Below the pieces are notes generated by a model. That model ran no database searches, was not told the origin of the DNA, and worked only from the letters and a program-made list of their open reading frames with translations. A stretch of DNA of 64,000 nucleotides from Ignavibacteria bacterium (GTDB taxonomy: Bacteria; Bacteroidota; Ignavibacteria; Kapaibacteriales; UBA4661). The stretch is from positions 1 through 64,000 of the forward strand of contig CANHDJ010000003.1 of NCBI GenBank assembly GCA_947459425.1. Reading direction: 5' to 3'. Shown here in pieces: positions 1 to 64,000 of this stretch (positions within the stretch are counted from its first letter, which is position 1; each line of letters starts with the position of its first letter). Both the position numbers and the translations under genes were made by a program.

Positions 1-209
1 AGTTGTTTGAGAATGAGCAGCGAAGCCATCAAGCGAATGGGCTTTGCCGGGCGACCTTCGTCGGAGTAGAGGTGGAGCAGGGGCGTTTCCAATTCGACCC
101 ACCGAATTGCTGATGCCGGCGCAAAAAGATGGTGATGGGGGTTCAGTATATCTTCCAAGCGGGGAAGAAAAAGGTCTTGACGGTTCGTCGCGGGCGGCGA
201 TGGTTTCAT
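1..209 (-). CDS. IS5/IS1182-type transposase, N-terminal fragment (runs off left edge)
   Basis: Not in the ORF track because it has no stop in the window. Reading the minus strand from the ATG at 209 gives an open frame of 69 codons to the edge. It contains the stretch LYSDEGRPAKPIRLMASLL, which is the characteristic N-terminal (DUF772/InsH-type) motif of IS5/IS1182 superfamily transposases. An AGGA lies about 8 nt upstream of the ATG. The catalytic DDE part would lie outside the window, so it is not known whether the element is intact. The terminal inverted repeat should lie between 210 and about 500, but I could not place it without the other end. Family recognition is from motif memory and the exact IS family is uncertain. 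Confidence 0.75.
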   Translation of the reverse strand, partial: MKPSPPATNRQDLFLPRLEDILNPHHHLFAPASAIRWVELETPLLHLYSDEGRPAKPIRLMASLLILKQ

Positions 210-802
210 AGCATTTTCCTGCTCTTGGTGCCGAATGATTTTGCAAGGTTTTCAGGTAAATCTACTCTTTTCTGGGTATTTTTGATGACACTTTTCGATA
301 CTAAACGCAGATGCTTCCTTGCTCCTTGGGGTTTTTCAGGGACGACGATGATATTCATGAGGACGCTTTTCGAGCCAGACGGTGAAGAGGAATTGAGATT
401 AATCTTGGTGAAAATGAAAAGCCCTATCTGCGTGAGCGGATAGGGCTTCTTTGTTGTGTGCGATAGAACCAGAGGTCTTGAATTCAAGGCTAGAACGATT
501 TATGTTTCCACGAAAATTTGACTTTGATGCAATTTGTTCGTAAGTTTATTGTTTATGTTAAAAATTGTTAATACCTGTTAAAGAAGTGTTAAGGCGGCTG
601 GCACTTCTCTCTGTCAGGGTGGCACCACAAGCCCCACCCACCCGATAGAACGTTCACAAATGGCGACCTTTGTACTGTCTGTAAAAATATAGCGAAATTT
701 TACGGATGGCAGTATTAGGAATTCGGTTGTTGACTCCTTTCTTCGTATAAGGGGGATTTCCCCTTGTCTCATTTTTCTTTCACCTCATTATTCCTACATG
801 TT
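210..802. other. Non-coding stretch between transposase and susC
   Basis: About 590 bases with no convincing gene. The two ORFs predicted here (129-443 plus, 206-487 minus) have no recognisable features. It contains a perfect hairpin at 419-448 (listed separately), a GC-rich GGGTGG/CCACCC pairing at 617-639, and AT-rich sequence after 490. It presumably holds the IS end and the susC promoter. I see no clean TAnnTTTG box in it. Confidence 0.5.
419..448. terminator. Hairpin terminator-like inverted repeat
   Basis: A perfect 10-bp stem (AAGCCCTATC / GATAGGGCTT) with a 10-nt loop. It is followed on the plus strand by CTTTGTTG and on the minus strand by TTTTCATTTTC, so it could end transcription in either direction. 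It probably insulates the IS element from the SusC locus. Confidence 0.55.
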
Positions 803-3800
803 ATGAGAAGTAAATTACTTCTGGTTCTGGCTTTGTTGATTGGCTCGTGTGGCGCGGTGTTTGCGCAGGGAGTCATTCGTGGCAAAGTGACGGATAAAAA
901 AACAGGCGAAACCCTCGTCGGTGTTCGCGTAACGGCAACCTCGCAAGAGGACAAAAAGCCAGTCGGCGCAATTAGTAACAAAGAGGGCGATTTTCAGGTA
1001 CAAAACCTGAAGAATGGCAAATACACCCTTCTTGTTTCATATGTTGGCTACAAATCTGGCGAAAGCACGGTTACGGTTGATGGTGGCGCGACAGTTACAG
1101 CGAATTTTCAACTCGTACTGGACGTGAAAGGTCTGGATGAGGTTGTGGTAACGGGTGTTGCTTCGCGGACGCAAAAAGCTGTTTCCGAAGTTGCGGTTGC
1201 TCGTGTTAATGCGTCCGAACTTACCGATAAAATGGGCTACACCAGCACAGGACAATTGCTTTCTGGTAAAGTTGCTGGCGTGACGATTACCCCCGCTTCT
1301 GGTACAGTCGGCGGAGGTTTGCGCTTCAACGTCCGCTCCGGTGCGGGTCTCTTTGGTGGCTCGCCCGTTATCTTCATTGACGGTGTTCGCGTTGGTGGCG
1401 GTAATGTTGGTACTGGTACGAGCGGTCCCGGTGTTGGTGGACAGCAAGTTAGCGAGCTTGCAGATTTGAATCCAGCCGACATTGAAAACATTGAGATTTT
1501 GAAAGGTGCTGCAGCGTCTGCACTCTATGGTACATCGGGTCAAAACGGTGTGGTTCTCATCAAAACCAAGCGTGGACGCGGTTTGGGGAACAATGAATTG
1601 ACCATTAACTATCAAGGCATTTATGGTTTTAACACGCCTTCGCGTGCAATTACGGAGGAAATGGCGGTTTCGTACAAAGAAGCAAATGCTATTTATGCTC
1701 GTGCGCCTTTTGCACCAGGAAACAAAACACCCTTTGAGGGTACAGCGCCCATCATACAGCACGGTGTAAATTTGCAGGGCAATAGTGGTATTTTCAATTA
1801 TTATCTTGGCTTTGAGGACCGCAACGAAAAAGGCATTGTTCAGCAAAATGAATTACGCCGCCAATCGTTCCGCCTGAATTTAGATGCCGTCACCTCGCGT
1901 GATTTCAGCATTAGTGGTAGCGTCAATTATGTGAACAATTTTATTACCCGTCCCCAAAACGACAATAACGTCCTTGGTTGGCTTGGTAACACCATGCTCT
2001 TTAGCCCTTTTATTGCTGATGCCGCAGCCAATGGTGGCGGACCAATCCCCCGTGCGTTCGGAACGTACCAATTCACCGATAGCTTGGGTATTGCTTTGGC
2101 AGAAAACGCTGCAAATACCCGTCGTTTAATTGCCTCATCAGAAATTAAATATGCTCCATCGTGGCTTCCAGGCTTGAATCTGCGTGCGGTCGTTGGTTAT
2201 GACAACAACACCATTCGCTTTGAAACGCTCTTTCCTGCAACGCAGTTTTACTCTGGCATTCAGAGTGGTAATCGGAGCATTTTTACACTCTCCAATGAGC
2301 GCTTAAACGTCGATGCAAGTGCTAATTACGAGGCAAAAAATGTGTTTATCGAAGGCTTGAGCAGCAATACCACACTCGGTATGCAGGCATTTAACACCAT
2401 TACACGTACCAATTTTATTGATGCGCAGCGCTTTGGTACCGACCTTGTGCGCGATATCGGCTCTGGTGGAGCGACGACTTTTAGCATTTCAGAGTTCTTT
2501 GAAAACCGCCGCGATGCAGGTATATTCTTGCGCCAAGAGTTTAGCTACAACCAAATTGTTTCTTTGAGTCTTGCTGCACGGAATGACTTCGCAAGTTCCC
2601 TTAGCCCCGATGCTTCGGCTATCTTTTATCCACAAGCAAGCACCATGCTTCGTATTGACAAACTCGGCGTGTTGCCAGAGGTTGTGAACTTGCTGAAAGT
2701 ACGCGCAGCCTATGGAGAAACCGGTTCGTTGCCAGGGGTTATTGATGCACAGAGGTTGCTCTTTACGACGGGGCAATCTGGATTTGGTCCAGGCGGTATC
2801 GTGCAAGTACTCGGCAATCCTTCTGTTGTACCAGAGCGTATTCGTGAGATTGAGCTTGGTTTTGAATTTGAATTGGACAACGCATACGGTGGCGAATTTA
2901 CCTACATCATTGGTAATGCTGTGAATTCGCTCATCAACGTACAACGCGCCCCTTCGACTGGCTTGAATGGTGTGGCTGGTGGTGTACGTCGTAACTTGGG
3001 TAGTATTGACCAATGGGGCTTTGAGTCAAGCCTTTATGCTCGTGCAATCCAATCTACCGACTATGAATTGACCTTCAATGTGATTTTCAATTACTTTGAT
3101 AACGTCGTCCGTAGCATTGGTAATACCGACGAAGGTGCACCTGCTTTCCTCCAAGATGGTTTTAATCGCCAGTATATCATTCCCGGGCAACGCCGCAGTC
3201 AGTTTATTGGTCCTAAGCCCGTCACACCGCGCTTTAATGCTGCTGGATACTATGACTACGTGAACGGTCCGGTTATGGACACTGCTCGTGCAAACGGTGT
3301 GCTGTACACGCCGACGGGTGCACTTATCGGCTCGCCGATTGGCGGCTCTGCACCGCTTTATACAGGTTCGTTCTCTATTAACTTCCGTTTCTTGCGTGAT
3401 TTTACACTCTACGCACTTGCGGAATTTGGTATTGGTGGCAATGTCTATAACGGTACACGTCAATTCCACACTAACCCAACATATGCTAATAACATCACCT
3501 TCAATCGCTTGGCAAACCAACTTGGATTAGCTCGTGGTCAAGCAGGAGCGCAAGCTGGTGTAAGCAATATCCCGCGTTATGCCGACGTTGCTCCACTGAC
3601 TCCTAACACCCCAGAATATCAACGTGCAGCTGAAGCATTTATGCGCCAAGATTGGATCTCGGTTGGTCGTGGCAACGTTGCAAATTTCACAGAATCTGCT
3701 AATTGGGCGCGTTTGCGTGAATTGAGCCTTCGTTTTAACGCCACCCGCGCGTTTAATGATGTGGGTATTGGTGTGAAAAATTTGGCATTCACGCTCACTG

Positions 3801-3946
3801 GTACAAACCTTTTCTTGCTCACCAACTACACGGGCGTAGAAGTCGAAATCAATGGAAACCCAGGAAGTATTGTCAGCCAAAGTCAAGATTTCTTGACCTT
3901 GCAGCAAGCACGTGCATTGAATTTCATGATTTCGCTTGGTTTCTAA
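803..3946 (+). CDS. SusC/RagA-family TonB-linked outer membrane protein 1
   Basis: Outer-membrane TonB-dependent transporter that, with its SusD partner, binds and imports a large nutrient (glycan or peptide). The ORF opens with TTG at 764, but the first ATG (803) gives a proper signal peptide (MRSKLLLVLALLIGS..FAQ) and is preferred; about 1047 aa. A carboxypeptidase-regulatory-like (CNA-B-type) domain follows at about 24-95, then the plug (LDEVVVTG...; VIFIDGV; IEILKGAAASALYG..NGVVLIKTK) to about 260, then a long beta-barrel. The protein ends in Phe (ISLGF), the usual outer-membrane assembly signal. It is directly followed by a SusD gene. The substrate cannot be told, and no anti-sigma/ECF pair is adjacent. 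Confidence 0.95.
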   Translation: MRSKLLLVLALLIGSCGAVFAQGVIRGKVTDKKTGETLVGVRVTATSQEDKKPVGAISNKEGDFQVQNLKNGKYTLLVSYVGYKSGESTVTVDGGATVTANFQLVLDVKGLDEVVVTGVASRTQKAVSEVAVARVNASELTDKMGYTSTGQLLSGKVAGVTITPASGTVGGGLRFNVRSGAGLFGGSPVIFIDGVRVGGGNVGTGTSGPGVGGQQVSELADLNPADIENIEILKGAAASALYGTSGQNGVVLIKTKRGRGLGNNELTINYQGIYGFNTPSRAITEEMAVSYKEANAIYARAPFAPGNKTPFEGTAPIIQHGVNLQGNSGIFNYYLGFEDRNEKGIVQQNELRRQSFRLNLDAVTSRDFSISGSVNYVNNFITRPQNDNNVLGWLGNTMLFSPFIADAAANGGGPIPRAFGTYQFTDSLGIALAENAANTRRLIASSEIKYAPSWLPGLNLRAVVGYDNNTIRFETLFPATQFYSGIQSGNRSIFTLSNERLNVDASANYEAKNVFIEGLSSNTTLGMQAFNTITRTNFIDAQRFGTDLVRDIGSGGATTFSISEFFENRRDAGIFLRQEFSYNQIVSLSLAARNDFASSLSPDASAIFYPQASTMLRIDKLGVLPEVVNLLKVRAAYGETGSLPGVIDAQRLLFTTGQSGFGPGGIVQVLGNPSVVPERIREIELGFEFELDNAYGGEFTYIIGNAVNSLINVQRAPSTGLNGVAGGVRRNLGSIDQWGFESSLYARAIQSTDYELTFNVIFNYFDNVVRSIGNTDEGAPAFLQDGFNRQYIIPGQRRSQFIGPKPVTPRFNAAGYYDYVNGPVMDTARANGVLYTPTGALIGSPIGGSAPLYTGSFSINFRFLRDFTLYALAEFGIGGNVYNGTRQFHTNPTYANNITFNRLANQLGLARGQAGAQAGVSNIPRYADVAPLTPNTPEYQRAAEAFMRQDWISVGRGNVANFTESANWARLRELSLRFNATRAFNDVGIGVKNLAFTLTGTNLFLLTNYTGVEVEINGNPGSIVSQSQDFLTLQQARALNFMISLGF

Positions 3947-4037
3947 CACATACGATACGCTCTTTTTGAGAGTATTGCTGTGAATCTGCTCGTAGCTTAT
4001 TAAAAAATGAATCTCTAACTCTTTACTTTTTATCATT

Positions 4038-5366
4038 ATGCAACGATTTGTAAAACAATTCCGCACATTGATTGCTGCTACCTGCCTTACGCTTGGTCTG
4101 TGGTCGTGTGGAGGATGGGTGCAAGGTTTTGACCCACGCCGCGACCTTGTGGCAGACAATCTTTTGGATACGACTAGCCAAGTGACGTTTCTTATTACGG
4201 GTGTGCAACGGGCATTCTCTCTTGCATATGGCAATGCTGCTATTCAAGCTGGTGGCTTGTCGGACGAGTTGATTTTTGATGCTCGCGTTCCCAACGCGAC
4301 GTTCCCAACCTATCAGCTTATTGACGCAGGAACACCACAGCTGGACAACAATTCCGTAAGCACATTACTTACACTGATTGGCAACTATCGCTTTCTTGCC
4401 GATACGCTTGGCGTTCGTATGGAGCGTATTGCTGCTAAATCTGATACCGTAAATGATGCTGGCGCTCGTGCAACGGTACGTCGCGGATTCTTTCAGTCCT
4501 ATCTTCACTCTGGCATCGCACGTCACCTTTACGCAAACTACATTGGCTTGGAGGCGCGTCGTGGTGGTGCTACTATCGCAACAAGTCCGTTCATTCCTTC
4601 GACTACTATGCACGATTTGGCACTGGGTTATTTGAACCGAGCCTTGCCATTCGCGTCGGCAGCAGAAGCACGTGTTGTCAATTCCATTATTGCTCGTATT
4701 CACCTTATCGAAGGTCGTTATCCTCAAGCGCAGGCAGCCGCAGCGCTGGGTATGCGTTCAGGAGACGGTCCCTTGCAAGCAGTCTACTCTGCACAAACGA
4801 TCAGCCCACTTTGGTGGACAGAAGCAGGTCGTGGACGTGCGCAGTTTGTTCCCGATCCACGTTTCGCACGATATATTGCCGCCGACCCAGCTGAAGGAAG
4901 AGTATTTCCGGGTGCTGTTTCAGGAACGGTTGTCGTTCCTGTCGGTGCTGGAGATGCAGAACTCGCGGCAGCTGCTCCAAACCGTTTGAATCTTATCGGA
5001 CCGATTGTGCGGACAGGTTTAACCTTTCACTTGCAAGCAATCTATCCAAATCAAGATACTCCACACCGTTTCATAACGTGGCAGGAAAACGCGCTGATGC
5101 TTGCAGAACTTGCCTCGCGTAATGGCGACGATGCGACAGCGTTGACACAAGTCAACAACGTCCGCCGTGCCTACAATCTTGCGGCGCGTACGGCTACAAC
5201 GCTTGATTCTGTCTATATTGAGCGTGATAAAACGTTGTTTGGTTCGGGGCAGCGTCTCTCCGACCAGCGACGCTTTAACCGTTGGCACTTAGGCGCGACT
5301 ACTTGGTGGTATTTGCCGATTACACTGCCTGAGCGTAGTTTGAATCCAAACCTTCGCACCCCGTAA
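4038..5366 (+). CDS. SusD/RagB-like surface lipoprotein 1
   Basis: Substrate-binding lipoprotein that caps the preceding SusC barrel. It lies 91 bp downstream on the same strand and is closed by a strong terminator. The 442-aa product starts with a lipoprotein signal ending LGLWSC, so Cys25 is the likely acylation site. The remainder is alpha-helical with TPR-like repeats (e.g. HDLALGYLNRALPFA). The C-terminal segment (WQENALMLAELASRNGD, LNNVRRAYNL-like VNNVRRAYNLAA, RWHLG) matches the SusD pattern in which the last helices carry E..LM.AE and R.R. At 442 aa it is at the short end of the family. Ligand specificity is unknown. Confidence 0.88.
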   Translation: MQRFVKQFRTLIAATCLTLGLWSCGGWVQGFDPRRDLVADNLLDTTSQVTFLITGVQRAFSLAYGNAAIQAGGLSDELIFDARVPNATFPTYQLIDAGTPQLDNNSVSTLLTLIGNYRFLADTLGVRMERIAAKSDTVNDAGARATVRRGFFQSYLHSGIARHLYANYIGLEARRGGATIATSPFIPSTTMHDLALGYLNRALPFASAAEARVVNSIIARIHLIEGRYPQAQAAAALGMRSGDGPLQAVYSAQTISPLWWTEAGRGRAQFVPDPRFARYIAADPAEGRVFPGAVSGTVVVPVGAGDAELAAAAPNRLNLIGPIVRTGLTFHLQAIYPNQDTPHRFITWQENALMLAELASRNGDDATALTQVNNVRRAYNLAARTATTLDSVYIERDKTLFGSGQRLSDQRRFNRWHLGATTWWYLPITLPERSLNPNLRTP

Positions 5367-5383
5367 GAAATCATGGTGCCAAT

Positions 5384-5420
5384 AAAAAAGAGGCTGCCCC
5401 AAAAGGGCAGCCTCTTTTTT
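5384..5420 (+). terminator. Strong intrinsic terminator after susD
   Basis: A perfect 16-bp stem (AAAAAAGAGGCTGCCC / GGGCAGCCTCTTTTTT) with a 5-nt loop (CAAAA), starting 17 bp after the susD stop. The A/T ends make it work in both directions, but it clearly closes the susC-susD transcript. Confidence 0.92.
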
Positions 5421-5475
5421 GCTATTCCTACATCTCACAAAAACATTCGTGTTGATTCTTGAGTAGACATTATTA

Positions 5476-5647
5476 GGTTCTAAATGATTTTAGTTGGAAA
5501 AATTTGTCATGCTGGGGCGCAGGTCGGCATCCATCGGAGGCGCATAAAATCCTGCTTTTCGATAGGGATACCGACCTGCATCGGTATGACGGAGTGATGT
5601 TTTACCAGCCAATTGGATGTGTTTTACAACTGAAATCATTTAGAACC
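5476..5647. repeat. 172-bp inverted-repeat element, copy 1 (MITE-like)
   Basis: Bounded by near-perfect 26-bp terminal inverted repeats: left GGTTCTAAATGATTTTAGTT, right (reverse complement) GGTTCTAAATGATTTCAGTT, 24/26 over the full length. Inside is a second pair of complementary segments built on CGCAGGTCGGCATCC / GGATACCGACCTGC. A related 197-bp copy lies at 49252-49448. The right ~80 bp of this copy, reverse-complemented, is almost identical to the left ~80 bp of the other. There is no ORF of substance, so it is a non-autonomous or REP-like element. I saw no clear target-site duplication. Confidence 0.85.
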
Positions 5648-5703
5648 CATTAATTGTCAATCGTTTACAGCATTTGTTTATAGCAGTTTTCTCTAGCCCG
5701 CAA

Positions 5704-6480
5704 TTACTGACCTTTCCAAACGGGCAATCGTTTTTCCATGAATGCTTTCATGCCTTCGCGCGCATCATCGGTCGTGAGCAAAAGATAGAAGTTTTTGCGT
5801 TCAAACTCCAAGCCCATTTCGATACTGAGGTCGAATGATTTCAAGACGGCTTCTTTGCCCTCGCGCACAGCGATTGGTGGCATAGCAGCAATCTCTTTCG
5901 CCATTTTTAATGCCCCTTCAAACCATTCCGCAGCCGGGACAACGCGAGAAACCAAGCCCATATCGAATGCTTCTTGCGCTGACATATTCCGCCCAGTCAG
6001 CACGATGTCCATAGTGCGGGCTTTGCCCAGAGCTTTCGTCATGCGCTGTGTGCCACCTGCGCCGGGAATCAGCCCAAGTTTAATTTCCGGTTGACCGAAT
6101 TGTGCTGTATCGCCCGCCACAATCATATCGCACAGCATTGCCAATTCACAACCGCCACCAAGCGCAAAACCGCTCACAGCAGCAATAATCGGCTTTTTAA
6201 TGCCACGCATATCTTCCCATGCAGAAAAGGGGTTGCGCACCATCATTTGGACTGCTGTGGAGTTGCTCATCTCGCGTATATCCGCTCCGGCAGCAAAGGC
6301 ACGCTCGTCGCCTTGAAGAATCATGCAGTGAATATTGGGGTCGGCATCGTAGCCCTGCATAGCGTGGAGTATTTCCGACATGGTTTTGGTATTGAGCGCG
6401 TTCAATACCTTGGGGCGGTTGATTTGCACCGCTCCAACGCCATCAGCAGGATTGGAACAAATAATATTATCGTATTGCAT
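5704..6480 (-). CDS. Enoyl-CoA hydratase (crotonase family)
   Basis: Hydrates trans-2-enoyl-CoA to 3-hydroxyacyl-CoA in fatty-acid or short-chain acyl-CoA breakdown (cytoplasm). At 258 aa it is the exact family length. Visible motifs are the oxyanion-hole segment AAGADI (about 61-67), GGGCELAMLCD (about 107-117, containing the first catalytic Glu), and PEIKLGLIPGAGGTQRM (about 131-147, containing the second catalytic Glu). Both acids are present, so it is expected to be an active hydratase rather than an isomerase. It is monocistronic as far as visible: ftsH upstream ends at its own terminator and an inverted-repeat element lies downstream. The precise chain-length role is not determinable. 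Confidence 0.93.
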   Translation of the reverse strand: MQYDNIICSNPADGVGAVQINRPKVLNALNTKTMSEILHAMQGYDADPNIHCMILQGDERAFAAGADIREMSNSTAVQMMVRNPFSAWEDMRGIKKPIIAAVSGFALGGGCELAMLCDMIVAGDTAQFGQPEIKLGLIPGAGGTQRMTKALGKARTMDIVLTGRNMSAQEAFDMGLVSRVVPAAEWFEGALKMAKEIAAMPPIAVREGKEAVLKSFDLSIEMGLEFERKNFYLLLTTDDAREGMKAFMEKRLPVWKGQ

Positions 6481-6650
6481 AGTGAAAATAATGGGGGTGA
6501 AAAAGAAATGGAAACTAACAACAAAACTATGGTGTAAGCGTGATTAACGCGAAGCGTTGCGAAGTTAGCAAAGAACATTTCATTTGCAAAGAAAAAAGTT
6601 GACATATCAACAAAAAACATATCAACTATCGTCCAAGCCGCATAAAAACA

Positions 6651-6686
6651 AGCGAGGCAGCTACATTTTTCTGTAACTGCCTCGCT
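6651..6686 (-). terminator. Terminator of ftsH
   Basis: Stem AGCGAGGCAG / CTGCCTCGCT extended by an imperfect inner pairing around a T5 loop. On the minus strand it is followed by TTGTTTTTATG. It lies 22 bp past the ftsH stop and ends the dus-tilS-hpt-ftsH direction of transcription. Confidence 0.85.
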
Positions 6687-6708
6687 GTGTGTTTTTCAAC
6701 GATGATAT

Positions 6709-8811
6709 TTATGCTATCGGTGGTACGATTTCCGGTTTTGCGCTGCTCTCGGACGCAGCACCATTCGTGGTTTCGCTGGCAGCGCCGCTTGGCGTACCGT
6801 TAGGATTATTCTTTACGCGCAATGATGGTCGTAATTCTTCACCACGCATAATCATATCCAATTCTTCCGCATCCAAAATCTCGCGTTCCAAGAGAATTTT
6901 TGAGGTAATGTGGAGCATCTCCAGATTTGCCCGCAAAAGCTCTTCGGCTTTTTGCATCGAAGTTGTAACGATGTGGCGAATTTCTGCATCAATCACTCGT
7001 GCGGTTTCGTCGCTATGCAAGCGCGGATGCGACATTTCACGAGCAAGAAACACTTCTTCTTCTTTGCTGGCAAAATTGAGCGGACCAATTTTATCGCTCA
7101 TGCCCCACTCGCAAACCATTTTGCGAGCAAGTGTTGTAGCGCGTTCAATGTCATTTCCGGCACCGGTTGTAAGCTGATTAAAGACGATAATCTCCGCCGC
7201 ACGTCCGGCAAGCAAGGTAATAAGCCGCGTTTCGAGATATTCTTTCGAGTATGTGTGCGCATCTTCGTTTGGAACATAGGACGTAACGCCAAGAGCGCGT
7301 CCACGCGGGATGATGGTCACTTTATGAACGGGATCGCTGTTGGGAAGGAGCTTTCCGGCGAGTGCGTGTCCCATTTCATGGTACGCTGTCACTTCTTTTT
7401 CCTTCTCAGAAATTACCATGCTTTTGCGCTCAACGCCCATCAAAATTTTATCTTTTGCGCTTTCAATATTATCCATCGTAACGGCATCGTTGCCCTTCCG
7501 TGCGGCAAAAAGCGCTGCTTCATTCATCAAATTGGCAAGGTCAGCGCCAGACAAGCCGGGCGTACCACGCGCAACAAGTTCCAAGTTGACATCTTCCGAA
7601 AGCGGGATATTGCGGGCGTGAACTTTCAAAATACCTTCGCGTCCACGCACATCAGGACGGTCAACCACGACTTGGCGGTCAAAGCGTCCGGGACGCAGAA
7701 GTGCCGGGTCGAGAACATCAGGCCGGTTCGTTGCCGCAACGACGATAATGCCGCTATTCTGCTCGAATCCGTCCATTTCAACGAGAAGTTGATTCAGCGT
7801 TTGCTCACGCTCATCGTGTCCGCCACCTAAGCCTGCGCCACGATGACGACCGACAGCATCAATCTCATCAATAAAGATAATGCACGGTGCGCTGCGCTTT
7901 GCTTGCTCAAACAAGTCACGGACGCGGCTTGCACCAACGCCGACGAACATTTCGACGAAATCAGCGCCGGAGATGGAGAAAAATGGTACATCGGCTTCAC
8001 CGGCAACTGCCCGCGCAAGCAGTGTTTTTCCTGTGCCTGGAGGTCCGAGCATCAGTACGCCATGTGGAATTTTACCGCCCAAACGCTGGAATTTATCGGG
8101 GTCGCGGAGAAATTCAATAATTTCTTCGAGTTCATATTTTGCTTCGTCGGCTCCGGCAACATCGTCAAAGGTGATTTTCTTGGCGTTTTCATTCATCAAT
8201 CGCGCCCGTGCTTTGCCGAAGGAGAAAATACCTCGTGCGCCGCCCGGTCCGCCGCCTTGCATCCGACGCATGACGAAGAAATACACGCCAATCAAAATTA
8301 GCCATGGTAAAAACGAAATAATCATACTGAGCCATTGATTATCGCCCTCTTCGTAGCGCCAAGTAATGCCCTTTTCGACCCAAGCCTTCTCGGTATCGGA
8401 ATCCAGCACCCCCAGCCGCGTGAAAAAGCGCTGTACTTCTACTTGCCCTGTGCCATTGGGCTTGAGGATGCTGACTTTCTCGCGCAATACGCCGTGAAAG
8501 ACAAAATCGTTCAGTTGGGATTTCGTAACTGTTGCCGATTCGATTTTTCCTGCTTCGAGAAATTGCTTGTATTCAGTGTAGGTTACTGCTACTTCGGATT
8601 GCTGTCCGCTACTTACAAGCATATACATCACGACCACGAAGCCGAAAATAAAGAGCCAAATCATCGCTGTTTTCATGACTTTTCCTGCTGGGGATTCGTC
8701 ATTATTATTGTTCCGCAAGCCGTTCAAATTATTACGATTATTACGGTTTTGCTGGCGATTGGGCTTTTTCGGCTCACTGTTGTTCGTGTTTTTGCGTTCA
8801 TCAGCTGCCAT
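6709..8811 (-). CDS. ftsH: ATP-dependent zinc metalloprotease FtsH
   Basis: Membrane-anchored AAA+ protease that degrades misassembled membrane proteins and some regulators. The ORF track starts at 8859, but the ATG at 8811 (MAADERK) is preceded by AAAGGAG at ideal spacing, giving 700 aa. Order: a charged Asn/Lys-rich head, TM1 ([16 protein letters not shown]), a periplasmic domain, TM2 ([15 protein letters not shown]), the AAA module with Walker A GPPGTGKT, Walker B IIFIDEID and second region of homology [19 protein letters not shown], then the zinc site HEMGH. An acidic third ligand follows in [10 protein letters not shown]. The hpt and tilS genes lie upstream in the widely conserved order, so co-expression is likely. 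Confidence 0.98.
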
Positions 8812-8928
8812 TCTATTCTCCTTTGGAGCGCTGCAAGCCTCATACAATAATGCTTGCAAGCGATGTGTGAAAGACGAAAAAAGTTGTTGTTATGATTTAT
8901 CGGGGTACAAAAATGCTTCAAACTGACG

Positions 8929-9480
8929 TTACGGCGCTTCGTGGAGGATATACACATCGGCAAGATTGCGCCCAATTTCGTTGTAATCCAAGCCATAGCC
9001 GACGATAAAGAGGGGCGAAATTTCAAATCCTACATAGTGCGTTTCGACTGTGCCTTTGCATACTTCCGGTTTCAAAAAAAGCGTTGCGACTTTGAGCGAA
9101 GTGGGCTTCATTTCTTGAAGGTGGATGAGCAGTTGCTTGATAGTTAAGCCCGTATCAACGATGTCCTCCAAGACGATGACGTGCTTGCCCGCAAGGTCTA
9201 ATCCCGTGTAATGCGCCACTTTCACGTTGCCGGACGAGTGCAGTCCGGCACCATAACTTTCGGCGCGGATAAACTCTAGCGTACAGGGGAGATTGACCTC
9301 TCGAATAAGGTCGGTTGCAAAGACAATGCTGCCTTTAAGCACTACGACGAATACCACCTCGTTTGCATTGTAATCGTGCGTAATTTGAGCGCCAAGACGC
9401 TGCACGGCTTCGTGAATTTGCTCACGGGAAATGAATTTTTTGAACTGCTTATCGTGCAGTTGGATAAGATCATTCTTCAT
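8929..9480 (-). CDS. hpt: Hypoxanthine phosphoribosyltransferase
   Basis: Purine salvage: converts hypoxanthine (and often guanine) plus PRPP to the nucleotide. The 183-aa length is normal for the bacterial Hpt family. It shows the PRPP-binding loop VIVLEDIVDTG (about 113-123), the flexible-loop Ser-Tyr in RAESYGAG, and the C-terminal purine-contact segment FIVGYGLDYNEIGRNL typical of HGPRTs. It is placed between tilS (68 bp upstream) and ftsH, reproducing the tilS-hpt-ftsH gene order known from Firmicutes and many other phyla. Confidence 0.95.
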   Translation of the reverse strand: MKNDLIQLHDKQFKKFISREQIHEAVQRLGAQITHDYNANEVVFVVVLKGSIVFATDLIREVNLPCTLEFIRAESYGAGLHSSGNVKVAHYTGLDLAGKHVIVLEDIVDTGLTIKQLLIHLQEMKPTSLKVATLFLKPEVCKGTVETHYVGFEISPLFIVGYGLDYNEIGRNLADVYILHEAP

Positions 9481-9547
9481 CGTAATCGGTAAGTTTTAGT
9501 TGTAAACGCTTGTCATCAAAAATTAGTGTCTTTTCCCGTGGACCGCT

Positions 9548-12103
9548 CTAACCCTTCTCTTGCGGCGGGGCAGGCAGAATCACCCCTTTGGGGCGACGAA
9601 ATTCTAAGCGTAATGCCTTGGGTGCATCGTTAGGAAGGCGGAATTGCTCACTCATGCGTAAGCCACAGAGCCAAACAATCTGTTCCCCTTCCGGCATTGC
9701 TGCAACAAGAACGAGGACATTTTGGCGGTTAAAAAAGGAAATTTTAGAATTGGTCAAATAATCGCTGACTTTCATCGTCCCCTTCATGCCAAGTGGCGTA
9801 AAGACATCGCCCGGCTGCCATGTGCGGAGCGTCATGCGATAAGGAAGAATATCCGTATTGATAAATTCCACGGCTGGGTCGGCGGTAAATTTCACATTTT
9901 TTCGGTCAATTTCCTCTAAGAAAATCCGCCAACCACCGAAATCGTAATGATTATTTTTTTCCACACGGACGTTGAGGTTATAGACTCCGGGCGCTGGAGC
10001 AAGGACAATCATGGTGCGGTCGCGCAATGCCACGAAACCCCGCATCACATCTGCTTTTGTGCCAACTTCCGCCTCGACAAGCGCTAAAATCCTATCAACG
10101 GCATCAAAACTGAGCGTAAGACCAAAACGGCGCTGTACCGTGTGCCGGACAAGTTCACTTTGCAAAAAGCGCTTTTGTACGCGGAGCGCCGTAATGTTCA
10201 GCCCAATATACGGCTGAAACTCCTCTTCGACCAGCAATGACGGCAAGATGCGCTCGACAGTTTCACGCACCAATTCATCCGCGCCCAAAATAATTTGAGA
10301 AGTGCGATTCAAAACATCTACAATGCCTGATGAATACTCACGTTCAAGCAAAGGCAGAAGTTCATTGCGGATTTTATTACGACGAAAAACGGACTGCGAA
10401 TTAGAAGAATCCTCGCGCCACGACAACCCACGCAAGGCGGCGTATTCCTGAATTTCTGCTTTTTTCATGCTCAAAAGCGGACGCACAAGTTTAGTGTGAT
10501 CGCCGAAAGCACGTTGCGCCGGAATCCCTGAAAGCCCCGTCAACCCTGAACCGCGAAGCATATTCATCAGCACTGTTTCGACCGAATCATTCAGCGTGTG
10601 TGCCGTCAAAACAGCGTCCGCACGGCGTTTGTAGGCAACAAATTCTAAAAATTTATAGCGCAATTCGCGCCCCGCCTGCTCCAAGGACATACTCTGAATC
10701 TCGGCAAACCGCCCTACGTCTGCCCATGCGATATAGCACGGAATATCGTAGCGTTTGCAGGTTTCGCGGACAAAGTTTGCGTCCTGTTCCGATTCTACGC
10801 CGCGCAGACGGTGGTTGAAATGCACCACCGCAATCGAAAGTGAGCGTTTCCCTTGCGCTTCCGACGTTGTTTGGCGCGAAATACACATCAGCATATCCAA
10901 CAGCACCAGCGAATCCACGCCACCACTGACGGCAACGACAATCTCTGTTGCAAGCGGCAATTCAGCTTCATACCGTAAAATATTTTGTAAACGCTGATGG
11001 AAAGCCGTTGTTGCCGTAGGCATAGTGTCAAACACCGCATCAAGTGGCACTGCGGCTGGATAGACACGCTCCGGGCGTTGCTGGGAACGGCGATGGCGCG
11101 ATTCGTAACGCACTGGCGAGGGTTGCGCAGATTGCGCGGGTTTATGCGGATTGGGCGAATACAATTTGAAGCCAATAGCGGGATGCAAGTCCACACCAGG
11201 CGGACGCGGCTTTTCCGACGATTTTGGTAATGGCACGTAGCGTCCGCCATTGCGGGCGATAAGGACTTCCTGCATTGTTTCAATCACATCACCAAATGGA
11301 CTTTTCACATCTGCCGGCTCATCAATCGGTTGCGGACGTTTGACGGGTTTTGGCGGTGTTTGTGCATCGGGCGTGGAAGTGCCGTCACCTTCTTGCAGAC
11401 GCTTTGACCTTGGTTTTGCAGCTATCTCTTTTGTTTTTATCGGTAATTCTGCCGCTTTTTCAGGCGCGAACTTTTCAAGGACAAAGCCGCTTGGAATAAG
11501 GCTTACGGCTTGGCGCTCCGCCAAATGGAGCATCAAAGCTTGTTCTTGACGAACAGCACGCAAAGCATCATCTTCGAGCGGATTCAAAAACAAATGTTCA
11601 TTTTCCAACGCGGCAAACGACGCGGGGAATTGCGGAACAAAAAGAGTGCCTATCGTTGCACTATCGCGGGCTGTTGCCATTGACGGCGACGGCACACGCG
11701 CTGCAATGATGGTCTCGGCACGTTCTTCGCTCCGTTTTTCAGCACGTTGTGGTGCGCTTTGCTTGGGTGCAGAGCGCGGCGAAGGTCGGGAAGAATGGTG
11801 TGGCTTGCTGCCACGACCGGAGGAGCGCCCGCCACCACGAGAAAAATCCCCATGCGAAGCGTCATTTGGCGGGAAGCCGCCATGCTGAAAGTTATCACGG
11901 GGAAAATTATCGCGTTGGGAGTCGTCTCGTTGAAACCCACCACGCTGGAAACCGTCACGCGGCGCACTACTACGGGAATGAGGACGGCGTGAGGAATTAT
12001 GCTGTTGCGGAGGAACGCTATTGCCGCCGGGGTTCGGCGAATCAAAGCGTGAACGCCCCGATGAGGGATTTGCCTCGTTGGGGCGGGAGGGTCGTCGTGC
12101 CAT
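9548..12103 (-). CDS. tilS: tRNA(Ile)-lysidine synthetase with ~360-aa disordered N-terminal extension
   Basis: TilS attaches lysine to C34 of the AUA-reading tRNA(Ile), changing both decoding and charging identity. The PP-loop ATPase signature SGGVDS sits at about residues 392-397, with the family N-terminal fold following (VVHFNHRLRG, LTAHTLNDSVETVLMNMLRGSG) and the C-terminal TilS domains after 650. The 851-aa length is about double a usual TilS. Residues 1-360 are rich in Arg, Ser, Pro and Gln, with short repeats of the RDxFQRGGF type (about 45-95), then a less biased linker. An internal ATG at 11023 (MPTATTAFHQR) would give a normal-sized enzyme. The long frame is uninterrupted for more than 1 kb, so translation from 12103 is favoured but not proven. 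It lies 76 bp downstream of dus. Confidence 0.9.
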   Translation of the reverse strand: MARRPSRPNEANPSSGRSRFDSPNPGGNSVPPQQHNSSRRPHSRSSAPRDGFQRGGFQRDDSQRDNFPRDNFQHGGFPPNDASHGDFSRGGGRSSGRGSKPHHSSRPSPRSAPKQSAPQRAEKRSEERAETIIAARVPSPSMATARDSATIGTLFVPQFPASFAALENEHLFLNPLEDDALRAVRQEQALMLHLAERQAVSLIPSGFVLEKFAPEKAAELPIKTKEIAAKPRSKRLQEGDGTSTPDAQTPPKPVKRPQPIDEPADVKSPFGDVIETMQEVLIARNGGRYVPLPKSSEKPRPPGVDLHPAIGFKLYSPNPHKPAQSAQPSPVRYESRHRRSQQRPERVYPAAVPLDAVFDTMPTATTAFHQRLQNILRYEAELPLATEIVVAVSGGVDSLVLLDMLMCISRQTTSEAQGKRSLSIAVVHFNHRLRGVESEQDANFVRETCKRYDIPCYIAWADVGRFAEIQSMSLEQAGRELRYKFLEFVAYKRRADAVLTAHTLNDSVETVLMNMLRGSGLTGLSGIPAQRAFGDHTKLVRPLLSMKKAEIQEYAALRGLSWREDSSNSQSVFRRNKIRNELLPLLEREYSSGIVDVLNRTSQIILGADELVRETVERILPSLLVEEEFQPYIGLNITALRVQKRFLQSELVRHTVQRRFGLTLSFDAVDRILALVEAEVGTKADVMRGFVALRDRTMIVLAPAPGVYNLNVRVEKNNHYDFGGWRIFLEEIDRKNVKFTADPAVEFINTDILPYRMTLRTWQPGDVFTPLGMKGTMKVSDYLTNSKISFFNRQNVLVLVAAMPEGEQIVWLCGLRMSEQFRLPNDAPKALRLEFRRPKGVILPAPPQEKG

Positions 12104-12179
12104 TATCTCTGTGGTTATGTGGCAGTTTGCGCGAAACCTTGTTGCCGAAAAGCATGATTACTTGGTTTATCAGCGCAGT

Positions 12180-13214
12180 TTATACTGCCATCGCGTGTTC
12201 TTCGTATTCTGTTAATTCTGCTGAATAGTGTTCAGCGTTGCCACGTTCCAAAAGCTGTGCGTGGTAGAGCCAAAGCCGCTCTTCTACCTGTGCAAAACTG
12301 TCGTAGCGCATAATATCTCGGCGGACACTGGAGGCATCGTACAAGCCCTTCAGGTAACCGCTATAAAACTTCCGAAACTCCCGCACAGCAAGCCCTTCGC
12401 CTTTGAATGCTACCGAATGGCGCAAATGCTGTAAGCAAAGGTCAATGCGCTCTTGAAGGCTTGGCGAGGCTTCTGCTTCGCCCGTGCGGAGATAGGTTTT
12501 TGCCTGACGAAAAATGAAGGGATTGGTGATTGCGGCGCGTCCTATCATCACGGCATCGCAGCCTGTCATATCAAAGGCGCGGCGACAATCTTCGGGCGTA
12601 TTTACGTCGCCATTCAAAATAATGGGAATATTCACTGCTTGCTTGACTTTTTCCACCCATGACCAGTCCGCAGCACCTTCGTGTCCCATGTCTCTGGTGC
12701 GGCAGTGAATCGCCAACGCAGCTATGCCCGCTTCCTGCTCCAAGCGTTTTGCTAAATCAACGATAATGATGGAATTTTTATCCCAACCAAGGCGCGTTTT
12801 GACCGTTACGGGTAATTTTACGGCATCAACAAGCGTTTTTGCCATCGTGACCATCGTATCGGGTTCTTTGAGCAAGGCGGCACCGGCACTGCGGGCAACG
12901 ACATTTTTGACCCAACAGCCGCAGTTAATATCCAAAAAATCAGGCTCAGAAGCCTCGGCGATGAGTGCAGCTTCTTTCATCACGTCCAAATTACCACCGA
13001 AAATTTGAATTGCTACGGGGTGTTCGTCTTCGTGTAGGGTAAGTTTTTTGACCGAACGCCAGGCATCCCGCACCAAACCTTCAGAGGAAATAAATTCGGT
13101 ATAGACAATATCCGCACCGAGATTACGGCACAAGACGCGAAAGGGCAAATCGCTGACTTCTTCCATTGGCGCAAGAAATACGCCTTGTTCGACTTCGATA
13201 GTTCCTATTTTCAT
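12180..13214 (-). CDS. dus: tRNA-dihydrouridine synthase
   Basis: FMN-dependent reduction of uridine to dihydrouridine in tRNA. The ORF track starts at 13256. I prefer the ATG at 13214 (MKIGTIEVEQGVFLAPM) because it gives a standard Dus N-terminus (APM...SDLPFR). The upstream ATG lies inside TATGTTTG (13257-13250), which matches the TAnnTTTG -7 box on the minus strand. This gives 344 aa. Motifs are DINCGCWVKNVV with the catalytic Cys region (Trp replaces the usual Pro), CRTRDMGHEG, and LNGDVNTPED for phosphate binding. It heads the dus-tilS-hpt-ftsH group. The DusA/B/C subclass was not assigned. Confidence 0.92.
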   Translation of the reverse strand: MKIGTIEVEQGVFLAPMEEVSDLPFRVLCRNLGADIVYTEFISSEGLVRDAWRSVKKLTLHEDEHPVAIQIFGGNLDVMKEAALIAEASEPDFLDINCGCWVKNVVARSAGAALLKEPDTMVTMAKTLVDAVKLPVTVKTRLGWDKNSIIIVDLAKRLEQEAGIAALAIHCRTRDMGHEGAADWSWVEKVKQAVNIPIILNGDVNTPEDCRRAFDMTGCDAVMIGRAAITNPFIFRQAKTYLRTGEAEASPSLQERIDLCLQHLRHSVAFKGEGLAVREFRKFYSGYLKGLYDASSVRRDIMRYDSFAQVEERLWLYHAQLLERGNAEHYSAELTEYEEHAMAV

Positions 13215-13403
13215 GGTTTTTTTTGCGCAAGACTTTTTGAATGCAGATTCAAACATAGTTGCCGACGGGCGGCGGAATGGAAGGCTTTTCAGAAAGAACT
13301 ATCTCACTCATCTGATTCAAAAACAAACAATCAACGCTTTTACAACGCTTCGATTTGATAATTTTTGGTAAATTTGAACAAACCGTAAAGATACGAAAAC
13401 TTT

Positions 13404-14123
13404 ATGTCCCAAGGAAGCATGATAAATAATTCTGCAATAAAACCCCTCGCGGTCGTTCTTCTGAGCGGCGGAATGGACTCGGCGGTCTGCGCCGCTATTG
13501 CTCACGCCGAAGGGTATGAAATAGCAGCATTGCACTTGAATTACGGACAGCGCACCCAAGAGCGCGAATTGAAGGCATTTCACGACGTAGCCGATTTTTA
13601 TCATGTTCAAAAGCGCCTTGTGGTGGATGTTTCCCATTTTGCTACGATTGGCGGGAGCAGTCTGACCGATGCGACGATAGACGTTTCCGATGCAGACTTG
13701 GTGAATACTGCCATACCGACCAGTTATGTACCGTTTCGCAATGCGAATATTCTCGCTATTGCGGTAAGTTGGGCAGAGGTTTTGGGCGCTAAGGCGCTCT
13801 ACATCGGGGCTGTGGAGGAAGATGGCAGTGGCTATCCCGATTGCCGACGCGAATTTTACGAGGCATTTCAAAATGTCATTGACACAGGGACGAAGCCCGA
13901 AACCCGCATTACTCTCCACACCCCGGTTATTACCTTTTCTAAAAAAGACATTGCCCAAAAAGGCGCAGCGCTTGGCGCTCCTTTGCATTTGACATGGAGT
14001 TGCTACAAGCGCAATGATTTTGCGTGCGGAGAATGTGATTCATGCGCTCTGCGTTTGCGCGGCTTCCGCTTGGCGGGCTTGGAAGATCCAATTTTATACG
14101 TGAAACGCCCGGTGTACGAGTAA
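13404..14123 (+). CDS. queC: 7-cyano-7-deazaguanine synthase QueC
   Basis: Converts 7-carboxy-7-deazaguanine to preQ0 with ATP and ammonia in queuosine biosynthesis. It has the PP-loop LLSGGMDS near residues 19-26, then LNYGQRTQERE and YVPFRNANILAIA, and the zinc-binding cluster SCYKRND..CGECDSC near the C-terminus. At 239 aa it is of family length. The ATG at 13404 is followed by a second in-frame ATG at 13419 that has AAGGA just before it, so the real start is ambiguous by 5 codons. A TAAATTTG (-7-like) box at 13369-13376 lies upstream but without a good -33 partner. No other queuosine genes are adjacent. Confidence 0.95.
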   Translation: MSQGSMINNSAIKPLAVVLLSGGMDSAVCAAIAHAEGYEIAALHLNYGQRTQERELKAFHDVADFYHVQKRLVVDVSHFATIGGSSLTDATIDVSDADLVNTAIPTSYVPFRNANILAIAVSWAEVLGAKALYIGAVEEDGSGYPDCRREFYEAFQNVIDTGTKPETRITLHTPVITFSKKDIAQKGAALGAPLHLTWSCYKRNDFACGECDSCALRLRGFRLAGLEDPILYVKRPVYE

Positions 14124-14179
14124 AATTTTTCGGAAAACAACGTAGATAATTATTTTTTTTCACAAATTCAGGAATAACA

Positions 14180-15283
14180 ATGATTTGGCGCTGTGATTTA
14201 GTTCCCCAATACGAAGCATACAAACCCGAAATTGATGCCGCAATCCAGCAAGTACTCATGTCTGGACGATATGTTCTGGCTGAGAATGTTGCTGCATTTG
14301 AACAAGAATTTTCCGACTATGTTGGCGTAAAGCATAGCGTTGGCGTGAATAGCGGCACGGACGCTTTGATGATGCCACTTTGGATGTGCGGCATTGAGCG
14401 CGGTGATGAAGTCATTACCACGCCGTTTACCGCCATTCCAACGTTTTCTGCTATACGGCATATTGGCGCAAAACCGATATTTCTCGACCTTGAGCCGGAT
14501 ACATTTTTGATGAATCTCGACCAACTCAAAAGTAAAATTACCGAGCGCACCAAAGCTATCGTTCCGGTGCATCTTTTCGGCAATGCGGTGGATGTGGAAC
14601 AGATTCGGGATATTGTCGGCAAGGATATGTTTATCGTCGAGGATTGCGCTCAATCGCATGGCGCAAAGGTGCGCGGTAAGATGACAGGCTCAATGGGCAA
14701 TTTTGCGGCGTTTAGCTTCTATCCGACAAAAAATCTTGGCGCTTACGGCGACGGCGGCTTAGTTGCAACGAACGACAAGGACGCAGCCGACTTGATGAAA
14801 AAACGCCGTATGTACGGTATGATTAGCAAAGATGAATTTGTTACCGACGGCATTAACACGCGCTTGGATGAACTTCAAGCCGCAATTTTGCGCGTAAAAT
14901 TGCGCCATCTGGACGCAATGAACAAGCGCCGCCAAGAGCTTGCGGCTATTTATGCGGATTTGCTGCCGAAAGAACACATCAAGCCTCAGGCTGTCCGCGA
15001 AGGTATGGAATCAGTCTGGCACGTGTACAGTGCTACGGTGAGCGGTCGCCGCGATGAACTCTTGCAATTCCTCGAAAGCCGCAATATTCAAGCAAATGTC
15101 TATTATCCAATGCCAACAACCAAGCAAAAAGGTTATATTGCAGCATTTGGCGAGGGTGCGCCCGCGCTGCCCGTGACGGAGCATCTTTCCAAGCACATTA
15201 TCGCCCTGCCATTTTACCCCGAAATGGACGTAAAAATCATGGAAACCGTTGCAAAAGCAATTCGTGAGTTTTATGGCGTGTAA
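14180..15283 (+). CDS. DegT/DnrJ/EryC1-family sugar aminotransferase
   Basis: PLP enzyme that transaminates a nucleotide-linked keto sugar to make an amino sugar for surface glycans. The 367-aa length is typical. It shows the substrate/PLP-binding NSGTDALM, the Asp that pairs with the PLP nitrogen in VEDCAQSHGA, and the Schiff-base Lys in SFYPTKNLGAYGDGG. It starts the glycan set that continues with an LpxD-like acyltransferase (8 bp to the next possible start) and two glycosyltransferases. The sugar is unknown; a 3- or 4-amino deoxyhexose is typical of the family. Confidence 0.9.
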   Translation: MIWRCDLVPQYEAYKPEIDAAIQQVLMSGRYVLAENVAAFEQEFSDYVGVKHSVGVNSGTDALMMPLWMCGIERGDEVITTPFTAIPTFSAIRHIGAKPIFLDLEPDTFLMNLDQLKSKITERTKAIVPVHLFGNAVDVEQIRDIVGKDMFIVEDCAQSHGAKVRGKMTGSMGNFAAFSFYPTKNLGAYGDGGLVATNDKDAADLMKKRRMYGMISKDEFVTDGINTRLDELQAAILRVKLRHLDAMNKRRQELAAIYADLLPKEHIKPQAVREGMESVWHVYSATVSGRRDELLQFLESRNIQANVYYPMPTTKQKGYIAAFGEGAPALPVTEHLSKHIIALPFYPEMDVKIMETVAKAIREFYGV

Positions 15284-15324
15284 AGAATTATTTGCGTGAG
15301 AAGCGCATCATTTCCCCTAGACGA

Positions 15325-16236
15325 ATGCAATTACAAACATTATCCGAATGGAATACTGGCGTGGAAGTCCTGCACAATAGCGACTTCCACGCTTTGACGT
15401 TTGACGTGCGAAATCTTCTGCCTCAAACACTCACCTACTGCGGCAATGCCGTGTATTTAGCGCGAAGCCTCGCATTAGAGCGGGTTTCGGCGATATTGAC
15501 CACGCGCACAGCGTTAGATGAATTGGTGAAAACAGCTTCCATTCCTGTGGGAAAGGGTATTGCTATTTCAAACGCGCCTAAAAATGATTTTTTTGCGTTT
15601 CATAATTATCTTGCCGCCAAGACTGATTTTTACACTCGTCCCGACAACACGAGTATTGGTGCGGGCTGCACGATTGGAAAGTTTGCCAGCATTGATGCGC
15701 ATAATGTGGTGATTGGCGACGGTGTCGTCATCGAAGACTTTGTGCGCATTGGCGCAAATACGGTCATTGGCAATGGCGCAATTATTCGTTCCGGCACAGC
15801 CATTGGCGGGGATGGTTTCCAATTTATGCGTTTCCCCAACACAATCGGAAAAGTTGCTCATGCCGGAGGCGTGAGTATTGGAGCGGGCGTAGAGATGCAA
15901 GCGCATTGCATGATTGACAAACACATCTTCGGTGGCGATACCATTATTGGCAATGATACGAAACTTGCCGACGACGCTCACATTGCGCATTGTGCAAAAG
16001 TCGGAGAACGCTGTTTGGTTGCCGCAGGAGCAATTATCTTGGGCAGCACGGTTGTTGGGAATGATGTTTGGGTTGGTCCGGGAGCAATCGTATCGAACGA
16101 ATTGGATATTGGCGACAAAGCATTTATCACGCTAGGCGCAGTTGTCACGCGGGATGTGGGCGTGGGTGAGAAAGTCAGTGGTAATTTTGCCGTTCCACAC
16201 GACCGCTTTTTAGAACATTTGCGGGAAATTCGTTGA
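15325..16236 (+). CDS. lpxD: LpxD-like N-acyltransferase (left-handed beta-helix)
   Basis: Adds an acyl chain to the amino group of a UDP-aminosugar; canonical LpxD acylates UDP-3-O-acylglucosamine in lipid A synthesis. The track uses a TTG at 15292. The ATG at 15325 is preferred and gives 303 aa. An N-terminal mixed domain (about 1-100) precedes hexapeptide repeats (VVIGDGVVIEDFVRIGAN and on) making a left-handed beta-helix. AHIAHCA matches the position of the catalytic His of LpxD, and IGGDGFQF matches the family's substrate region. The protein ends with SGNFAVPHDRFLEHLR. Because it sits between a sugar aminotransferase and glycosyltransferases rather than with lpxA/lpxB, it could instead acylate a different amino sugar. 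Confidence 0.8.
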   Translation: MQLQTLSEWNTGVEVLHNSDFHALTFDVRNLLPQTLTYCGNAVYLARSLALERVSAILTTRTALDELVKTASIPVGKGIAISNAPKNDFFAFHNYLAAKTDFYTRPDNTSIGAGCTIGKFASIDAHNVVIGDGVVIEDFVRIGANTVIGNGAIIRSGTAIGGDGFQFMRFPNTIGKVAHAGGVSIGAGVEMQAHCMIDKHIFGGDTIIGNDTKLADDAHIAHCAKVGERCLVAAGAIILGSTVVGNDVWVGPGAIVSNELDIGDKAFITLGAVVTRDVGVGEKVSGNFAVPHDRFLEHLREIR

Positions 16237-16266
16237 CGATATTTTCACGAAGTTTCCGTATCTTTG
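16233..16266 (+). promoter_or_regulatory. Candidate Bacteroidota-type promoter for the glycosyltransferase pair
   Basis: TTG at 16233-16235, 23-nt spacer, then TATCTTTG (16259-16266), matching -33 TTG / -7 TAnnTTTG. It overlaps the end of lpxD. Transcription would start near 16273, before the preferred ATG at 16329, which argues against the upstream start given in the ORF track (16233). The spacer is at the long end of the accepted range. Confidence 0.4.
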
Positions 16267-16328
16267 CAGTCTTTGACAAAATTTTCACTTCATCTATCTG
16301 TCAAACTCTTGACTTTCCTGCTCTTGCA

Positions 16329-17036
16329 ATGAATACAACCGATTACTCTCTGTCCATTATTGTTCCGGTCTATAACGAAGTAGAATTGCTTGCTCCGGCG
16401 ATACGCCAGATTGATGCTTTCGTCAAACCACATTTCACAAAGCATGAAATCGTAATTATCGAAAGCGGCAGCACCGATGGTACGGGCGAACTTTGTGACC
16501 GATTGGCAGATGAACTTCCCAGTGTCCGTGTAGTGCATGAGGGCGGGCGTAATGGCTTTGGGTCGGCACTGAAACGCGGATACAGGGAAGCCGCGAATGA
16601 TTGGGTCTGGTTTGTTACCGCCGATACGCCATTTCCCTTGGAATCTATCGTGGAAGCAAAAAAACTTTTCCCACAATACGATTGTGTTCTGAGCTATCGT
16701 TCCGAAGACACGCGCAAAAGTTTCTTTCGCAAGATTCAATCGGTCGTGTACAATACTCTCGTCAAAACCACGCTGGGACTGCGTGTCAAACACGTCAATT
16801 CTGCCTTCAAAGTCTTTAAGCGCGAGGTCATTCAATCGCTGCCACTGATTTCCAACGGTTGGTTTATTGATGCTGAAACGCTCTACTGGCTCACCCAACG
16901 CAACGTCCGCTACACCGAAATCCCCGTGCCGCTTATAGACCGCACGGGCGGTCATTCCACGATTACGCTTTCTACACCACTGACGTTGCTTAAAGAATTA
17001 CGGCGTTTTTTGCAGGAGCGCAAAAAATTTCAATAA
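16329..17036 (+). CDS. Family 2 glycosyltransferase (dolichol-phosphate-mannose-synthase-like)
   Basis: Transfers a sugar from a nucleotide donor, probably to a lipid carrier on the cytoplasmic face. The ATG at 16329 (MNTTDYSLSIIVPVYNE) gives 235 aa with the GT-A fold starting at residue 8. Motifs are VPVYNE, SGSTDGTGE, GGRNGFGSALKRGYR, and the metal/donor site TADTPFP in place of the usual DADLQHP, so the second acid of DxD is replaced. There are no C-terminal membrane helices, which fits the soluble or peripheral DPM1-like subgroup. It precedes a GT4 enzyme by 21 bp in a glycan cluster. Confidence 0.88.
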   Translation: MNTTDYSLSIIVPVYNEVELLAPAIRQIDAFVKPHFTKHEIVIIESGSTDGTGELCDRLADELPSVRVVHEGGRNGFGSALKRGYREAANDWVWFVTADTPFPLESIVEAKKLFPQYDCVLSYRSEDTRKSFFRKIQSVVYNTLVKTTLGLRVKHVNSAFKVFKREVIQSLPLISNGWFIDAETLYWLTQRNVRYTEIPVPLIDRTGGHSTITLSTPLTLLKELRRFLQERKKFQ

Positions 17037-17057
17037 GTTTCTGATTCCACCTCTGCT

Positions 17058-18269
17058 ATGCGTATTCTCACGGTACTTTCTCGCATCCCGTATCCTCTCA
17101 CGGATGGTGGAGCAATTCTTTCTTACAATACACTTAAATTCTTGCACCGTGCCGGACATGAACTCCACGTCGTAGCACTCAACACCAACAAACATTTCCA
17201 GCCGCCGAAGGTGCTGCACGATGTTTGCACGAGTATTCAGACGGTCGCAATCAATACCGATATTACGCCATTGGGAGCGCTTCGCAGCGCACTTCGGGGA
17301 GAATCCTATATTTCGAGCCGCTTCTATTCCGAGCCTTTTAAAAATCTACTCGTGAAAACCCTTCACACGACCCCCGTAGATATTATTCATCTTGACCACA
17401 CACTCATTGCGTGGTATGCCAAGTCCATTCGCCAACATTTAGCCCAATATCCTCCTGTTGTTTTGCGGACGCATAACGTTGAGTATATGATTCAAGAGCG
17501 CCTTGGTAATCAAGAAACAATGCCGCTCCGCCGTTGGTATCGCCATTATGCCGCCGCACAAATGAAGGCATTTGAACGGCGCTATTTTTCGGAGTGCGAC
17601 GGCGTAATCGCTATCACGCCCGAAGACGCGGCAGAAATCCGTACAATGGGCTACACAGGCGCTTTGGAGGTCGTTCCGGCTGGTGTGGATATGAGTATTT
17701 TTACATCGAACCCAGCAATTACACCGCTTCCTCAGACGCTTTGCTATATCGGCGGAATGGATTGGATGCCCAATCGTGAGGCAATGCAGTGGTTTATGGA
17801 GAAGGTCATGCCGCTTTTGCGTGAACAACTGCCGGAAGTCGCATTCCATCTGGCGGGAAAGCGGATGTCGCCAGACGTTCTTACCTACGGCGAACAGCCG
17901 AATGTCTATGTTCATCCCGACGTGCCGTCAGCATCAGAATTTCTGCAGTCTCACGAAATATTGGTGGTTCCACTTTTAAGTGGTGGCGGTATGCGGTTAA
18001 AAATTATCGAAGCAATGGCGCTGGGAATGCCGATCATTTCAACTCGTATCGGTGCAGAGGGCATCGCAGTGCGCGACGGCGAAAGCGTTCTTTTTGCGGA
18101 AACCCCACAAGAATTTGTCCAATCTATCCAGCGTTTACTGGAAAACCCCTCACTGAAGCGGCATTTGGGAGAAAATGCGCAGCGCATTGCGCGGGAGAAC
18201 TATACGTGGGAGGCGGTTGTAGCGCGGCAAGTGCGGTTTTATGAAACATTGATGCAGCAAAGTTCGTAA
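17058..18269 (+). CDS. Family 4 (GT-B) glycosyltransferase
   Basis: Retaining glycosyltransferase for surface polysaccharide or glycoprotein assembly. It is 403 aa. The N-terminal acceptor domain begins MRILTVLSRIPYPLTDGGA. The linker carries VVPAGVDMSIF, and the C-terminal donor domain has YIGGMDWMPNREA and PLLSGGGMRLKIIEAMALGMPIISTRIGAEGI, with the conserved E..A..G.P signature of GT4. A second acid occurs at the nucleotide site. It is the last gene of the glycan set before the rpoD promoter. The donor and acceptor cannot be assigned from sequence. Confidence 0.92.
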   Translation: MRILTVLSRIPYPLTDGGAILSYNTLKFLHRAGHELHVVALNTNKHFQPPKVLHDVCTSIQTVAINTDITPLGALRSALRGESYISSRFYSEPFKNLLVKTLHTTPVDIIHLDHTLIAWYAKSIRQHLAQYPPVVLRTHNVEYMIQERLGNQETMPLRRWYRHYAAAQMKAFERRYFSECDGVIAITPEDAAEIRTMGYTGALEVVPAGVDMSIFTSNPAITPLPQTLCYIGGMDWMPNREAMQWFMEKVMPLLREQLPEVAFHLAGKRMSPDVLTYGEQPNVYVHPDVPSASEFLQSHEILVVPLLSGGGMRLKIIEAMALGMPIISTRIGAEGIAVRDGESVLFAETPQEFVQSIQRLLENPSLKRHLGENAQRIARENYTWEAVVARQVRFYETLMQQSS

Positions 18270-18346
18270 AAAATTGAGTAGGCAAAGAAAATAAAATATA
18301 CGTTCATTCGTTTATCCGAGTAAGAGAATACAGAAACAAAAAACTC

Positions 18347-18378
18347 TTTGGTAAAACGCCAAGAAGTCCGTAGATTTG
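18347..18378 (+). promoter_or_regulatory. Promoter of rpoD (TTTG-N20-TAGATTTG)
   Basis: TTTG at 18347-18350 and TAGATTTG at 18371-18378 with exactly 20 nt between. This is a consensus Bacteroidota -33/-7 promoter (TTTG, TAnnTTTG) and is consistent with the short RpoD it drives. It predicts a transcript start near 18385 and a leader of about 110 nt containing a small hairpin (ACGAC/GTCGT). The spacer carries GGTAAAACGCC, whose inverted partner GGCGTTTTATCC lies at 18436-18447. Confidence 0.7.
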
Positions 18379-18493
18379 AAGTTTGCCTTTTCAGACTAAC
18401 GACTCTTAATGTCGTGTCGGAAAGGGGCAGGGCAAGGCGTTTTATCCGCTATTCGGATTGTACAAGAAGAATCTTTAGACTTTCACAAGAACC

Positions 18494-19357
18494 ATGCGCA
18501 TAACCAAACAATATACAAACCGCGAAAGTCAGTCGCTGGATAAATATTTGCAGGAAATCGGACGAGTTGAACTCCTGACGGGCGATGAAGAAATCGAAAT
18601 CGCCAAGCAAATTAAAAAAGGTGGTGATGAGGGGCAATACGCAATGGAACGCTTGACCAAAGCAAATTTGCGCTTTGTCGTTTCGGTAGCAAAGCAATAT
18701 CAAAATCAAGGTCTGTCGCTTGGCGACTTGATAAATGAAGGAAATTTGGGCTTGATTAAAGCAGCAAAGCGTTTTGATGAAACACGCGGCTTTAAGTTCA
18801 TTTCCTATGCCGTATGGTGGATTCGCCAATCTATTTTGCAAGCGCTTGCCGAGCAGTCGCGGATTGTTCGCCTGCCGCTTAATCGCGTTGGTGCGCTGAA
18901 CAAAATTGGCAAAAAGTATAGCGAGTTGGAACAAGCATACGAGCGCGAACCAACAAGCGCAGAACTCGCCGAGCAGCTTGATATGAGCATGAGCGAAGTC
19001 ACCGACACCATCAAAATTTCCGGACGACACTTGTCGGTTGATGCCCCGTTCAATGATGGCGAAGATAATCGCCTTTTGGACGTACTTCCCAACGAACAAC
19101 AGCCGCCACCGGATCATGGGTTGATGGCAGAATCTCTCCGCGTCGAGGTACGACGCGCTCTTTCAACGCTGTCCGAGCGCGAAGCAGAAGTTGTCCGGCT
19201 GTATTTCGGGCTTGATAACGAGCATTCACTAACGCTGGAAGAAATTGGAGAACGCTTTAATTTGACCCGTGAACGTGTCCGCCAAATCAAGGAAAAAGCT
19301 ATCCGCCGTTTACGCCACGCATCGCGTTCAAAAGCGCTTCGGGCGTACCTTGGATAA
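18494..19357 (+). CDS. rpoD: Primary sigma factor RpoD, short Bacteroidota type
   Basis: Housekeeping sigma-70 that directs RNA polymerase to promoters. It is only 287 aa and lacks the long region 1.1/non-conserved region of proteobacterial RpoD, which is the form found in Bacteroidota and Chlorobiota. The N-terminus [15 protein letters not shown] is the diagnostic region 1.2. Region 2 shows [37 protein letters not shown] and [10 protein letters not shown] (-10 recognition and melting). Region 4 has [20 protein letters not shown], the -35-type helix-turn-helix. It has its own promoter at 18347-18378 and a terminator beyond the stop. Confidence 0.96.
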
Positions 19358-19458
19358 TGCGGAATTATTGCCAATTTGGGTTTGACAGAAGCATGATTTC
19401 ATGCGCTGCTGTCCCAATGTTCCCTTACTTCATTACTTAGGTATCATCCTACTTGCAG

Positions 19459-19498
19459 ACCCGAAAACAAGACATTCTCTTGATTTTCGGGTTTTTCT
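19459..19498 (+). terminator. Terminator between rpoD and ftsY
   Basis: ACCCGAAAACAAG pairs with CTTGATTTTCGGGT (one bulged A) around a 7-nt loop and is followed by TTTTTCTTG. It lies 100 bp past rpoD and just before ftsY, so ftsY probably has its own promoter or depends on read-through. Confidence 0.85.
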
Positions 19499-19540
19499 TG
19501 TTTGGCTGCACTATTCAATTTTTATCCTTTTTTCAAGATT

Positions 19541-20608
19541 ATGGCACTCTTCGACAAATTCAAAGAAAAAGTCAGCTCCGCCAAAGAAAAGATGTCCGAC
19601 AAAATGGCGGAAACACGAGAAAAAGTCAGCACTGCCGTAAGCAATACCAAAGAAAAGCTGAAATTTACTCGCCTCCGCGAAGGACTGACCAAAACACGCA
19701 CCAATCTTGTGAACCGCTTGGCAGGTGCGCTTCTGCCCGGACGCAAGATTGATGAGGCGCTCATTCAGGAAATCGAAGAAATTCTCATTACCGCCGATAT
19801 TGGCGTGAAAACGACCACCGCAATTATTGCATCCGTCCGTACCCGTGTCCGCAAAGAAGGTTTGGATAATGCTGCCGAACTCTATGATTTTATCAAACAA
19901 GAGATTCTTGGCATTCTGCAACAAGGGCGCGACAAAATCAAGTCTATGGCGGACAACAAACCCTTTGTGATCATGGTCGTCGGTGTCAATGGTGTTGGCA
20001 AAACAACCAGTATCGGGAAACTCGCGCTAAATTTCAAAGATGATGGAAAAAGCGTCCTCATTGGTGCTGCCGATACATTTCGCGCTGCTGCCAGCGAACA
20101 GCTTGAAGTCTGGGCGGAACGCGCCGATGTGCCAATCATCAAGCAAAAACAAGGTGCAGACCCAGCCGCCGTTGCTTTCGATACGCTTCAAGCCGCTATT
20201 GCTCGTGATGCCGACCTCATTATGATTGACACCGCAGGACGATTACACAACAAAACGGGGCTTATGGCGGAATTGGAAAAAATCAGTCGTGTGATGAAGA
20301 AACTCAAGCCGGAAGCACCCGACGAGGTGTTTTTGGTATTGGACGCAACGACAGGACAAAACGCGATTCAACAAGCAAAAGAATTCACCAAAGTTGCTCC
20401 TGTCACAGGATTGATACTCACCAAATTGGACGGTACGGCAAAAGGCGGCGTGGTGATTGCTATTGCGAATGAGTTCAAAATTCCGGTGCGGTATATCGGT
20501 GTTGGTGAGAAAATTGGCGACCTTCAAGAATTTGATCCTGCTGAATTTGTCAATGCACTTTTTGAGACAGAAGAATCGCATAGTAACGCGGACGCGGCTG
20601 CGCAATAA
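19541..20608 (+). CDS. ftsY: Signal recognition particle receptor FtsY
   Basis: GTPase that docks SRP-ribosome complexes at the membrane for co-translational insertion. The track start at 19502 is extended; the ATG at 19541 (MALFDKFKEKV) follows the terminator and gives 355 aa. A short, highly charged amphipathic A-domain with heptad-like Lys/Glu repeats spans about 1-45, then the N domain, then the G domain with P-loop GVNGVGKTTSIGKLA, DTFRAAASEQL, DTAGRLHNK and TKLDGTAKGG. All are standard for SRP-family GTPases, and the DTFRAAA..QL motif is FtsY-like. The A-domain is small compared with E. coli. Confidence 0.96.
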   Translation: MALFDKFKEKVSSAKEKMSDKMAETREKVSTAVSNTKEKLKFTRLREGLTKTRTNLVNRLAGALLPGRKIDEALIQEIEEILITADIGVKTTTAIIASVRTRVRKEGLDNAAELYDFIKQEILGILQQGRDKIKSMADNKPFVIMVVGVNGVGKTTSIGKLALNFKDDGKSVLIGAADTFRAAASEQLEVWAERADVPIIKQKQGADPAAVAFDTLQAAIARDADLIMIDTAGRLHNKTGLMAELEKISRVMKKLKPEAPDEVFLVLDATTGQNAIQQAKEFTKVAPVTGLILTKLDGTAKGGVVIAIANEFKIPVRYIGVGEKIGDLQEFDPAEFVNALFETEESHSNADAAAQ

Positions 20609-20642
20609 TACCAAGCCTGATGTACCCTTTTCAACACTGCCC

Positions 20643-21227
20643 ATGAACACCGCACAAAACCTTGATGAACGCGATATTTTTCTTCGCGGAAAAACAATCA
20701 TGTTGAAAGCATTGAGTGAACACGATGTGCTGGCAAGCGGTTGGTATGGCTGGTTCAATAGCGAGGATGCAACAGAATTTGTCCAGCAGCGATATTTTCC
20801 AAACACCTTGCAAAAACAACTCGAATTTTACCGCTCCGGCATTGCTAATTCTTCTACCAAAATTCAATTAGGCATTGTTCCAAACGGCATGAACACGATT
20901 GTTGGTGTCGTTAGTTTGAGCAATATTGATTTTCTCAATCGCAAAGCCGAGTTTGGTATTATGATTGGCGACAAAGACGCACGGGGCAAGGGCTACGGCA
21001 CGGAAGCCTGTGCGCTTATCGTGAAGCACGGCTTTGAGCGCTTGAGTCTAAATAAAATTTATCTCGGCGTTCATGCGAATCATAAAGCCGCCATTCGCAG
21101 TTATGAAAAAGCGGGCTTCAGGCAAGAAGGACTCTTGCGTGAAGAGGTCTTGATGAACGGCATATACACCGATTCCGTCATTATGAGCATTCTCGCCAGT
21201 GAATTTCGCGCACAACAACAAGCATAA
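20643..21227 (+). CDS. GNAT-family N-acetyltransferase (RimJ/PseH-like)
   Basis: Acetyl-CoA-dependent N-acetyltransferase. The track start (20457) overlaps ftsY heavily; the ATG at 20643 gives a 194-aa protein of normal GNAT size. The acetyl-CoA loop is seen as DARGKGYGTEACALIV and motif B as NKIYLGVHANHKAAIRSYEKAGF, the pattern of the RimJ/RimL and PseH (amino-sugar acetyltransferase) branches. The next gene, 5 bp downstream, is a cytidylyltransferase-like sugar enzyme. An amino-sugar acetylation role in a nonulosonate-like pathway is therefore a reasonable inference; ribosomal protein acetylation is the alternative. Confidence 0.85.
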   Translation: MNTAQNLDERDIFLRGKTIMLKALSEHDVLASGWYGWFNSEDATEFVQQRYFPNTLQKQLEFYRSGIANSSTKIQLGIVPNGMNTIVGVVSLSNIDFLNRKAEFGIMIGDKDARGKGYGTEACALIVKHGFERLSLNKIYLGVHANHKAAIRSYEKAGFRQEGLLREEVLMNGIYTDSVIMSILASEFRAQQQA

Positions 21228-21232
21228 CCACT

Positions 21233-21994
21233 ATGACCACTCAACACCGCATCGTTGCTAGTATCGAAGCCCGCATGACGAGTTCCCGTTTGCCGGGCAA
21301 AGTCCTCATGGAAGCGGGCGGGAAGTCGCTTTTGCAAATACTTATCGAACGCCTCCGAAAATCACGCTTTATTCAGGATATTGTTGTTGCCACCACGATT
21401 AACGCCCAAGATGAGCCTATTATCGCGCTTTGCGACCGCCTTGGCGTGAAATCGTTTCGTGGGAGCGAACTAAATGTACTGGAGCGGGTTTGCGGAGCGG
21501 CAAAATCGGTCAATGCCGAAGTTTTAGTCGAAATCACCGGTGATTGCCCGCTTATTGACGTGAATTTGGTGGATGGCGTTATCGAAACATTTCTCCAGCA
21601 CTTCCCCGAACGGCGCTATTTCTCAAATACGGGGGCAAATATTTCCATGCCTTGGGGTTTCGATGCGCAGGTGTTTTTGGCGCAAGACCTCTACGATATT
21701 AACGAAAATAATCCCGATAAGGACGACCAAGAACACGTTTCCTACCGTTTTTATCGCAAAGAAAGCGGTGAGCGCTATAAACCGCATTTCATCACCTACA
21801 CAGGCGAACTGAATCGCCCTGAATTGCGCGTTACGCTGGATTACCGCGAAGATTACGAACTTATCAAAGCCGCCTACGAAGCGCTCTATCGGCACAACCC
21901 CGATTTTACGGCGGTGGATGTCATTCGCTGGCTTGACCGCAATCCTGCGCTGCGCGATGCCGCACTCCGCGTTCGAGCTGAGCGCGAGAAATAA
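21233..21994 (+). CDS. SpsF/cytidylyltransferase-like nucleotide-sugar enzyme
   Basis: Belongs to the cytidylyltransferase superfamily (SpsF/NeuA/KdsB fold), which makes CMP-linked sugars. The 253-aa protein has the nucleotide-binding start IEARMTSSRLPGKVL, where the R.SSRLPGK pattern is characteristic of the SpsF subgroup. EITGDCPLIDVNLVD follows, with the metal-binding acid in GDCPL. The C-terminus PELRVTLDYREDYELI matches the second metal/substrate acid region. Many SpsF proteins act in spore-coat or flagellar glycan loci. Together with the GNAT gene and the DegT aminotransferase cluster 4 kb upstream, this suggests a modified surface sugar. The sugar itself is unknown. Confidence 0.85.
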   Translation: MTTQHRIVASIEARMTSSRLPGKVLMEAGGKSLLQILIERLRKSRFIQDIVVATTINAQDEPIIALCDRLGVKSFRGSELNVLERVCGAAKSVNAEVLVEITGDCPLIDVNLVDGVIETFLQHFPERRYFSNTGANISMPWGFDAQVFLAQDLYDINENNPDKDDQEHVSYRFYRKESGERYKPHFITYTGELNRPELRVTLDYREDYELIKAAYEALYRHNPDFTAVDVIRWLDRNPALRDAALRVRAEREK

Positions 21995-22051
21995 TTTTCG
22001 CCTTTTACCAACTCAGAATTCAATACTCATTACACAACATTTTCTTCAGCT

Positions 22052-23665
22052 ATGATTACTGTCGCCAATTTAACGAAATCGTTCGGTAGCAAACTTCTCT
22101 TCGAGGACGTAACAGTAACGTTTTCGTCGGGTAATCGTTATGGTTTGACCGGTCCGAACGGAGCAGGAAAATCTACCTTTCTCAAAATTGTCCAAGGCGA
22201 GGAAGAGGCTTCGGGCGGAACCGTATCGCTCCCCAAACGCACGGGCATTTTGAAGCAGAACCAATTTGCCTACGACGAAAATCGCATTATTGACACCGTG
22301 CTTATGGGCAATACGATTCTCTGGGATGCGATGCAAGAGCGCGAAACGCTTTGGAGCGCCACCGATTTTACCGATGAAATGGGCATTCGCCTAGGCGAAC
22401 TCGAAGGTATTATCGGGGACGAAAACGGCTACGAGGCTGAAACAGAAGCCGAGCAGCTTTTGGAAGGTATCGGCGTACCGTCCGAGAAACACAACGACCT
22501 GATGAAAACGCTTCCAACCGACCTCAAATTCCGTGTTCTTGTTGCCCAAGCACTGTTCGGAACACCTGATGCACTCTTGTTGGACGAGCCGACGAACTAT
22601 CTGGACTTGTCGTCGGTACAATGGCTGGAAGAGAAACTTATGGCGTACAAAGGGACGCTCATTGTGATTTCCCACGACCGCCACTTCCTGAATGCCGTTT
22701 GTACGCACATTGCGGATATTGACTACGATACGGTCATTATTTATCCGGGAAATTATGACGATATGGTCGATATGAAAATACAAGCGCGGTCGAAAATTGA
22801 ATCAGAAAATCGTGAAAAATCAAAGAAAGTGGCGCAATTACAGGATTTCGTCTCCCGCTTCGGCGCAGGAACACGTGCAAGTCAGGTACAGTCCCGCAAA
22901 AAAGAAATTGAGCGTTTGGAAGCAACGGAGTTAAAAAAATCCAATATTCAACGTCCATACATCCGCTTCGATGTGAAAAAACAATCAGGACGCGAAACAC
23001 TCACTGCCCAGAAACTGCATAAATCCTACGTTCAGCCAGACGGCTCGACCTTGCACGTTATCAAGGGTTTGGACTTGTCTATTGGACGCGGCGACCGTAT
23101 TGCGGTTATTGGCAATAACGGTGTGGGCAAAACCTCGCTCTTACGAATGCTTGCAGGCGATCTCGCGCCGGATAGCGGCACGGTGGTCTATGGACATGAA
23201 ACCAGTGTGGGCTATTTCCCGCAAGACTACAAAGAGGGTATTCAGCGCGGCATGACGGCATACAAATGGCTGGAAGGCTTTGGCACGCCGGAAGACGGCA
23301 ACGAGGTTTTAAGCGGCTTGTTGGGGCGTATGCTTTTTAGCGGAGAAGCCCGATTGAAAATGACGGATAATCTTTCCGGCGGCGAATCTGCTCGATTGAT
23401 TATTGCCAAACTCATGCTTCAGCAAAACAATCTTCTTATTCTCGACGAACCTACAAACCACCTTGATTTGGAGTCGGTGAGTGCTTTGGCAGAAAGTTTA
23501 GAAAAGTTTCAAGGTACTGCCATTGTCGTCAGCCATGACCGTGACCTTGTGAGCCGCTTTGCTACTCGCGTTATTGAGATGTCTCATACCGAAGTGCTGG
23601 ATTATAGCGGCACGTTTGAAGAGTTTGTCGAATGGAAACAGCGCACACGTGGGGAGAAAAAATAG
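22052..23665 (+). CDS. ABC-F family ATPase (YbiT-like)
   Basis: Soluble twin-ATPase protein of the ABC-F family, which acts on the ribosome rather than in transport. It is 537 aa. First cassette: Walker A GPNGAGKS, Walker B LLLDEPTN, and a degenerate signature (LPTDLKFRVLVAQALF instead of LSGGE), as is typical of E. coli YbiT. A charged P-site tRNA-interaction linker with QDFVSRFGAGTRASQVQSRKK follows. Second cassette: GNNGVGKT, LSGGESARL, LLILDEPTN and SHDRDL. No membrane segments. It is not obviously an antibiotic-resistance type, and a housekeeping translation role is more likely. Confidence 0.95.
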   Translation: MITVANLTKSFGSKLLFEDVTVTFSSGNRYGLTGPNGAGKSTFLKIVQGEEEASGGTVSLPKRTGILKQNQFAYDENRIIDTVLMGNTILWDAMQERETLWSATDFTDEMGIRLGELEGIIGDENGYEAETEAEQLLEGIGVPSEKHNDLMKTLPTDLKFRVLVAQALFGTPDALLLDEPTNYLDLSSVQWLEEKLMAYKGTLIVISHDRHFLNAVCTHIADIDYDTVIIYPGNYDDMVDMKIQARSKIESENREKSKKVAQLQDFVSRFGAGTRASQVQSRKKEIERLEATELKKSNIQRPYIRFDVKKQSGRETLTAQKLHKSYVQPDGSTLHVIKGLDLSIGRGDRIAVIGNNGVGKTSLLRMLAGDLAPDSGTVVYGHETSVGYFPQDYKEGIQRGMTAYKWLEGFGTPEDGNEVLSGLLGRMLFSGEARLKMTDNLSGGESARLIIAKLMLQQNNLLILDEPTNHLDLESVSALAESLEKFQGTAIVVSHDRDLVSRFATRVIEMSHTEVLDYSGTFEEFVEWKQRTRGEKK

Positions 23666-23690
23666 CCCGAGTTATTGAGCATCTCAAATC

Positions 23691-24362
23691 TTACCCATAA
23701 CCCATGCTGGAAAGCCATTCTTCGGTCATTCCGCCGCTCTGCGGTGAATGTGTCGGCGGTTGTGCTTTAGTGCTGCCATAGAGCAGCAAACGCTCAACGT
23801 ATTTTCCGATAATATCAAACTCAAGATTGACGCTGCTTCCGACGGCAAGTTCATTCAGTGTCGTATATCGCCACGTGTGTGGAATCACCGCAACGGTCAG
23901 CCGATCTGCCTCTACACGAGCGGTCGTGAGGCTCACACCGTTGATGCAGATTGAACCAACGGGAACAACATATCGTGCGAAATCTGTTGGAAAATTCACG
24001 CTCAGAAGCCAGCTTGTTTGCTGCTCTTGAATAGCGTGTACACTGCCGCGTGTGTCCACGTGCCCCTGGACAAGATGCCCACCCAAACGTGCGCCTAGCT
24101 GCAATGCCCGTTCAAGATTGACGCGCTTTCCGGGTTGTAGGCTGCCGAGTGTTGTTTTGAGAATGGTTTCCTCGACAGCTTCCACGTCGAACGACGCGCC
24201 GTCACAACGTACAACGGTCTGGCAAGCACCGTTGATGCTGACAGAATCATCAATCTTGAGATCGTTAAGAATAGTTTTTGCGCTAATGCTGATGCGAAAT
24301 CCCTGCCCTTGCGGACGCATGGAGCGAACCGTGCCGATTTCTTCAATGAGTCCGGTAAACAT
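23691..24362 (-). CDS. ribE: Riboflavin synthase alpha subunit
   Basis: Catalyses dismutation of two 6,7-dimethyl-8-ribityllumazine molecules to riboflavin. It is 223 aa with two Ypd-like beta-barrel halves. The diagnostic N-terminus MFTGLIEEIGTV is present, then NGACQTVV and the VEAVEETL motif. The repeat half shows GGHLVQGHVD, GSICINGVSLTTA and VAVIPHTWRYTTL. The ~20-residue tail beyond the usual end is low-complexity. It converges on the ABC-F gene with only 25 bp between the stops. No other riboflavin genes are nearby. Confidence 0.96.
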   Translation of the reverse strand: MFTGLIEEIGTVRSMRPQGQGFRISISAKTILNDLKIDDSVSINGACQTVVRCDGASFDVEAVEETILKTTLGSLQPGKRVNLERALQLGARLGGHLVQGHVDTRGSVHAIQEQQTSWLLSVNFPTDFARYVVPVGSICINGVSLTTARVEADRLTVAVIPHTWRYTTLNELAVGSSVNLEFDIIGKYVERLLLYGSTKAQPPTHSPQSGGMTEEWLSSMGYG

Positions 24363-24447
24363 GGGAAGCGGGAAGAGTGGTAGCGAAGAGTTTTTGTGGA
24401 CGGAATCCTATCTTTAACCAATTAAGCGCAGGAATCAATCACGAGTA

Positions 24448-25953
24448 TTACTGGTCGGAGTATTTAATTTCCGTATTGGGAAGGAGTTTGATGAGAAGCC
24501 CAATATCGTTCTTCGAGACTTTTGTCTCCAAAATATCTAATTTTTTTAGACGCGACAAGCGCAGCATATCGGGAAGGCGCGTCAGTTCTTTGTTGCGGGC
24601 AAGATTGATCTCTTGCAAATCGGTCAACTCTGACAACGCACCCGGCAATGATGTTAGTTTATTGTCGGCAATCAGAAACTTTTGCAAACCAGCAAGTTTG
24701 CCCATATCATTGGGCAGCGAAGCGATTTGGTTGCGCGTCGCGTTGAGCATCTGTAAATTCACCACTTTGCCTAATTCTGGTGGCAGCGCCGTAAGGCGAT
24801 TGTTACTGATGTTCAGGCTTTGCAATTTGGTCAAATTTCCAATATCGCTGGGCAGCGATGTGATTTGGTTGCCATTCAGCGTAAGACGTTGTAAATTTAC
24901 AAGTTTGCCAATTTCCGGTGGCATTTTCGTTAATTGATTCCCATTCAAAGCCAATTTCTCCAAACGCCCCAAATTACCGAGCGTTGCCGGTACTTCGGTG
25001 AGTTTGCAACTGCCGAGTTCGAGTGTTTGCAGATTCACCAAATTCCCGATTTCATTCGGAAGTGCCGTCAATCCGTTGCTATTCAAATCTAATTGCATAA
25101 GGCTTGTCAACTTGCCAATATCGGTTGGCAATGCTGTAAGCGCATTTCCGACTAAACGAAGCACCTGCAACTGTGTTAAAGCACCGATTTCCGCCCCCAG
25201 AACCTCAATCTGATTTGTGCTGAGTTCGAGACGTTGCAATTTTACCAATTTCGCTATTTCTGGCGGCAGCGCTTTAATTTGGTTGCCTTCCAGTGCCAAT
25301 ACTTTTAAATTCACCCATGAACCAAGTTCCGCGCCCAGAATCGTAATGCGATTCCGACTGGCATCCACATATTCTAGTGCCACCGCTTGACCAAGTTCGG
25401 TAGGGAGGGACGAGAGTTGATTATTACTCACATCAAGATGCGTGAGTTTGACGAGTTTGCCCAATTCGATAGGAAGCGATGTGAGGGTATTACTTTGCAA
25501 ATTCAGCACTTGCAGCTCTGTCAATAGCCCCAAATCAGTTGGCAGTGCGGGTATTTGATTTTGTCCCAGATTCAAGGTTTGCAACGAAGTTAGTTTGGTA
25601 ACTTCGCGGGGAAATATTTCCAGCAAATTCGATTTAACGCTGAGAATTTGCAGTTTTGTCAGTTTATTGATAATCGGCGGGATAGTCTTGATGCGGTTTG
25701 CGTCCATAAGCAGAACGCGCAGATTAACCAATTTGTCAAGTTTGGTGGGAAATTCTTCCATCTGCAAACCGCTCAAGTCGAGTTTCTGAACTTTGTCGGC
25801 ATTTTTAATAGCATCGTCCAGCGAGGTAAAAGTCTGCAACGCATTGAGTTGTGCGGTGTCCAGAAGTTGCGCGTTTGCAGAATTGGGCAAAAACAGCCCG
25901 CCTGCCGTGAGCAGACACAAGCATATAAGCCACATTGCAGCAATTGTATTCAT
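24448..25953 (-). CDS. Secreted leucine-rich-repeat protein
   Basis: The track ORF starts at 26067; the ATG at 25953 begins a good signal peptide (MNTIAAMWLICLCLLTAGG..ANAQ), giving 501 aa. After about 45 residues the protein is almost entirely 23-residue LRRs of the bacterial/Shoc2-like type (LxxLxxLxLxxNxLxxLPxEIGKLxx), about 18 copies to near residue 480, with a short C-terminal cap. There is no T9SS sorting domain, lipobox or transmembrane anchor, so it is presumably periplasmic or released. LRR solenoids bind proteins or glycans, but the partner is not predictable. The repeats are near-regular and recent duplication is possible. Confidence 0.88.
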   Translation of the reverse strand: MNTIAAMWLICLCLLTAGGLFLPNSANAQLLDTAQLNALQTFTSLDDAIKNADKVQKLDLSGLQMEEFPTKLDKLVNLRVLLMDANRIKTIPPIINKLTKLQILSVKSNLLEIFPREVTKLTSLQTLNLGQNQIPALPTDLGLLTELQVLNLQSNTLTSLPIELGKLVKLTHLDVSNNQLSSLPTELGQAVALEYVDASRNRITILGAELGSWVNLKVLALEGNQIKALPPEIAKLVKLQRLELSTNQIEVLGAEIGALTQLQVLRLVGNALTALPTDIGKLTSLMQLDLNSNGLTALPNEIGNLVNLQTLELGSCKLTEVPATLGNLGRLEKLALNGNQLTKMPPEIGKLVNLQRLTLNGNQITSLPSDIGNLTKLQSLNISNNRLTALPPELGKVVNLQMLNATRNQIASLPNDMGKLAGLQKFLIADNKLTSLPGALSELTDLQEINLARNKELTRLPDMLRLSRLKKLDILETKVSKNDIGLLIKLLPNTEIKYSDQ

Positions 25954-26222
25954 GGTTTTTTGTTCAATCGTAGGACGATACCGCATACCAAGGACGCTTT
26001 GAAGAATAATCGGTAGTACATTTGCCCTGTTTTTGCCATTCTTAAGAGGTTGGAAAAATGGCAACACTGAAGCGCAAGCGTGTAAAATAGTAAATTACTG
26101 CAAATCCAGAAGCACAAATTTCAGTAACGAAAGCAGATGTTTCGGCATCAACAGCAAAATCATCTCATCGGCGGCGTAAAATCTTGCTTTGCAACGCCAA
26201 GAGCCGCTATGTTTTTTCATCG

Positions 26223-27986
26223 CTATTCGTCGTTTTCTGCTCCAACAAGCCCTGCCGGGACGTGAGGTCGCACCATAAGAACCTCCTCGCGCTCCAGAAC
26301 TACCGCGCCGACGGCAGCGCCTTTGGGTTTGCGAATGTATTTCTTCTGTGTATATGCCACCGGCGACATTTTTGCATTGCGTGCTTTGGAAAAATATGCA
26401 GCAATTGCCGCCGCTTGTTCGATGATATTTTTCGGCGGCTTTTTGTCTTTCGAGGGTGAACGCAAGACAGCGTGAGAGCCGGGAACACCTCTGGCATGAA
26501 ACCAATAATCATTCGGCTTGGCAAACCGTAACGTGAGTTCGTCGTTATCAGCAGCCGTTTTTCCGACGTAGAGTGTATGCTCGTCATCAAGTGGAAACTC
26601 ACGGAAGCGTGTTGTTTTCTGGTGTTGAGCCGTGTTTGCGTCGTAATTCATGCGTATTTTCCCGTCTTTTTGTCCAATACTGTGCATATATTTTTCTAAT
26701 TCTCGTTCGGTCGTGATGCTGCCGAGCCGCACCAATGCTTCGTTTGTGCGATAAATAATCTGCTCTTGCTGCCCAAAGCGCTGTTCGCGTTTTTTGACGG
26801 TCAAGCGGGCTGCGGCGGCTTTGTGAAAATACTCCTCAGCGTTTTCGCGTAGTGACAATGCGGGGTTGAGGCGAATGGCGACGTTTTCGCCATCCCAATT
26901 TTGCAGCAAAATCGTCTCCAAACCCTTCTGCTGAATATTCGGCTGCGAAAGCAGAAGTTCAGCCCACAACTGGCGTTCTTGCGAGCGTTTTGCGCCCTCG
27001 CTGTCGCGTCCGATTGCTTCCAAAGCGCGTTTTGCTTTTGCCAAGACCGCTTGTAATCGTGCTTCTGCCGATGCCTTTAGCGTTGAAAAGCGCTCCTCGC
27101 GGTGGCGCATTTGGATCGTTTGCCTGAGAGCCTCACTAACGGAAGCATACTCGCCTTCAATTTTTACTGCGCTGTCACTAGGACGAAGAAGCGAAAACAA
27201 AAGTTTATTGCGCTCGTCGCGCAGCACGAAAAAGGTCGTTGCGCCAAGACACATCTCAGACACGCTCCGTCCTTGATTTTCCACAATCTGCATATTTTTT
27301 TGTACCGCCGCAGAAGCCATCGTCTCTGTGCCATTCAAGCCGATTTCGCTGGGAATACGCGCTATTGCTTCGCGGGCATACACACTGCCCAAGCCGATGT
27401 CGCAGGTGGCAAGCGCTTTTTCCAATATTGCTTCGCCCGGAAAATCCTGAAACGTTATGCGCGAATGATGTTTCAAGCGAAGAGGCGTTCCGACAAGGTG
27501 CTGTGGTGACCGAAACGCCGCAATGATGCGGGATGCCGGCTCTTCCGGGGGATGTTGTATGAGAGATTCCTGCACCGTCGGAGATTCTGAGGCAATAGGA
27601 AGCGTCAGCAGGGCATTCACGGGAGCGCTTGCGCCGGAATCATCATCGTTCCATCCGGCGAAGAAGGTCAAGTACAGCGTATAAGGCGGAAAATGCAGAC
27701 GAATAATCCGCTCCTGTGGCATCACTTCTGCACGTGTGAGTGTCCGCCCAATAAGTTCGGAGAAGAGGTCAAGCGTGTTTTTGCGGGCGCGGTGAAATTC
27801 GGGGCGAAGGAATATTGCTCCATGCCGACTGTCCAAATGCACCTCCAATACTCGCGTTTCGCGCCCTCGCTCGAAAACACAATGAATCGTATTGCGCTCT
27901 TGCGTGAAACATTCGGTCAAAAATGCCCCCGACAGCGTCTCAATTTCACGAGCAACATGGCAGAGCGTGTAGTAATGAAGCAGCAT
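26223..27986 (-). CDS. rqcH: RqcH (Rqc2/NEMF homologue), ribosome-associated quality control
   Basis: Binds the obstructed 50S subunit with peptidyl-tRNA and directs C-terminal alanine tailing of stalled chains. The track start (28103) overlaps the upstream gene; the ATG at 27986 (MLLHYYTLCHV) gives 587 aa. The NFACT-N domain spans about 1-200, then a middle domain and helical hairpins (about 290-460) rich in Arg/Ala/Glu. The NFACT-R (DUF814) domain follows with YWFHARGVPGSHAVLR and KKYIRKPKGAAVGAVV. The Asp-Arg pair that is critical in Bacillus RqcH appears here as Glu92-Arg93 (QERIIRLHF). It is third in an operon behind the sigma-54 activator (25 bp gap). Confidence 0.9.
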   Translation of the reverse strand: MLLHYYTLCHVAREIETLSGAFLTECFTQERNTIHCVFERGRETRVLEVHLDSRHGAIFLRPEFHRARKNTLDLFSELIGRTLTRAEVMPQERIIRLHFPPYTLYLTFFAGWNDDDSGASAPVNALLTLPIASESPTVQESLIQHPPEEPASRIIAAFRSPQHLVGTPLRLKHHSRITFQDFPGEAILEKALATCDIGLGSVYAREAIARIPSEIGLNGTETMASAAVQKNMQIVENQGRSVSEMCLGATTFFVLRDERNKLLFSLLRPSDSAVKIEGEYASVSEALRQTIQMRHREERFSTLKASAEARLQAVLAKAKRALEAIGRDSEGAKRSQERQLWAELLLSQPNIQQKGLETILLQNWDGENVAIRLNPALSLRENAEEYFHKAAAARLTVKKREQRFGQQEQIIYRTNEALVRLGSITTERELEKYMHSIGQKDGKIRMNYDANTAQHQKTTRFREFPLDDEHTLYVGKTAADNDELTLRFAKPNDYWFHARGVPGSHAVLRSPSKDKKPPKNIIEQAAAIAAYFSKARNAKMSPVAYTQKKYIRKPKGAAVGAVVLEREEVLMVRPHVPAGLVGAENDE

Positions 27987-28011
27987 TGGTGAAGCCTTGG
28001 TAGTTTGGTCA

Positions 28012-29373
28012 TTAGTCGTTATGTTCGGGCGAAGCCTCTGAGAAGCCGTATTCTCGAAGTTTTCTGTACAATGTTCGCTCGCTAATGCCGAGTGCGTCGG
28101 CAACTTGACGGCGATTGCCGTCGAAACGGTTCAGCGCAGCGCTGATAAGCCGCTTTTCCACCTCGTGCATTGTCAGTGGGGCGTGAGCATCCGAGTGCTT
28201 GTCATCATCGGCTGTGTCTCGCGTGAAGGCGTTTGGGGAATCCTGCTCAACGCGCTGCATTGTCGCACCATTTGGGGAGTTTTGCGCAGAATCTTTTGTG
28301 TCGTGATGGTGGGAAAAAACGGCATCTTTGAGGTCGGCAACCTCACCACGCAAAAGTGCCACTTCTCGTACCAAATCAACCAATGCCTTGTACATCAATT
28401 CACGTTCAATCTGCTCCGGCATTTTCCCCGAAACCCGCATGAGTGCTGATGAAGCGGGAAGCAAGTGCTGACGCTGCGCATCGGGCAAAAATGCCATGAT
28501 ACCGACGGGATCACTTTTGACGGTATCGGCAACAACGTTTGCGGGTGGCAAAGCGGGATATGGCAGAGGTATCGGCACGGTATCGGGCTGTTTCAAGGCT
28601 CGCGGTAAATACGGACGCAGGGATTCCAGCGTGATTTGATGCCCTTTGCCGAGTGTCGTGACCGTTTCGATTAAGTTGCGCAATTCTCGAATATTTCCCG
28701 CCCAAGGCAGATTCATCAAAAGACGGAGCGCCTCGTGCGATATTCCTTCGTAGTCCGCACCAATTTTACGAGCCGTTCGTTCAGCAAAATACTGAACAAG
28801 TTCAGGAATGTCCTCGGGGTGTTCGCGGAGCGGCGGAATCTCGATTTGTACCGTGTTGAGGCGATAAAATAAGTCTTGCCGGAACCGTCCTTCGGCAACT
28901 TCGTCCTCCAAACGCCGATTGGTAGCGGCAAGCACACGAACATCGGTGCGAATCACATCCGGCGACCCCAAGCGCGAAAATTCTCCCGTTTCCAGCACTC
29001 GCAGGAGTTTAACTTGCGTTCCAAGTGGCATTTCGCCGAGTTCATCCAAAAAAATCGTCCCTTTGTCTGCTGCTTCAAAAAAGCCCTTGCGCTGCTCGGT
29101 TGCGCCTGTATAAGCACCTTTTTCACTGCCAAAAAGCTCCGATTCCAAGAGTGTTTCGGGAATAGCGCCGCAATTCAGGCTCACCATGCGCTCTTTGCGG
29201 CGTTTGCTGAGGCTGTGAAGCGTCCGCGCAAACACTTCTTTGCCCGTGCCGGACTCGCCCGTAATTAGCACACATAGATCGGTCGGCGCAACCTGTTCGA
29301 CACGCGCAATCACTTCGCGCATCGGTTCCGAAGATCCGATAATTCCGATGGTATGATGGTTGGGAGTGTTCAC
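28012..29373 (-). CDS. Sigma-54-dependent transcriptional activator (no receiver domain)
   Basis: AAA+ enhancer-binding protein that remodels sigma-54 RNA polymerase. It is 453 aa and begins directly with the AAA+ domain: Walker A GESGTGKE (about 39-46), sigma-54 contact loop GAYTGA (a conservative variant of GAFTGA), Walker B TIFLDELGEMP, and Arg finger region GRFRQDLFYRLN. There is no N-terminal response-regulator, GAF or PAS domain, so activity must be controlled by the linker (about 245-400) or by level. The C-terminal Fis-type HTH reads GNRRQVADALGISERTLYRKL. It is co-oriented with a secreted 2H-like gene 24 bp upstream and rqcH 25 bp downstream. Confidence 0.94.
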   Translation of the reverse strand: MNTPNHHTIGIIGSSEPMREVIARVEQVAPTDLCVLITGESGTGKEVFARTLHSLSKRRKERMVSLNCGAIPETLLESELFGSEKGAYTGATEQRKGFFEAADKGTIFLDELGEMPLGTQVKLLRVLETGEFSRLGSPDVIRTDVRVLAATNRRLEDEVAEGRFRQDLFYRLNTVQIEIPPLREHPEDIPELVQYFAERTARKIGADYEGISHEALRLLMNLPWAGNIRELRNLIETVTTLGKGHQITLESLRPYLPRALKQPDTVPIPLPYPALPPANVVADTVKSDPVGIMAFLPDAQRQHLLPASSALMRVSGKMPEQIERELMYKALVDLVREVALLRGEVADLKDAVFSHHHDTKDSAQNSPNGATMQRVEQDSPNAFTRDTADDDKHSDAHAPLTMHEVEKRLISAALNRFDGNRRQVADALGISERTLYRKLREYGFSEASPEHND

Positions 29374-29397
29374 GGACGGAAGGAAAAAATAATAATT

Positions 29398-30057
29398 CTA
29401 GCGTTCAAGAGTCTCGCAGAAACAAGCATTGATGCCCTTGCGCACGCCATTGCCTTCTTCATGCAGGTCTTGTTTCGTAAAGCCGATAGTGATATGCGGA
29501 TAGAAATGAAGCGGGTCCCAGAGCGATGCTTCTCCGCCCTTGGCAACATAGCGGTCAAAAATCGCACGGCGAATATTCACAAGGTCTTCCGAGCGCACGA
29601 CGACAAAATACGATTGCTCCGGCTTTCCTTCAAGGCTGACTTGAGCGCGTCCGAGGCATAAGGGCGTAAAACGGGCGTTTTGAATAGCCATGTTCGTCGC
29701 AATTTCGTTGATTTCCTTCATCGTCAATACTTTTCCCAAGACTTGCGAAAATTCCGGTGGCGAAATTACGGTAATATGCGCCTCACCTCTATTTTTGAGC
29801 GTCAGATTTACCTGTTTTTCCAATGCCTTCCACAGCGCTTCGGCGGGTGCAAAAGGAAGATTCATGCTGAGGTAATTGTCAAATGCTCCAGTGCCTTCGT
29901 GTGCCAGAAACGGCGCGGGTGCGTGGATGGCACTGCTGAGTGTGAGCGATATTGCCGAAGGAAAACGTCCTTTTTCAGGCGTTTGTGCTGAGAGAATTAT
30001 CGGCGCAATGAAGCAAAAAAACGCTATACAAGCAATGGGGAATCGTGAAGTGAGCAT
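29398..30057 (-). CDS. Secreted 2H-phosphoesterase-like protein
   Basis: The track ORF (30165) is longer; the ATG at 30057 starts a signal peptide (MLTSRFPIACIAFFCFIAPIILSAQ), giving 219 aa. The mature protein carries two HxT motifs about 100 residues apart, AHITVISPPEF and YPHITIGFT. This is the arrangement that defines 2H phosphoesterases (2',3'-cyclic phosphodiesterase or RNA-ligase-like fold). Export makes it unusual, since known members process RNA or nucleotides in the cytoplasm. It is the first gene of a tight three-gene operon with the sigma-54 activator and rqcH, and divergent from dedA. Substrate is unknown; assignment rests on the twin motifs only. Confidence 0.7.
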   Translation of the reverse strand: MLTSRFPIACIAFFCFIAPIILSAQTPEKGRFPSAISLTLSSAIHAPAPFLAHEGTGAFDNYLSMNLPFAPAEALWKALEKQVNLTLKNRGEAHITVISPPEFSQVLGKVLTMKEINEIATNMAIQNARFTPLCLGRAQVSLEGKPEQSYFVVVRSEDLVNIRRAIFDRYVAKGGEASLWDPLHFYPHITIGFTKQDLHEEGNGVRKGINACFCETLER

Positions 30058-30176
30058 AATTATTTGTTCCTTGTTCCTTGAAATATGTTTCTTGAACGGA
30101 GGCGAATATACAGATTTTTTGCGATTTGGGCGCATACCAAGCGCGAGACTGCTCTCTGGAAACATCAGGATTCGCG

Positions 30177-30207
30177 TTGGTTAGTTGCTTGAAAGTGCGT
30201 ACATTTG
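30177..30207 (+). promoter_or_regulatory. Promoter of dedA/miaB (TTGG-N19-TACATTTG)
   Basis: TTGG at 30177-30180, 19-nt spacer, TACATTTG at 30200-30207: a consensus Bacteroidota promoter. The predicted start is near 30214, giving a leader of about 45 nt before the ATG at 30261. This supports that start over the track start at 30126, which lies upstream of the promoter. Confidence 0.65.
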
Positions 30208-30260
30208 CAGGATATTTTCATGGCTTTCGCTTCATTTTATCACTATTGACCGACGTTTTC

Positions 30261-30899
30261 ATGGAATCACTGCAATCGCTCATTGATATTTTTCTGCATC
30301 TCGACAAGCATCTTGGCGAAATTATTAGTCAATATGGAACAACGACATACGCAATTCTTTTCACAATCATTTTTGCCGAAACTGGGCTTATCATCGCGCC
30401 CTTTTTGCCGGGCGATTCGCTCCTTTTTGCTGCCGGAGCGCTTGCTGCCGCGACTGGCGTACTCGACCCGCTCACGCTTGTCTTGCTTCTCAGTGTGGCG
30501 GCGATTGCTGGCGACACTGTAAATTATTGGGTTGGCAAAACGTATGGTTTGAAGGTATTGCAAAAATTCCCTTTTATCAAAAAAGAGCACATCGAATACA
30601 CCGAAAAATTTTACGAAAAACACGGCGGAAAAACAATTATCCTCGCACGGTTTTTGCCGATTGTACGGACGTTTGCGCCATTTGTTGCCGGAATCGGAAC
30701 GATGAATTATTCGCGTTTTATCCTTTACAACATCGTCGGCGGCATCGCATGGGTGGCATCGTTTATTTATCTCGGGTATTTTTTTGGTAATCTTCCCGTC
30801 ATCAAACGGAATTTTTCACTGATTATTCTTGGTATTCTCATCGTGTCGGTATTGCCGGGCGTGATAGAGTTTGTGCGACATCGGTTGAAAAAAGCGTAA
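30261..30899 (+). CDS. DedA-family membrane protein
   Basis: Integral inner-membrane protein of the DedA/VTT (SNARE-associated) family, linked to flipping of lipid carriers such as undecaprenyl phosphate or phospholipids and to envelope homeostasis. The ATG at 30261 gives 212 aa. An N-terminal amphipathic segment is followed by the re-entrant-loop motif FAETGLIIAPFLPGDSLLF, with Glu and Asp conserved. The second motif is GGKTIILARFLPIVRTFAPF with the essential Arg residues. Two or three further TM helices lead to a basic C-terminus. miaB follows 63 bp downstream on the same strand, probably from the promoter at 30177. Confidence 0.92.
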   Translation: MESLQSLIDIFLHLDKHLGEIISQYGTTTYAILFTIIFAETGLIIAPFLPGDSLLFAAGALAAATGVLDPLTLVLLLSVAAIAGDTVNYWVGKTYGLKVLQKFPFIKKEHIEYTEKFYEKHGGKTIILARFLPIVRTFAPFVAGIGTMNYSRFILYNIVGGIAWVASFIYLGYFFGNLPVIKRNFSLIILGILIVSVLPGVIEFVRHRLKKA

Positions 30900-30962
30900 T
30901 GCCGTATGACGATTTGTGACGTGATTTCCCCTTTCCACTGTTTTTATCTATTTCTACGCACC

Positions 30963-32423
30963 ATGTTCGATTTACCTGTTCTCAACGCATCAGAAACCAG
31001 CTTGGAATCTGGACTGCTGTCCGCAACGCTCCATGATAATGTTCTGCAAAGCAGCACCAAGTCACATTCTTCGCCGAATGCTCGTAAACTCTACGTTGAA
31101 ACCTACGGTTGCCAGATGAACGTCAGCGATTCGGAAATTGTCAAAAGCGTGATGAATCAAAGCGGCTATGCTATGACGGACAAGCCCGACGATGCCGATG
31201 TGATTTTGCTCAATACCTGTGCTATACGAGAGAATGCCGAGCGAAAAATTCACGAGCGGCTCATGCACTTGAAATTTTACAAAAAGCGCCGTCGAAACCT
31301 TGTTGTCGGCGTTCTGGGCTGCATGGCAGAGCGGATGCGGGACGAACTCATGGAAACGAAGCAAATCGTTGATGTCGTCGTCGGACCGGACGAATATCGC
31401 AAACTACCGGAGATTGTTGCCCGCGCCGAAGCAGGTGAAAAGGGCATCGCCGTCAAACTTTCTCGCGTCGAAACCTACGATGATATTGAGCCACTTCGTA
31501 CCGAAGGGGTGAGTGCGTGGACTTCGATTATGCGGGGCTGCGACAAATTTTGTACGTTTTGCGTTGTGCCGTTCACACGTGGACGCGAGCGTTCACGCGG
31601 TTTACCGCTCATTGTTGCTGAAGCGCAGCAGTTGTGGGACGCGGGGTTTAAGGAAATCACTCTTTTGGGGCAAAACGTCAACAGCTACCGTGACGAAGCC
31701 ACCGATACGGACTTCGCCGACTTGCTCAAAGCCACAGCCCGCGCCGTTCCTCAGATGCGGATTCGTTACAGCACTTCGCACCCTTACGATATGAGCGATA
31801 AGTTGATTGCGACGATGGCGGAATACGACAATATTTGCAAGTATATTCATTTGCCCGTTCAGTCCGGCTCTGACCGCGTGTTGGAGGCAATGAACCGCCA
31901 TTACACCGTTGCGCATTACAAAGAGCGCCTTCGTACAATCCGCGATTTTATGCCGCATTGCGCTCTTTCGACGGATATTATTGTTGGCTTTCCAACGGAA
32001 ACTGCGGATGAACACCGCATGACGGCTGATTTGATGGCAGAAGTACGCTTCGATGGGGCGTTTATGTTTCTCTATTCGCCCAGAGAAGGCACCAAAGCGT
32101 GGAAAATGGAAGACGACGTGCCACACGACGAGAAAGTACGCCGTTTGAATGAAATTATCGCCCAGCAACAGGATATTTCCAACGAAATCAATCAACGCTC
32201 ACTCGGCACGACGGAGCGTGTTTTGGTCGAAGGTCCCAGCCGCCGCAACCCCGAAACGGCATGGTTCGGGCGTACCGATACGAATAAAATCGTAGTCTTC
32301 CCGCACGTGACCAATCAGGAAGCAAGTGTTGCTGCGGGCTACGTGATTGGCGACACAATAAACATCCGTATTACCAAGGCTTCGCCCGCCATGCTCACTG
32401 GTGTTGTGGAGACAATTTCTTGA
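30963..32423 (+). CDS. miaB: tRNA-2-methylthio-N6-dimethylallyladenosine synthase MiaB
   Basis: Radical-SAM methylthiotransferase that adds the ms2 group to i6A37 in tRNAs. The track start (30906) overlaps sequence just after dedA; the ATG at 30963 gives 486 aa with a non-conserved head of about 40 residues. The N-terminal UPF0004 domain holds the three auxiliary-cluster cysteines (YGCQMN, LNTCAIR, LGCMAER). The radical SAM CxxxCxxC is GCDKFCTFCVVP, followed by LLGQNVNSY and LPVQSGSDRVLEAMNR, with a C-terminal TRAM domain. The QNVNSY/RHYT pattern fits MiaB rather than RimO or MtaB. Confidence 0.96.
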   Translation: MFDLPVLNASETSLESGLLSATLHDNVLQSSTKSHSSPNARKLYVETYGCQMNVSDSEIVKSVMNQSGYAMTDKPDDADVILLNTCAIRENAERKIHERLMHLKFYKKRRRNLVVGVLGCMAERMRDELMETKQIVDVVVGPDEYRKLPEIVARAEAGEKGIAVKLSRVETYDDIEPLRTEGVSAWTSIMRGCDKFCTFCVVPFTRGRERSRGLPLIVAEAQQLWDAGFKEITLLGQNVNSYRDEATDTDFADLLKATARAVPQMRIRYSTSHPYDMSDKLIATMAEYDNICKYIHLPVQSGSDRVLEAMNRHYTVAHYKERLRTIRDFMPHCALSTDIIVGFPTETADEHRMTADLMAEVRFDGAFMFLYSPREGTKAWKMEDDVPHDEKVRRLNEIIAQQQDISNEINQRSLGTTERVLVEGPSRRNPETAWFGRTDTNKIVVFPHVTNQEASVAAGYVIGDTINIRITKASPAMLTGVVETIS

Positions 32424-32463
32424 TATACTGCAAAACGTAACTGGTCAGTTTTGTTGTCAGCAA

Positions 32464-32564
32464 TGTCCACAGATCACACGAATTGACACGAATAAAGAGC
32501 ATTTTTTTGAACGGTAATCCGTTAAAATCTCTTTATTCGTGTCAATCCGTATGGTTCGTGGACA
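32464..32564. repeat. 101-bp near-perfect palindromic element
   Basis: Two arms of about 36 bp, TGTCCACAGATCACACGAAT..AAAGAG and CTCTTTATTCGTGTCAATCC..GTGGACA, pair at about 31 of 36 positions. The centre is itself a small hairpin (AACGG-TAAT-CCGTT). It begins 40 bp after miaB and is followed by GTTTTT, so the RNA form would be a very stable hairpin that can terminate miaB and the opposing gene. No ORF. It looks like a mobile palindromic unit rather than an ordinary terminator, being far longer and lacking a GC-rich core. Confidence 0.8.
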
Positions 32565-32602
32565 GTTTTTCGATACCCCATAGACATTTTGTGCCTAGAA
32601 TC

Positions 32603-33019
32603 TTATCTCGCTCTGTGCTGCCGGACTGTCCACAGTTCAATGCCAATCACTCCAAAAACAATAGCTATTTCCCCCAGAAAATACGCCACACCGAGCATTG
32701 TCAACAACGAAAAATCTATCACCACGAGCGTAAAAGTAAGGCAGCAATAGAGAAAATTCGCCAGTGCAATCACTCGCATAAATGGTTTCCACGCTTGCGG
32801 GTTAAGGGCGAAGCATCCTAGCGAATACGCTGCAAAGCCAAAGGCGGGATACGAAAGTTTAACCGCAATGTCGTGCGGCATACCGAAGATGGTTTCCAAT
32901 GGAGCAATCAGAAACACCAGCAACAGTGCCGAAAGCATTGCCCCCAAGCCGTCTAGCAAAAAGACGTTGCGCGGCTTGGATGTGAGTATTTGTGCGATTT
33001 GTGAGGTGTTTTTTGTCAT
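32603..33019 (-). CDS. Small integral membrane protein of unknown function
   Basis: 138 aa from the ATG at 33019; the track start at 33148 would run deep into the upstream oxidoreductase gene. About 20 N-terminal polar residues are followed by four hydrophobic helices (VFLLDGLGAMLSALLLVFLI; LSYPAFGFAAYSLGCFAL; FMRVIALANFLYCCLTFTLVV; LLTMLGVAYFLGEIAIVFGV). I do not recognise a family. It starts 7 bp after the stop of the MDR oxidoreductase, so it is the last gene of a regulator-membrane-oxidoreductase-membrane cassette on the minus strand. Confidence 0.75.
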   Translation of the reverse strand: MTKNTSQIAQILTSKPRNVFLLDGLGAMLSALLLVFLIAPLETIFGMPHDIAVKLSYPAFGFAAYSLGCFALNPQAWKPFMRVIALANFLYCCLTFTLVVIDFSLLTMLGVAYFLGEIAIVFGVIGIELWTVRQHRAR

Positions 33020-33026
33020 AGAAATT

Positions 33027-33959
33027 TCACAAGTGCTTGATAACAACATTTCCTTTTTTATGCCCCAAATCCACGTATCTGTGCGCTTCGACAAGCTGCC
33101 CAAATGGATACACCTTGTCAATAACGGGCTTGAGCTTGCCGTCTGCAATCATTCCGTGCAGTGTTTCCAAATGCTCGCGCTTTTCCGACGTTGGGGACAT
33201 AATTGAGGCGAATTTCCCTTCTTGACGCAGAAGTCGCTTCCGTATTGCTGTCTCCAGTTTTCCAACAGCATCGAAAACAATATCAAACTTCTCGGTACAC
33301 TCAGTGAAGTCTTGTTTGGTGTAATCCAAAACATTCTCAGCGCCCAAAGATCCCACCAAATCTACGTTTTTCCCGCTACACACGCCCGTAACATTTGCGC
33401 CGAAAGCACGGGCAATCTGTACCGCAAACGTCCCAACGCTGCCGGAAGCCCCGTAAACAAGTACCTTTGGGGCTTGTTGGATATTTGCTTTCAAGAGTAA
33501 ATCCAATGCCGTCATGCCGCCAATGGGAAGAGTTGCGGCTTCTTCAAACGTGAGATTCTGCGGTTTCGGGGCGATAACGTTTTGTTTGCCCATCTCCGGA
33601 ATGCAGACATAATCAGCGTATGCCCCTTGTTTCAAGCCTGTTGTCGTGCCATAGACGGCATCGCCTTTTTTCCACGATTGCACATCGTTGCCAGCATCTT
33701 CTACAATGCCCGAAAATTCATTACCCAAAATGGGATTGCGCGGCTTTGTTATGCCGAAGAGCAAGCGAATAAAGAGCGTGTAAAAGGCAGATCCGGGGTA
33801 TATTCCTTTGCGAATCCAGAGAGAACCCGCAGAAACGCTGGATGCGTGGACTTTGACAAGGATCTCGTTGGGCTTTGGAACAGGTTTCGGAACGTCGGCA
33901 AGGCGCAGTACATCAGGTGCGCCGTATTCGGTGTAGATAAAGGCTTTCATAGTATTCAT
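33027..33959 (-). CDS. Zinc-independent medium-chain dehydrogenase (quinone-oxidoreductase type)
   Basis: NAD(P)H-dependent oxidoreductase of the MDR superfamily, QOR-like. The ATG at 33959 (MNTMKAFIYTEYGAP) gives 310 aa and is preferred because GAAAGGAC precedes it and its A overlaps the TAA stop of the upstream gene (TAATG), suggesting coupled translation. The GroES-like domain has NEILVKVHASSVSAG and LGNEFSGIVEDAG without the catalytic zinc Cys/His set. The Rossmann part has LVYGASGSVGTFAVQIA. It lies in a cassette with a Crp-type regulator and two small membrane proteins. The substrate is probably a small enone or quinone, not determinable here. Confidence 0.9.
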   Translation of the reverse strand: MNTMKAFIYTEYGAPDVLRLADVPKPVPKPNEILVKVHASSVSAGSLWIRKGIYPGSAFYTLFIRLLFGITKPRNPILGNEFSGIVEDAGNDVQSWKKGDAVYGTTTGLKQGAYADYVCIPEMGKQNVIAPKPQNLTFEEAATLPIGGMTALDLLLKANIQQAPKVLVYGASGSVGTFAVQIARAFGANVTGVCSGKNVDLVGSLGAENVLDYTKQDFTECTEKFDIVFDAVGKLETAIRKRLLRQEGKFASIMSPTSEKREHLETLHGMIADGKLKPVIDKVYPFGQLVEAHRYVDLGHKKGNVVIKHL

Positions 33960-34345
33960 TATGCTTGTCCTTTCCAATTCCACGCAGTCCAAATAGTCAG
34001 TACATTGAAAATCAAACCCACGCCGAGCAAGTATCTGTCATACATTGAGGGATAGGTGTGAATGCTGGAAATATTCATCACGAAAAATAATCCTGCAATG
34101 ATAATGTTCGTCCAACGGCTCACGGGCTGGCTGAGAGCAAGAGAAAGGTACACCATAAAAATTTGAATGGACATAAGGACAGCGATAAAAAGCCACTGCA
34201 CTTGCGTAAAATTCTGAGTTTCACCCATACGAGCAACGTCGCCGGTCATCAGGCGCAGTACGTCGCCGAAAAGATTGGTGAGCATCAGCGCAATCCACAG
34301 AGCGGAAAGGTGGATTCTGACAATATCTATCTGGATAGTGTTCAT
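33959..34345 (-). CDS. Four-helix membrane protein of unknown function
   Basis: 128 aa with four predicted TM segments (LSALWIALMLTNLFGDVLRL; WLFIAVLMSIQIFMVYLSLAL; TNIIIAGLFFVMNISSI; YLLGVGLIFNVLTIWTAW). It resembles small DUF6326-type membrane proteins in layout, but I hold that name only loosely. Its stop overlaps the start of the MDR oxidoreductase by one base. It is separated by 103 bp from the Crp/Fnr-like regulator upstream, so it is probably the first gene of the regulated transcript. Confidence 0.75.
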   Translation of the reverse strand: MNTIQIDIVRIHLSALWIALMLTNLFGDVLRLMTGDVARMGETQNFTQVQWLFIAVLMSIQIFMVYLSLALSQPVSRWTNIIIAGLFFVMNISSIHTYPSMYDRYLLGVGLIFNVLTIWTAWNWKGQA

Positions 34346-34448
34346 GCGGTTTCTCCGTTATTGTTGCAAAATATTTTTGACAAAATTACGGAGGGCGTAT
34401 GCCAAAAAGCGTTCACTTTAGGTAATAAATGCAAGGGCAAGAAAAAAA

Positions 34449-35030
34449 TTACGCTTTTACTTCTTCGGCAATACGTTTGCGAATGCGGCTCAGGGATTGT
34501 GGCGTGATGCCAAGATAGCTTGCAAGCTGGTGTTGCGGGACACGCTGCGCCAAATCAGGGCGGGCGCGAAGGAGATTCAAATAGCGCTGTTCGGGGCTGG
34601 AGGTCTTGAAATCATCCAGTGTGGCTTGGTTTTTTGCAAGAAGGTCTTCAGAAAGCAAGAGGCAGAGCCTTTGGAAGCGGGGAAACTTCTCGAAAATTTC
34701 TGCTTCCATCGAAACCTTTGAGACAATCAGTGTCGAATCTTCCACACAGGCAACGTAATACTTCGAGGGTTCTTTTGTAATGACGCACTGCGGCGAAAGA
34801 GATTCAAACTCGGTGTAAAACGCCGTCGTTTTTTCTTCGCCGTCAATCACGTAATATCTTCTGAGGCAGCCCCGCATCACGAAATATTCCGCTTCGGAGC
34901 GCTCACCTTCCGAAAGAAGAATCGCTCCTTTTTTGAACGAGTGAAAAATATCAAGGTCAATAATCGTGCGTTTTTCCTCGTCCGAAAGCGTCAAGTATTG
35001 GGCGAGAAAAGCGAAAAGTTCGGTAGCCAT
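34449..35030 (-). CDS. Crp/Fnr-family transcriptional regulator
   Basis: 193 aa. The N-terminal cyclic-nucleotide-binding-like beta-barrel spans about 10-115 (FHSFKKGAILLSEGERSEAEYFVMRGCLRRYYV). It lacks the Fe-S cysteines of Fnr and the full cAMP-contact set of Crp, as is usual for Bacteroidota members. A dimer helix follows, then a C-terminal winged HTH ending VPQHQLASYLGITPQSLSRIRKRI. It is adjacent to and co-oriented with the membrane-protein/MDR cassette that it probably controls. The effector is unknown; solvent, aldehyde or redox stress is an inference from the MDR neighbour. Confidence 0.88.
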   Translation of the reverse strand: MATELFAFLAQYLTLSDEEKRTIIDLDIFHSFKKGAILLSEGERSEAEYFVMRGCLRRYYVIDGEEKTTAFYTEFESLSPQCVITKEPSKYYVACVEDSTLIVSKVSMEAEIFEKFPRFQRLCLLLSEDLLAKNQATLDDFKTSSPEQRYLNLLRARPDLAQRVPQHQLASYLGITPQSLSRIRKRIAEEVKA

Positions 35031-35368
35031 TGGGTTAAGGGAAAAAGTTTCACAGCGAGCAAAAAACCGTTTCTTACAATTAAATAGTTCAAAAGTTCCC
35101 TAAAAATAACAATAATAATTTCAAAATTGCACCATCATCATACAATTTGTCTAAAAAAAGTGCGTCTAAAATAGTATCTTGCCAATGCACCACACTATGG
35201 CTTGCAGGGGCATCACCCAGCTCCTTTCTTTTACGTCTTTTACGTGTAGCCGTAGAGTCACCATCCTCATTGCGGTATTGACGTTACAACGATGTAATGC
35301 GGCATTTAGCGCTCCCCCTTTTTGCAATACATGGTATGAATTATCATTTACCACGAACGATGAGAATT
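35031..35368. other. Intergenic region between crp-like gene and polyprenyl synthase
   Basis: About 340 bases, AT-rich in its first half (runs of A and T up to 35175), then more GC-balanced and probably containing the 5' leader or an N-terminal extension of the next gene (ATGs at 35297, 35336 and 35360 are in frame). It must hold divergent promoters. A TTTG at 35149 and TATCTTG near 35175 are only a partial match to the TAnnTTTG consensus. No RNA gene recognised. Confidence 0.4.
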
Positions 35369-36526
35369 ATGAACAAAGCCCTTACTCCTTCGGCAGAACC
35401 TGGCGTAGCGCCGGGTATATCATCTGGTACAACGCTCAAATTTATGGAGCCATTTGTACGACCACCATTTGTTGGAATCGTATCACTCCCCCAGCATATC
35501 AGCAGTCATTCAAGCACCGTCAGCATACTTCCCGAGGATTTTACCCGCCGCTACGCCGAATACAAAGCGGCAGTCGAAGCTACGCTTCAAACGGCGCTCA
35601 AGCAAGCAGAACCGAAAAATCTTCTTGAGCCTATGAAGCACGTGCTGACGAATGGCGGCAAACGTGTACGCCCGATTTTGACGATGCTGGCTTGTGGTGC
35701 TGTCGGTGGAAACCCATTTTATGCGGCTATGGGTGGTGTCATTATTGAAATTTTGCACAATTTTACGCTTGTCCATGACGATATTATGGATGAAGCCCAG
35801 TTGCGGCGCGGTTTGCCAACCATTCATACGAAATGGAACACCAACATCGCCATTTTAAGCGGCGACGCGATGATGGCATTTGCATATCAACTTCTGCTGA
35901 AACACTATGCCCTTTCACAGCGCTTTGTCGAGTGCGCCGACCTTGTCACCCGCGCCATACTTGAGGTCTGCGAAGGTCAGGTTTCCGATATGGAATTTCA
36001 AGACCGCGTCGATATTTCTATGCCGGAATATATCCAAATGATTGAGAAAAAAACAGCACGAATGCTTGAGCTTTGCGCCGCATTGGGGACAGTCTTGGGA
36101 AATGGCTCGGCGCGAGATTTAGCGGCATTGCGCACATTTGCTTGCTCTGTAGGCATTGCGTTCCAGATTTTAGATGATATTTTAGATGTGACCGCCACCA
36201 GCACGGAATTTGGCAAAACGCTCGGCGGGGATATTATCGAAGGTAAAAAAACATTCCTTATCACTCATGCTCTTGAACACCGTGATGCCATGAACACAAG
36301 CGACAATGAGCTTCTGGACGAATTTCTTTGCAACGGCGGTTTGCCACTGGAGCGTGTTGGCTTGATGACGATGCTTTTTGAGCGCAATGGTACGTTGGAA
36401 GCGGCTCGTCTGGCTGTTGCGGATCATACAGAACACGCCCGCAAAGCTCTAGAACACTTGCCGCAAAGCGAATATCGCACCATGCTTCACCATTTCTCAA
36501 CAATGCTGTTGGAACGGTGTTTCTAA
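35369..36526 (+). CDS. Polyprenyl (farnesyl/geranylgeranyl-type) diphosphate synthase
   Basis: Trans-isoprenyl diphosphate synthase that condenses IPP with an allylic diphosphate to make precursors of quinone side chains or other isoprenoids. The start is uncertain: in-frame ATGs occur at 35297, 35360, 35369 and 35444, and the conserved fold begins about residue 65 of the track ORF. I chose 35369, giving 385 aa; a start at 35444 (MEPFVRPPFVG, 360 aa) is closer to family size. Motifs are GGKRVRP, first Asp-rich FTLVHDDIMD, second Asp-rich FQILDDILDVT, and GDIIEGKKTFL. The DDxxD with no two-residue insert fits long-chain (C15-C50) bacterial enzymes. A terminator follows. Confidence 0.9.
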   Translation: MNKALTPSAEPGVAPGISSGTTLKFMEPFVRPPFVGIVSLPQHISSHSSTVSILPEDFTRRYAEYKAAVEATLQTALKQAEPKNLLEPMKHVLTNGGKRVRPILTMLACGAVGGNPFYAAMGGVIIEILHNFTLVHDDIMDEAQLRRGLPTIHTKWNTNIAILSGDAMMAFAYQLLLKHYALSQRFVECADLVTRAILEVCEGQVSDMEFQDRVDISMPEYIQMIEKKTARMLELCAALGTVLGNGSARDLAALRTFACSVGIAFQILDDILDVTATSTEFGKTLGGDIIEGKKTFLITHALEHRDAMNTSDNELLDEFLCNGGLPLERVGLMTMLFERNGTLEAARLAVADHTEHARKALEHLPQSEYRTMLHHFSTMLLERCF

Positions 36527-36548
36527 AATCAAATCACACTCATAAAAA

Positions 36549-36589
36549 AAGCCGCTATAAACGGGAATCGTTTGTAGCGGCTTCTTTTT
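36549..36589 (+). terminator. Terminator after polyprenyl synthase
   Basis: AAGCCGCTATAAACG pairs with CGTTTGTAGCGGCTT (15 bp, one G-T) around GGAAT, followed by CTTTTT. It starts 23 bp after the stop and lies between converging transcripts of this gene and ftsK. Confidence 0.88.
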
Positions 36590-36734
36590 GGAGATAGTGC
36601 GCCCCTCCGCGCACATTTTCGTAGCATTGTCTTGACCAAATCACGGTTCTTGTTCAGATTCTCGCTTCTTGTCCAAGCCTCAGCACGAATGAATGATGAG
36701 GGGTTCGATAGGGGTTTTTCGTGTCTTCTCTTGC

Positions 36735-39700
36735 TTACAGCACCGCATTCAAGGCGGATTCACTATCCAAAAGAACCGCTCTGCCTTTGCTGCCGTCCAT
36801 AGCGCCGATAATTCCTGCATCTTCAAGCTGGTCAACAATCCGCGCTGCTCTGCCGTAGCCAATTTTCATGCGGCGTTGCAGAAGCGATGTTGAGCATTGT
36901 TGATGCCGCACCACCAGACGCGCTGCCTCTTCAAACAAGTCATCGCGGCTATCATCTGAGCCGGAGGAACCGCCACGCTGAGTTTTTTCACTCACCGAAG
37001 GCAGCATATAGGGCTGCGAGAAGCCTTGTTGGTCGGAAATATGCTCACAAATGCGCTCTACTTCGTCGGTCGAAAGATACGAATTTTGCAGACGCATCGG
37101 CTTTCCAGCACCGCCTGGCGTAAAGAGCATATCGCCATTGCCCAAAAGATGCTCCGCACCGCTTGAATCCAAGATAGTACGGGAATCAATTTTTGAAGCC
37201 ACTTGATACGCCATTCTCGCGGGGAAATTCGCTTTAATCAAGCCCGTCACCACGTCCACCGATGGGCGCTGCGTTGCAACAATCAAGTGAATACCGACTG
37301 CCCGCGCAAGCTGCGCCAATCGGCAAATCGGCTCTTCCACATCCCGCGAAGCCGTCATCATCAAATCTGCAAGTTCGTCCACAATGACAACGATATACGG
37401 CATTTCGTGATGAATGTAATCGGTGGTGTCTTTGTATTTGCCATCGCGTATTTTTTGGTTGTAATCCACGATATTACGCTGTCCGACCTTTTGCAAAACC
37501 TCGTAACGGCGCGTCATTTCAGCAACAACCGATTTGAGCGCGATAACAGCATTTTGCGGGTCGGTAATAATCTTTTCGTCAATGTCTGGGCAAACAGCAA
37601 GGAAATGATTCGCTAAGGCGCGGTACTGCGTCATTTCCACACGTTTCGGGTCAATAATCACAAATTTCAAATTGCGTGGATGCATTTTGTAAAGCAGCGA
37701 TGCGATAATGGAGTTGATACCAACGCTTTTGCCTGAACCCGTTGCTCCGGCAATAAGCAAATGCGGCATTTTTGCAAGGTCAGCCGTGAAAACGTCGCCA
37801 TGAATCGTTTTGCCAAGTGCAAGCGGAAGGCGTAATTGCGAGTCCTCGAACTCCGCCGAATCCACGATACTGCTGAATCGGACTGCTGTTGCGCGAGCAT
37901 TCGGGATTTCCACTGCCACCGTGCCGCGTCCCGGAACAGGAGCAATGATGCGGATTCCACGCGCCTTGAGTGCCAGAGCCATGTCGTCGGATAAATTTTC
38001 AATTTGTGATACCTTCACGCCCGATGCCGGAACAAATTCATACTGCGTAACCACAGGTCCCGGCGTAACTTGCAGGTTCTCAATTTCAATACGAAATGTC
38101 TTGAGTTTTTCCTGCAAAATTCGTGCGTTGTTTTGCAATTCTTCCTCGCTCACATCATCGCTAATTTCTTGCGGAACAAGCAAATCCAGTGTTGGCGGCG
38201 TGTAGTGAATATCTTCGCGCAAAATCTCGTCATTTTGCGGCATGAACATTGGCTTCGGAATGACGCTTTGCGCATTGGTGCGAATCGTGATCGGAATACT
38301 CGGAACGATGGATGGTGTCGCCGCAAGTATGGGTGCGCTTTCCAGAGCTAACTCATCCTCAAAAGAACGTTCATCGGTGATGAAATTTTCCAGCGATTTC
38401 ATGCTCGCCAAAGCAGCAGCGTTATCACCTGTAGCTTGCTTTGAAGCGGCTTGCAGCAAGGTGGCTTCTTCTAATGCCAGTTTCTCGACGGCAAGTTTTT
38501 CCAATGCTGCTTTTTCCATGACCTCTTGCACGATGCGCCCGGCGACTTCGGTTGCGATTTGTGTAGCAATTTCCTCTGCCACTTGTCCGGCGACTAAACC
38601 CGCCAAATGCTCAGTATTGCGGCGATGGACGGTTAATTCTTCTTCGCTAAAAGCAAGACTTGGTGCGGCTTGCGGACTGGTAATGGTTTCGGCGGAAAAA
38701 GATTCCTGCTTGGGAAGCCCGTAGAATGGCGTTTCCGGTGCATTTTCCTTCAGTTCATCGTTTTTTTTTGAGAGGTCGTTTTCTGCTTTTGGTGTTTCGA
38801 CAAACGTGATAGATGCTTGCGCCGGATAGGAAAACCCTTGCGCAAAAACCGTTGTTTGTGGTGTACTGACGCTCATGCTGGGCGTATTGGAAATGCCGAT
38901 ATTCACGCGCTTTTCCATCGGAGCAGGTGCAGTTGGAGCAGAGGCAACCGAAGCAGGCGTAGTGCTGGGTGCAGCAACAATCGGTGATGCAACAACAGGC
39001 GTAGCGGTAGCAGGAGCAGGTGCAACGGAAACATCCTCAATCGGAGCCGCAGCAGCGCTCAAAACACTTGTTTCTTCGGCAAGTGAGGGATGGAAAGCGC
39101 TCTGGACGGTATTTGTTTCAGCGAGAGTATTGCCATCGGCATATTTGCTAATAAGGTCGCGGCGAAGCGAGGAAACATCGGGGCTTTGGGCAGCGCGGCG
39201 CATGATTCGTGCGGGTTCGTCGGCATCGGCAAAAGTGCTTTGTCGGTTGATATTTTGTACACGGGCGCTTAAAACCTCATCGTCAGCAACGGTTGTCTGT
39301 GGAGATTTTCCGGGTTCACTGGCGCTTGGCATATCTACATGATAATCATCGTAATCTTTTGCAGAAAGAATTTCTTCGGTGAATTTTTCAGCCATAGAAG
39401 CCGCATCATTACTTGTATTGTCGGCTTTGTTGGTGAATGCTTGTTCTTCCTGAACGGCATCGGTGATATGGGATTTCGTCGTTGTTTTCAGTTTGGAAAG
39501 CCGCGCCTTTTCTGCTTTGAAGCGGGTAATACTTTTTTCAATATTCAAATCCAGTGCCACAAAAATCGTCGCAACAAGACCTATCGTCAGAACAATAAAC
39601 GCGCCGACCGTACCAATAATTTGCCACAACATTCGTGCGATAAACTGCCCAACTGAGCCGCTCCATTCCGGACGCATCGGCGGCATCCATGGTACAAGCT

Positions 39701-40391
39701 GCAAGACACCGGCAAAGCTGGCAATCAAGGCAGCACCCACCAAAACAAGTGATGTACCTAGTAATAAGCGGTCAGAAATTTTTTCACGCAAAAGCGCCAC
39801 CGCCCAAACGAGCATCATTGCGGGAAACAGCAAGGCAGCATAACCAACGGTATAGTTGTAGATTACGTGTGCAACCGTCGCACCGACGTAGCCAAGCCAG
39901 TTCTGTACGACATACTCTGCCTGCGCGTCTGTGCCTTGCGGTGTTGTAGCTGGGGCAGTGCGCGAGGTTGTTTGCGGCGTGGCAACGGTTTGGGATTGTT
40001 CGGAAGAAAGCGAAACGTGAGCATTAGCGCGGTCTGCGGGATTGTACGATACCAATGCCAGCAACAGGGCAATACCGCACAGCGCTAAGACCGCAGCACC
40101 GATTTCACGGCGATAGGTGCGGCAAAATGCGAGGACAGCGTGAATTTGTTCGCTAGAAAGAGGTGATTTCTGCGGTGTTTTCCCGGAGGATTTTGGCGAA
40201 GACGCTTGTTTTGGAGCGCTTTTGGGCGCATCGCTGGAGGGCTTTGCCTTCTGCTGTTTCTCCTGCGGTTTTTTTGCGGCTGGAGCGCCTGAATTTGCAC
40301 CATGTTGTGGCGTGAATCCAAGCGGAAGCCCCGTATTTCCATTGCGGGATACGGTGTTTGTACCAAATGAGTCGCGTGATGTAATGTTCAT
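36735..40391 (-). CDS. ftsK: DNA translocase FtsK/SpoIIIE
   Basis: Septum-located ATP-driven DNA pump that clears and resolves chromosomes at division. It is 1218 aa. A Lys/Pro/Ser-rich cytoplasmic head (1-85) is followed by four TM helices (about 95-290) and a very long Ala/Thr/Pro/Glu-rich linker (about 310-720). The motor has Walker A GATGSGKS (about 885) and Walker B YIVVIVDELADLMM, with the RecA-like ATQRPSVDVVTGLIKANFPARM. The C-terminal gamma winged helix (QCSTSLLQRRMKIGYGRAARIVDQLE) reads KOPS-type sequences. All parts are present, so it is a full-length FtsK. It is transcribed toward the polyprenyl synthase with no obvious operon partner. Confidence 0.97.
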   Translation of the reverse strand: MNITSRDSFGTNTVSRNGNTGLPLGFTPQHGANSGAPAAKKPQEKQQKAKPSSDAPKSAPKQASSPKSSGKTPQKSPLSSEQIHAVLAFCRTYRREIGAAVLALCGIALLLALVSYNPADRANAHVSLSSEQSQTVATPQTTSRTAPATTPQGTDAQAEYVVQNWLGYVGATVAHVIYNYTVGYAALLFPAMMLVWAVALLREKISDRLLLGTSLVLVGAALIASFAGVLQLVPWMPPMRPEWSGSVGQFIARMLWQIIGTVGAFIVLTIGLVATIFVALDLNIEKSITRFKAEKARLSKLKTTTKSHITDAVQEEQAFTNKADNTSNDAASMAEKFTEEILSAKDYDDYHVDMPSASEPGKSPQTTVADDEVLSARVQNINRQSTFADADEPARIMRRAAQSPDVSSLRRDLISKYADGNTLAETNTVQSAFHPSLAEETSVLSAAAAPIEDVSVAPAPATATPVVASPIVAAPSTTPASVASAPTAPAPMEKRVNIGISNTPSMSVSTPQTTVFAQGFSYPAQASITFVETPKAENDLSKKNDELKENAPETPFYGLPKQESFSAETITSPQAAPSLAFSEEELTVHRRNTEHLAGLVAGQVAEEIATQIATEVAGRIVQEVMEKAALEKLAVEKLALEEATLLQAASKQATGDNAAALASMKSLENFITDERSFEDELALESAPILAATPSIVPSIPITIRTNAQSVIPKPMFMPQNDEILREDIHYTPPTLDLLVPQEISDDVSEEELQNNARILQEKLKTFRIEIENLQVTPGPVVTQYEFVPASGVKVSQIENLSDDMALALKARGIRIIAPVPGRGTVAVEIPNARATAVRFSSIVDSAEFEDSQLRLPLALGKTIHGDVFTADLAKMPHLLIAGATGSGKSVGINSIIASLLYKMHPRNLKFVIIDPKRVEMTQYRALANHFLAVCPDIDEKIITDPQNAVIALKSVVAEMTRRYEVLQKVGQRNIVDYNQKIRDGKYKDTTDYIHHEMPYIVVIVDELADLMMTASRDVEEPICRLAQLARAVGIHLIVATQRPSVDVVTGLIKANFPARMAYQVASKIDSRTILDSSGAEHLLGNGDMLFTPGGAGKPMRLQNSYLSTDEVERICEHISDQQGFSQPYMLPSVSEKTQRGGSSGSDDSRDDLFEEAARLVVRHQQCSTSLLQRRMKIGYGRAARIVDQLEDAGIIGAMDGSKGRAVLLDSESALNAVL

Positions 40392-40701
40392 TGATAGCCT
40401 CTATTATGCTGGAAGTTTGCTCCAAAATCAGAGAGAATAATTACTTGGAAGCAAATTGCTCGAAAAGAAGATACTTCATTGAGTAAGTAAAAAGAGAAGA
40501 AGCAAATAGTGTGCCAGTGTTTTTGCCAGCGACGAAACGTGAAAGCCCAAATAACGAAGCAAGGGTTAATATCACCAATCGGAAACTCTCAACACGAAAT
40601 AAGTTTCTGTGTGTAACTTTTTCTTGCTCGTGTCGTACAATTATGCTAATTTGGAAACTCAATAAACATTTTTCGTTTCCCACTGACAAAACACCGCCAC
40701 T
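40392..40701. other. Divergent intergenic region between ftsK and tetR
   Basis: 310 bases with no convincing gene (the 82-aa minus ORF at 40441-40689 and the plus ORF at 40511 lack family features). It should carry the ftsK promoter and the promoter/operator of the TetR-efflux operon. The AT-rich part 40620-40690 includes TTTTTCTTG and TAATTTGG, an imperfect match to the TTG/TAnnTTTG pair. I could not find a clear long palindrome that would mark a TetR operator. Confidence 0.45.
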
Positions 40702-41391
40702 GTGGAAGTAGAAGTAAAATCCAAGATCGTCAATGCCTCACGCGAACTCTTCTTTGAATTTGGACCTTCGCGGGTAAAGATGGAAGAAATCGCTGAAAAA
40801 TTGGCAATGAGCAAAAAAACGCTCTACAAACATTTTGATAGCAAGGACGACGTTTTGTCTGCAGTGCTGAACGATACGCATTGCCGAATCGAAGACCTTA
40901 TGCAAGGGTTTAAGCACTCTATGACGGCTTCGACCGATGAAGGATTTTTGCAGAACCTCTCTGATGCGGGCAAGCAAATGGCTGACCATCTCAACACGGT
41001 CTGGCAATCGCCCTTCCTGAAGGATATTCAACGCTCGTACCCCGAATATTGGCAGGAGTTTACCGTGCGCCGCCGCAACTCAATTTTGGGAATGTTTCAG
41101 ATTATTTGCGAAGAGGGAAAAAAACGCGGTGTCCTCAGAAGCGAACTCAATTACGAACTCTTTACGCTGATGTATCTCGCTTGCATCGAAAACGTCATGC
41201 ACCCAACCGTTATGAATGACCTGCAAATGAGCGGTGGAGCGGTTTTTCAGATGATGATGGCAATCATTTTTGGTGGCGTGATGACCGACAAAGGGCGCGA
41301 AATAAGCACACAATTCGATCACTATTGGCTGGCGGGAAGCCAAATGACGAACCTCTATCCAAACGGTTCACGGGCGCATTTGCCCAATTAA
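40702..41391 (+). CDS. TetR/AcrR-family repressor of the efflux operon
   Basis: 229 aa starting at GTG (40702). The N-terminal HTH is FGPSRVKMEEIAEKLAMSKKTLYKHFDSKDDVL (about 20-52 in pieces), a standard TetR DNA-binding domain. The C-terminal ligand domain is helical with no named subfamily recognised. It is the first gene before tolC, with about 100 bp to the tolC ATG. By analogy with AcrR it would repress the operon until a toxic ligand binds. No operator palindrome was identified. Confidence 0.9.
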   Translation: MEVEVKSKIVNASRELFFEFGPSRVKMEEIAEKLAMSKKTLYKHFDSKDDVLSAVLNDTHCRIEDLMQGFKHSMTASTDEGFLQNLSDAGKQMADHLNTVWQSPFLKDIQRSYPEYWQEFTVRRRNSILGMFQIICEEGKKRGVLRSELNYELFTLMYLACIENVMHPTVMNDLQMSGGAVFQMMMAIIFGGVMTDKGREISTQFDHYWLAGSQMTNLYPNGSRAHLPN

Positions 41392-41492
41392 GACTCAATT
41401 TTTCCCGTTTCGCCGAATCAAAATTTTTTACGCACGGGATTCCTCCCAATTTGCATCAACGACGATATTCTTTCCTTTTTTTACTCTTTGTT

Positions 41493-42998
41493 ATGAAAAC
41501 GATTTTTGTTTCTTTTGTTCTCGTTGCGGCTGCCGCTATATGCCCATTAAACCTTGCCTCGCAGACCTCAACAACCCCCGTCAATGCCAACAGTCAATCC
41601 GCCGCCAAACTCCGCCTGACACTTGAAGAAGCCGTCAAAATGGGCATGGGATACAGCAAAATGCTTCACTCCTCGCAAATGAAAGTCCAAGTTGCCGAAG
41701 CAAAAGTTGGCGAATCCAATGCAGCAATGCTCCCGTCGCTTGGCGTTTCGGCAAGCTATGCACGATTGAGTGATATTCCTGCTGACCGCCAATTTCGCTT
41801 TCAACTTGATGCTTCTTCATTCTTTGACTTTACAAAAGTTGACCCCGCTATTGCTGCTGATCCTACTGTACGCAGGGTTTTTCAAGCTATCGGCCAAGCA
41901 ACCGCACCAACGCCGCCTGTTCCGGGCGAAACGCCACCACCTGCGTTCCCAATTGTCCTGGACAATTATTCTTTCCAAGCAAACGTCACTTATCCTGTTT
42001 TCACGGGTTTCCGTCTGGAAGCTGCAAAAGCTGCGGCTGAATATAATGCGCAAGCTGCTTCGCAAGACCTTGTGAAAGACCGCATTGAAACAGAGTTTTC
42101 GATTAAAAATGCATATTGGTCACTCTACAAAGTGCGCCAACTGCAAAAACTGACCGCAGAGACGATTGAGCAAGTAACAGCAAGGCTTGGCGATGCGCAA
42201 AATCTTCTCAAAAGTGGGCTTTTGACCACCAATGATGTGCTGCGTTTGCAACTGCAATTATCAAATGCAAAAATTACGAATATTGATGCAAACAACGCCG
42301 TCCGCCTCAGTGCTGTCGCACTTAACAACACGCTTGGTCTGCCGCTTGGCACAGAAATCGAACTTGCTTCTGCGATTGACTACAAACCCACGGACGTTCC
42401 CGATTATGAAAAAGCGATTCAGCGCTCGTTGGATACTCGTGCAGAGGTGAGTGGTACGCTCCTCCGTATCAAAGCTGGTGAAGAGGGTGTCAGGGCAGCG
42501 CGAGGCGGGTATTTGCCAACGGTCGCCATTTCCGGTAGCGCACTTGAAGCGAATCCCAATCAGCGTTTTGTTGGTCGTCCGGCAGAATTTAACTTCTCAT
42601 GGCAACTCGCTGCACAGCTTTCATGGACGGTCTGGAACTGGAACACCACTGGCTATCAAGTCGCACAAGCCGAGGCGCAAGTCGCACAAGCCGAAGATGC
42701 ACTTTCGATGCTCAAAGACGGCATCAAACTTGAGGTCACGCAAAACTATCTTACGCTTCAACAAGCCCGTGAAAAGGTCGCTGTGGCGCAACAAGGCGTA
42801 GAACAAGCAAATGAAAATTACCGTATTACCAACGAAAAATTCAAAAAAGGTCTCGCGCTTACGTCGGATTTGACCGATGCGGAAACCTTTCAACTGCAAG
42901 CAAAAGTGAATTACGTTTCGTCGGTTGTTGACTACGAAATCTCGCAAGCCCGCTTGCTCAAAAGCATTGGCGACACGCCCGCAATGACGGGAAAGTAA
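41493..42998 (+). CDS. TolC-family outer membrane efflux channel
   Basis: Outer-membrane exit duct of the tripartite pump. The track start at 41325 overlaps tetR; the ATG at 41493 gives a signal peptide (MKTIFVSFVLVAAAAICPLNLAS) and 501 aa. Two OEP repeats of coiled-coil hairpins are visible (LTLEEAVKMGMGYSKMLHSS start; TEFSIKNAYWSLYKVRQLQKL; and in the second half LEVTQNYLTLQQAREKV, AEDALSMLKDGIK). A Pro-rich inter-strand loop occurs near residue 150 (PTPPVPGETPPP). It is the first structural gene of the RND operon. Confidence 0.93.
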   Translation: MKTIFVSFVLVAAAAICPLNLASQTSTTPVNANSQSAAKLRLTLEEAVKMGMGYSKMLHSSQMKVQVAEAKVGESNAAMLPSLGVSASYARLSDIPADRQFRFQLDASSFFDFTKVDPAIAADPTVRRVFQAIGQATAPTPPVPGETPPPAFPIVLDNYSFQANVTYPVFTGFRLEAAKAAAEYNAQAASQDLVKDRIETEFSIKNAYWSLYKVRQLQKLTAETIEQVTARLGDAQNLLKSGLLTTNDVLRLQLQLSNAKITNIDANNAVRLSAVALNNTLGLPLGTEIELASAIDYKPTDVPDYEKAIQRSLDTRAEVSGTLLRIKAGEEGVRAARGGYLPTVAISGSALEANPNQRFVGRPAEFNFSWQLAAQLSWTVWNWNTTGYQVAQAEAQVAQAEDALSMLKDGIKLEVTQNYLTLQQAREKVAVAQQGVEQANENYRITNEKFKKGLALTSDLTDAETFQLQAKVNYVSSVVDYEISQARLLKSIGDTPAMTGK

Positions 42999-43034
42999 AA
43001 GAAATGTAAACGCATTGTCATCAAGGAAACTATT

Positions 43035-43340
43035 ATGCAAACCGCATATCCACACATTGTTCGCACCGAAGGCACTTGCGGCGGCAGACCGCGTATAGAC
43101 GGGTCGCGCATTGAGGTTCGTCATATTGCGGAACTGCTGCAACAAGGCGGTGAAATTGCGGATATGGCAGCCGCATACCCGCATATTCAACCTGTCAAAA
43201 TCTATGCTGCTTTGGCGTATTATTTTGACAATAAAGCAGAAATTGACGAATACATTGAAGCGGAAAATCGCGCTTGGGAGGAAGGATATGCAGCCGAACA
43301 GGAACGAAATAAGCAAGCCCAACTGGAAATGATTGCATGA
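43035..43340 (+). CDS. DUF433-family antitoxin-like protein
   Basis: 101 aa. It shows the DUF433 pattern: an N-terminal H/P-rich strand, then GGRPRIDGSRIEVRHIAELLQQGGEIADMAAAYPHIQPVKIYAALAYYFDNKAEID in overlapping blocks, a compact HTH resembling the VapB45 antitoxins. AAGGAAA lies about 8 nt before the ATG. The stop overlaps the next gene's start by 4 bp (ATGA), the usual arrangement for a coupled antitoxin-toxin pair. It lies 36 bp after tolC, inside the efflux operon. The acidic, charged C-terminus (ENRAWEEGYAAEQERNKQ) could be the toxin-contact tail. Function as antitoxin is inferred from family and partner. Confidence 0.88.
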   Translation: MQTAYPHIVRTEGTCGGRPRIDGSRIEVRHIAELLQQGGEIADMAAAYPHIQPVKIYAALAYYFDNKAEIDEYIEAENRAWEEGYAAEQERNKQAQLEMIA

Positions 43341-43675
43341 GGACAAAATTACTTATGGACGAACACGTCCAGTCTGCCGTCACCTCAGGTTTACGCTTAC
43401 TTGGGTTCGATGTTATAACGGCTCAGGAGATTGGGCTGACAAGTCAGGATGACGACATCGTTTTAGAATATGCCGCAAAGCATAACCGCGCAGTATTTAC
43501 AGTGAATAAGCGAGATTTTATCGTTTTACACAACGAATATATTCTGACAGGTCGCACACATGGGGGCATTCTCGTCATGAAAAGTTGCGACACACGAGAA
43601 ACTATCCGACGCATCCGCATTTTTGCAGCACAGCATCAGTTCGATGATCTATCAAATCAACTTTGTCACTTATAA
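43337..43675 (+). CDS. DUF5615 PIN-like toxin
   Basis: 112 aa of the DUF5615/PIN-like (VapC45/Mut7-C-related) family, predicted metal-dependent ribonucleases. Early acid in LLMDEHV, an acidic patch SQDDDIVLEYA, and the typical strand-turn AVFTVNKRDFIVLH with its Asp fit the PIN catalytic acids. It starts within the DUF433 stop codon (ATGA). It is followed 39 bp later by the periplasmic adaptor gene with its own Shine-Dalgarno sequence. The pair would be transcribed with the efflux genes unless it has an internal promoter. Confidence 0.88.
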   Translation: MRTKLLMDEHVQSAVTSGLRLLGFDVITAQEIGLTSQDDDIVLEYAAKHNRAVFTVNKRDFIVLHNEYILTGRTHGGILVMKSCDTRETIRRIRIFAAQHQFDDLSNQLCHL

Positions 43676-43714
43676 ATATTTATCACTCATCGTAATCTTT
43701 TAAGGAAAACCGCC

Positions 43715-44773
43715 ATGAAAGGCAAAATTATTGGTACCGCCCTCACAGTCGTAGCACTGGGCTTGATTGTCATGACGCTGATGAACAATAAAGCGAAAAG
43801 CGACGCAAAAGCGCAACAAAGCGAACTTTCGACGACACTGCCCGTAACGGTGCAGGCAGTCGGCTATACACAATTACAAGAAGACCTGACGCTTGTCGGG
43901 ACGGTGCTTGCTAATAACGATGTAACGGTGATTTCCGAAACATCGGGGCGCATCAAATCGGTCAATGTCAAGATTGGCGACAACGTGAGCGCTGGAACCG
44001 TGCTGGTCGCGGTGGACGACGAACTCCGCCAAGCGGGTTTGCTTTCGGCACAAGCAAATTACGACAAATCCAAAGCCGAATTTGACCGTATCGAAGCACT
44101 GGTGAAAGAAAATGCTGTCACGGCAGCACAAATGGACGGTGTTCGTTTGGGCTTGAAATCTGCCGAGGCGCAGCTTATCACGGCTCGCCGCCAAGCAAAA
44201 GACACCCGCGTAACCTCGCCAATTTCGGGGCAAGTAACGGCGCGCCCGGTGGACTTGGGCGCACAGTTGAATGTTGGCTCACCAGTGGCAACGATTGTGG
44301 ATATTTCTAAATTAAAGGTCAAAGTGAATGTTGCTGAAGCAGAAGTTTTCAAAATGAAAAACGGCGACAAAGTGAACATCACGACCGAGGTATATCCAAA
44401 CACCATCTTTGAAGGGCGTGTCAGCTCTATTTCCGCGAAAGGCGACGAAGCGCACACCTATCCTGTCGAAATCGCATTGGCAAATAGTAAAACCACCCCG
44501 CTCCGCGCAGGAATGTTTGCCCGTGCGACGTTTGTTTCTGTCAAGCGTGATAAGTTTTTGGCAATTCCCCGCGAAGCACTCGTCGGCAGCGTGAAAGATG
44601 CTCATGTGTACGTCGTGGAAAACGGCTCTACGGCTCGTTTGCGCACGGTCAGCGTTGGTGCGGAGGCGGATGGCAAATTGGCGATTGTGCAGGGCTTGAA
44701 AGACGGCGAAAGTATTGTTGTTAATGGGCAGAATAACTTGAAAGATGGCGCAAGCGTGGCTGTTGTGAAGTAA
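43715..44773 (+). CDS. RND efflux periplasmic adaptor (HlyD/AcrA family)
   Basis: Links the inner-membrane pump to TolC. It is 352 aa with a single N-terminal hydrophobic segment (IIGTALTVVALGLIVMTLM) and no lipobox, so it is anchored by one TM. The lipoyl-like half VTVISETSGRIKSVNVKIGDNV is followed by an alpha-hairpin about 115-165 (LLSAQANYDKSKAEFDRIEALVKENAVTAA). The lipoyl return RVTSPISGQV appears here as VTSPISGQVTARPVDLGAQL. A beta-barrel and membrane-proximal domain follow to the end. AAGGA precedes the ATG. The stop overlaps the next small gene's ATG (TAATG). Confidence 0.94.
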   Translation: MKGKIIGTALTVVALGLIVMTLMNNKAKSDAKAQQSELSTTLPVTVQAVGYTQLQEDLTLVGTVLANNDVTVISETSGRIKSVNVKIGDNVSAGTVLVAVDDELRQAGLLSAQANYDKSKAEFDRIEALVKENAVTAAQMDGVRLGLKSAEAQLITARRQAKDTRVTSPISGQVTARPVDLGAQLNVGSPVATIVDISKLKVKVNVAEAEVFKMKNGDKVNITTEVYPNTIFEGRVSSISAKGDEAHTYPVEIALANSKTTPLRAGMFARATFVSVKRDKFLAIPREALVGSVKDAHVYVVENGSTARLRTVSVGAEADGKLAIVQGLKDGESIVVNGQNNLKDGASVAVVK

Positions 44774-45012
44774 TGAATTTTCAAGAACATGACACCGTTG
44801 TCTTGCTAAAAGACACCCTTACAACCCGATACGGAACATCGGAAGAAATTGTGCTACAACGTGGTTCGCTGGGTACAATCGTTGCGCCGATTTTTAACGG
44901 AAGCCATGCACTTGTTGAGTTTGCTGACCGTAGTGGAAAACCCTACGCGATGCCCGAACTGCCTTTAGCAGATATACTTCGCGTCATTGATGAATTAGAA
45001 TTTGCAGCATAG
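44773..45012 (+). CDS. DUF4926-domain small protein
   Basis: 79 aa. It matches the DUF4926 layout: an N-terminal (F..HDTVVLLKDTL) strand, RGSLGTIVAPIFNGSHALVEF as the core SH3-like beta-barrel, and a hydrophobic end PELPLADILRVIDE. Its ATG overlaps the adaptor's TAA by one base, so it is translationally coupled to the pump gene. It is followed 11 bp later by a HEPN gene. DUF4926 proteins are small, poorly characterised and often next to toxin-like genes. An antitoxin or sensor part is possible but not shown. Confidence 0.85.
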   Translation: MNFQEHDTVVLLKDTLTTRYGTSEEIVLQRGSLGTIVAPIFNGSHALVEFADRSGKPYAMPELPLADILRVIDELEFAA

Positions 45013-45023
45013 ATTGGAATGGA

Positions 45024-45395
45024 ATGATACCTGAACTCCTCGCAAAATCTCAAGAAAACCTCAAGTCCGCAGAACTTTCGTTTGAGGGCGAATGTTACAA
45101 TGCTTCAGCGAATCGTGCGTATTATGCCGCGATTCATGCAGCCGCCGCAGCGATATTTCATGCGGGATTGAATGTAGAGATTGACCATCGGAAAATAAAA
45201 TCGGTGTTCTCGGCGACACTGGTTAATGCTCGTAAATCGTATCCTTCTCGGATGAAAGACGATCTTAATCAATTCCAACAACTTCGCAATACCGCTGATT
45301 ACAAAATCATTCATGTCGGCAAAAAGAAAGCAGCAGAACAGCTCTCGCATGCAAAAAAATTTGTTTCCATTATCGCTGAAAGGATACAACCATGA
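45024..45395 (+). CDS. HEPN-domain protein (COG1895-type)
   Basis: 123 aa all-helical HEPN domain. The signature YNASANRAYYAAIHAA gives Arg31 and His38 (R-x6-H), the residues that form the composite RNase site in many HEPN toxins. The family's second landmark QLRNTADYKI appears near residue 93. Canonical partners are MNT nucleotidyltransferases, which are absent here. Instead it sits between a DUF4926 gene and an unrecognised 89-aa gene whose start overlaps its stop (ATGA). RNase activity is predicted from the motif only. Confidence 0.88.
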   Translation: MIPELLAKSQENLKSAELSFEGECYNASANRAYYAAIHAAAAAIFHAGLNVEIDHRKIKSVFSATLVNARKSYPSRMKDDLNQFQQLRNTADYKIIHVGKKKAAEQLSHAKKFVSIIAERIQP

Positions 45396-45661
45396 GCAGA
45401 AAAATAAGCACACGTCGCCAACAGCTTGCAAACGAGATATTCTCGGCACTTCAGGCGCAATACCCCGAAATTTCTTTGATTCAAATTCGGCGAAGCCCTG
45501 AGCATCCCGATGATACCTGGATTGACGTTCTTGCCCCTATGGACGAAGACCGCGAAATGGCTATGAATGCTTACGCTGCGCAACTTGAGAGCAACATTCT
45601 TGTCGAGTATAATTATCATTTTTCTACATTGTCGCAAAATCCCACACTTGTAGAAGTATAA
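45392..45661 (+). CDS. Unrecognised 89-aa protein coupled to HEPN gene
   Basis: 89 aa, overlapping the HEPN stop by 4 bp. It is mixed alpha/beta with a basic N-terminus (SRKISTRRQQLANEIFSAL), a strand-rich middle (SLIQIRRSPEHPDDTWIDVL) and an acidic helix (PMDEDREMAMNAYAAQL). It ends with SNILVEYNYHFSTLSQNP. I recognise no family. It has the size, charge balance and coupling expected of a HEPN antitoxin or regulator, but this is inferred only from position. The next gene is the RND pump 62 bp downstream with an AGAGGA site. Confidence 0.8.
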   Translation: MSRKISTRRQQLANEIFSALQAQYPEISLIQIRRSPEHPDDTWIDVLAPMDEDREMAMNAYAAQLESNILVEYNYHFSTLSQNPTLVEV

Positions 45662-45723
45662 AAATTCCCAAACCCGCATAAAATCTACCACTCAAACTTC
45701 ACCCCTTCAAAGAGGAAATCGTC

Positions 45724-48700
45724 ATGACAATGACAGAACTCGCTATTAAACGCCCCACGCTCGTCGTGGTGTTTTTTTCGATATTCGGCGTTTTGGGTAT
45801 TATGGGCTACATCCAGCTCAAATACGATCTTTTGCCGAAAATCAGCCCGCCCGTTGTCGTTATTACGACGATTTATCCGGGCGCAAGTCCGACGGAAGTC
45901 GAAACGAACGTCTCGAAAATTATTGAGGACGCGGTTTCTGGTATGGACAAAGTGTCCACAATCCGCTCCACATCAAGCGAAGGGCGTTCCTCCGTTATCA
46001 TCGAACTTGCGCAATCAGCAAACCTTGATTTTTCGCTGCAAGAAGCGCAACGCAAGGTGAGCCAAGTCTCGAACTTTTTGCCTAAAGATGCTCGCACACC
46101 GATCGTAGCGCGTGTTGCACTGGACGAGATTCCCGTGATTCGGATGGGCGTTACGTCCAATTTACCAAACCGTGAGTTTTACCAATTCATCAAAGACCAG
46201 CTTTTACCGCGTTTCTCGAAGCTCTCCGGTGTGGCACAAATCACGCCCGTTGGTGGCGAAGAGCGTCAAATAAAAATCAACCTGAATGCCGATAAAGTCA
46301 AGTCGTTTGGGCTTTCGATTCCTCAAGTTGCGGGTATTATCAAGGCTTCCAATCTCGACTTCCCAACAGGCAAAGTCAAAGGCTCGGAAACGCAATACGT
46401 GGTGCGCCTTGCAGGGAAATTTACCTCGCTGGAAGAAATTAAAAATATCGTTCTTTCCCGCACCCGCACGGGCGGTGAAATTCGCCTTGTGGACATTGCC
46501 GAAGTACAAGATGGCGCGAAAGAAGCCGTGAGTATTAGCCGTGTAAGCGGCACTACGTCTGTTGGTTTGCTGGTGAATAAACAATCCGATGCAAACTCGG
46601 TCGAAGTGAGCAAACTTGTACGCAAGGAAATCACAAGCATCGAAAAAGATTTTGCCGCAAAAAACCTCAAGTTTACCATTTCACAAGACGGTTCGCTCTT
46701 CACGATTGACGCGGCAGACGCAGTGAAACACGACTTGTTGATAGCTGTTGTGTTGGTGGCATTTGTAATGATGCTCTTCTTGCACTCGCTTCGTTCCTCG
46801 CTTATCGTGATGGTTGCCATACCCACCTCGCTTATTTCCACGGTTGCGGGAATGTGGGCATTTGGATTTTCGCTGAACTTGATGACGCTCTTAGCCATGT
46901 CGTTGGTGATTGGTATTCTCGTGGACGACTCGATTGTGGTTTTGGAGAATATCTATCGCCACCTCGAAATGGGCAAAGACAAGCGCAAAGCCTCACTCGA
47001 AGGGCGAAATGAAATCGGTTTTGCCGCGCTGTCGATTACGATGGTGGACGTGGTGGTGTTTGTGCCACTCGCGCTTTTGCCGGGTATTGTTGGCAATATT
47101 TTGCGCGAATTTGCTGTTGTTGTCGCTATTTCCACGCTCTTCAGCTTGATAGTATCCTTCACCGTTACGCCCGTTCTTGCGTCGCGCTTCGCTAAACACG
47201 AGCATTTAAGCGGTGATACGCTGATGGGACGTTTCGCGCTCTGGTTTGAAGGCATTTTTGACAGGTTTACGCTCTGGTACAAAGGCGTTTTGGTCTGGGC
47301 ATTGCATCACCGCAAAACGACGGTGTTGATTGTGGTGATGATGCTTGTAGCTTCGATTGCACTTATTCCACTGGGTTTTATCGGGTCGGAGTTTATTACG
47401 CAAGCCGATAGGGGCGAATTTTCTATTCAAATCGAACTTCCACCCGGAGCGACGTTTGAGCAGACAAACCAAAATACGCTCATGGTGGAAAAAATTGTTT
47501 CCAAAATTCCTGAAGTGCAGCGCACGTTTGTCAACGTTGGTGCTGCCGCATCAGGTTTCATTGGGGTTTTTGCCAACAACACGGCGGAAATTAACGTAAC
47601 GCTGTTTCCAATGGCGGAGCGCAAACGCTCGACTGACGATGTGATGTACGACATCAAAAAACTCACCGCCGGTATTCCGGGCGTGAAGGTGCGTGCCAGC
47701 CCAATCGGTATTTTTGGGAGCGCGAATGAGGCTCCGATTCAGATGGTGATAAACGGCACAAGCTACGAAGAGGTTGCCAAGGCAGCCAAGCTGATACGCG
47801 ATGTGGCAGCAGACGTTCCCGGAACAGCCGATGTACGCTTGTCTTCGGAAGACGGCAAGCCCGAAACCCGCATCGAAGTTGACCGCGCAAAGATGGCAAC
47901 CTTCGGACTCACGATTAACGATGTCGGTAGTGCGCTTCGTATTGCGCTTGCGGGCGATGACGACACAAAATTCCGCGATGGCAGCACGGAATATTCCATC
48001 TTGATTTCGCTTGACCAATTTGACCGCTCCAAGCCGGAAAGTCTGGGTTCGCTGACGTTTGTGAATCCACGTGGGCAAGTTGTGGAATTGCAACAATTCG
48101 CAACAATTTTCCAAGCCGTTGGTCCGACGCAACTTCAGCGCGAAAACCGCAATAGCGCGATTACGCTCTTCTCGCAAGTAGCAGGTCGCCCGTCGGGAAC
48201 AGTGGTGCAAGATATTGACAAAGCACTCATTGGCAAAATTCCTGCGGGCATCACGTATAGCTACGCCGGCAATCAAAAAAATATGCAGGATTCGTTCCAA
48301 AGTATGGGCATTGCGATTGCGATTGCGATTTTGTTCGTGTATTTCGTGATGGTGGCGTTGTATGATTCCTATATTTACCCATTTGTAGTGATGTTTTCGG
48401 TGCCAGTGGCGATTGTCGGCGCACTGCTCGCACTCGCGCTTGCAAACAAGGCATTGGGCATTTTCACGATGTTGGGTATGATTATGCTTATCGGCTTGGT
48501 AACGAAAAACGCTATTTTGATTGTTGACCGCACTAATCAAGTGAAGGAAGAACAGGGGCTTTCCGCCTACGACGCGCTTTTGGAGGCGGGGCAGTTGCGA
48601 TTGCGTCCGATTGTGATGACGACAGTGGCGATGATTGTGGGGATGCTCCCGATTGCGATAGGTGGAGGTGCGGGCGGTGAGTGGAAATCCGGTTTAGGCT

Positions 48701-48942
48701 GGGCGCTTATTGGCGGCTTGACAAGTTCGATGTTTCTGACGCTTGTTCTTGTTCCGGTTGTCTATATCAAATTCGACCACTGGCGCACGAGTGTTCCGGC
48801 ATTCTTGCGTCGCGTATTCCGTATCAAATCGGAGCAGGAAGAATATCCTACGGCAAAAGATTTGCAGCCCGAAGGGTACACTGGCGGCTTCGAGGGCGCA
48901 CCAGCGCTCCGCTCTGCGGTGCAGGACAAAGATGCACAGTAA
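45724..48942 (+). CDS. RND-family inner-membrane efflux pump
   Basis: Proton-driven multidrug-type transporter of the HAE1/AcrB-like family. It is 1072 aa with 12 TM helices in two halves. TM1 is near the start (TLVVVFFSIFGVLGIMGY). The porter domain PN1 has YPGASPTEVETNVSKIIEDA. TM4 has the proton-relay pair in VIGILVDDSIVVLENIYRHLE. The second half repeats the fold, with TM10 GMIMLIGLVTKNAILIVD, and ends with a 40-residue hydrophilic tail. AGAGGA precedes the ATG. It is the last gene of the interrupted operon. Substrates are unknown: efflux of small amphiphiles is typical. Confidence 0.95.
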   Translation: MTMTELAIKRPTLVVVFFSIFGVLGIMGYIQLKYDLLPKISPPVVVITTIYPGASPTEVETNVSKIIEDAVSGMDKVSTIRSTSSEGRSSVIIELAQSANLDFSLQEAQRKVSQVSNFLPKDARTPIVARVALDEIPVIRMGVTSNLPNREFYQFIKDQLLPRFSKLSGVAQITPVGGEERQIKINLNADKVKSFGLSIPQVAGIIKASNLDFPTGKVKGSETQYVVRLAGKFTSLEEIKNIVLSRTRTGGEIRLVDIAEVQDGAKEAVSISRVSGTTSVGLLVNKQSDANSVEVSKLVRKEITSIEKDFAAKNLKFTISQDGSLFTIDAADAVKHDLLIAVVLVAFVMMLFLHSLRSSLIVMVAIPTSLISTVAGMWAFGFSLNLMTLLAMSLVIGILVDDSIVVLENIYRHLEMGKDKRKASLEGRNEIGFAALSITMVDVVVFVPLALLPGIVGNILREFAVVVAISTLFSLIVSFTVTPVLASRFAKHEHLSGDTLMGRFALWFEGIFDRFTLWYKGVLVWALHHRKTTVLIVVMMLVASIALIPLGFIGSEFITQADRGEFSIQIELPPGATFEQTNQNTLMVEKIVSKIPEVQRTFVNVGAAASGFIGVFANNTAEINVTLFPMAERKRSTDDVMYDIKKLTAGIPGVKVRASPIGIFGSANEAPIQMVINGTSYEEVAKAAKLIRDVAADVPGTADVRLSSEDGKPETRIEVDRAKMATFGLTINDVGSALRIALAGDDDTKFRDGSTEYSILISLDQFDRSKPESLGSLTFVNPRGQVVELQQFATIFQAVGPTQLQRENRNSAITLFSQVAGRPSGTVVQDIDKALIGKIPAGITYSYAGNQKNMQDSFQSMGIAIAIAILFVYFVMVALYDSYIYPFVVMFSVPVAIVGALLALALANKALGIFTMLGMIMLIGLVTKNAILIVDRTNQVKEEQGLSAYDALLEAGQLRLRPIVMTTVAMIVGMLPIAIGGGAGGEWKSGLGWALIGGLTSSMFLTLVLVPVVYIKFDHWRTSVPAFLRRVFRIKSEQEEYPTAKDLQPEGYTGGFEGAPALRSAVQDKDAQ

Positions 48943-49073
48943 GGCTAATCTGTATAATAAAACTCAACCAAGCAACGGTAAAAGTTTTCATAACAGAGCT
49001 TTGCAGCATATTTTTCAGCAAAGCAAGGTTTTATGCGGATAAAATATTTTCATGCGATTGCCCTCAGTATCAT

Positions 49074-49111
49074 AAGAAAGGCGAACAAGTTTGGTCTTGT
49101 TCGCCTTTCTT
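49074..49111 (+). terminator. Terminator of the efflux operon
   Basis: A perfect 16-bp stem AAGAAAGGCGAACAAG / CTTGTTCGCCTTTCTT with loop TTTGGT, ending in TTTCTTATTCTT. It lies 132 bp after the pump stop and is well formed for both strands. Confidence 0.9.
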
Positions 49112-49251
49112 ATTCTTACTGCTCTTATCCCTCTATAATTTCCGCCTTTGCTCGTCTTTGATGAGCAGCTCAAGTCTCAAGGATTATACCGTTTTGATAA
49201 TAATTTCGTTATTTTGCAGAGTCAAACCAACAATCTTTATCGTATTGATTC

Positions 49252-49448
49252 GGTTCTAAATGATTTCAGTTAGAAAACACATCCAATTGGCTGGTAAAAC
49301 ATCACTCCGTCATGCCGACGCAGGTCGGCATCCATTAGAAGCGCATAGAACCACACTTTTCGATATAGATACCGACCTGCGTCGGTATGACAGAATGGTA
49401 CTTTTACCATTTTCAAGAGATGTTTTCCAACTAAAATCATGCTGAACC
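49252..49448. repeat. 197-bp inverted-repeat element, copy 2 (MITE-like)
   Basis: Same family as 5476-5647. It starts GGTTCTAAATGATTTCAGTT and ends with the imperfect complement (AACTAAAATCATGCTGAACC), so its right terminus has drifted. The internal core GTCATGCCGACGCAGGTCGG pairs with CCGACCTGCGTCGGTATGAC, a strong inner hairpin. Both copies lie just beyond a strong bidirectional terminator. It contains two antisense ORFs of about 60 codons with no family features. It explains most of the gene-free stretch 48943-49496; the rest has only the terminator and AT-rich sequence. Confidence 0.85.
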
Positions 49449-49496
49449 CCAAAAAAATGCAAGCTATCGAAAATTAAATCAAAAAGGTATAACAAA

Positions 49497-50843
49497 ATGA
49501 GTCGTACCCAAAGGCATACTCTTTTGCGGCAAACGCTCTGGCTTGGAGGCATACAATCCGATTGCGGGATATCCACTTTTTTTATCGTATTGTTGGTTCT
49601 TCTCTCTGCCACAGATGCGATTGTGGCACAAATTGACACCATCATTGTCAGCGCAAACCACGACACCCTTCAGATTCGCCAAACGTCCTCCCAATGGCGA
49701 TTTGGTGCTTCGGCAAGCGCAGGGTTCGGAGCAAGTAGTGGTGCGCTTTTTCTACGCGGGGATGTGAATAACCAGAGTATTCGCAAGGAATTTACGGGGA
49801 AGAGTTTTGGTGATGCGGGCGCATGGAATCTTGTTCTTGAGTCATCGTGGCAGCCAATATCTGATGCGGTGCGCTTTGGCGGGCGCTTCGGTTTTCATCG
49901 GCAAAGCGCATGGCTGCATCACACGCCCGATAACAATTCTTTACCAAGCATCATGTCCCTCGACAACACGCAATATCAGGCGTTGCGTAGTGCCGTTACT
50001 GCGGAATCGCTTGAAACGGGGTTTTTCGTGCAATCTTCCGACATATTTGCCGCTATTTCGTCACGTCTGAGCGCTTTTGCGCGGCTTGATGCACTCTGGA
50101 ATCTTCGTGCTGAAGCCCAAACTCTTTACGTTCCCGCATCGGCAAGTAATATTGCCGTCACACCCGCCCCGCCTGTTGAAGCAGTGTCAATGCCGATAGT
50201 AGCGTTGGGCATGAGCGTTGGCGTTGGTCATACCTTGCGTCTGAGTCAAAGTGCTTTTGCTACAAACCAGATTACGCCATTTTTCGCGCTCCATTGGCAG
50301 CCCCTGTTGTCGCTTGCCCATAATTCTTCATGGGGAGTTTTTGGTCTGCGCTTGGGAATTTCTTGCGCCATTGAGCCTTTTCGTGCTGATACACTTGCGG
50401 TGCAGCCGCTCATCCGCCCCATACCGATTGCTCTTCTTCCCCAAACACCGCTTTCGGACGTGATTCGAGAGGACGGAGCCGTTACAGGGCGCATCGCTAC
50501 GCCACGCGAAGGCAAAGATGCTATTTTGGAAGAGCGTATCGTGATTTATCGCCCCGATGATTCTGCGCTGGTCGCTACTATTCCCCGTGAAGGTCTTGAA
50601 ATTATTCGCCAAGCGATTCCACTTCTGCGCTCTGGAGCGCATTGTCGCTTGGTTGTCATTCTTCCGGCAAGTGTGAGCGCTGCGCAACGCACGGAGGCAG
50701 AAATGATGCTGCGTATCTTGGGCGATTATTGTTTGCAACGAGGCGTGGAGAATAGCAGTATTGAAGCGGGTCTTGGGGAGAATCGTTATCAATCGGGAGA
50801 AGCGTGGCAGTTGCGTATTCGTATTGAGCGAAAAGTGCGTTAA
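49497..50843 (+). CDS. Exported beta-rich protein with possible OmpA-like C-terminus
   Basis: 448 aa, not recognised as a named family. The N-terminus has a basic stretch then a hydrophobic segment (GISTFFIVLLVLLSATDAIVAQ), a long signal peptide or anchor. Residues about 65-290 alternate short amphipathic strands with Gly/Ser turns (FGASASAGFGASSGALFLRG), as in an outer-membrane beta-barrel. The final ~120 residues have alternating strand/helix with CRLVVILPASVSAAQR...MLRILGDYCLQRGV and a terminal basic strand RIRIERKVR, reminiscent in layout of OmpA-like peptidoglycan-binding domains, but the diagnostic Asp/Arg are not clear. It is separated from the repeat copy 2 by 48 bp. Confidence 0.8.
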   Translation: MSRTQRHTLLRQTLWLGGIQSDCGISTFFIVLLVLLSATDAIVAQIDTIIVSANHDTLQIRQTSSQWRFGASASAGFGASSGALFLRGDVNNQSIRKEFTGKSFGDAGAWNLVLESSWQPISDAVRFGGRFGFHRQSAWLHHTPDNNSLPSIMSLDNTQYQALRSAVTAESLETGFFVQSSDIFAAISSRLSAFARLDALWNLRAEAQTLYVPASASNIAVTPAPPVEAVSMPIVALGMSVGVGHTLRLSQSAFATNQITPFFALHWQPLLSLAHNSSWGVFGLRLGISCAIEPFRADTLAVQPLIRPIPIALLPQTPLSDVIREDGAVTGRIATPREGKDAILEERIVIYRPDDSALVATIPREGLEIIRQAIPLLRSGAHCRLVVILPASVSAAQRTEAEMMLRILGDYCLQRGVENSSIEAGLGENRYQSGEAWQLRIRIERKVR

Positions 50844-50895
50844 TGCCAGAGACAGGTGCGATGTTCACGTAATCGCTACCCTGCAATCACCTTCT

Positions 50896-51096
50896 TTACT
50901 GCTCCACTTCAGCAAACTTCAAGAATGCGGATACTGCCAGCACCATCACAAACGCAATGATAATGCCCCACATTGCTTGTGAGAGCAGTTTTTTGTCCTG
51001 TCCCGCATATTCGGGGTTGCCGACACGCCGAAAGAGCAGAAATGACCGTGCAACGAGTGTGCCGCCAACAATGGCAACAAAGAGTATAGACCACAT
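50896..51096 (-). CDS. Small two-helix membrane protein downstream of der
   Basis: 66 aa: TM1 SILFVAIVGGTLVARSFLLF, a short polar loop (RRVGNPEYAGQDKK), TM2 MWGIIIAFVMVLAVSAFLKF. It has a strong GGAGGA Shine-Dalgarno 8 nt before the ATG, which raises confidence that it is real despite its length. It lies 45 bp after the der stop on the same strand, so it is likely co-transcribed. The layout resembles small envelope or Sec-associated proteins, but no family is recognised. Confidence 0.75.
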   Translation of the reverse strand: MWSILFVAIVGGTLVARSFLLFRRVGNPEYAGQDKKLLSQAMWGIIIAFVMVLAVSAFLKFAEVEQ

Positions 51097-51141
51097 GATA
51101 CATTCCTCCGATGAGTATGGAAATAGTAATACTGTTGCGCG

Positions 51142-52461
51142 TCAATCGTCGTCGCGCTTGTTTTTGCTGCGAAAGAGAAAAGAAATGGGAATGCCCGTTA
51201 AATCAAGATGTTCGCGGAGTTTGTTTTCCAGAAAACGCTTGTAGGCTTCGGGAATGGATTCCGGGAAATTGGAGAAAAAGATAAAAAGCGGCGGCTCGGT
51301 TCCGGTTTGCGTGATGTAGTTAATGCGCAAATCGTGTCCTTTGACCGATGGCGGCGGTGTGCGAGAAATATCTTCCAATAGTTTGTCGTTCAACTGTCCT
51401 GTGCTGATGCGCTGTTTGCGGCGCAACTGAATGTCTTTCGCCATTTCGGGGACTTTGGTAATGCGCTGTTTGGAAAGCGCAGAAATAAAGAGTGTTGGCG
51501 CATAATCCACTGTTTTCATCTCGCTGTGAATCTGTTTGGTGAGATTTTCTGCGGTCTTGTGGTCTTTTTCGACAGCATCCCATTTGTTGATGGCAATAAT
51601 AATCCCTTTTCGTGCGTCAACCACATCATTGATGATGCGTTTGTCCTGCATATCCAAGCCCTGCACGGCATCCACGACAACAACAGCAACGTCGCAGCGC
51701 TCAATAGCGCGTTGGGTGCGGAAGGTGCTGAACATCTCCACATTTTCCTTAATGCGACTGTGACGGCGCAGACCCGCCGTGTCAATCAGAACAATTTCCT
51801 CGCCGTAATACCGCAAAATACTGTCAATCGCGTCCCGTGTCGTGCCGGCAATCGGCGTAACAATCGTGCGTTCATGACCCAAAAGCGCATTACACAAGCT
51901 GGATTTGCCAACATTCGGGCGACCAACAATAGCAATTTTCAAGCGCTCATCCTCGATCTCTTCTTGATTAGCTGCAAAAGGCTCAATCGCGCTATCCAAC
52001 ATCTCGCCAATGCTTCGCCCCGAAAGCGCGGAAAACCCGAAGGGTTCGCCCAAGCCCAACGATGCAAATTCGTAAGCACTCATATCATGCTTGGGGTCGT
52101 CCATTTTATTGACCGCCATAGTGATATGCTTGCCGGAACGCAAGAGCAGTCGTGCTATTTCCTCGTCAATCGCGGTAATGCCCGTGCGCCCGTCGCAGAC
52201 AAAGACAATGGATTGCGCTTCGTCGATAGCCATTTGTGCCTGCTCGCGTATGGCAACATCGAACAAGTCTTCGCTGTCCGGCACAATGCCGCCCGTGTCA
52301 ATGACGGTAAAATAGCGCCCCGCCCAATCGGCTTTTCCATAAAGGCGGTCGCGTGTAACGCCCGGCTCTTCGGCATGAATAGCCACGTCGCGCCCAAGAA
52401 TACGGTTAAAAAGGGTAGATTTACCGACGTTTGGTCGTCCGACGATTGCGATAGTGTTCAT
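51142..52461 (-). CDS. der: Ribosome-associated GTPase Der (EngA)
   Basis: Essential double-GTPase that matures the 50S ribosomal subunit. The 439-aa length is right. Two G domains are each started by GRPNVGKS (about 8-15 and 183-190), with switch II motifs DTGGI and DTAGL, and NKMD/NKWD for base specificity. A C-terminal KH-like domain (PPSVKGHDLRINYITQTGTEPP) follows. It lies upstream of a small membrane protein gene and downstream of pdxJ (50 bp), all on the minus strand. Confidence 0.97.
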   Translation of the reverse strand: MNTIAIVGRPNVGKSTLFNRILGRDVAIHAEEPGVTRDRLYGKADWAGRYFTVIDTGGIVPDSEDLFDVAIREQAQMAIDEAQSIVFVCDGRTGITAIDEEIARLLLRSGKHITMAVNKMDDPKHDMSAYEFASLGLGEPFGFSALSGRSIGEMLDSAIEPFAANQEEIEDERLKIAIVGRPNVGKSSLCNALLGHERTIVTPIAGTTRDAIDSILRYYGEEIVLIDTAGLRRHSRIKENVEMFSTFRTQRAIERCDVAVVVVDAVQGLDMQDKRIINDVVDARKGIIIAINKWDAVEKDHKTAENLTKQIHSEMKTVDYAPTLFISALSKQRITKVPEMAKDIQLRRKQRISTGQLNDKLLEDISRTPPPSVKGHDLRINYITQTGTEPPLFIFFSNFPESIPEAYKRFLENKLREHLDLTGIPISFLFRSKNKRDDD

Positions 52462-52511
52462 GAAAGCAGAAAAGGTGAAATAGAGAAGAGCTAAAGAATA
52501 GCGTGTGTATT

Positions 52512-53237
52512 TTAACGAGAATATGTCTCCAGAAGCCGCACCATATCGCGCACGGCAGTTTCCAAACCGACAAATGCCGCCCGTGCGATAATCGCATGAC
52601 CGATACTAATTTCTTCCATTTCGGGAATGGTGCATATTTGCTGGACGTTGACGTAGTTTAAGCCATGCCCTGCCGTTACTTTCAGCCCCAGCGAAGCCGC
52701 ATATTCCGATGCCTCGCGTAATCGCTTGAGTTCATCGGCTTGCTCTTTAGCATTGCGAGCATTCGCAAACGTCCCGGTGTGAAGTTCGATAATTTCTGCC
52801 CCGGCGGTAGAAGCAGCATTGATCTGCTCTTTGGCGGGTTCGATAAAAAAACTGACGGCAATATCGTTTTGATGCATTTTCGCTACGACTTCGGTGTAGT
52901 GATGCAGATTTTTTGCCACATCCAAGCCGCCTTCGGTGGTCAGTTCTTCACGACGCTCAGGAACAAACGTCACCAAATCGGGGAGTGTATCAATCGCAAT
53001 GCCGATAATTTCCGGTGTTGCCGCCATTTCGAGGTCGAGTTTAGTTTTGACGGTTTCCCGCAAAAGCCGCACATCGCGGTCGTTTACGTGCCGACGGTCT
53101 TCGCGCAAATGGCAGACAATACCGATAGCGCCGGAAAACTCAGCCAAAGCCGCCGCCGCTACGGGGTCAGGCTCAATGCCGCCTCGCGCCTCGCGCAAGG
53201 TAGCGATATGGTCAATATTGACAGCAAGTTGTATCAT
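52512..53237 (-). CDS. pdxJ: Pyridoxine 5'-phosphate synthase PdxJ
   Basis: Condenses 1-deoxyxylulose 5-phosphate with 3-amino-2-oxopropyl phosphate in the DXP-dependent vitamin B6 route. The track start (53285) has a spurious hydrophobic head; the ATG at 53237 (MIQLAVNIDHIATLREARGG) is the family start and gives 241 aa. A CAAAGATA (minus-strand TATCTTTG) box at 53283-53290 would place transcription between the two. Motifs are NIDHIATLR, GIVCHLREDRRHVNDRDV, FIEPAKEQINAA, ELHTGTFA and GHGLNYVNV. A TIM barrel with all usual substrate ligands. Confidence 0.96.
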   Translation of the reverse strand: MIQLAVNIDHIATLREARGGIEPDPVAAAALAEFSGAIGIVCHLREDRRHVNDRDVRLLRETVKTKLDLEMAATPEIIGIAIDTLPDLVTFVPERREELTTEGGLDVAKNLHHYTEVVAKMHQNDIAVSFFIEPAKEQINAASTAGAEIIELHTGTFANARNAKEQADELKRLREASEYAASLGLKVTAGHGLNYVNVQQICTIPEMEEISIGHAIIARAAFVGLETAVRDMVRLLETYSR

Positions 53238-53483
53238 CGTGAAATACAGAAACAGCATGAGAACAAAACAGCGTAGAAGGCGCAAAGATACGACATTTCA
53301 CACCAAAAACCTATCTTTTAGAACACGACCAACTCAGGCAACCTCTAGGCAATGCTCGCACTAAACCGATGTAATTCGTTATTGTCGCTGTTTTCAATCA
53401 ATTTGTGGTACGTTCGTCCGAGACTTTTTCCTAATTTAGGGTCTTCCATAACAAAATTTCTCAGAATCTTTGACGATTAGCCC

Positions 53484-54194
53484 ATGAAACCGACCGCTAT
53501 TATCACTGCCGCTTCCAAAGGGATGGGTGCTGCAACCGCAAAGGAACTCGCTTCGCGGGGCTACAATCTTGTTGTAATGAGCCGTTCTGATGATATTCAC
53601 TCGTTTGCCGGATTGCTTGGTAAAAGTGAGAGAGTATGCGCTGTGCAGGGGTCAGTTACTGAAGAACAAGATTTGAAGCGGCTTGTGGAAACCGCTTTGG
53701 AAAAATTCGGACGCATTGATGCTGTTGTGAATAACACCGGACATCCGCCCAAAGGCAAGGCTCTTGCGCTCTTGGACGAGGATTGGCACACGGGGTTTGA
53801 TCTCATTTTCCTCAGCGTTATTCGCCTTATGCGCCTTGTTACGCCAATCATGGAGCAGCAGAGAAAAGGCGCTGTGGTGAATATTTCCTCCTTTGCAGCA
53901 CTGGAGCCAAGTGTGGATCGCCCTGTTTCTTCAACAATGCGGGCTGCACTGGCAAATTTCACCAAGCTCTACGCTAGAGAATATGCTTCCTTCAATATCC
54001 GCATGAACAGTCTTCTTCCGGGCTATGTGGACAGCTACGCCGTTACGCCGGAAATCCTCGCTTCTATCCCGATGGGGCGCGTTGGTACGGTAGAAGAAGT
54101 TGCAAAAACGATTGCGTTTTTGCTTTCGGATGATGCTGCCTTTATTACGGGGCAAAATATCGTTTTTGATGGCGCGATGACGCAGAGAATGTAG
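53484..54194 (+). CDS. Short-chain dehydrogenase/reductase family protein lacking the catalytic Tyr-Lys
   Basis: 236-aa Rossmann protein of the classical SDR type. It has the cofactor loop TAASKGMGAATA, VNNTG and NISSF with Ser, and a C-terminus ITGQNIVFDGAMTQ typical of FabG-like enzymes. Counting from ISS, the YxxxK position reads SSTMR, so Tyr is Ser and Lys is Arg. It is therefore either catalytically atypical or a binding protein; relatives with a Ser/Arg variant are known among SDRs. A separate candidate promoter lies downstream for the next gene, so it may be monocistronic. Confidence 0.88.
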   Translation: MKPTAIITAASKGMGAATAKELASRGYNLVVMSRSDDIHSFAGLLGKSERVCAVQGSVTEEQDLKRLVETALEKFGRIDAVVNNTGHPPKGKALALLDEDWHTGFDLIFLSVIRLMRLVTPIMEQQRKGAVVNISSFAALEPSVDRPVSSTMRAALANFTKLYAREYASFNIRMNSLLPGYVDSYAVTPEILASIPMGRVGTVEEVAKTIAFLLSDDAAFITGQNIVFDGAMTQRM

Positions 54195-54210
54195 CTTCAA
54201 TGTAAGTATT

Positions 54211-54240
54211 TTTGCGCTTTAGCAAAGAGTGGTAGATTTG
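54211..54240 (+). promoter_or_regulatory. Promoter of the T9SS-secreted propeller gene (TTTG-N18-TAGATTTG)
   Basis: TTTG at 54211-54214, 18-nt spacer, TAGATTTG at 54233-54240. It matches the same consensus as the rpoD promoter, with an identical -7 sequence. The predicted start near 54247 precedes the ATGs at 54275 and 54293. Confidence 0.6.
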
Positions 54241-54292
54241 TAAGAAATAGTATTACTTGAATTCAAGCACGTTTATGTCTCTTGTTTACACC

Positions 54293-55852
54293 ATGAAATA
54301 TCTCTTCCTTGTTGTGCGCTCTTGCGCCGCTCGCTTCATGGCATTCTACTGCTTGGTAATTGCCTTCGGTACGGCTGCCACCGACCAACTTCACGCGCAG
54401 ACAAACAATCCACCCTTTTATTGGGGTTGGCGATTTGTGACTCCAGATAGAGGTAATAATTGGCTGAAAATTGCAACGTTGCCTCAAAATCCACGCTTTA
54501 TATGGCTTGTTGGCGCAATGAATCGTGTGGCTTACAGTCGTGATAGTGGGCGAACGTGGCAGGGAAGTGCTGTACCCTTTGCAGCCGGAAGAAGTAATGA
54601 TAACCTTCTCGGTGTTTCCTTTGTGGATTCGCTTGTAGGCTTTGCTTCTGGGCTGGCGGGCGTATTCAAAACTGTGAACGGCGGAGCAACGTGGACGAAT
54701 GTAACACCGCAGCAAACATCGCAGTTTCTCTTTGGAGGCTGCCATTTTACGAGCCGTGATACCGGTGTTGTCGTCGGCGTTGGCTTGGGTTGTAGTCAAA
54801 TTCATTACTTTTTCCGAACAACAAACGGCGGAGCAACATGGGTTGGGACAACAACAGCAGGTTTTAGTGCACAACTCAATGATGTTCGCATACTCTCCTC
54901 GCGCGGTCTTGGTTATGCGGTTGGGAGCGGACATATCTGGCGAACCCTTGACGGTGGTGTGAATTGGAATGTTTTCAACCAAACAAATGCTCCTAATTCT
55001 GCCCCGGGAACAACGTTACACCGAGATTTAGAGGTATCCGGAGCATCACTGCTCATTCCGTTTGCAGGCACAGAATGCACAGGTAGCGGTGCACTCAGAG
55101 GCGGCGCACGATTTTCTTCGGATAGCGGTAAAACATGGCGAGAGTTTAACGCAGGAGTTGCCTGCTCGGGAGCATCCTTACTCAATGATTCAACAGGCTG
55201 GGTATGCGGTGAAAATGGTACAACATTCTATACCCGAGACTATGGTAAAACATGGGCAAACCTAAATTGCGGGCTTTTGCCCAATTCTACCATCAACGAC
55301 ATCAAATTTGTGAATGATTCTACAGGATGGGTGTCTGCCTTTACTCTTGGTCCCGTAAGCACAGGTCTTGAAAGTAGCTGGCATCAGTTTTTGCCACCCT
55401 CCCAGCGTTTTTTTCAGATTCTTGTTAGTACACAAACGCCGATATTTGTACTGGGAAACAACAGGATTGGTGGTGTACGACCGACAGAGTTTTGTTCCGG
55501 CGACGAAGTAACGCTGACTATTCCTGAAGGATATGCTTGGAATGCATACAATACCCAATGGTCAGACGGCACAAGAGCTTTAAGAGCTATCAGAGTGAGG
55601 ACAAGTGGGACATATTTTGTTGCCAAAGAAGTTCCGGGTTGTGGGATATTGCGAGATACGGTCAACATTATTTTCAATGCCGCCGTCAGTATTCAAGCCG
55701 ACGGCTCCACAAGGCTTTGCGAAGGTGAGAGGCGACAGCTCAGTGTACGCAATCCGTTGCAGAATTTTTTGTATGAATGGAGGAACGGGCAAACGGTGAT
55801 TGGCACCGGCGCGTCCGTTATTGTCTCGCAAGCAGGCACATACAGCGTCTGA
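54293..55852 (+). CDS. T9SS-type secreted Asp-box propeller protein, N-terminal part (ended by in-frame TGA)
   Basis: The track starts with TTG at 54257; ATGs at 54275 and 54293 are both possible and 54293 gives a basic n-region and signal peptide (MKYLFLVVRSC...DQLHAQ). Six Asp-box repeats of the BNR/YCF48 kind are visible (SRDSGRTW, NGGATW twice, DGGVNW, DSGKTW, DYGKTW), forming a beta-propeller over about 40-400. Ig-like or PKD-like strands follow. The frame stops at TGA (55850-55852) after GTYSV, but the same frame resumes without interruption to 56854 with coding-like sequence. This part alone lacks the secretion signal, so the intact protein was probably about 850 aa. Confidence 0.82.
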   Translation: MKYLFLVVRSCAARFMAFYCLVIAFGTAATDQLHAQTNNPPFYWGWRFVTPDRGNNWLKIATLPQNPRFIWLVGAMNRVAYSRDSGRTWQGSAVPFAAGRSNDNLLGVSFVDSLVGFASGLAGVFKTVNGGATWTNVTPQQTSQFLFGGCHFTSRDTGVVVGVGLGCSQIHYFFRTTNGGATWVGTTTAGFSAQLNDVRILSSRGLGYAVGSGHIWRTLDGGVNWNVFNQTNAPNSAPGTTLHRDLEVSGASLLIPFAGTECTGSGALRGGARFSSDSGKTWREFNAGVACSGASLLNDSTGWVCGENGTTFYTRDYGKTWANLNCGLLPNSTINDIKFVNDSTGWVSAFTLGPVSTGLESSWHQFLPPSQRFFQILVSTQTPIFVLGNNRIGGVRPTEFCSGDEVTLTIPEGYAWNAYNTQWSDGTRALRAIRVRTSGTYFVAKEVPGCGILRDTVNIIFNAAVSIQADGSTRLCEGERRQLSVRNPLQNFLYEWRNGQTVIGTGASVIVSQAGTYSV

Positions 55853-55906
55853 GCGCAACGAGCCGGAAGTCTGAGTACCTGTGTTGTCAATTCCTCGCTT
55901 GCCAGC

Positions 55907-56854
55907 GTGCGCGTCACTGTTAGCCCGCGACCGAATACAAATATCACTGTTCTCGGAAAGACAAATTTATGTTTGGGCGATACAACCGTTCTCCAAGCAC
56001 CTACGGGATTTGTACAATACAGTTGGACGCAGCAGAACAGAGGCGCTATTTTGGGGCGTTCATCACGTTTTACGACCATGACGGTAGGCAATTACAGTGT
56101 TCAGATGGTAGATACAAATGGCTGCACATGGACATCAAATACAGTTACCATTGCAACGTTTCCTTATCGCCGACAATTAGTCCTGGAACCTGCAACTATG
56201 CTGATTCGGTTGGATACAACAGGGCTAAATAGCATAACCTGTGCGACATTTGTTTTGCGTAATCAAGATTCAATCTTGTCGGCATTTATAAGTAATATCG
56301 GTGTTCGAGGTAATATAGAATTTTCGCTCCCGCAAAGCCAATTTCCACTTACGTTACCACCACTTTCCGCACAAAAACTCACTATTTGTTTTTCGCCACA
56401 AAATTTATCGCTGCGAAATGACACTATGATTGTGAATGATATATGCGGCGCGGTATCTATTCCACTGGAAGGAGTGGGTGTATTCAGCAATTTTCGTGGT
56501 ACTTCGCGGTGTTCAGCAGATGTTGTGCTCCGCAGCATCAGTACAGTACTGCTTGTAGGCAATCCAATTCCTAATCCTGCTCAAGACAACCTAAGCCTGA
56601 TAATAGAGCGTACTACTTCTACAAAAAATGAGCCGCTCGGAGAATTAGAAACGTGTTTGCTGTACAACATATTTGGAAGGCAGGTAGCCACGGGAATCTA
56701 CACCGCACAACGTTCCAACAATGATGATAAAGGCAACAGCTATGAACAAGGTGAATTTTCCGTAGATACAGTAAATTTACCATCAGGTTTATATCTACTG
56801 GTGCTGCATAGCCCACTCAAAACAATAAGTTTTCCAGTTGTAATAAGGCACTAA
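55907..56854 (+). pseudogene. C-terminal part of the same gene, with T9SS sorting domain
   Basis: In the same reading frame as the preceding ORF (difference 1650 = 550 codons), separated only by TGA and 18 sense codons, starting at a fortuitous GTG. It continues the Ig-like repeats (GDTTVLQAPTGFVQYSWTQQ, VGNYSVQMVDTNGC). It ends with a type A T9SS C-terminal domain: NPIPNPAQDNLSL, LYNIFGRQVATG, LPSGLYLLVLHS and a basic terminal VVIRH. Without the upstream part it has no signal peptide and would not be exported. A CGA-to-TGA transition is the simplest cause; read-through is less likely. Confidence 0.85.
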
Positions 56855-56944
56855 CAATAGCGTGCTTTACGCTATCCGTTATCTATTCTACGCAGGTAAT
56901 CTTGAAAATCAATCATACATATCAATTCTAACGTTCACTCCACT

Positions 56945-57110
56945 ATGACTAAAATCCTCCCCCAAGAAGGTTTTACCTTCGACGATCTCTTGCTTGTTCC
57001 ACGCTATTCCGCAGTGCTTCCTCGCTCGCTCGGTCAGCCTTCAAAGCAAGCTCACACGCGGCATTACGCACTCTTCACCTGAGCGCATTGAAGGCAAATC
57101 GTCCACTTAG
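56945..57110 (+). pseudogene. guaB: Truncated, frameshifted guaB (IMP dehydrogenase) remnant
   Basis: Starting at ATG 56945 the frame reads MTKILPQEGFTFDDLLLVPR followed by YSAVLPR, which is the conserved N-terminus of IMP dehydrogenase (EGLTFDDVLLVP.YS.VLPR). Around CGCTCGCTCGG (57022-57032) the frame shifts by +1 and continues VSLQSKLTRGIT, again IMPDH (VS..S.LTRGI), to a TAG at 57110. Homology stops after about 40 residues, so the bulk of the gene (catalytic loop, CBS domains) is missing and replaced by the end of the opposing chemoreceptor gene. Not in the ORF track. A functional guaB is expected elsewhere. Confidence 0.8.
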
Positions 57111-57125
57111 TCTTTCGGGCATCCC

Positions 57126-58844
57126 TTACCGCAGTGCTTTTTGCGGCACCGCTCCCGCATGAATCGTGAATCGCCCAACGGACTGTTGTAGCATTTGTGT
57201 GGCATAGCCGAGATTGGCGGAGTTTTGTGCGATATTTTTCATGCCAATAACCGTTTCATTCGTCGCTTGGCTGATAGTGTCCATGCTCTGTGCCACGTGG
57301 TTGCTTGTGGCGGCTTGCTGTTCACTGGCGGCGGCGACGTGGGAAATTAAATCCGCAACATGATTAGTTTGGTCAATAATCGTCTGTAAAGCAGATGCAG
57401 CGCGGGCAGCAGAAGTTTTGCCTTGTTCGGCGCGGTCGCGTCCGGCGTGCATGGATTCAACCGCCGAAGCCGTGTCGCCTTGAATTTTCTTCAGCATGAC
57501 GGCAATTTCCTTCGTTGCTTTCTGTGTCCGCTCGGCGAGTTTCCGAACTTCATCGGCAACAACGGCAAAGCCCCGTCCTGCCTCGCCTGCACGCGCCGCT
57601 TCGATGGCTGCGTTGAGTGCTAAAAGATTTGTTTGGTCAGCGATTTCTTCAATCGTTTGCGCAATTTCTCCAATCTGTTCGCTGGATGTGCCAAGCGTCT
57701 CAATAATCTGCGCCGATGCAATCACCGATGCGGCAATCGTATTCATGCCGGAGATGGTTTCCTGCACAATCTCCCCGCCACGACGCGCTTCATCACTGGC
57801 TTCGGCGGCTTCGTGGGCGGCACGTGAAGAGCTTTGCGTATTTTCCTCAATCGTCCGCGCCATTTCCTCAATTGCAGAAGAAATCTGCTGCGTTTGTGTG
57901 GCTTGATGCTGCATAGCAGTCATCACGCGCTCGGTACTGGTGCCGATTTCTGTGCTGACTTCGCTTGTTACCGTTACCGATTCATACACATTTTCAACGG
58001 TCGCATGGATGTTGCCGAGAGCTTCATTGATTTGCGCGGCAAGCTGCCCGATAGCACCCAAATCGGTGGTTTTTATGGCAACGGTTAAATCCCCTTCCGC
58101 CACGCGCCGCATCTCTGCTAAGATAGCATCAATGCTGTTTGCAAGGTACGTGCGCTGTTCGTCAATGCGTTTTGAAGAATCCTCCGCAATGCGCTTTTGT
58201 GCGTCGAGGTCGGCAATGAGAGATTCCATGAGCTTTGCAGAGGCTTCTGTGGCTGCTTGCGCTTGGTGAGCAGTTTGTAATGCGTAATTTTTCATATCTT
58301 CAAAAACTTTAATAATGAAATACAGCACAGTTGGAACACCAAGCAAAGACAAAAGCCGCAAATATGGATTAAACGGGCTTACTTGAGACATTGAAAAATG
58401 ATAATTGATAGTTTGAAATATAACCAGAAGCGCAATGTACGCTGCCAAAGTACTTAACCAAAGCAAGGCAGATCGCTTGCCGCTCACCATAAATGCAAAT
58501 GGTACAGGAACAATAATCCATGCAAGGTTGGGTGCATCAACGCCGCCGTTGAAAAAGGACATGAGAATAATACAAATTGTTGCCGCGCCGGAAATAATAT
58601 TACCAGCAATGCCAATACGCCCCTGATAGCGGACATAATACAGTGCTATGCAGGAGCAGATACATATCACGAGTAACAGTGCTGCTAAAATTGGGCGTTT
58701 AAGAATAAATAATTGAAGCAGAAAAAAAGCTAATGCAATACATAAGGTAAGAAACCCAGTAGTGACACAAATACGCGCTCTGCGCATTAAATCAGGATGT
58801 TCGTACAATTCCGGGAAAATCCATTTGTCGAGCCAAGTAATCAT
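57126..58844 (-). CDS. Methyl-accepting chemotaxis protein with integral-membrane sensor
   Basis: 572 aa. Residues 1-185 contain about six TM helices ([99 protein letters not shown]) with no periplasmic ligand domain of normal size. A helical linker with a HAMP-like segment ([17 protein letters not shown], about 240-290) follows, then the MA signalling domain with the absolutely conserved hairpin tip [20 protein letters not shown] and [13 protein letters not shown]. It implies a CheA/CheW system elsewhere. It lies between two gene remnants and may mark an insertion or rearrangement. Confidence 0.92.
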
Positions 58845-58931
58845 AATGGCACCTCACAATAACAAGAATAAGCGTGAAAGTAATGCGTAAAATGAGGCAA
58901 CAATCTACGCAGGAACGAGGATTTGTCCTAA

Positions 58932-59379
58932 AAAATTTGTAAAGTTGTTCTCTGGGGCTTGACAGCTCTTCCGGCAGGAGTCACGGGGCGAAAAGTCCGT
59001 ACTGATATTTATGGCAACGCCGACACGCTGGATGCTGCGCAAATACAGTTCCCGCTTGGTACAAACCCGATTATCCTGGAAAACGTACCAACGGCAAGCT
59101 CGGTGTGGGATATAAAACCAATAGAATCGCTGCGTGTTTCCCCCCAATCCCGCACAAAACCTCGTGCGCGTGTCGGGCTACATGAAAGAGCCGTCATTAC
59201 TGAGTATTACCATCGTTAATATTTTGGGGCAAGAAATGATGAGGTTTCCGGCGGAGTGGACGGCAGCCGGGGAATTCTCACGAGAGATGAATGTGGCGAA
59301 TTTGTCACAAGGAGCGTATTTGTTGCAGGTAAGAACGCCTCTTCACGCAATAACCAGAATCATACAAATCACACCCTAA
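58932..59379 (+). pseudogene. C-terminal remnant of a T9SS-sorted protein, frameshifted
   Basis: The first frame reads (from TTG 58959) GLTALPAGVTGRKVRTDIYG ... WDIKPIESLRVS, the end of a secreted protein. At TTTCCCCCCAATCCC (about 59140-59152) the frame changes: dropping one C from the C6 run would give SLRVSPNPAQN. The second ORF (59134-59379) then supplies a type A T9SS sorting domain (PNPAQNLVRVSG, ITIVNILGQEMMRF, LSQGAYLLQVRTP) to the stop. There is a stop upstream at 58929 and no 5' part, so it is a truncated gene with an indel at a homopolymer, or an assembly error at that run. Confidence 0.78.
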
Positions 59380-59533
59380 GCGATTACTAAACCCGATTCT
59401 GAGCGAAAAAATCCTCGAAATAGTGTGTTAAATTCCTTGCATCTATACGGATTTCGCGGTATATTTTCCTTCCTATGATTTGCAATAGTGATTTCCCAAA
59501 CCATTTTTTTCATTCATTCCAAAGGTATCGCAG

Positions 59534-62500
59534 ATGAAACGATTGTTTCTCGGTTTCGTTTTGGCGGTGTTTGTTCTGGCAAGTGTTACGGCGTTTGCGC
59601 AGAAGACCGTTTCCGGTCGCATCACCTCCGCAGACGATGGCGCACCCTTACGTGGGGCGCGAGTGGTCGTCAAAGGCACTAAAGCAGGAGCATTTTCGGA
59701 TGCTCGTGGTCAGTATAAAATTGTTTTGCCCGAAGGCTCGACAACGCTTGTTTTTAACTCTGTTGGTTATGTATCGCGTGAAATCACGGTGGAAGACCGC
59801 GCAACGATTGATGTCCGCCTTGACCTTGATGCCAAAGCACTTGATGATGTCGTCGTTACGGCATTTGGCGTGAAGCAGGAGAAAAAGGCGCTTGGCTATT
59901 CGGTTCAAGAAATCGGATCGCAGGAAATCAAAAGCACCAATCAACCCAATATCGTTGCGGGTTTACAAGGGCGCGTGGCTGGTGTTACGATTACCGGCTC
60001 AGGCGGTGGTGTTGGTGCGGGTTCGCAGATTATTATTCGTGGTATTTCCTCGCTTTCGCCTGGCGCAAACAACCAGCCGCTTTTTGTTGTGGACGGTATT
60101 CCGATTAGCAACGATACGCAAGCCGGCAACGTGCTTCCCAGCACGGGCAGCAACTCACCCAGCAGCGCAGAGCAGTTTGCTTTTACCAACCGTGCGGCGG
60201 ATATTAACCCCGACGACATTGAATCTATCAATATTCTCAAAGGTCCGGCTGCAACTGCGCTCTACGGCTTGCGTGCAGCTAATGGTGTGGTGACTATTAC
60301 CACCAAAAAAGGTTTAACAGGAAAAACGCAAATCAATTTTAGTTCCAACGCTACCTTTGATGAAGTCGGTATGACTCCGCTTGTCCAGCGTAAATGGGGA
60401 CAAGGCGGCGGTGCGGATACATCGGATAACCGCACAAATTTCTGGGCATTTGGTCTGCCCCGCTCCTTGACTGGCGGCAATGACCCATTTTTTGATAACT
60501 ACCGTAATTTCTTCCGCTTAGGACAACGTTACGACCAGAATTTGAGCATTTCTGGCGGCACAGCAAACACCAAATACTTTATGTCTCTTTCGCGGATGGA
60601 TCAAGTAGGTATCGTACCAGGAACAGATTTTCAACGTACAACGGTTAGTCTTCGTGCATCGAATGATTTTGACGAAAAACTCAGTTTTAGTGGCTCGGTG
60701 AATTATTCTAATTCAGGTGGTAATCGCCCTTCCGGTGGCGATCGTTCTATCTTTAGTGCGCTTAACTTCTGGATCCCTTCTTACGATATTAACGATGCTG
60801 CTATTGCGGCTCCACCCGTTGGACAGCGTATTACAGAGCCGTACCGCCCAGTTCGCACCCCCGACGGGCGCATCACCAATATCAATTTTACCGACGGTGT
60901 TATTGACAGTCCTCTATTTTATGCGCTTCGCAGCCCACTTACGGACAATGTAAACCGCGTTTTTGGGGATGTAAAAATTGATTACAAACCCTTTGAATGG
61001 CTTACAGCAGTATATCAATTCACGATGGACTATTACAACGATGCCCGCCGTCGTATTGCTCCGCCCGAAGTTGGTCCGGCGCAAGCATTGAATGGCTTTA
61101 TCACCGAACAAAACATCAATCGCCGCGAAATCAATTCGCAATTATTGGTTACAGCAGCGCAGAAATTCGATGATTTGGATGTTTCTCTCACACTCGGCAA
61201 CGCTATCACCGATATCGAAACAAGTGGCATTTTCGCACGTGGTGAGCGTTTAGGCATCAGCGGCTTTTTGGATGTGAGCAACACCATCAACCGCTTCAAT
61301 ACACGCGAGTTTGCTATTCAGCGTTTGGTCGGCGTTTTTGCTGATGCTCGTCTCAGCTACAAAGATTTTCTCTTCTTGAATTTGACTGCCCGCAATGACT
61401 GGTCTTCCACGCTTCCTTCACAAAATCGTTCATTCTTCTACCCTTCGGCAAGTTTGGGCTTTGTCTTTAGCGAACTCTTCAAAGGCGATGCAAGTATGGA
61501 TTGGTTTAGTTTCGGTAAACTTCGTGCATCATGGGCAGAAGTCGGTAAAGACGGTATTGGTCCTTATCGCATTGGTGAGTACTACGACGTAGCAACGGGT
61601 TTCCCCTTCAATAACCCGCAAACGAATACATTCTTGCTTGGCTACCGCGTTTCGCCGAATGCAGGCAGCACCAATCTTCGCCCTGAGCGTACAACGGGCT
61701 TGGAGTTTGGCTTGGAAGCAAAATTCTTTGAGCGTCGTTTGGGCTTAGATGTGGCATACTTTATCCAAGATGTCCGCGACCAAATCGTGAACCTACCTGT
61801 TTCGCAATCAAGCGGGTACAACACTTTCCTCATAAACGGCGGCAGCATTCGCAATACCGGTATCGAAGTCTTATTAACGGCAACGCCGATTTTAACCAAT
61901 GAGTTTTCATGGGATATTACCCTGAACTGGTCGCGTCTGCGCGGCGCGGTAACAAGCATCGCCGAAGGTATCAATGAAATTGTATTCTTCGATAACGTTG
62001 GCGTGGCAATTTCCAAAGCAACCCGCCCAACACCTGAAGTACCCGATCCGGCAGTAGGTGATTTATACGGTTTGGATTTTCGCCGTGATGCTCAAGGACG
62101 TGTGATTGTTGGCGCAGACGGCTTCCCTACGGTCAATGTTGGTCGCCAAGTACGTGTCGGTAACGCACTTCCTGATTGGCAAGGCGGCATTACCAATACG
62201 TTCTCGTGGAATGGACTTTCGCTTTCATTCTTGCTGGAGTTCCGTCAAGGCGGCATCGTGCATGACATGGCAGAGCGTAATCGCTTCCGCAACGGCATCA
62301 GTGCTTGGACGGAGCCACGTTTCCAAAACATGGTCTTTCGTGGTGTGAACGAAGCAGGTGAAACAAATACAACGCCTGTACTCTGGACACAAACCGGTAT
62401 CAATACGACAAATCTGCTCTATCGCAGCTTTGGGCGCGTGATTGATGCGTACCCGTTCAACTTCCAAGACGCTTCATGGATTCGTCTGCGCAACGTTTCG

Positions 62501-62719
62501 CTGACCTATAATTTTCCTCGCGCTCTTCTTGGCGACGATAGCTTTATCAAAGCCTTCCGCGTAACCTTGACAGGCAATAACCTTTGGGTAACAACACCGT
62601 TCTACGGTTTTGATCCCGACAACCTTGCATTTGGCGCGGGCAGTAACAACGTGGGTTTTGTTGGTCGTAATACTCCCGCAACCCGCAGTTATGCGTTTGG
62701 TATCAGCTTGACCTTCTAA
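59534..62719 (+). CDS. SusC/RagA-family TonB-linked outer membrane protein 2
   Basis: 1061 aa outer-membrane importer, partner of the SusD that follows. Signal peptide MKRLFLGFVLAVFVLASVTAFAQ; CNA-B/carboxypeptidase-like domain about 24-100 (SGRITSADDGAPLRGARVVV); plug with LDDVVVTAFG, the SusC-type PLFVVDGIPI and INILKGPAATALYG; barrel to the terminal Phe (AFGISLTF). It differs from copy 1 in the plug and barrel, so it is a paralogue with another substrate rather than a duplicate. An upstream TATGATTTG box (59474) is only a loose promoter match. Confidence 0.95.
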   Translation: MKRLFLGFVLAVFVLASVTAFAQKTVSGRITSADDGAPLRGARVVVKGTKAGAFSDARGQYKIVLPEGSTTLVFNSVGYVSREITVEDRATIDVRLDLDAKALDDVVVTAFGVKQEKKALGYSVQEIGSQEIKSTNQPNIVAGLQGRVAGVTITGSGGGVGAGSQIIIRGISSLSPGANNQPLFVVDGIPISNDTQAGNVLPSTGSNSPSSAEQFAFTNRAADINPDDIESINILKGPAATALYGLRAANGVVTITTKKGLTGKTQINFSSNATFDEVGMTPLVQRKWGQGGGADTSDNRTNFWAFGLPRSLTGGNDPFFDNYRNFFRLGQRYDQNLSISGGTANTKYFMSLSRMDQVGIVPGTDFQRTTVSLRASNDFDEKLSFSGSVNYSNSGGNRPSGGDRSIFSALNFWIPSYDINDAAIAAPPVGQRITEPYRPVRTPDGRITNINFTDGVIDSPLFYALRSPLTDNVNRVFGDVKIDYKPFEWLTAVYQFTMDYYNDARRRIAPPEVGPAQALNGFITEQNINRREINSQLLVTAAQKFDDLDVSLTLGNAITDIETSGIFARGERLGISGFLDVSNTINRFNTREFAIQRLVGVFADARLSYKDFLFLNLTARNDWSSTLPSQNRSFFYPSASLGFVFSELFKGDASMDWFSFGKLRASWAEVGKDGIGPYRIGEYYDVATGFPFNNPQTNTFLLGYRVSPNAGSTNLRPERTTGLEFGLEAKFFERRLGLDVAYFIQDVRDQIVNLPVSQSSGYNTFLINGGSIRNTGIEVLLTATPILTNEFSWDITLNWSRLRGAVTSIAEGINEIVFFDNVGVAISKATRPTPEVPDPAVGDLYGLDFRRDAQGRVIVGADGFPTVNVGRQVRVGNALPDWQGGITNTFSWNGLSLSFLLEFRQGGIVHDMAERNRFRNGISAWTEPRFQNMVFRGVNEAGETNTTPVLWTQTGINTTNLLYRSFGRVIDAYPFNFQDASWIRLRNVSLTYNFPRALLGDDSFIKAFRVTLTGNNLWVTTPFYGFDPDNLAFGAGSNNVGFVGRNTPATRSYAFGISLTF

Positions 62720-62769
62720 GGTCGGCTTCACAGCTACTTTTGTTTATCATTCAAATTTTGTAAAATCTC

Positions 62770-64000
62770 ATGAATACGTTCAAACGTTCTTTTCTTGCTT
62801 CTGGCATCGTTGGCTTTGGTTGGCGAAAAGCGGCAATGGCTCTCCGAGCAGTAGCTCTGGGAGCAGTCGTGAGCATGACGTTCAGTGCTTGCGAAAGCTA
62901 CGTCGGCGGCAATGTGAATGTCGATCCCACGCGCCCCGCGCCCTCGCAAGTTACGATTCAGTCACTCCTTCCGAGTACGATTCTTTTTACGGCAAACAGT
63001 CAATATCGTGTCGCATTTCTGGCAAGCCAATGGTCGCAGCAGACCGCTTGGCAACAGGCAGGTGGCGTTGATTCGCACATCACAAGCGGCGACGGCTCTA
63101 ATTCTGCATGGTCAAGTATTTATCTTGATGCACTCACAACGCTTTCTCGCGCTTCGCTTCTTGCGCGTGATACCGTCGTTCAAGCACCGCACTATCGAGC
63201 TATTTTCAATATTTTGCAAGCCGTCAATCTTAGCTACGCAACCGATTTTTGGGAAAATGCTCCATTTTCGCAAGCATTTCAAGGGCAAGCAAATTTCACA
63301 CCTTCCTACGATACGCAACAGCAACTGTACGCACGTATGGACGCGCTTTTGCGTGAGGCGGTAACGCTTTTGGAAGGCAATCCGCGCCCTGTACCGATAA
63401 GCCCTGTTCCTGGTAATGATGATCTCGTTTTTCGGGGCGGCACGGTAGGTTCCGACCGTTGGCGCAGAGTGGCAAACACACTACTTGCGCGAAATGCAAT
63501 CCATCTGACGGCAAAAGGCTCTCGCCAAGCGGCAACGAATGCGTTGACGGCGCTCCGCGCTGGTTCTTTGCGGAGTAATGCAGATGATTTCGATGTTCCA
63601 TTTGCGGCGGCTGCTGTTCCCAGTTTGCTGTTGCAAAATGCGAACGAGACCGTGCAAGGACGCATTTTCACCATTTTGTTCTCGGATTATTATCTGTCAT
63701 CAATGGTTGCTATGAACGACCCGCGTTTGCCGCTCATCGCACGTGGAACTCCCAGTACGAACAGCGACCAGCTTTTGACGACCTTTATCGGTGCGGTCAA
63801 TGGCAACGGGACGACCACTATGGGCAGAACGGCAAATGCGTATATCACACCGCTGTCGTGGTATCCCTCCAACCCGCTTCAAATCTTGACGTTTGCTGAA
63901 TCGAAATTTATCGAAGCAGAAGCGCTCTTTTTGGAAGCGGGCGGTACTCCGACATCGCTTGGCGCTCCAGCAACAGCACGGGCGGCACTTGTGGACGGTA
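62770..64000 (+). CDS. SusD/RagB-like lipoprotein 2 (truncated by window end)
   Basis: Missing from the ORF track because it has no stop in the window. It runs from ATG 62770, 51 bp after susC2, for 410 codons to the edge. The N-terminus has a basic head and a hydrophobic stretch ending MTFSAC, a lipobox with acylation Cys. Then come SusD-like helices (YRAIFNILQAVNLSYATDFW in part, LYARMDALLREAVTLLEGN, WRRVANTLLARNAIHL) and, near the edge, ILTFAESKFIEAEALFLEAG, the E..FI.AEA segment seen late in SusD proteins. The remaining ~60-100 residues lie beyond the window. Its substrate is unknown. Confidence 0.88.
   Translation, partial: MNTFKRSFLASGIVGFGWRKAAMALRAVALGAVVSMTFSACESYVGGNVNVDPTRPAPSQVTIQSLLPSTILFTANSQYRVAFLASQWSQQTAWQQAGGVDSHITSGDGSNSAWSSIYLDALTTLSRASLLARDTVVQAPHYRAIFNILQAVNLSYATDFWENAPFSQAFQGQANFTPSYDTQQQLYARMDALLREAVTLLEGNPRPVPISPVPGNDDLVFRGGTVGSDRWRRVANTLLARNAIHLTAKGSRQAATNALTALRAGSLRSNADDFDVPFAAAAVPSLLLQNANETVQGRIFTILFSDYYLSSMVAMNDPRLPLIARGTPSTNSDQLLTTFIGAVNGNGTTTMGRTANAYITPLSWYPSNPLQILTFAESKFIEAEALFLEAGGTPTSLGAPATARAALVDG

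Follow-up and report, generated by a model that had tools for sequence, protein, structure and literature searches.

Most of what is understood about 2H phosphoesterases concerns RNA-end and nucleotide enzymes of the cytoplasm, the nucleus or viruses. The locus described here, from the draft genome (3.4 Mb, 87 % complete) of an Ignavibacteria bacterium, raises the question of whether such an enzyme can be exported and, if so, on what it would act. From the letters of the 64,000-nucleotide stretch analysed (the window), a sequence-only reading had pointed out two HxT motifs about 100 residues apart behind a signal peptide, and had suggested an exported 2H phosphoesterase that processes extracellular cyclic nucleotides or RNA fragments.

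Gene identification and family assignment

The coding sequence, including the stop codon, occupies positions 29398-30057 of the minus strand and was delimited by its open reading frame and translation, its match to PF22547 and comparison with relatives; it encodes a predicted exported 2H-SAK phosphoesterase of 219 amino acids. The ATG at 30057 opens the protein start MLTSRFPIACIAFFCFIAPIILSAQ, and the reading frame ends exactly at 29398. The 2H-SAK profile PF22547 matched the protein over its whole length (model positions 1-124 of 124) with 92.5 bits and an E value of 3e-26, against a curated cut-off of 27 bits, and the HxT pair is therefore far beyond chance. PF22547 also matched every distant bacterial relative tested. 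PF13563 (2_5_RNA_ligase2) scored barely above its cut-off (28.3 bits, E 2.1e-6), its single match covering both HxT motifs. On these profile matches, membership of the protein in the known 2H-SAK (Swiss Army Knife) family is solid; the earlier 2H assignment thus gains a subfamily, with backing from both Pfam profiles and from fold searches. Matches were absent from NCBIfam and PHROGs, and sequence searches of the PDB returned nothing for either the protein or the family profile.

The SAK family takes its name from RNA-repair proteins, whereas in the window protein the domain stands alone behind a signal peptide. An RNA-repair multidomain architecture or gene set was absent from the open reading frame, and none was noticed in the bacterial neighbourhoods read; association with RNA repair is usual for 2H-SAK by name and is not a strict requirement. 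LigT/ThpR and 2_5_RNA_ligase2 proteins (PF02834, PF13563) share the 2H fold and the catalytic HxT pair, but their known members are cytoplasmic, whereas the window protein carries a predicted signal and is unmatched by PF02834 (LigT_PEase). The LigT_PEase domain (LigT/ThpR) was also undetected in the eight genomes of the genus, with 11 of 14 control genomes positive.

Catalytic motifs and predicted structure

The HxT pair reported earlier holds up: the motifs are EAHITVISP (H94, T96) and YPHITIGF (H188, T190), with a spacing of 94 residues. The first catalytic motif (HITVISP, H94 to P100) lies at 29758-29778 and the second (HITIGF, H188 to F193) at 29479-29496, both on the minus strand. In an alignment of nine sequences, with identity to the window protein down to 28 %, H94-I-T96 and H188-I-T190 are invariant, as are the proline of the first motif and the glycine of the second. 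The 2H catalytic tetrad (both His, both Thr) is complete. LigT uses the His of its second motif to activate water and that of the first as proton donor, and binds the phosphate through Arg130 (PMC5283653); Acb1 uses the identical tetrad and is metal-independent (PMC9117128). LigT Arg130 stands five residues past the second His, where the window protein has Phe193, so that substrate handling must differ.

Alignment, together with profile comparison with a phage protein, brought out a further motif, DLHEEGNGVRK (residues 197-207; 29437-29469, minus strand). Its D and K are invariant across the bacterial set, and it is recognisable in the phage relative as DVH-GVRK. We propose that this motif may contact the substrate or its phosphate; D197 and K207 would be the best candidates for a contact replacing LigT Arg130.

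A model built with AlphaFold2 (nine sequences) reached a mean pLDDT of 81.7 (about 90 over most of the core) and a pTM of 0.79, and placed both HxT motifs on confidently predicted strands (93-98 and 188-193). When compared with the PDB by using Foldseek, the ten best matches of each model were all 2H enzymes; the best included Deinococcus CPDase, Acb1, AKAP18, a Thermus 2H protein, ASCC1, LigT and Usb1. TM-scores of these matches were low (0.25-0.38), and the best E value was about 3e-3, with none below 1e-3. Among viral models, the top match was annotated as Swiss Army Knife 2H. The comparison with known 2H enzymes thus supports the predicted fold class, through the identity of the best matches and the strand positions of the motifs; TM-scores of about 0.3 carry the class and not the fine geometry.

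Acb1, an anti-CBASS nuclease of phages that cuts cyclic oligonucleotides and works in the host cytoplasm, was among the best PDB matches of both models, which raises the alternative that the exported enzyme cleaves another diester: released cyclic di- or oligonucleotides, or cyclic phosphates left by phospholipases. Cyclic dinucleotides are also among the substrates of exported CpdB-like enzymes (PMC9958556), and in one relative (L028) the 2H gene adjoins a short adenylate/guanylate cyclase-like ORF. The 2H subfamilies are, however, indistinguishable by fold scores, the cyclase neighbour is one case only, and the sequence family is SAK rather than Acb1. Cleavage of another diester is accordingly considered rather unlikely.

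Predicted signal peptide and export

The predicted signal peptide covers approximately residues 1-24 (29986-30057, minus strand), as judged by a hydropathy test and by comparison with relatives and with other window proteins; the cleavage site is estimated. In it, a short basic n-region of net positive charge leads into a hydrophobic stretch, and an AxA-like site stands near residue 23. The best 11-residue segment has a hydropathy of 2.94, within the range of those proteins in the window that are plainly exported. Together with eight relatives, the window protein spans 2.1 to 3.1, like the window's outer-membrane and secreted proteins, in contrast to the non-exported comparators (0.65 for the phage relative, 0.93 for a PF13563 protein). 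The ninth bacterial relative, L003, is very nearly a copy of the window protein and stands outside the hydropathy set of eight. Hydropathy and inspection together gave an N-terminal hydrophobic signal in all ten bacterial members, the window protein and its nine relatives; examples are MQKIMILLLATLCVALSAKS (L023), MPNYRVLITLLLISFLACLPAAG (L015) and MKYFILLLCIGLLTTCAYGG (L025), the relatives' start codons being the analyst's choice. Besides the signal peptide, these nine relatives, from the same family and a second phylum, all have the two HxT motifs and a similar motif at the C-terminus.

An in-frame ATG lies upstream at 30165, and a start there would place the hydrophobic segment about 36 residues deeper; in the distant relatives the signal sits at their own start codons. 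Since the signal is retained through strong divergence (identity down to 28 %), a misassigned start or chance hydrophobicity is very unlikely. Export as a conserved trait of this bacterial 2H-SAK branch is thus well supported by sequence comparison, and the location first claimed from a single N-terminus extends, as a prediction, to the ten sequences.

The N-terminus could instead be an uncleaved membrane anchor or a lipoprotein signal, and the enzyme membrane-bound rather than free in the periplasm; signal cleavage is an estimate only, and a Cys occurs near the end of the hydrophobic stretch in three relatives (L007, L015, L025). The Cys contexts are no clear lipoboxes, however, and in the window protein a variable linker of polar residues comes after the AxA-type site, as it does in Sec substrates that are cleaved, which makes membrane attachment improbable.

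Distribution and relatives

Five of the eight genomes of the genus (the window genome among them) contain the gene, as does one further genome of the family; it was found in none of the others of the 391 class genomes. The relative with 95 % identity carries the label Ignavibacteria bacterium, another the label Candidatus Kapaibacterium. A PF22547 scan of 396 genomes of the phylum returned two genus members and one marginal match (L018). The latter was rejected as a 2H-SAK member, being, apart from its marginal PF22547 score, an ordinary PF13563 protein without a signal peptide. In its own genome, the exported 2H protein is the sole PF13563-type protein detected; a second match there (C9:65615, E 5e-4, 54 residues) lies outside the HxT pair and was judged unrelated.

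Outside the phylum, a relative with 50 % identity in the best segment was found in a Wallbacteria bin, on a short contig of low coverage whose binning is unsure; of the 40 genomes of this phylum, three others also have the gene. In a tree of 11 sequences, the six Kapabacteria sequences formed a group (support 80/93), and the remainder was unresolved. The gene is scattered in its occurrence and lies at several places in the chromosome, which suggests that it has been gained and lost. Plasmids and annotated phages gave zero matches.

A viral contig (L039:4848-5591) encodes a 2H-SAK protein that lacks a signal peptide and is longer at its C-terminus by about 100 residues. It carries both HxT motifs as in the bacterial set as well as the DxH..GVxK motif. 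A tRNA nucleotidyltransferase-like gene is found three genes away, which agrees with a function of the non-exported family members in RNA repair. Together with the origin of the SAK name and the patchy distribution, this neighbourhood could be taken to favour a role in defence or self-protection, in which the exported enzyme would heal RNA ends or neutralise the products of RNase toxins in microbial competition. Sealing, however, requires a ligase and ATP, which are unexpected outside the cytoplasm, and a ligase, kinase or toxin gene never adjoined the 2H gene in the loci read; a defensive role is considered very improbable.

Proposed function

Outside the cell, the known solution for handling cyclic phosphates and cyclic nucleotides is the metal-dependent CpdB type. 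The preferred explanation, to which we give about an even chance, is that the window protein is a Sec-exported, metal-independent 2H phosphoesterase of the SAK branch that opens the 2',3'-cyclic phosphates of nucleotides and short RNAs in the periplasm or outside the cell. It builds on the established family membership, conserved catalytic residues and branch-wide signal peptide; the catalysis, its ring-opening direction, the substrate and the actual location are the parts that we infer. After removal of the signal peptide, the mature enzyme would be active in the periplasm or outside the cell; H188 would activate water for attack on the 2',3'-cyclic phosphate, H94 would protonate the leaving ribose oxygen, and the two threonines would help to hold the phosphate, to give a 2'-phosphate. 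The most likely substrates would be 2',3'-cyclic mononucleotides and short RNA ends produced by metal-independent RNases, either released by lysed cells or present in the environment. The 2',3'-cyclic ends left by metal-independent toxins are opened to 2'-phosphates by 2H enzymes (PMC9503650).

CpdB provides a periplasmic precedent for the proposed reaction (PMC9958556), and the window protein would perform the equivalent of its ring-opening step in Escherichia coli by an unrelated fold. Compartment and reaction, both as proposed here, would be shared with CpdB (UshA-type enzymes), whereas the CpdB fold is metal-dependent and unrelated to 2H. The CpdB-type C-terminal domain (5_nucleotid_C, PF02872) was undetected in the eight genus genomes, with 10 of 14 control genomes positive, so that a CpdB-type job is perhaps vacant in this genus. 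Because 2H enzymes need neither metal nor ATP, they would be able to work outside the cytoplasm. RNase T2 was likewise undetected in the genus, and the cyclic phosphates therefore lack a candidate source there, which counts against the explanation; with only two of 14 controls positive, this result carries little weight. Further points against a cyclic phosphodiesterase role are the low PDB TM-scores, the replacement of LigT Arg130 by Phe193 and the lack of conserved neighbours. The role first suggested, on extracellular cyclic nucleotides or RNA fragments, is thus a proposal that would fit the chemistry of the family, and a conserved gene partner was found at none of the loci read.

A literature search found an exported 2H enzyme described nowhere, although an earlier mention in the core family literature is possible; conserved export in this branch looks like an undescribed form of a known family. 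With slightly less than even confidence, we see here a dedicated extracytoplasmic 2H branch of at least two phyla, which would process 2',3'-cyclic phosphates or cyclic nucleotide signals without metal or cofactor, as a CpdB analogue evolved from an RNA-repair fold. If this is true, an all-exported 2H branch would handle RNA ends that bear a cyclic phosphate, or cyclic nucleotide signals, outside the cell and independently of metal.

Genomic context

Across the loci read, no neighbour of the 2H gene is conserved. Within the genus its neighbours are, depending on the genome, a sigma-54 regulator together with DedA, the ATPase gene of an ABC transporter, or a polyprenyl synthetase, and its neighbours in the second phylum are unrelated to these. 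All eight genus genomes keep the DedA-MiaB order (window 28012-32423; L012), but the 2H gene adjoins it only in the window genome and in the relative of 95 % identity; the other six have DedA-MiaB without an adjoining 2H gene, one of them with a contig end 0.4 kb away. The sigma-54 regulator and the NFACT gene were considered as operon partners and rejected, since this gene order recurs only in the 95 % identical relative.

At L028:2280-6262 (genome G428), the exported 2H relative is flanked by an NB-ARC/STAND-TPR protein on one side and the short cyclase-like ORF on the other, a single arrangement that could be chance. Adjoining the NFACT gene, the window also encodes (24448-26067) a leucine-rich-repeat protein whose repeats form a long regular array and which probably carries a signal sequence.

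Follow-up and report, generated by a model that had tools for sequence, protein, structure and literature searches.

A HEPN protein and its acidic downstream partner: a putative toxin-antitoxin-like module at a variable junction of an RND efflux operon

Introduction

Do three small overlapping genes lying between the adaptor and the pump of an RND efflux operon in an Ignavibacteria bacterium form one unit, and does that unit have anything to do with efflux? A first-pass annotation of the window, by which we mean the whole 64,000-nucleotide stretch analyzed here, described them as a DUF4926-HEPN-unknown trio, possibly a toxin-antitoxin (TA) or stress module coupled in dosage to efflux expression. 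HEPN proteins rank with the most abundant predicted toxins, and in the pairs that have been studied well an MNT enzyme AMPylates them. If the reading proposed here is true, a small non-enzymatic acidic partner would be a second means of keeping HEPN toxins in check, and the alternative site suggested for the AF0298 subgroup could be tested directly. Overlapping genes inside an efflux operon, moreover, need no functional link to efflux.

Gene organization of the locus

The features of the locus, found in a source genome of 3.4 Mb in 93 contigs, are listed in Table 1. The three open reading frames and their tight couplings are real: the adaptor and DUF4926 overlap by one base in TAATG, 11 bp separate DUF4926 from HEPN, and HEPN and its 89-aa partner, here called X, overlap in an ATGA that recurs in L003, L004 and many relatives. 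What does not hold together is the trio itself, which is two unrelated units: DUF4926 alone, and HEPN plus X as one module.

Table 1. Features of the efflux operon around the HEPN-X pair (positions in the window).
Feature	Position	Strand	Evidence
RND periplasmic adaptor (HlyD_D23), host operon	43715..44773	+	Pfam PF16576, E=2e-25
DUF4926, orphan, outside the HEPN-X module	44773..45012	+	PF16277, E=3e-10
HEPN protein, putative RNA-targeting toxin	45024..45395	+	PF05168, E=2e-13
X, 89-aa acidic protein, putative antitoxin	45392..45661	+	Downstream of HEPN clade; without named family
ATGA stop/start overlap coupling HEPN and X, 4 bases	45392..45395	+	Sequence
RND efflux pump, host operon; start codon is the 3' edge of the variable junction	45724..48942	+	Orthologues in 9 relatives

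A second, VapBC-like pair occupies the same operon between TolC and the adaptor (43035-43675), where DUF433 (E=5e-18) and the PIN-like DUF5615 (E=5e-17) are joined by an ATGA overlap; no homologue of it occurs in the TolC-adaptor gap of the six relatives whose gap was read. The corresponding gap of G004 (L055 3401-4332) is filled by a 294-aa open frame whose family is uncertain, transposase- or nuclease-like by eye and without a good Pfam match, and for this reason the TolC-adaptor junction is also variable.

DUF4926 as a separate insert

Within the genus, the usual upstream neighbor of DUF4926 is DUF6883 (PF21814, E-values of 4e-17 to 4e-27 at the four DUF4926 loci scanned). This gene is absent upstream of the window copy, where the RND adaptor stands instead, and neither HEPN nor X was found beside DUF4926 at any of the eight other DUF4926 loci examined. 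In G007, DUF4926 occurs alone at the adaptor-pump junction with 77% amino acid identity to the window copy, and DNA homology between the two ends just after the gene (45011). Homology of the window with G004 and with G005, in turn, is lost at the start codon of HEPN (45024). Judged by these breakpoints, the junction in the window is a mosaic of two inserts.

The recurrent DUF6883-DUF4926 arrangement (L240, L242, L243, L247, L248) looks like another two-gene module; DUF6883 goes without mention in the literature searched, where a single paper mentions DUF4926.

The adaptor-pump junction as an insertion site

The junction holds different cargo in different relatives. G002 is close to the window, its pump sharing 94% nucleotide identity and, over the first 641 residues, 99% protein identity, and it carries a 23S_rRNA_IVP gene (PF05635, E=1e-26; L052 1923-2455) with no HEPN-X; homology with the window stops at the last adaptor codons and resumes exactly at the pump ATG (45724). 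The junctions of G003 and G009 are 69 and 31 bp long and free of cargo, while those of G001 and G006 contain repeat palindromes only. HEPN-X is present at the junction in G000, G004 and G005, without DUF4926 in G004 and, in G005, with no DUF4926 in the 100 bp before the contig ends. These comparisons mark the junction as an insertion hot spot with a different cargo in each relative. Since the cargo differs or is missing among relatives, position at this junction says little about efflux, and the proposal that dose is tied to efflux expression is not supported on the same grounds. A precedent is the MNT-HEPN module inside the lysine operon of Thermus thermophilus HB8, which is absent from HB27 (PMC2701414).

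Two kinds of repeats were seen at these sites. The 23S_rRNA_IVP gene of G002 is flanked by near-identical inverted repeats (TTGAGTGTTAAGT...), and REP-like palindromic repeats of the GGCACAGACATTCTTGTCTGTG type lie at the junction in three relatives (L056 4723-4990, L057 5778-5925 and L055 5387-5564). The REP-like palindromes may mark a preferred target.

Linkage of HEPN and X

X lies directly 3' of HEPN, on the same strand and at a distance of 0-70 bp, in all 45 HEPNs of the clade from 14 genomes (43 at E<=3.4e-33 plus two frameshifted copies at E<1e-19), whereas none of the 14 weaker HEPN matches tested (E>=2e-18) has an X. The reverse holds for MNT: among genomes in which MNTs were also searched, one lies within 450 bp upstream of 0/42 clade HEPNs versus 17/22 weaker matches. 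Four further HEPN paralogues in the source genome, 40-45% identical, are each followed by an X homologue, and HEPN stands upstream of X at 21 of the 22 named loci. This adjacency is far beyond chance. At L229 the two proteins are naturally fused in one 259-aa frame (HEPN at residues 28-148, X at 166-249). Moreover, their distance matrices are correlated (Mantel r=0.70, permutation maximum 0.20, n=46), and the partners are therefore not freely exchanged.

The pair is asymmetric in its orphan and broken copies. Seven intact X genes with both flanks present have no HEPN, and no orphan HEPN of the X-linked clade was found in the 14 genomes; at least four HEPNs broken by a stop or frameshift lie beside an open X, with L065 and L074 as further candidates. 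Such an asymmetry would be the trace expected of a toxin (HEPN) and an antitoxin (X), the broken copies being few, derived from MAGs and possibly sequencing errors.

Two loci show unusual arrangements. At L004 (1279-1470) a truncated X lies directly upstream of an intact HEPN-X, resembling the tandem modules of L008. An orphan X at L236 (118-839; G004:C39) is followed by a HicB-like ORF and preceded by an integrase-like ORF, both recognized by eye; the HicB-like identity is without Pfam confirmation.

Distribution and mobility

Genomes carry up to about 11 copies of X, whose nearest named relatives come from Candidatus Kapaibacterium and Ignavibacteria MAGs; two further families of its phylum also have X together with HEPN (L088, L089). 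The other HEPN-X copies of the source genome lie outside the efflux operon. A search with the HEPN alignment found HEPN-X with a 4-base overlap on two near-identical IMG/VR contigs (L249, L250), neighbored by AlkB, ParB-like genes and a head maturation protease. X itself is missing from the plasmid and phage records searched, and no X sequence pattern was confirmed in viral contigs. HEPN-X thus combines the strict two-gene linkage, mobility and patchy distribution by which TA modules are recognized, and the best reading of these data is a lineage-restricted, phage-carried TA-like module with a putative toxin.

The first-pass annotation had suggested an uncharacterized HEPN module, to be sought in other genomes as a DUF4926-HEPN-X order. 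The HEPN-X part stands, as a mobile pair recurring outside efflux operons; the order including DUF4926 does not recur at the other loci examined, and DUF4926 is not a member.

The HEPN protein

The AlphaFold2 model of HEPN (pLDDT 96) consists of five helices, and its best PDB match is AF0298 (2HSB; TM 0.86, rmsd 1.6). The protein is basic, with pI values of 8.8-9.8 (median 9.35). None of 35 HEPNs has the canonical RX4HXY RNase motif, and HEPN may therefore bind rather than cleave RNA. Anantharaman et al. (2013) described a subgroup that lacks the histidine of Rx4-6H (replaced by aspartate in several cases) and keeps the arginine; a second conserved histidine, nearer the N-terminus, could create another RNase site in place of the usual one (PMC3710099). 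HEPN shares with this PF05168/AF0298 subgroup the fold, the retained arginine, a non-conserved Rx4-6H histidine and a second conserved histidine.

An R31-x6-H38 motif had been noted in the window HEPN together with the lack of an adjacent MNT, and both are indeed present; its proposed role as the active motif is another matter. Position 38 is H in 32, Q in 11 and D in 3 of the 46 sequences, whereas R31, Y33, Y34, H55, K71, R88, D92 and Y93 are invariant in all 46 pairs. Because H38 varies while H55, R88, D92 and Y93 do not, R31-x6-H38 is not likely the active site. Conservation of these four residues agrees with the alternative site that has been suggested for AF0298.

The X protein

The partner had been called unrecognized, and so it is: X gave no significant match in Pfam, NCBIfam or PADLOC, and no usable family match when PHROGs is included, as searched. 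Its AlphaFold2 model (pLDDT 92) has the order alpha-beta-beta-alpha-beta, and the protein is acidic (median pI 4.4). The charge complement with the basic HEPN counts in favor of the putative pairing. The GSX10DXD nucleotidyltransferase motif is found in 0/46 X sequences; the 22/22 of the MNT comparison set is circular, that set having been chosen by the motif.

Foldseek matches of X in the PDB are weak and mixed, comprising the PaaK C-terminal domain, KH-II, RbfA, CDF C-terminal domains and MNTs. Two MNTs, from two HEPN/MNT complexes, rank 26 and 42 (prob 0.90 and 0.87), and none matches at E<=1e-3. The strand and helix order of X is the same as in an MNT core lacking the G-loop helix. X might accordingly be pictured as an MNT remnant that lost the G-loop and catalytic aspartates, a formerly AMPylation-reliant system now neutralizing by binding alone, an origin we consider improbable.

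Sequence homology of X to MNTs is not supported by profile comparison: the hhalign probability is 3.1%, no better than the 2.3% of the RbfA control, in a comparison from which the CDF control profile was left out, having drifted to non-domain stretches.

Proposed mechanism and alternative readings

We consider it fairly probable that HEPN and X form a two-gene TA-like module, with HEPN as putative toxin and X as putative antitoxin. The basic five-helix HEPN would probably bind or cleave RNA through an alternative site of H55, R88 and D92 (plus R31 and K71), predicted to be supplied by a dimer. X, presumably translated from the start codon overlapping the HEPN stop, would sit in the basic groove and keep HEPN inactive; since X lacks a nucleotidyltransferase motif, inhibition would be by direct binding rather than AMPylation. 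The pair would move between sites and settle in junctions like that between adaptor and pump. Counting against the TA-like reading, X has neither a DNA-binding domain nor a recognized antitoxin fold, and it lies downstream, whereas the antitoxin of known MNT-HEPN pairs lies upstream.

The main rival, which we rate as less probable yet substantial and which is compatible with a TA mode, is an anti-phage (abortive infection) unit in which a phage product, detected by X or displacing it, sets the HEPN RNase free. It draws on the phage-like contigs where the pair lies beside AlkB and head-protease genes, on the presence among the HEPN fold matches of AbiV, a HEPN protein whose motif is altered in the same way, and on the top PADLOC match of HEPN, which is the HEPN component of the candidate PDC-M05 (E=5e-6); no PDC-M05A, the other component, whose models match the MNT nucleotidyltransferase region, was however found next to the window HEPN. 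It seems unlikely that the pair is instead an MtlR-like complex, non-toxic and either RNA-binding or regulatory, in which X serves as an accessory KH-like RNA-binding subunit. KH-II and RbfA domains are among the top Foldseek matches of X, HEPN lacks the canonical RNase motif, and non-catalytic RNA-binding HEPNs have been proposed (PMC3710099), but X is strongly acidic, unlike RNA binders, the invariant H55, R88 and D92 suggest a catalytic site, and a patchy multicopy distribution with phage carriage is untypical of housekeeping regulators.

Least probable by far, and largely refuted, is a single DUF4926-HEPN-X stress module with its dose tied to efflux expression. The tight overlaps, the operon position and the retention of HEPN-X at the junction in three genomes speak for it; DUF4926 never accompanies HEPN-X at the other loci examined, other HEPN-X copies of the source genome lie elsewhere, and the junction holds a 23S-IVP gene in G002, DUF4926 only in G007 and nothing in G003 and G009. 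The best explanation is that HEPN-X entered the efflux operon by an insertion accident, next to an unrelated DUF4926.

Comparison with known systems

The closest known systems are the HEPN/MNT pairs (HepT/MntA, type VII TA), in particular Class II (PF05168/PF01909), which also lacks RX4HXY (PMC7641770). HEPN-X shares with them a PF05168 HEPN without that motif, a conserved tyrosine and a small two-gene mobile operon. It differs in having no MNT: the partner is downstream, lacks GSX10DXD and has no profile similarity to MNTs (hhalign probability 3%). Y93 of HEPN is invariant, yet X carries no nucleotidyltransferase motif, unlike HepT/MntA. With PDC-M05 the likeness is a weak match of HEPN to M05B, and the difference is that no M05A was found beside HEPN. 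The DUF6883-DUF4926 pair shares only its DUF4926 family member with the window, where DUF6883 is missing, and is a separate module. No counterpart of a HEPN pair like HEPN-X is described in the literature searched. HEPN belongs to a known subgroup, and its fixed partner is a family absent from the databases searched. The HEPN-T family typified by AF0298 (2HSB), compared as a protein alone, has the same fold and, as its predicted alternative active site, the R..DY residues with the N-terminal conserved histidine, whereas the window HEPN belongs to a dedicated clade with X as its fixed partner.
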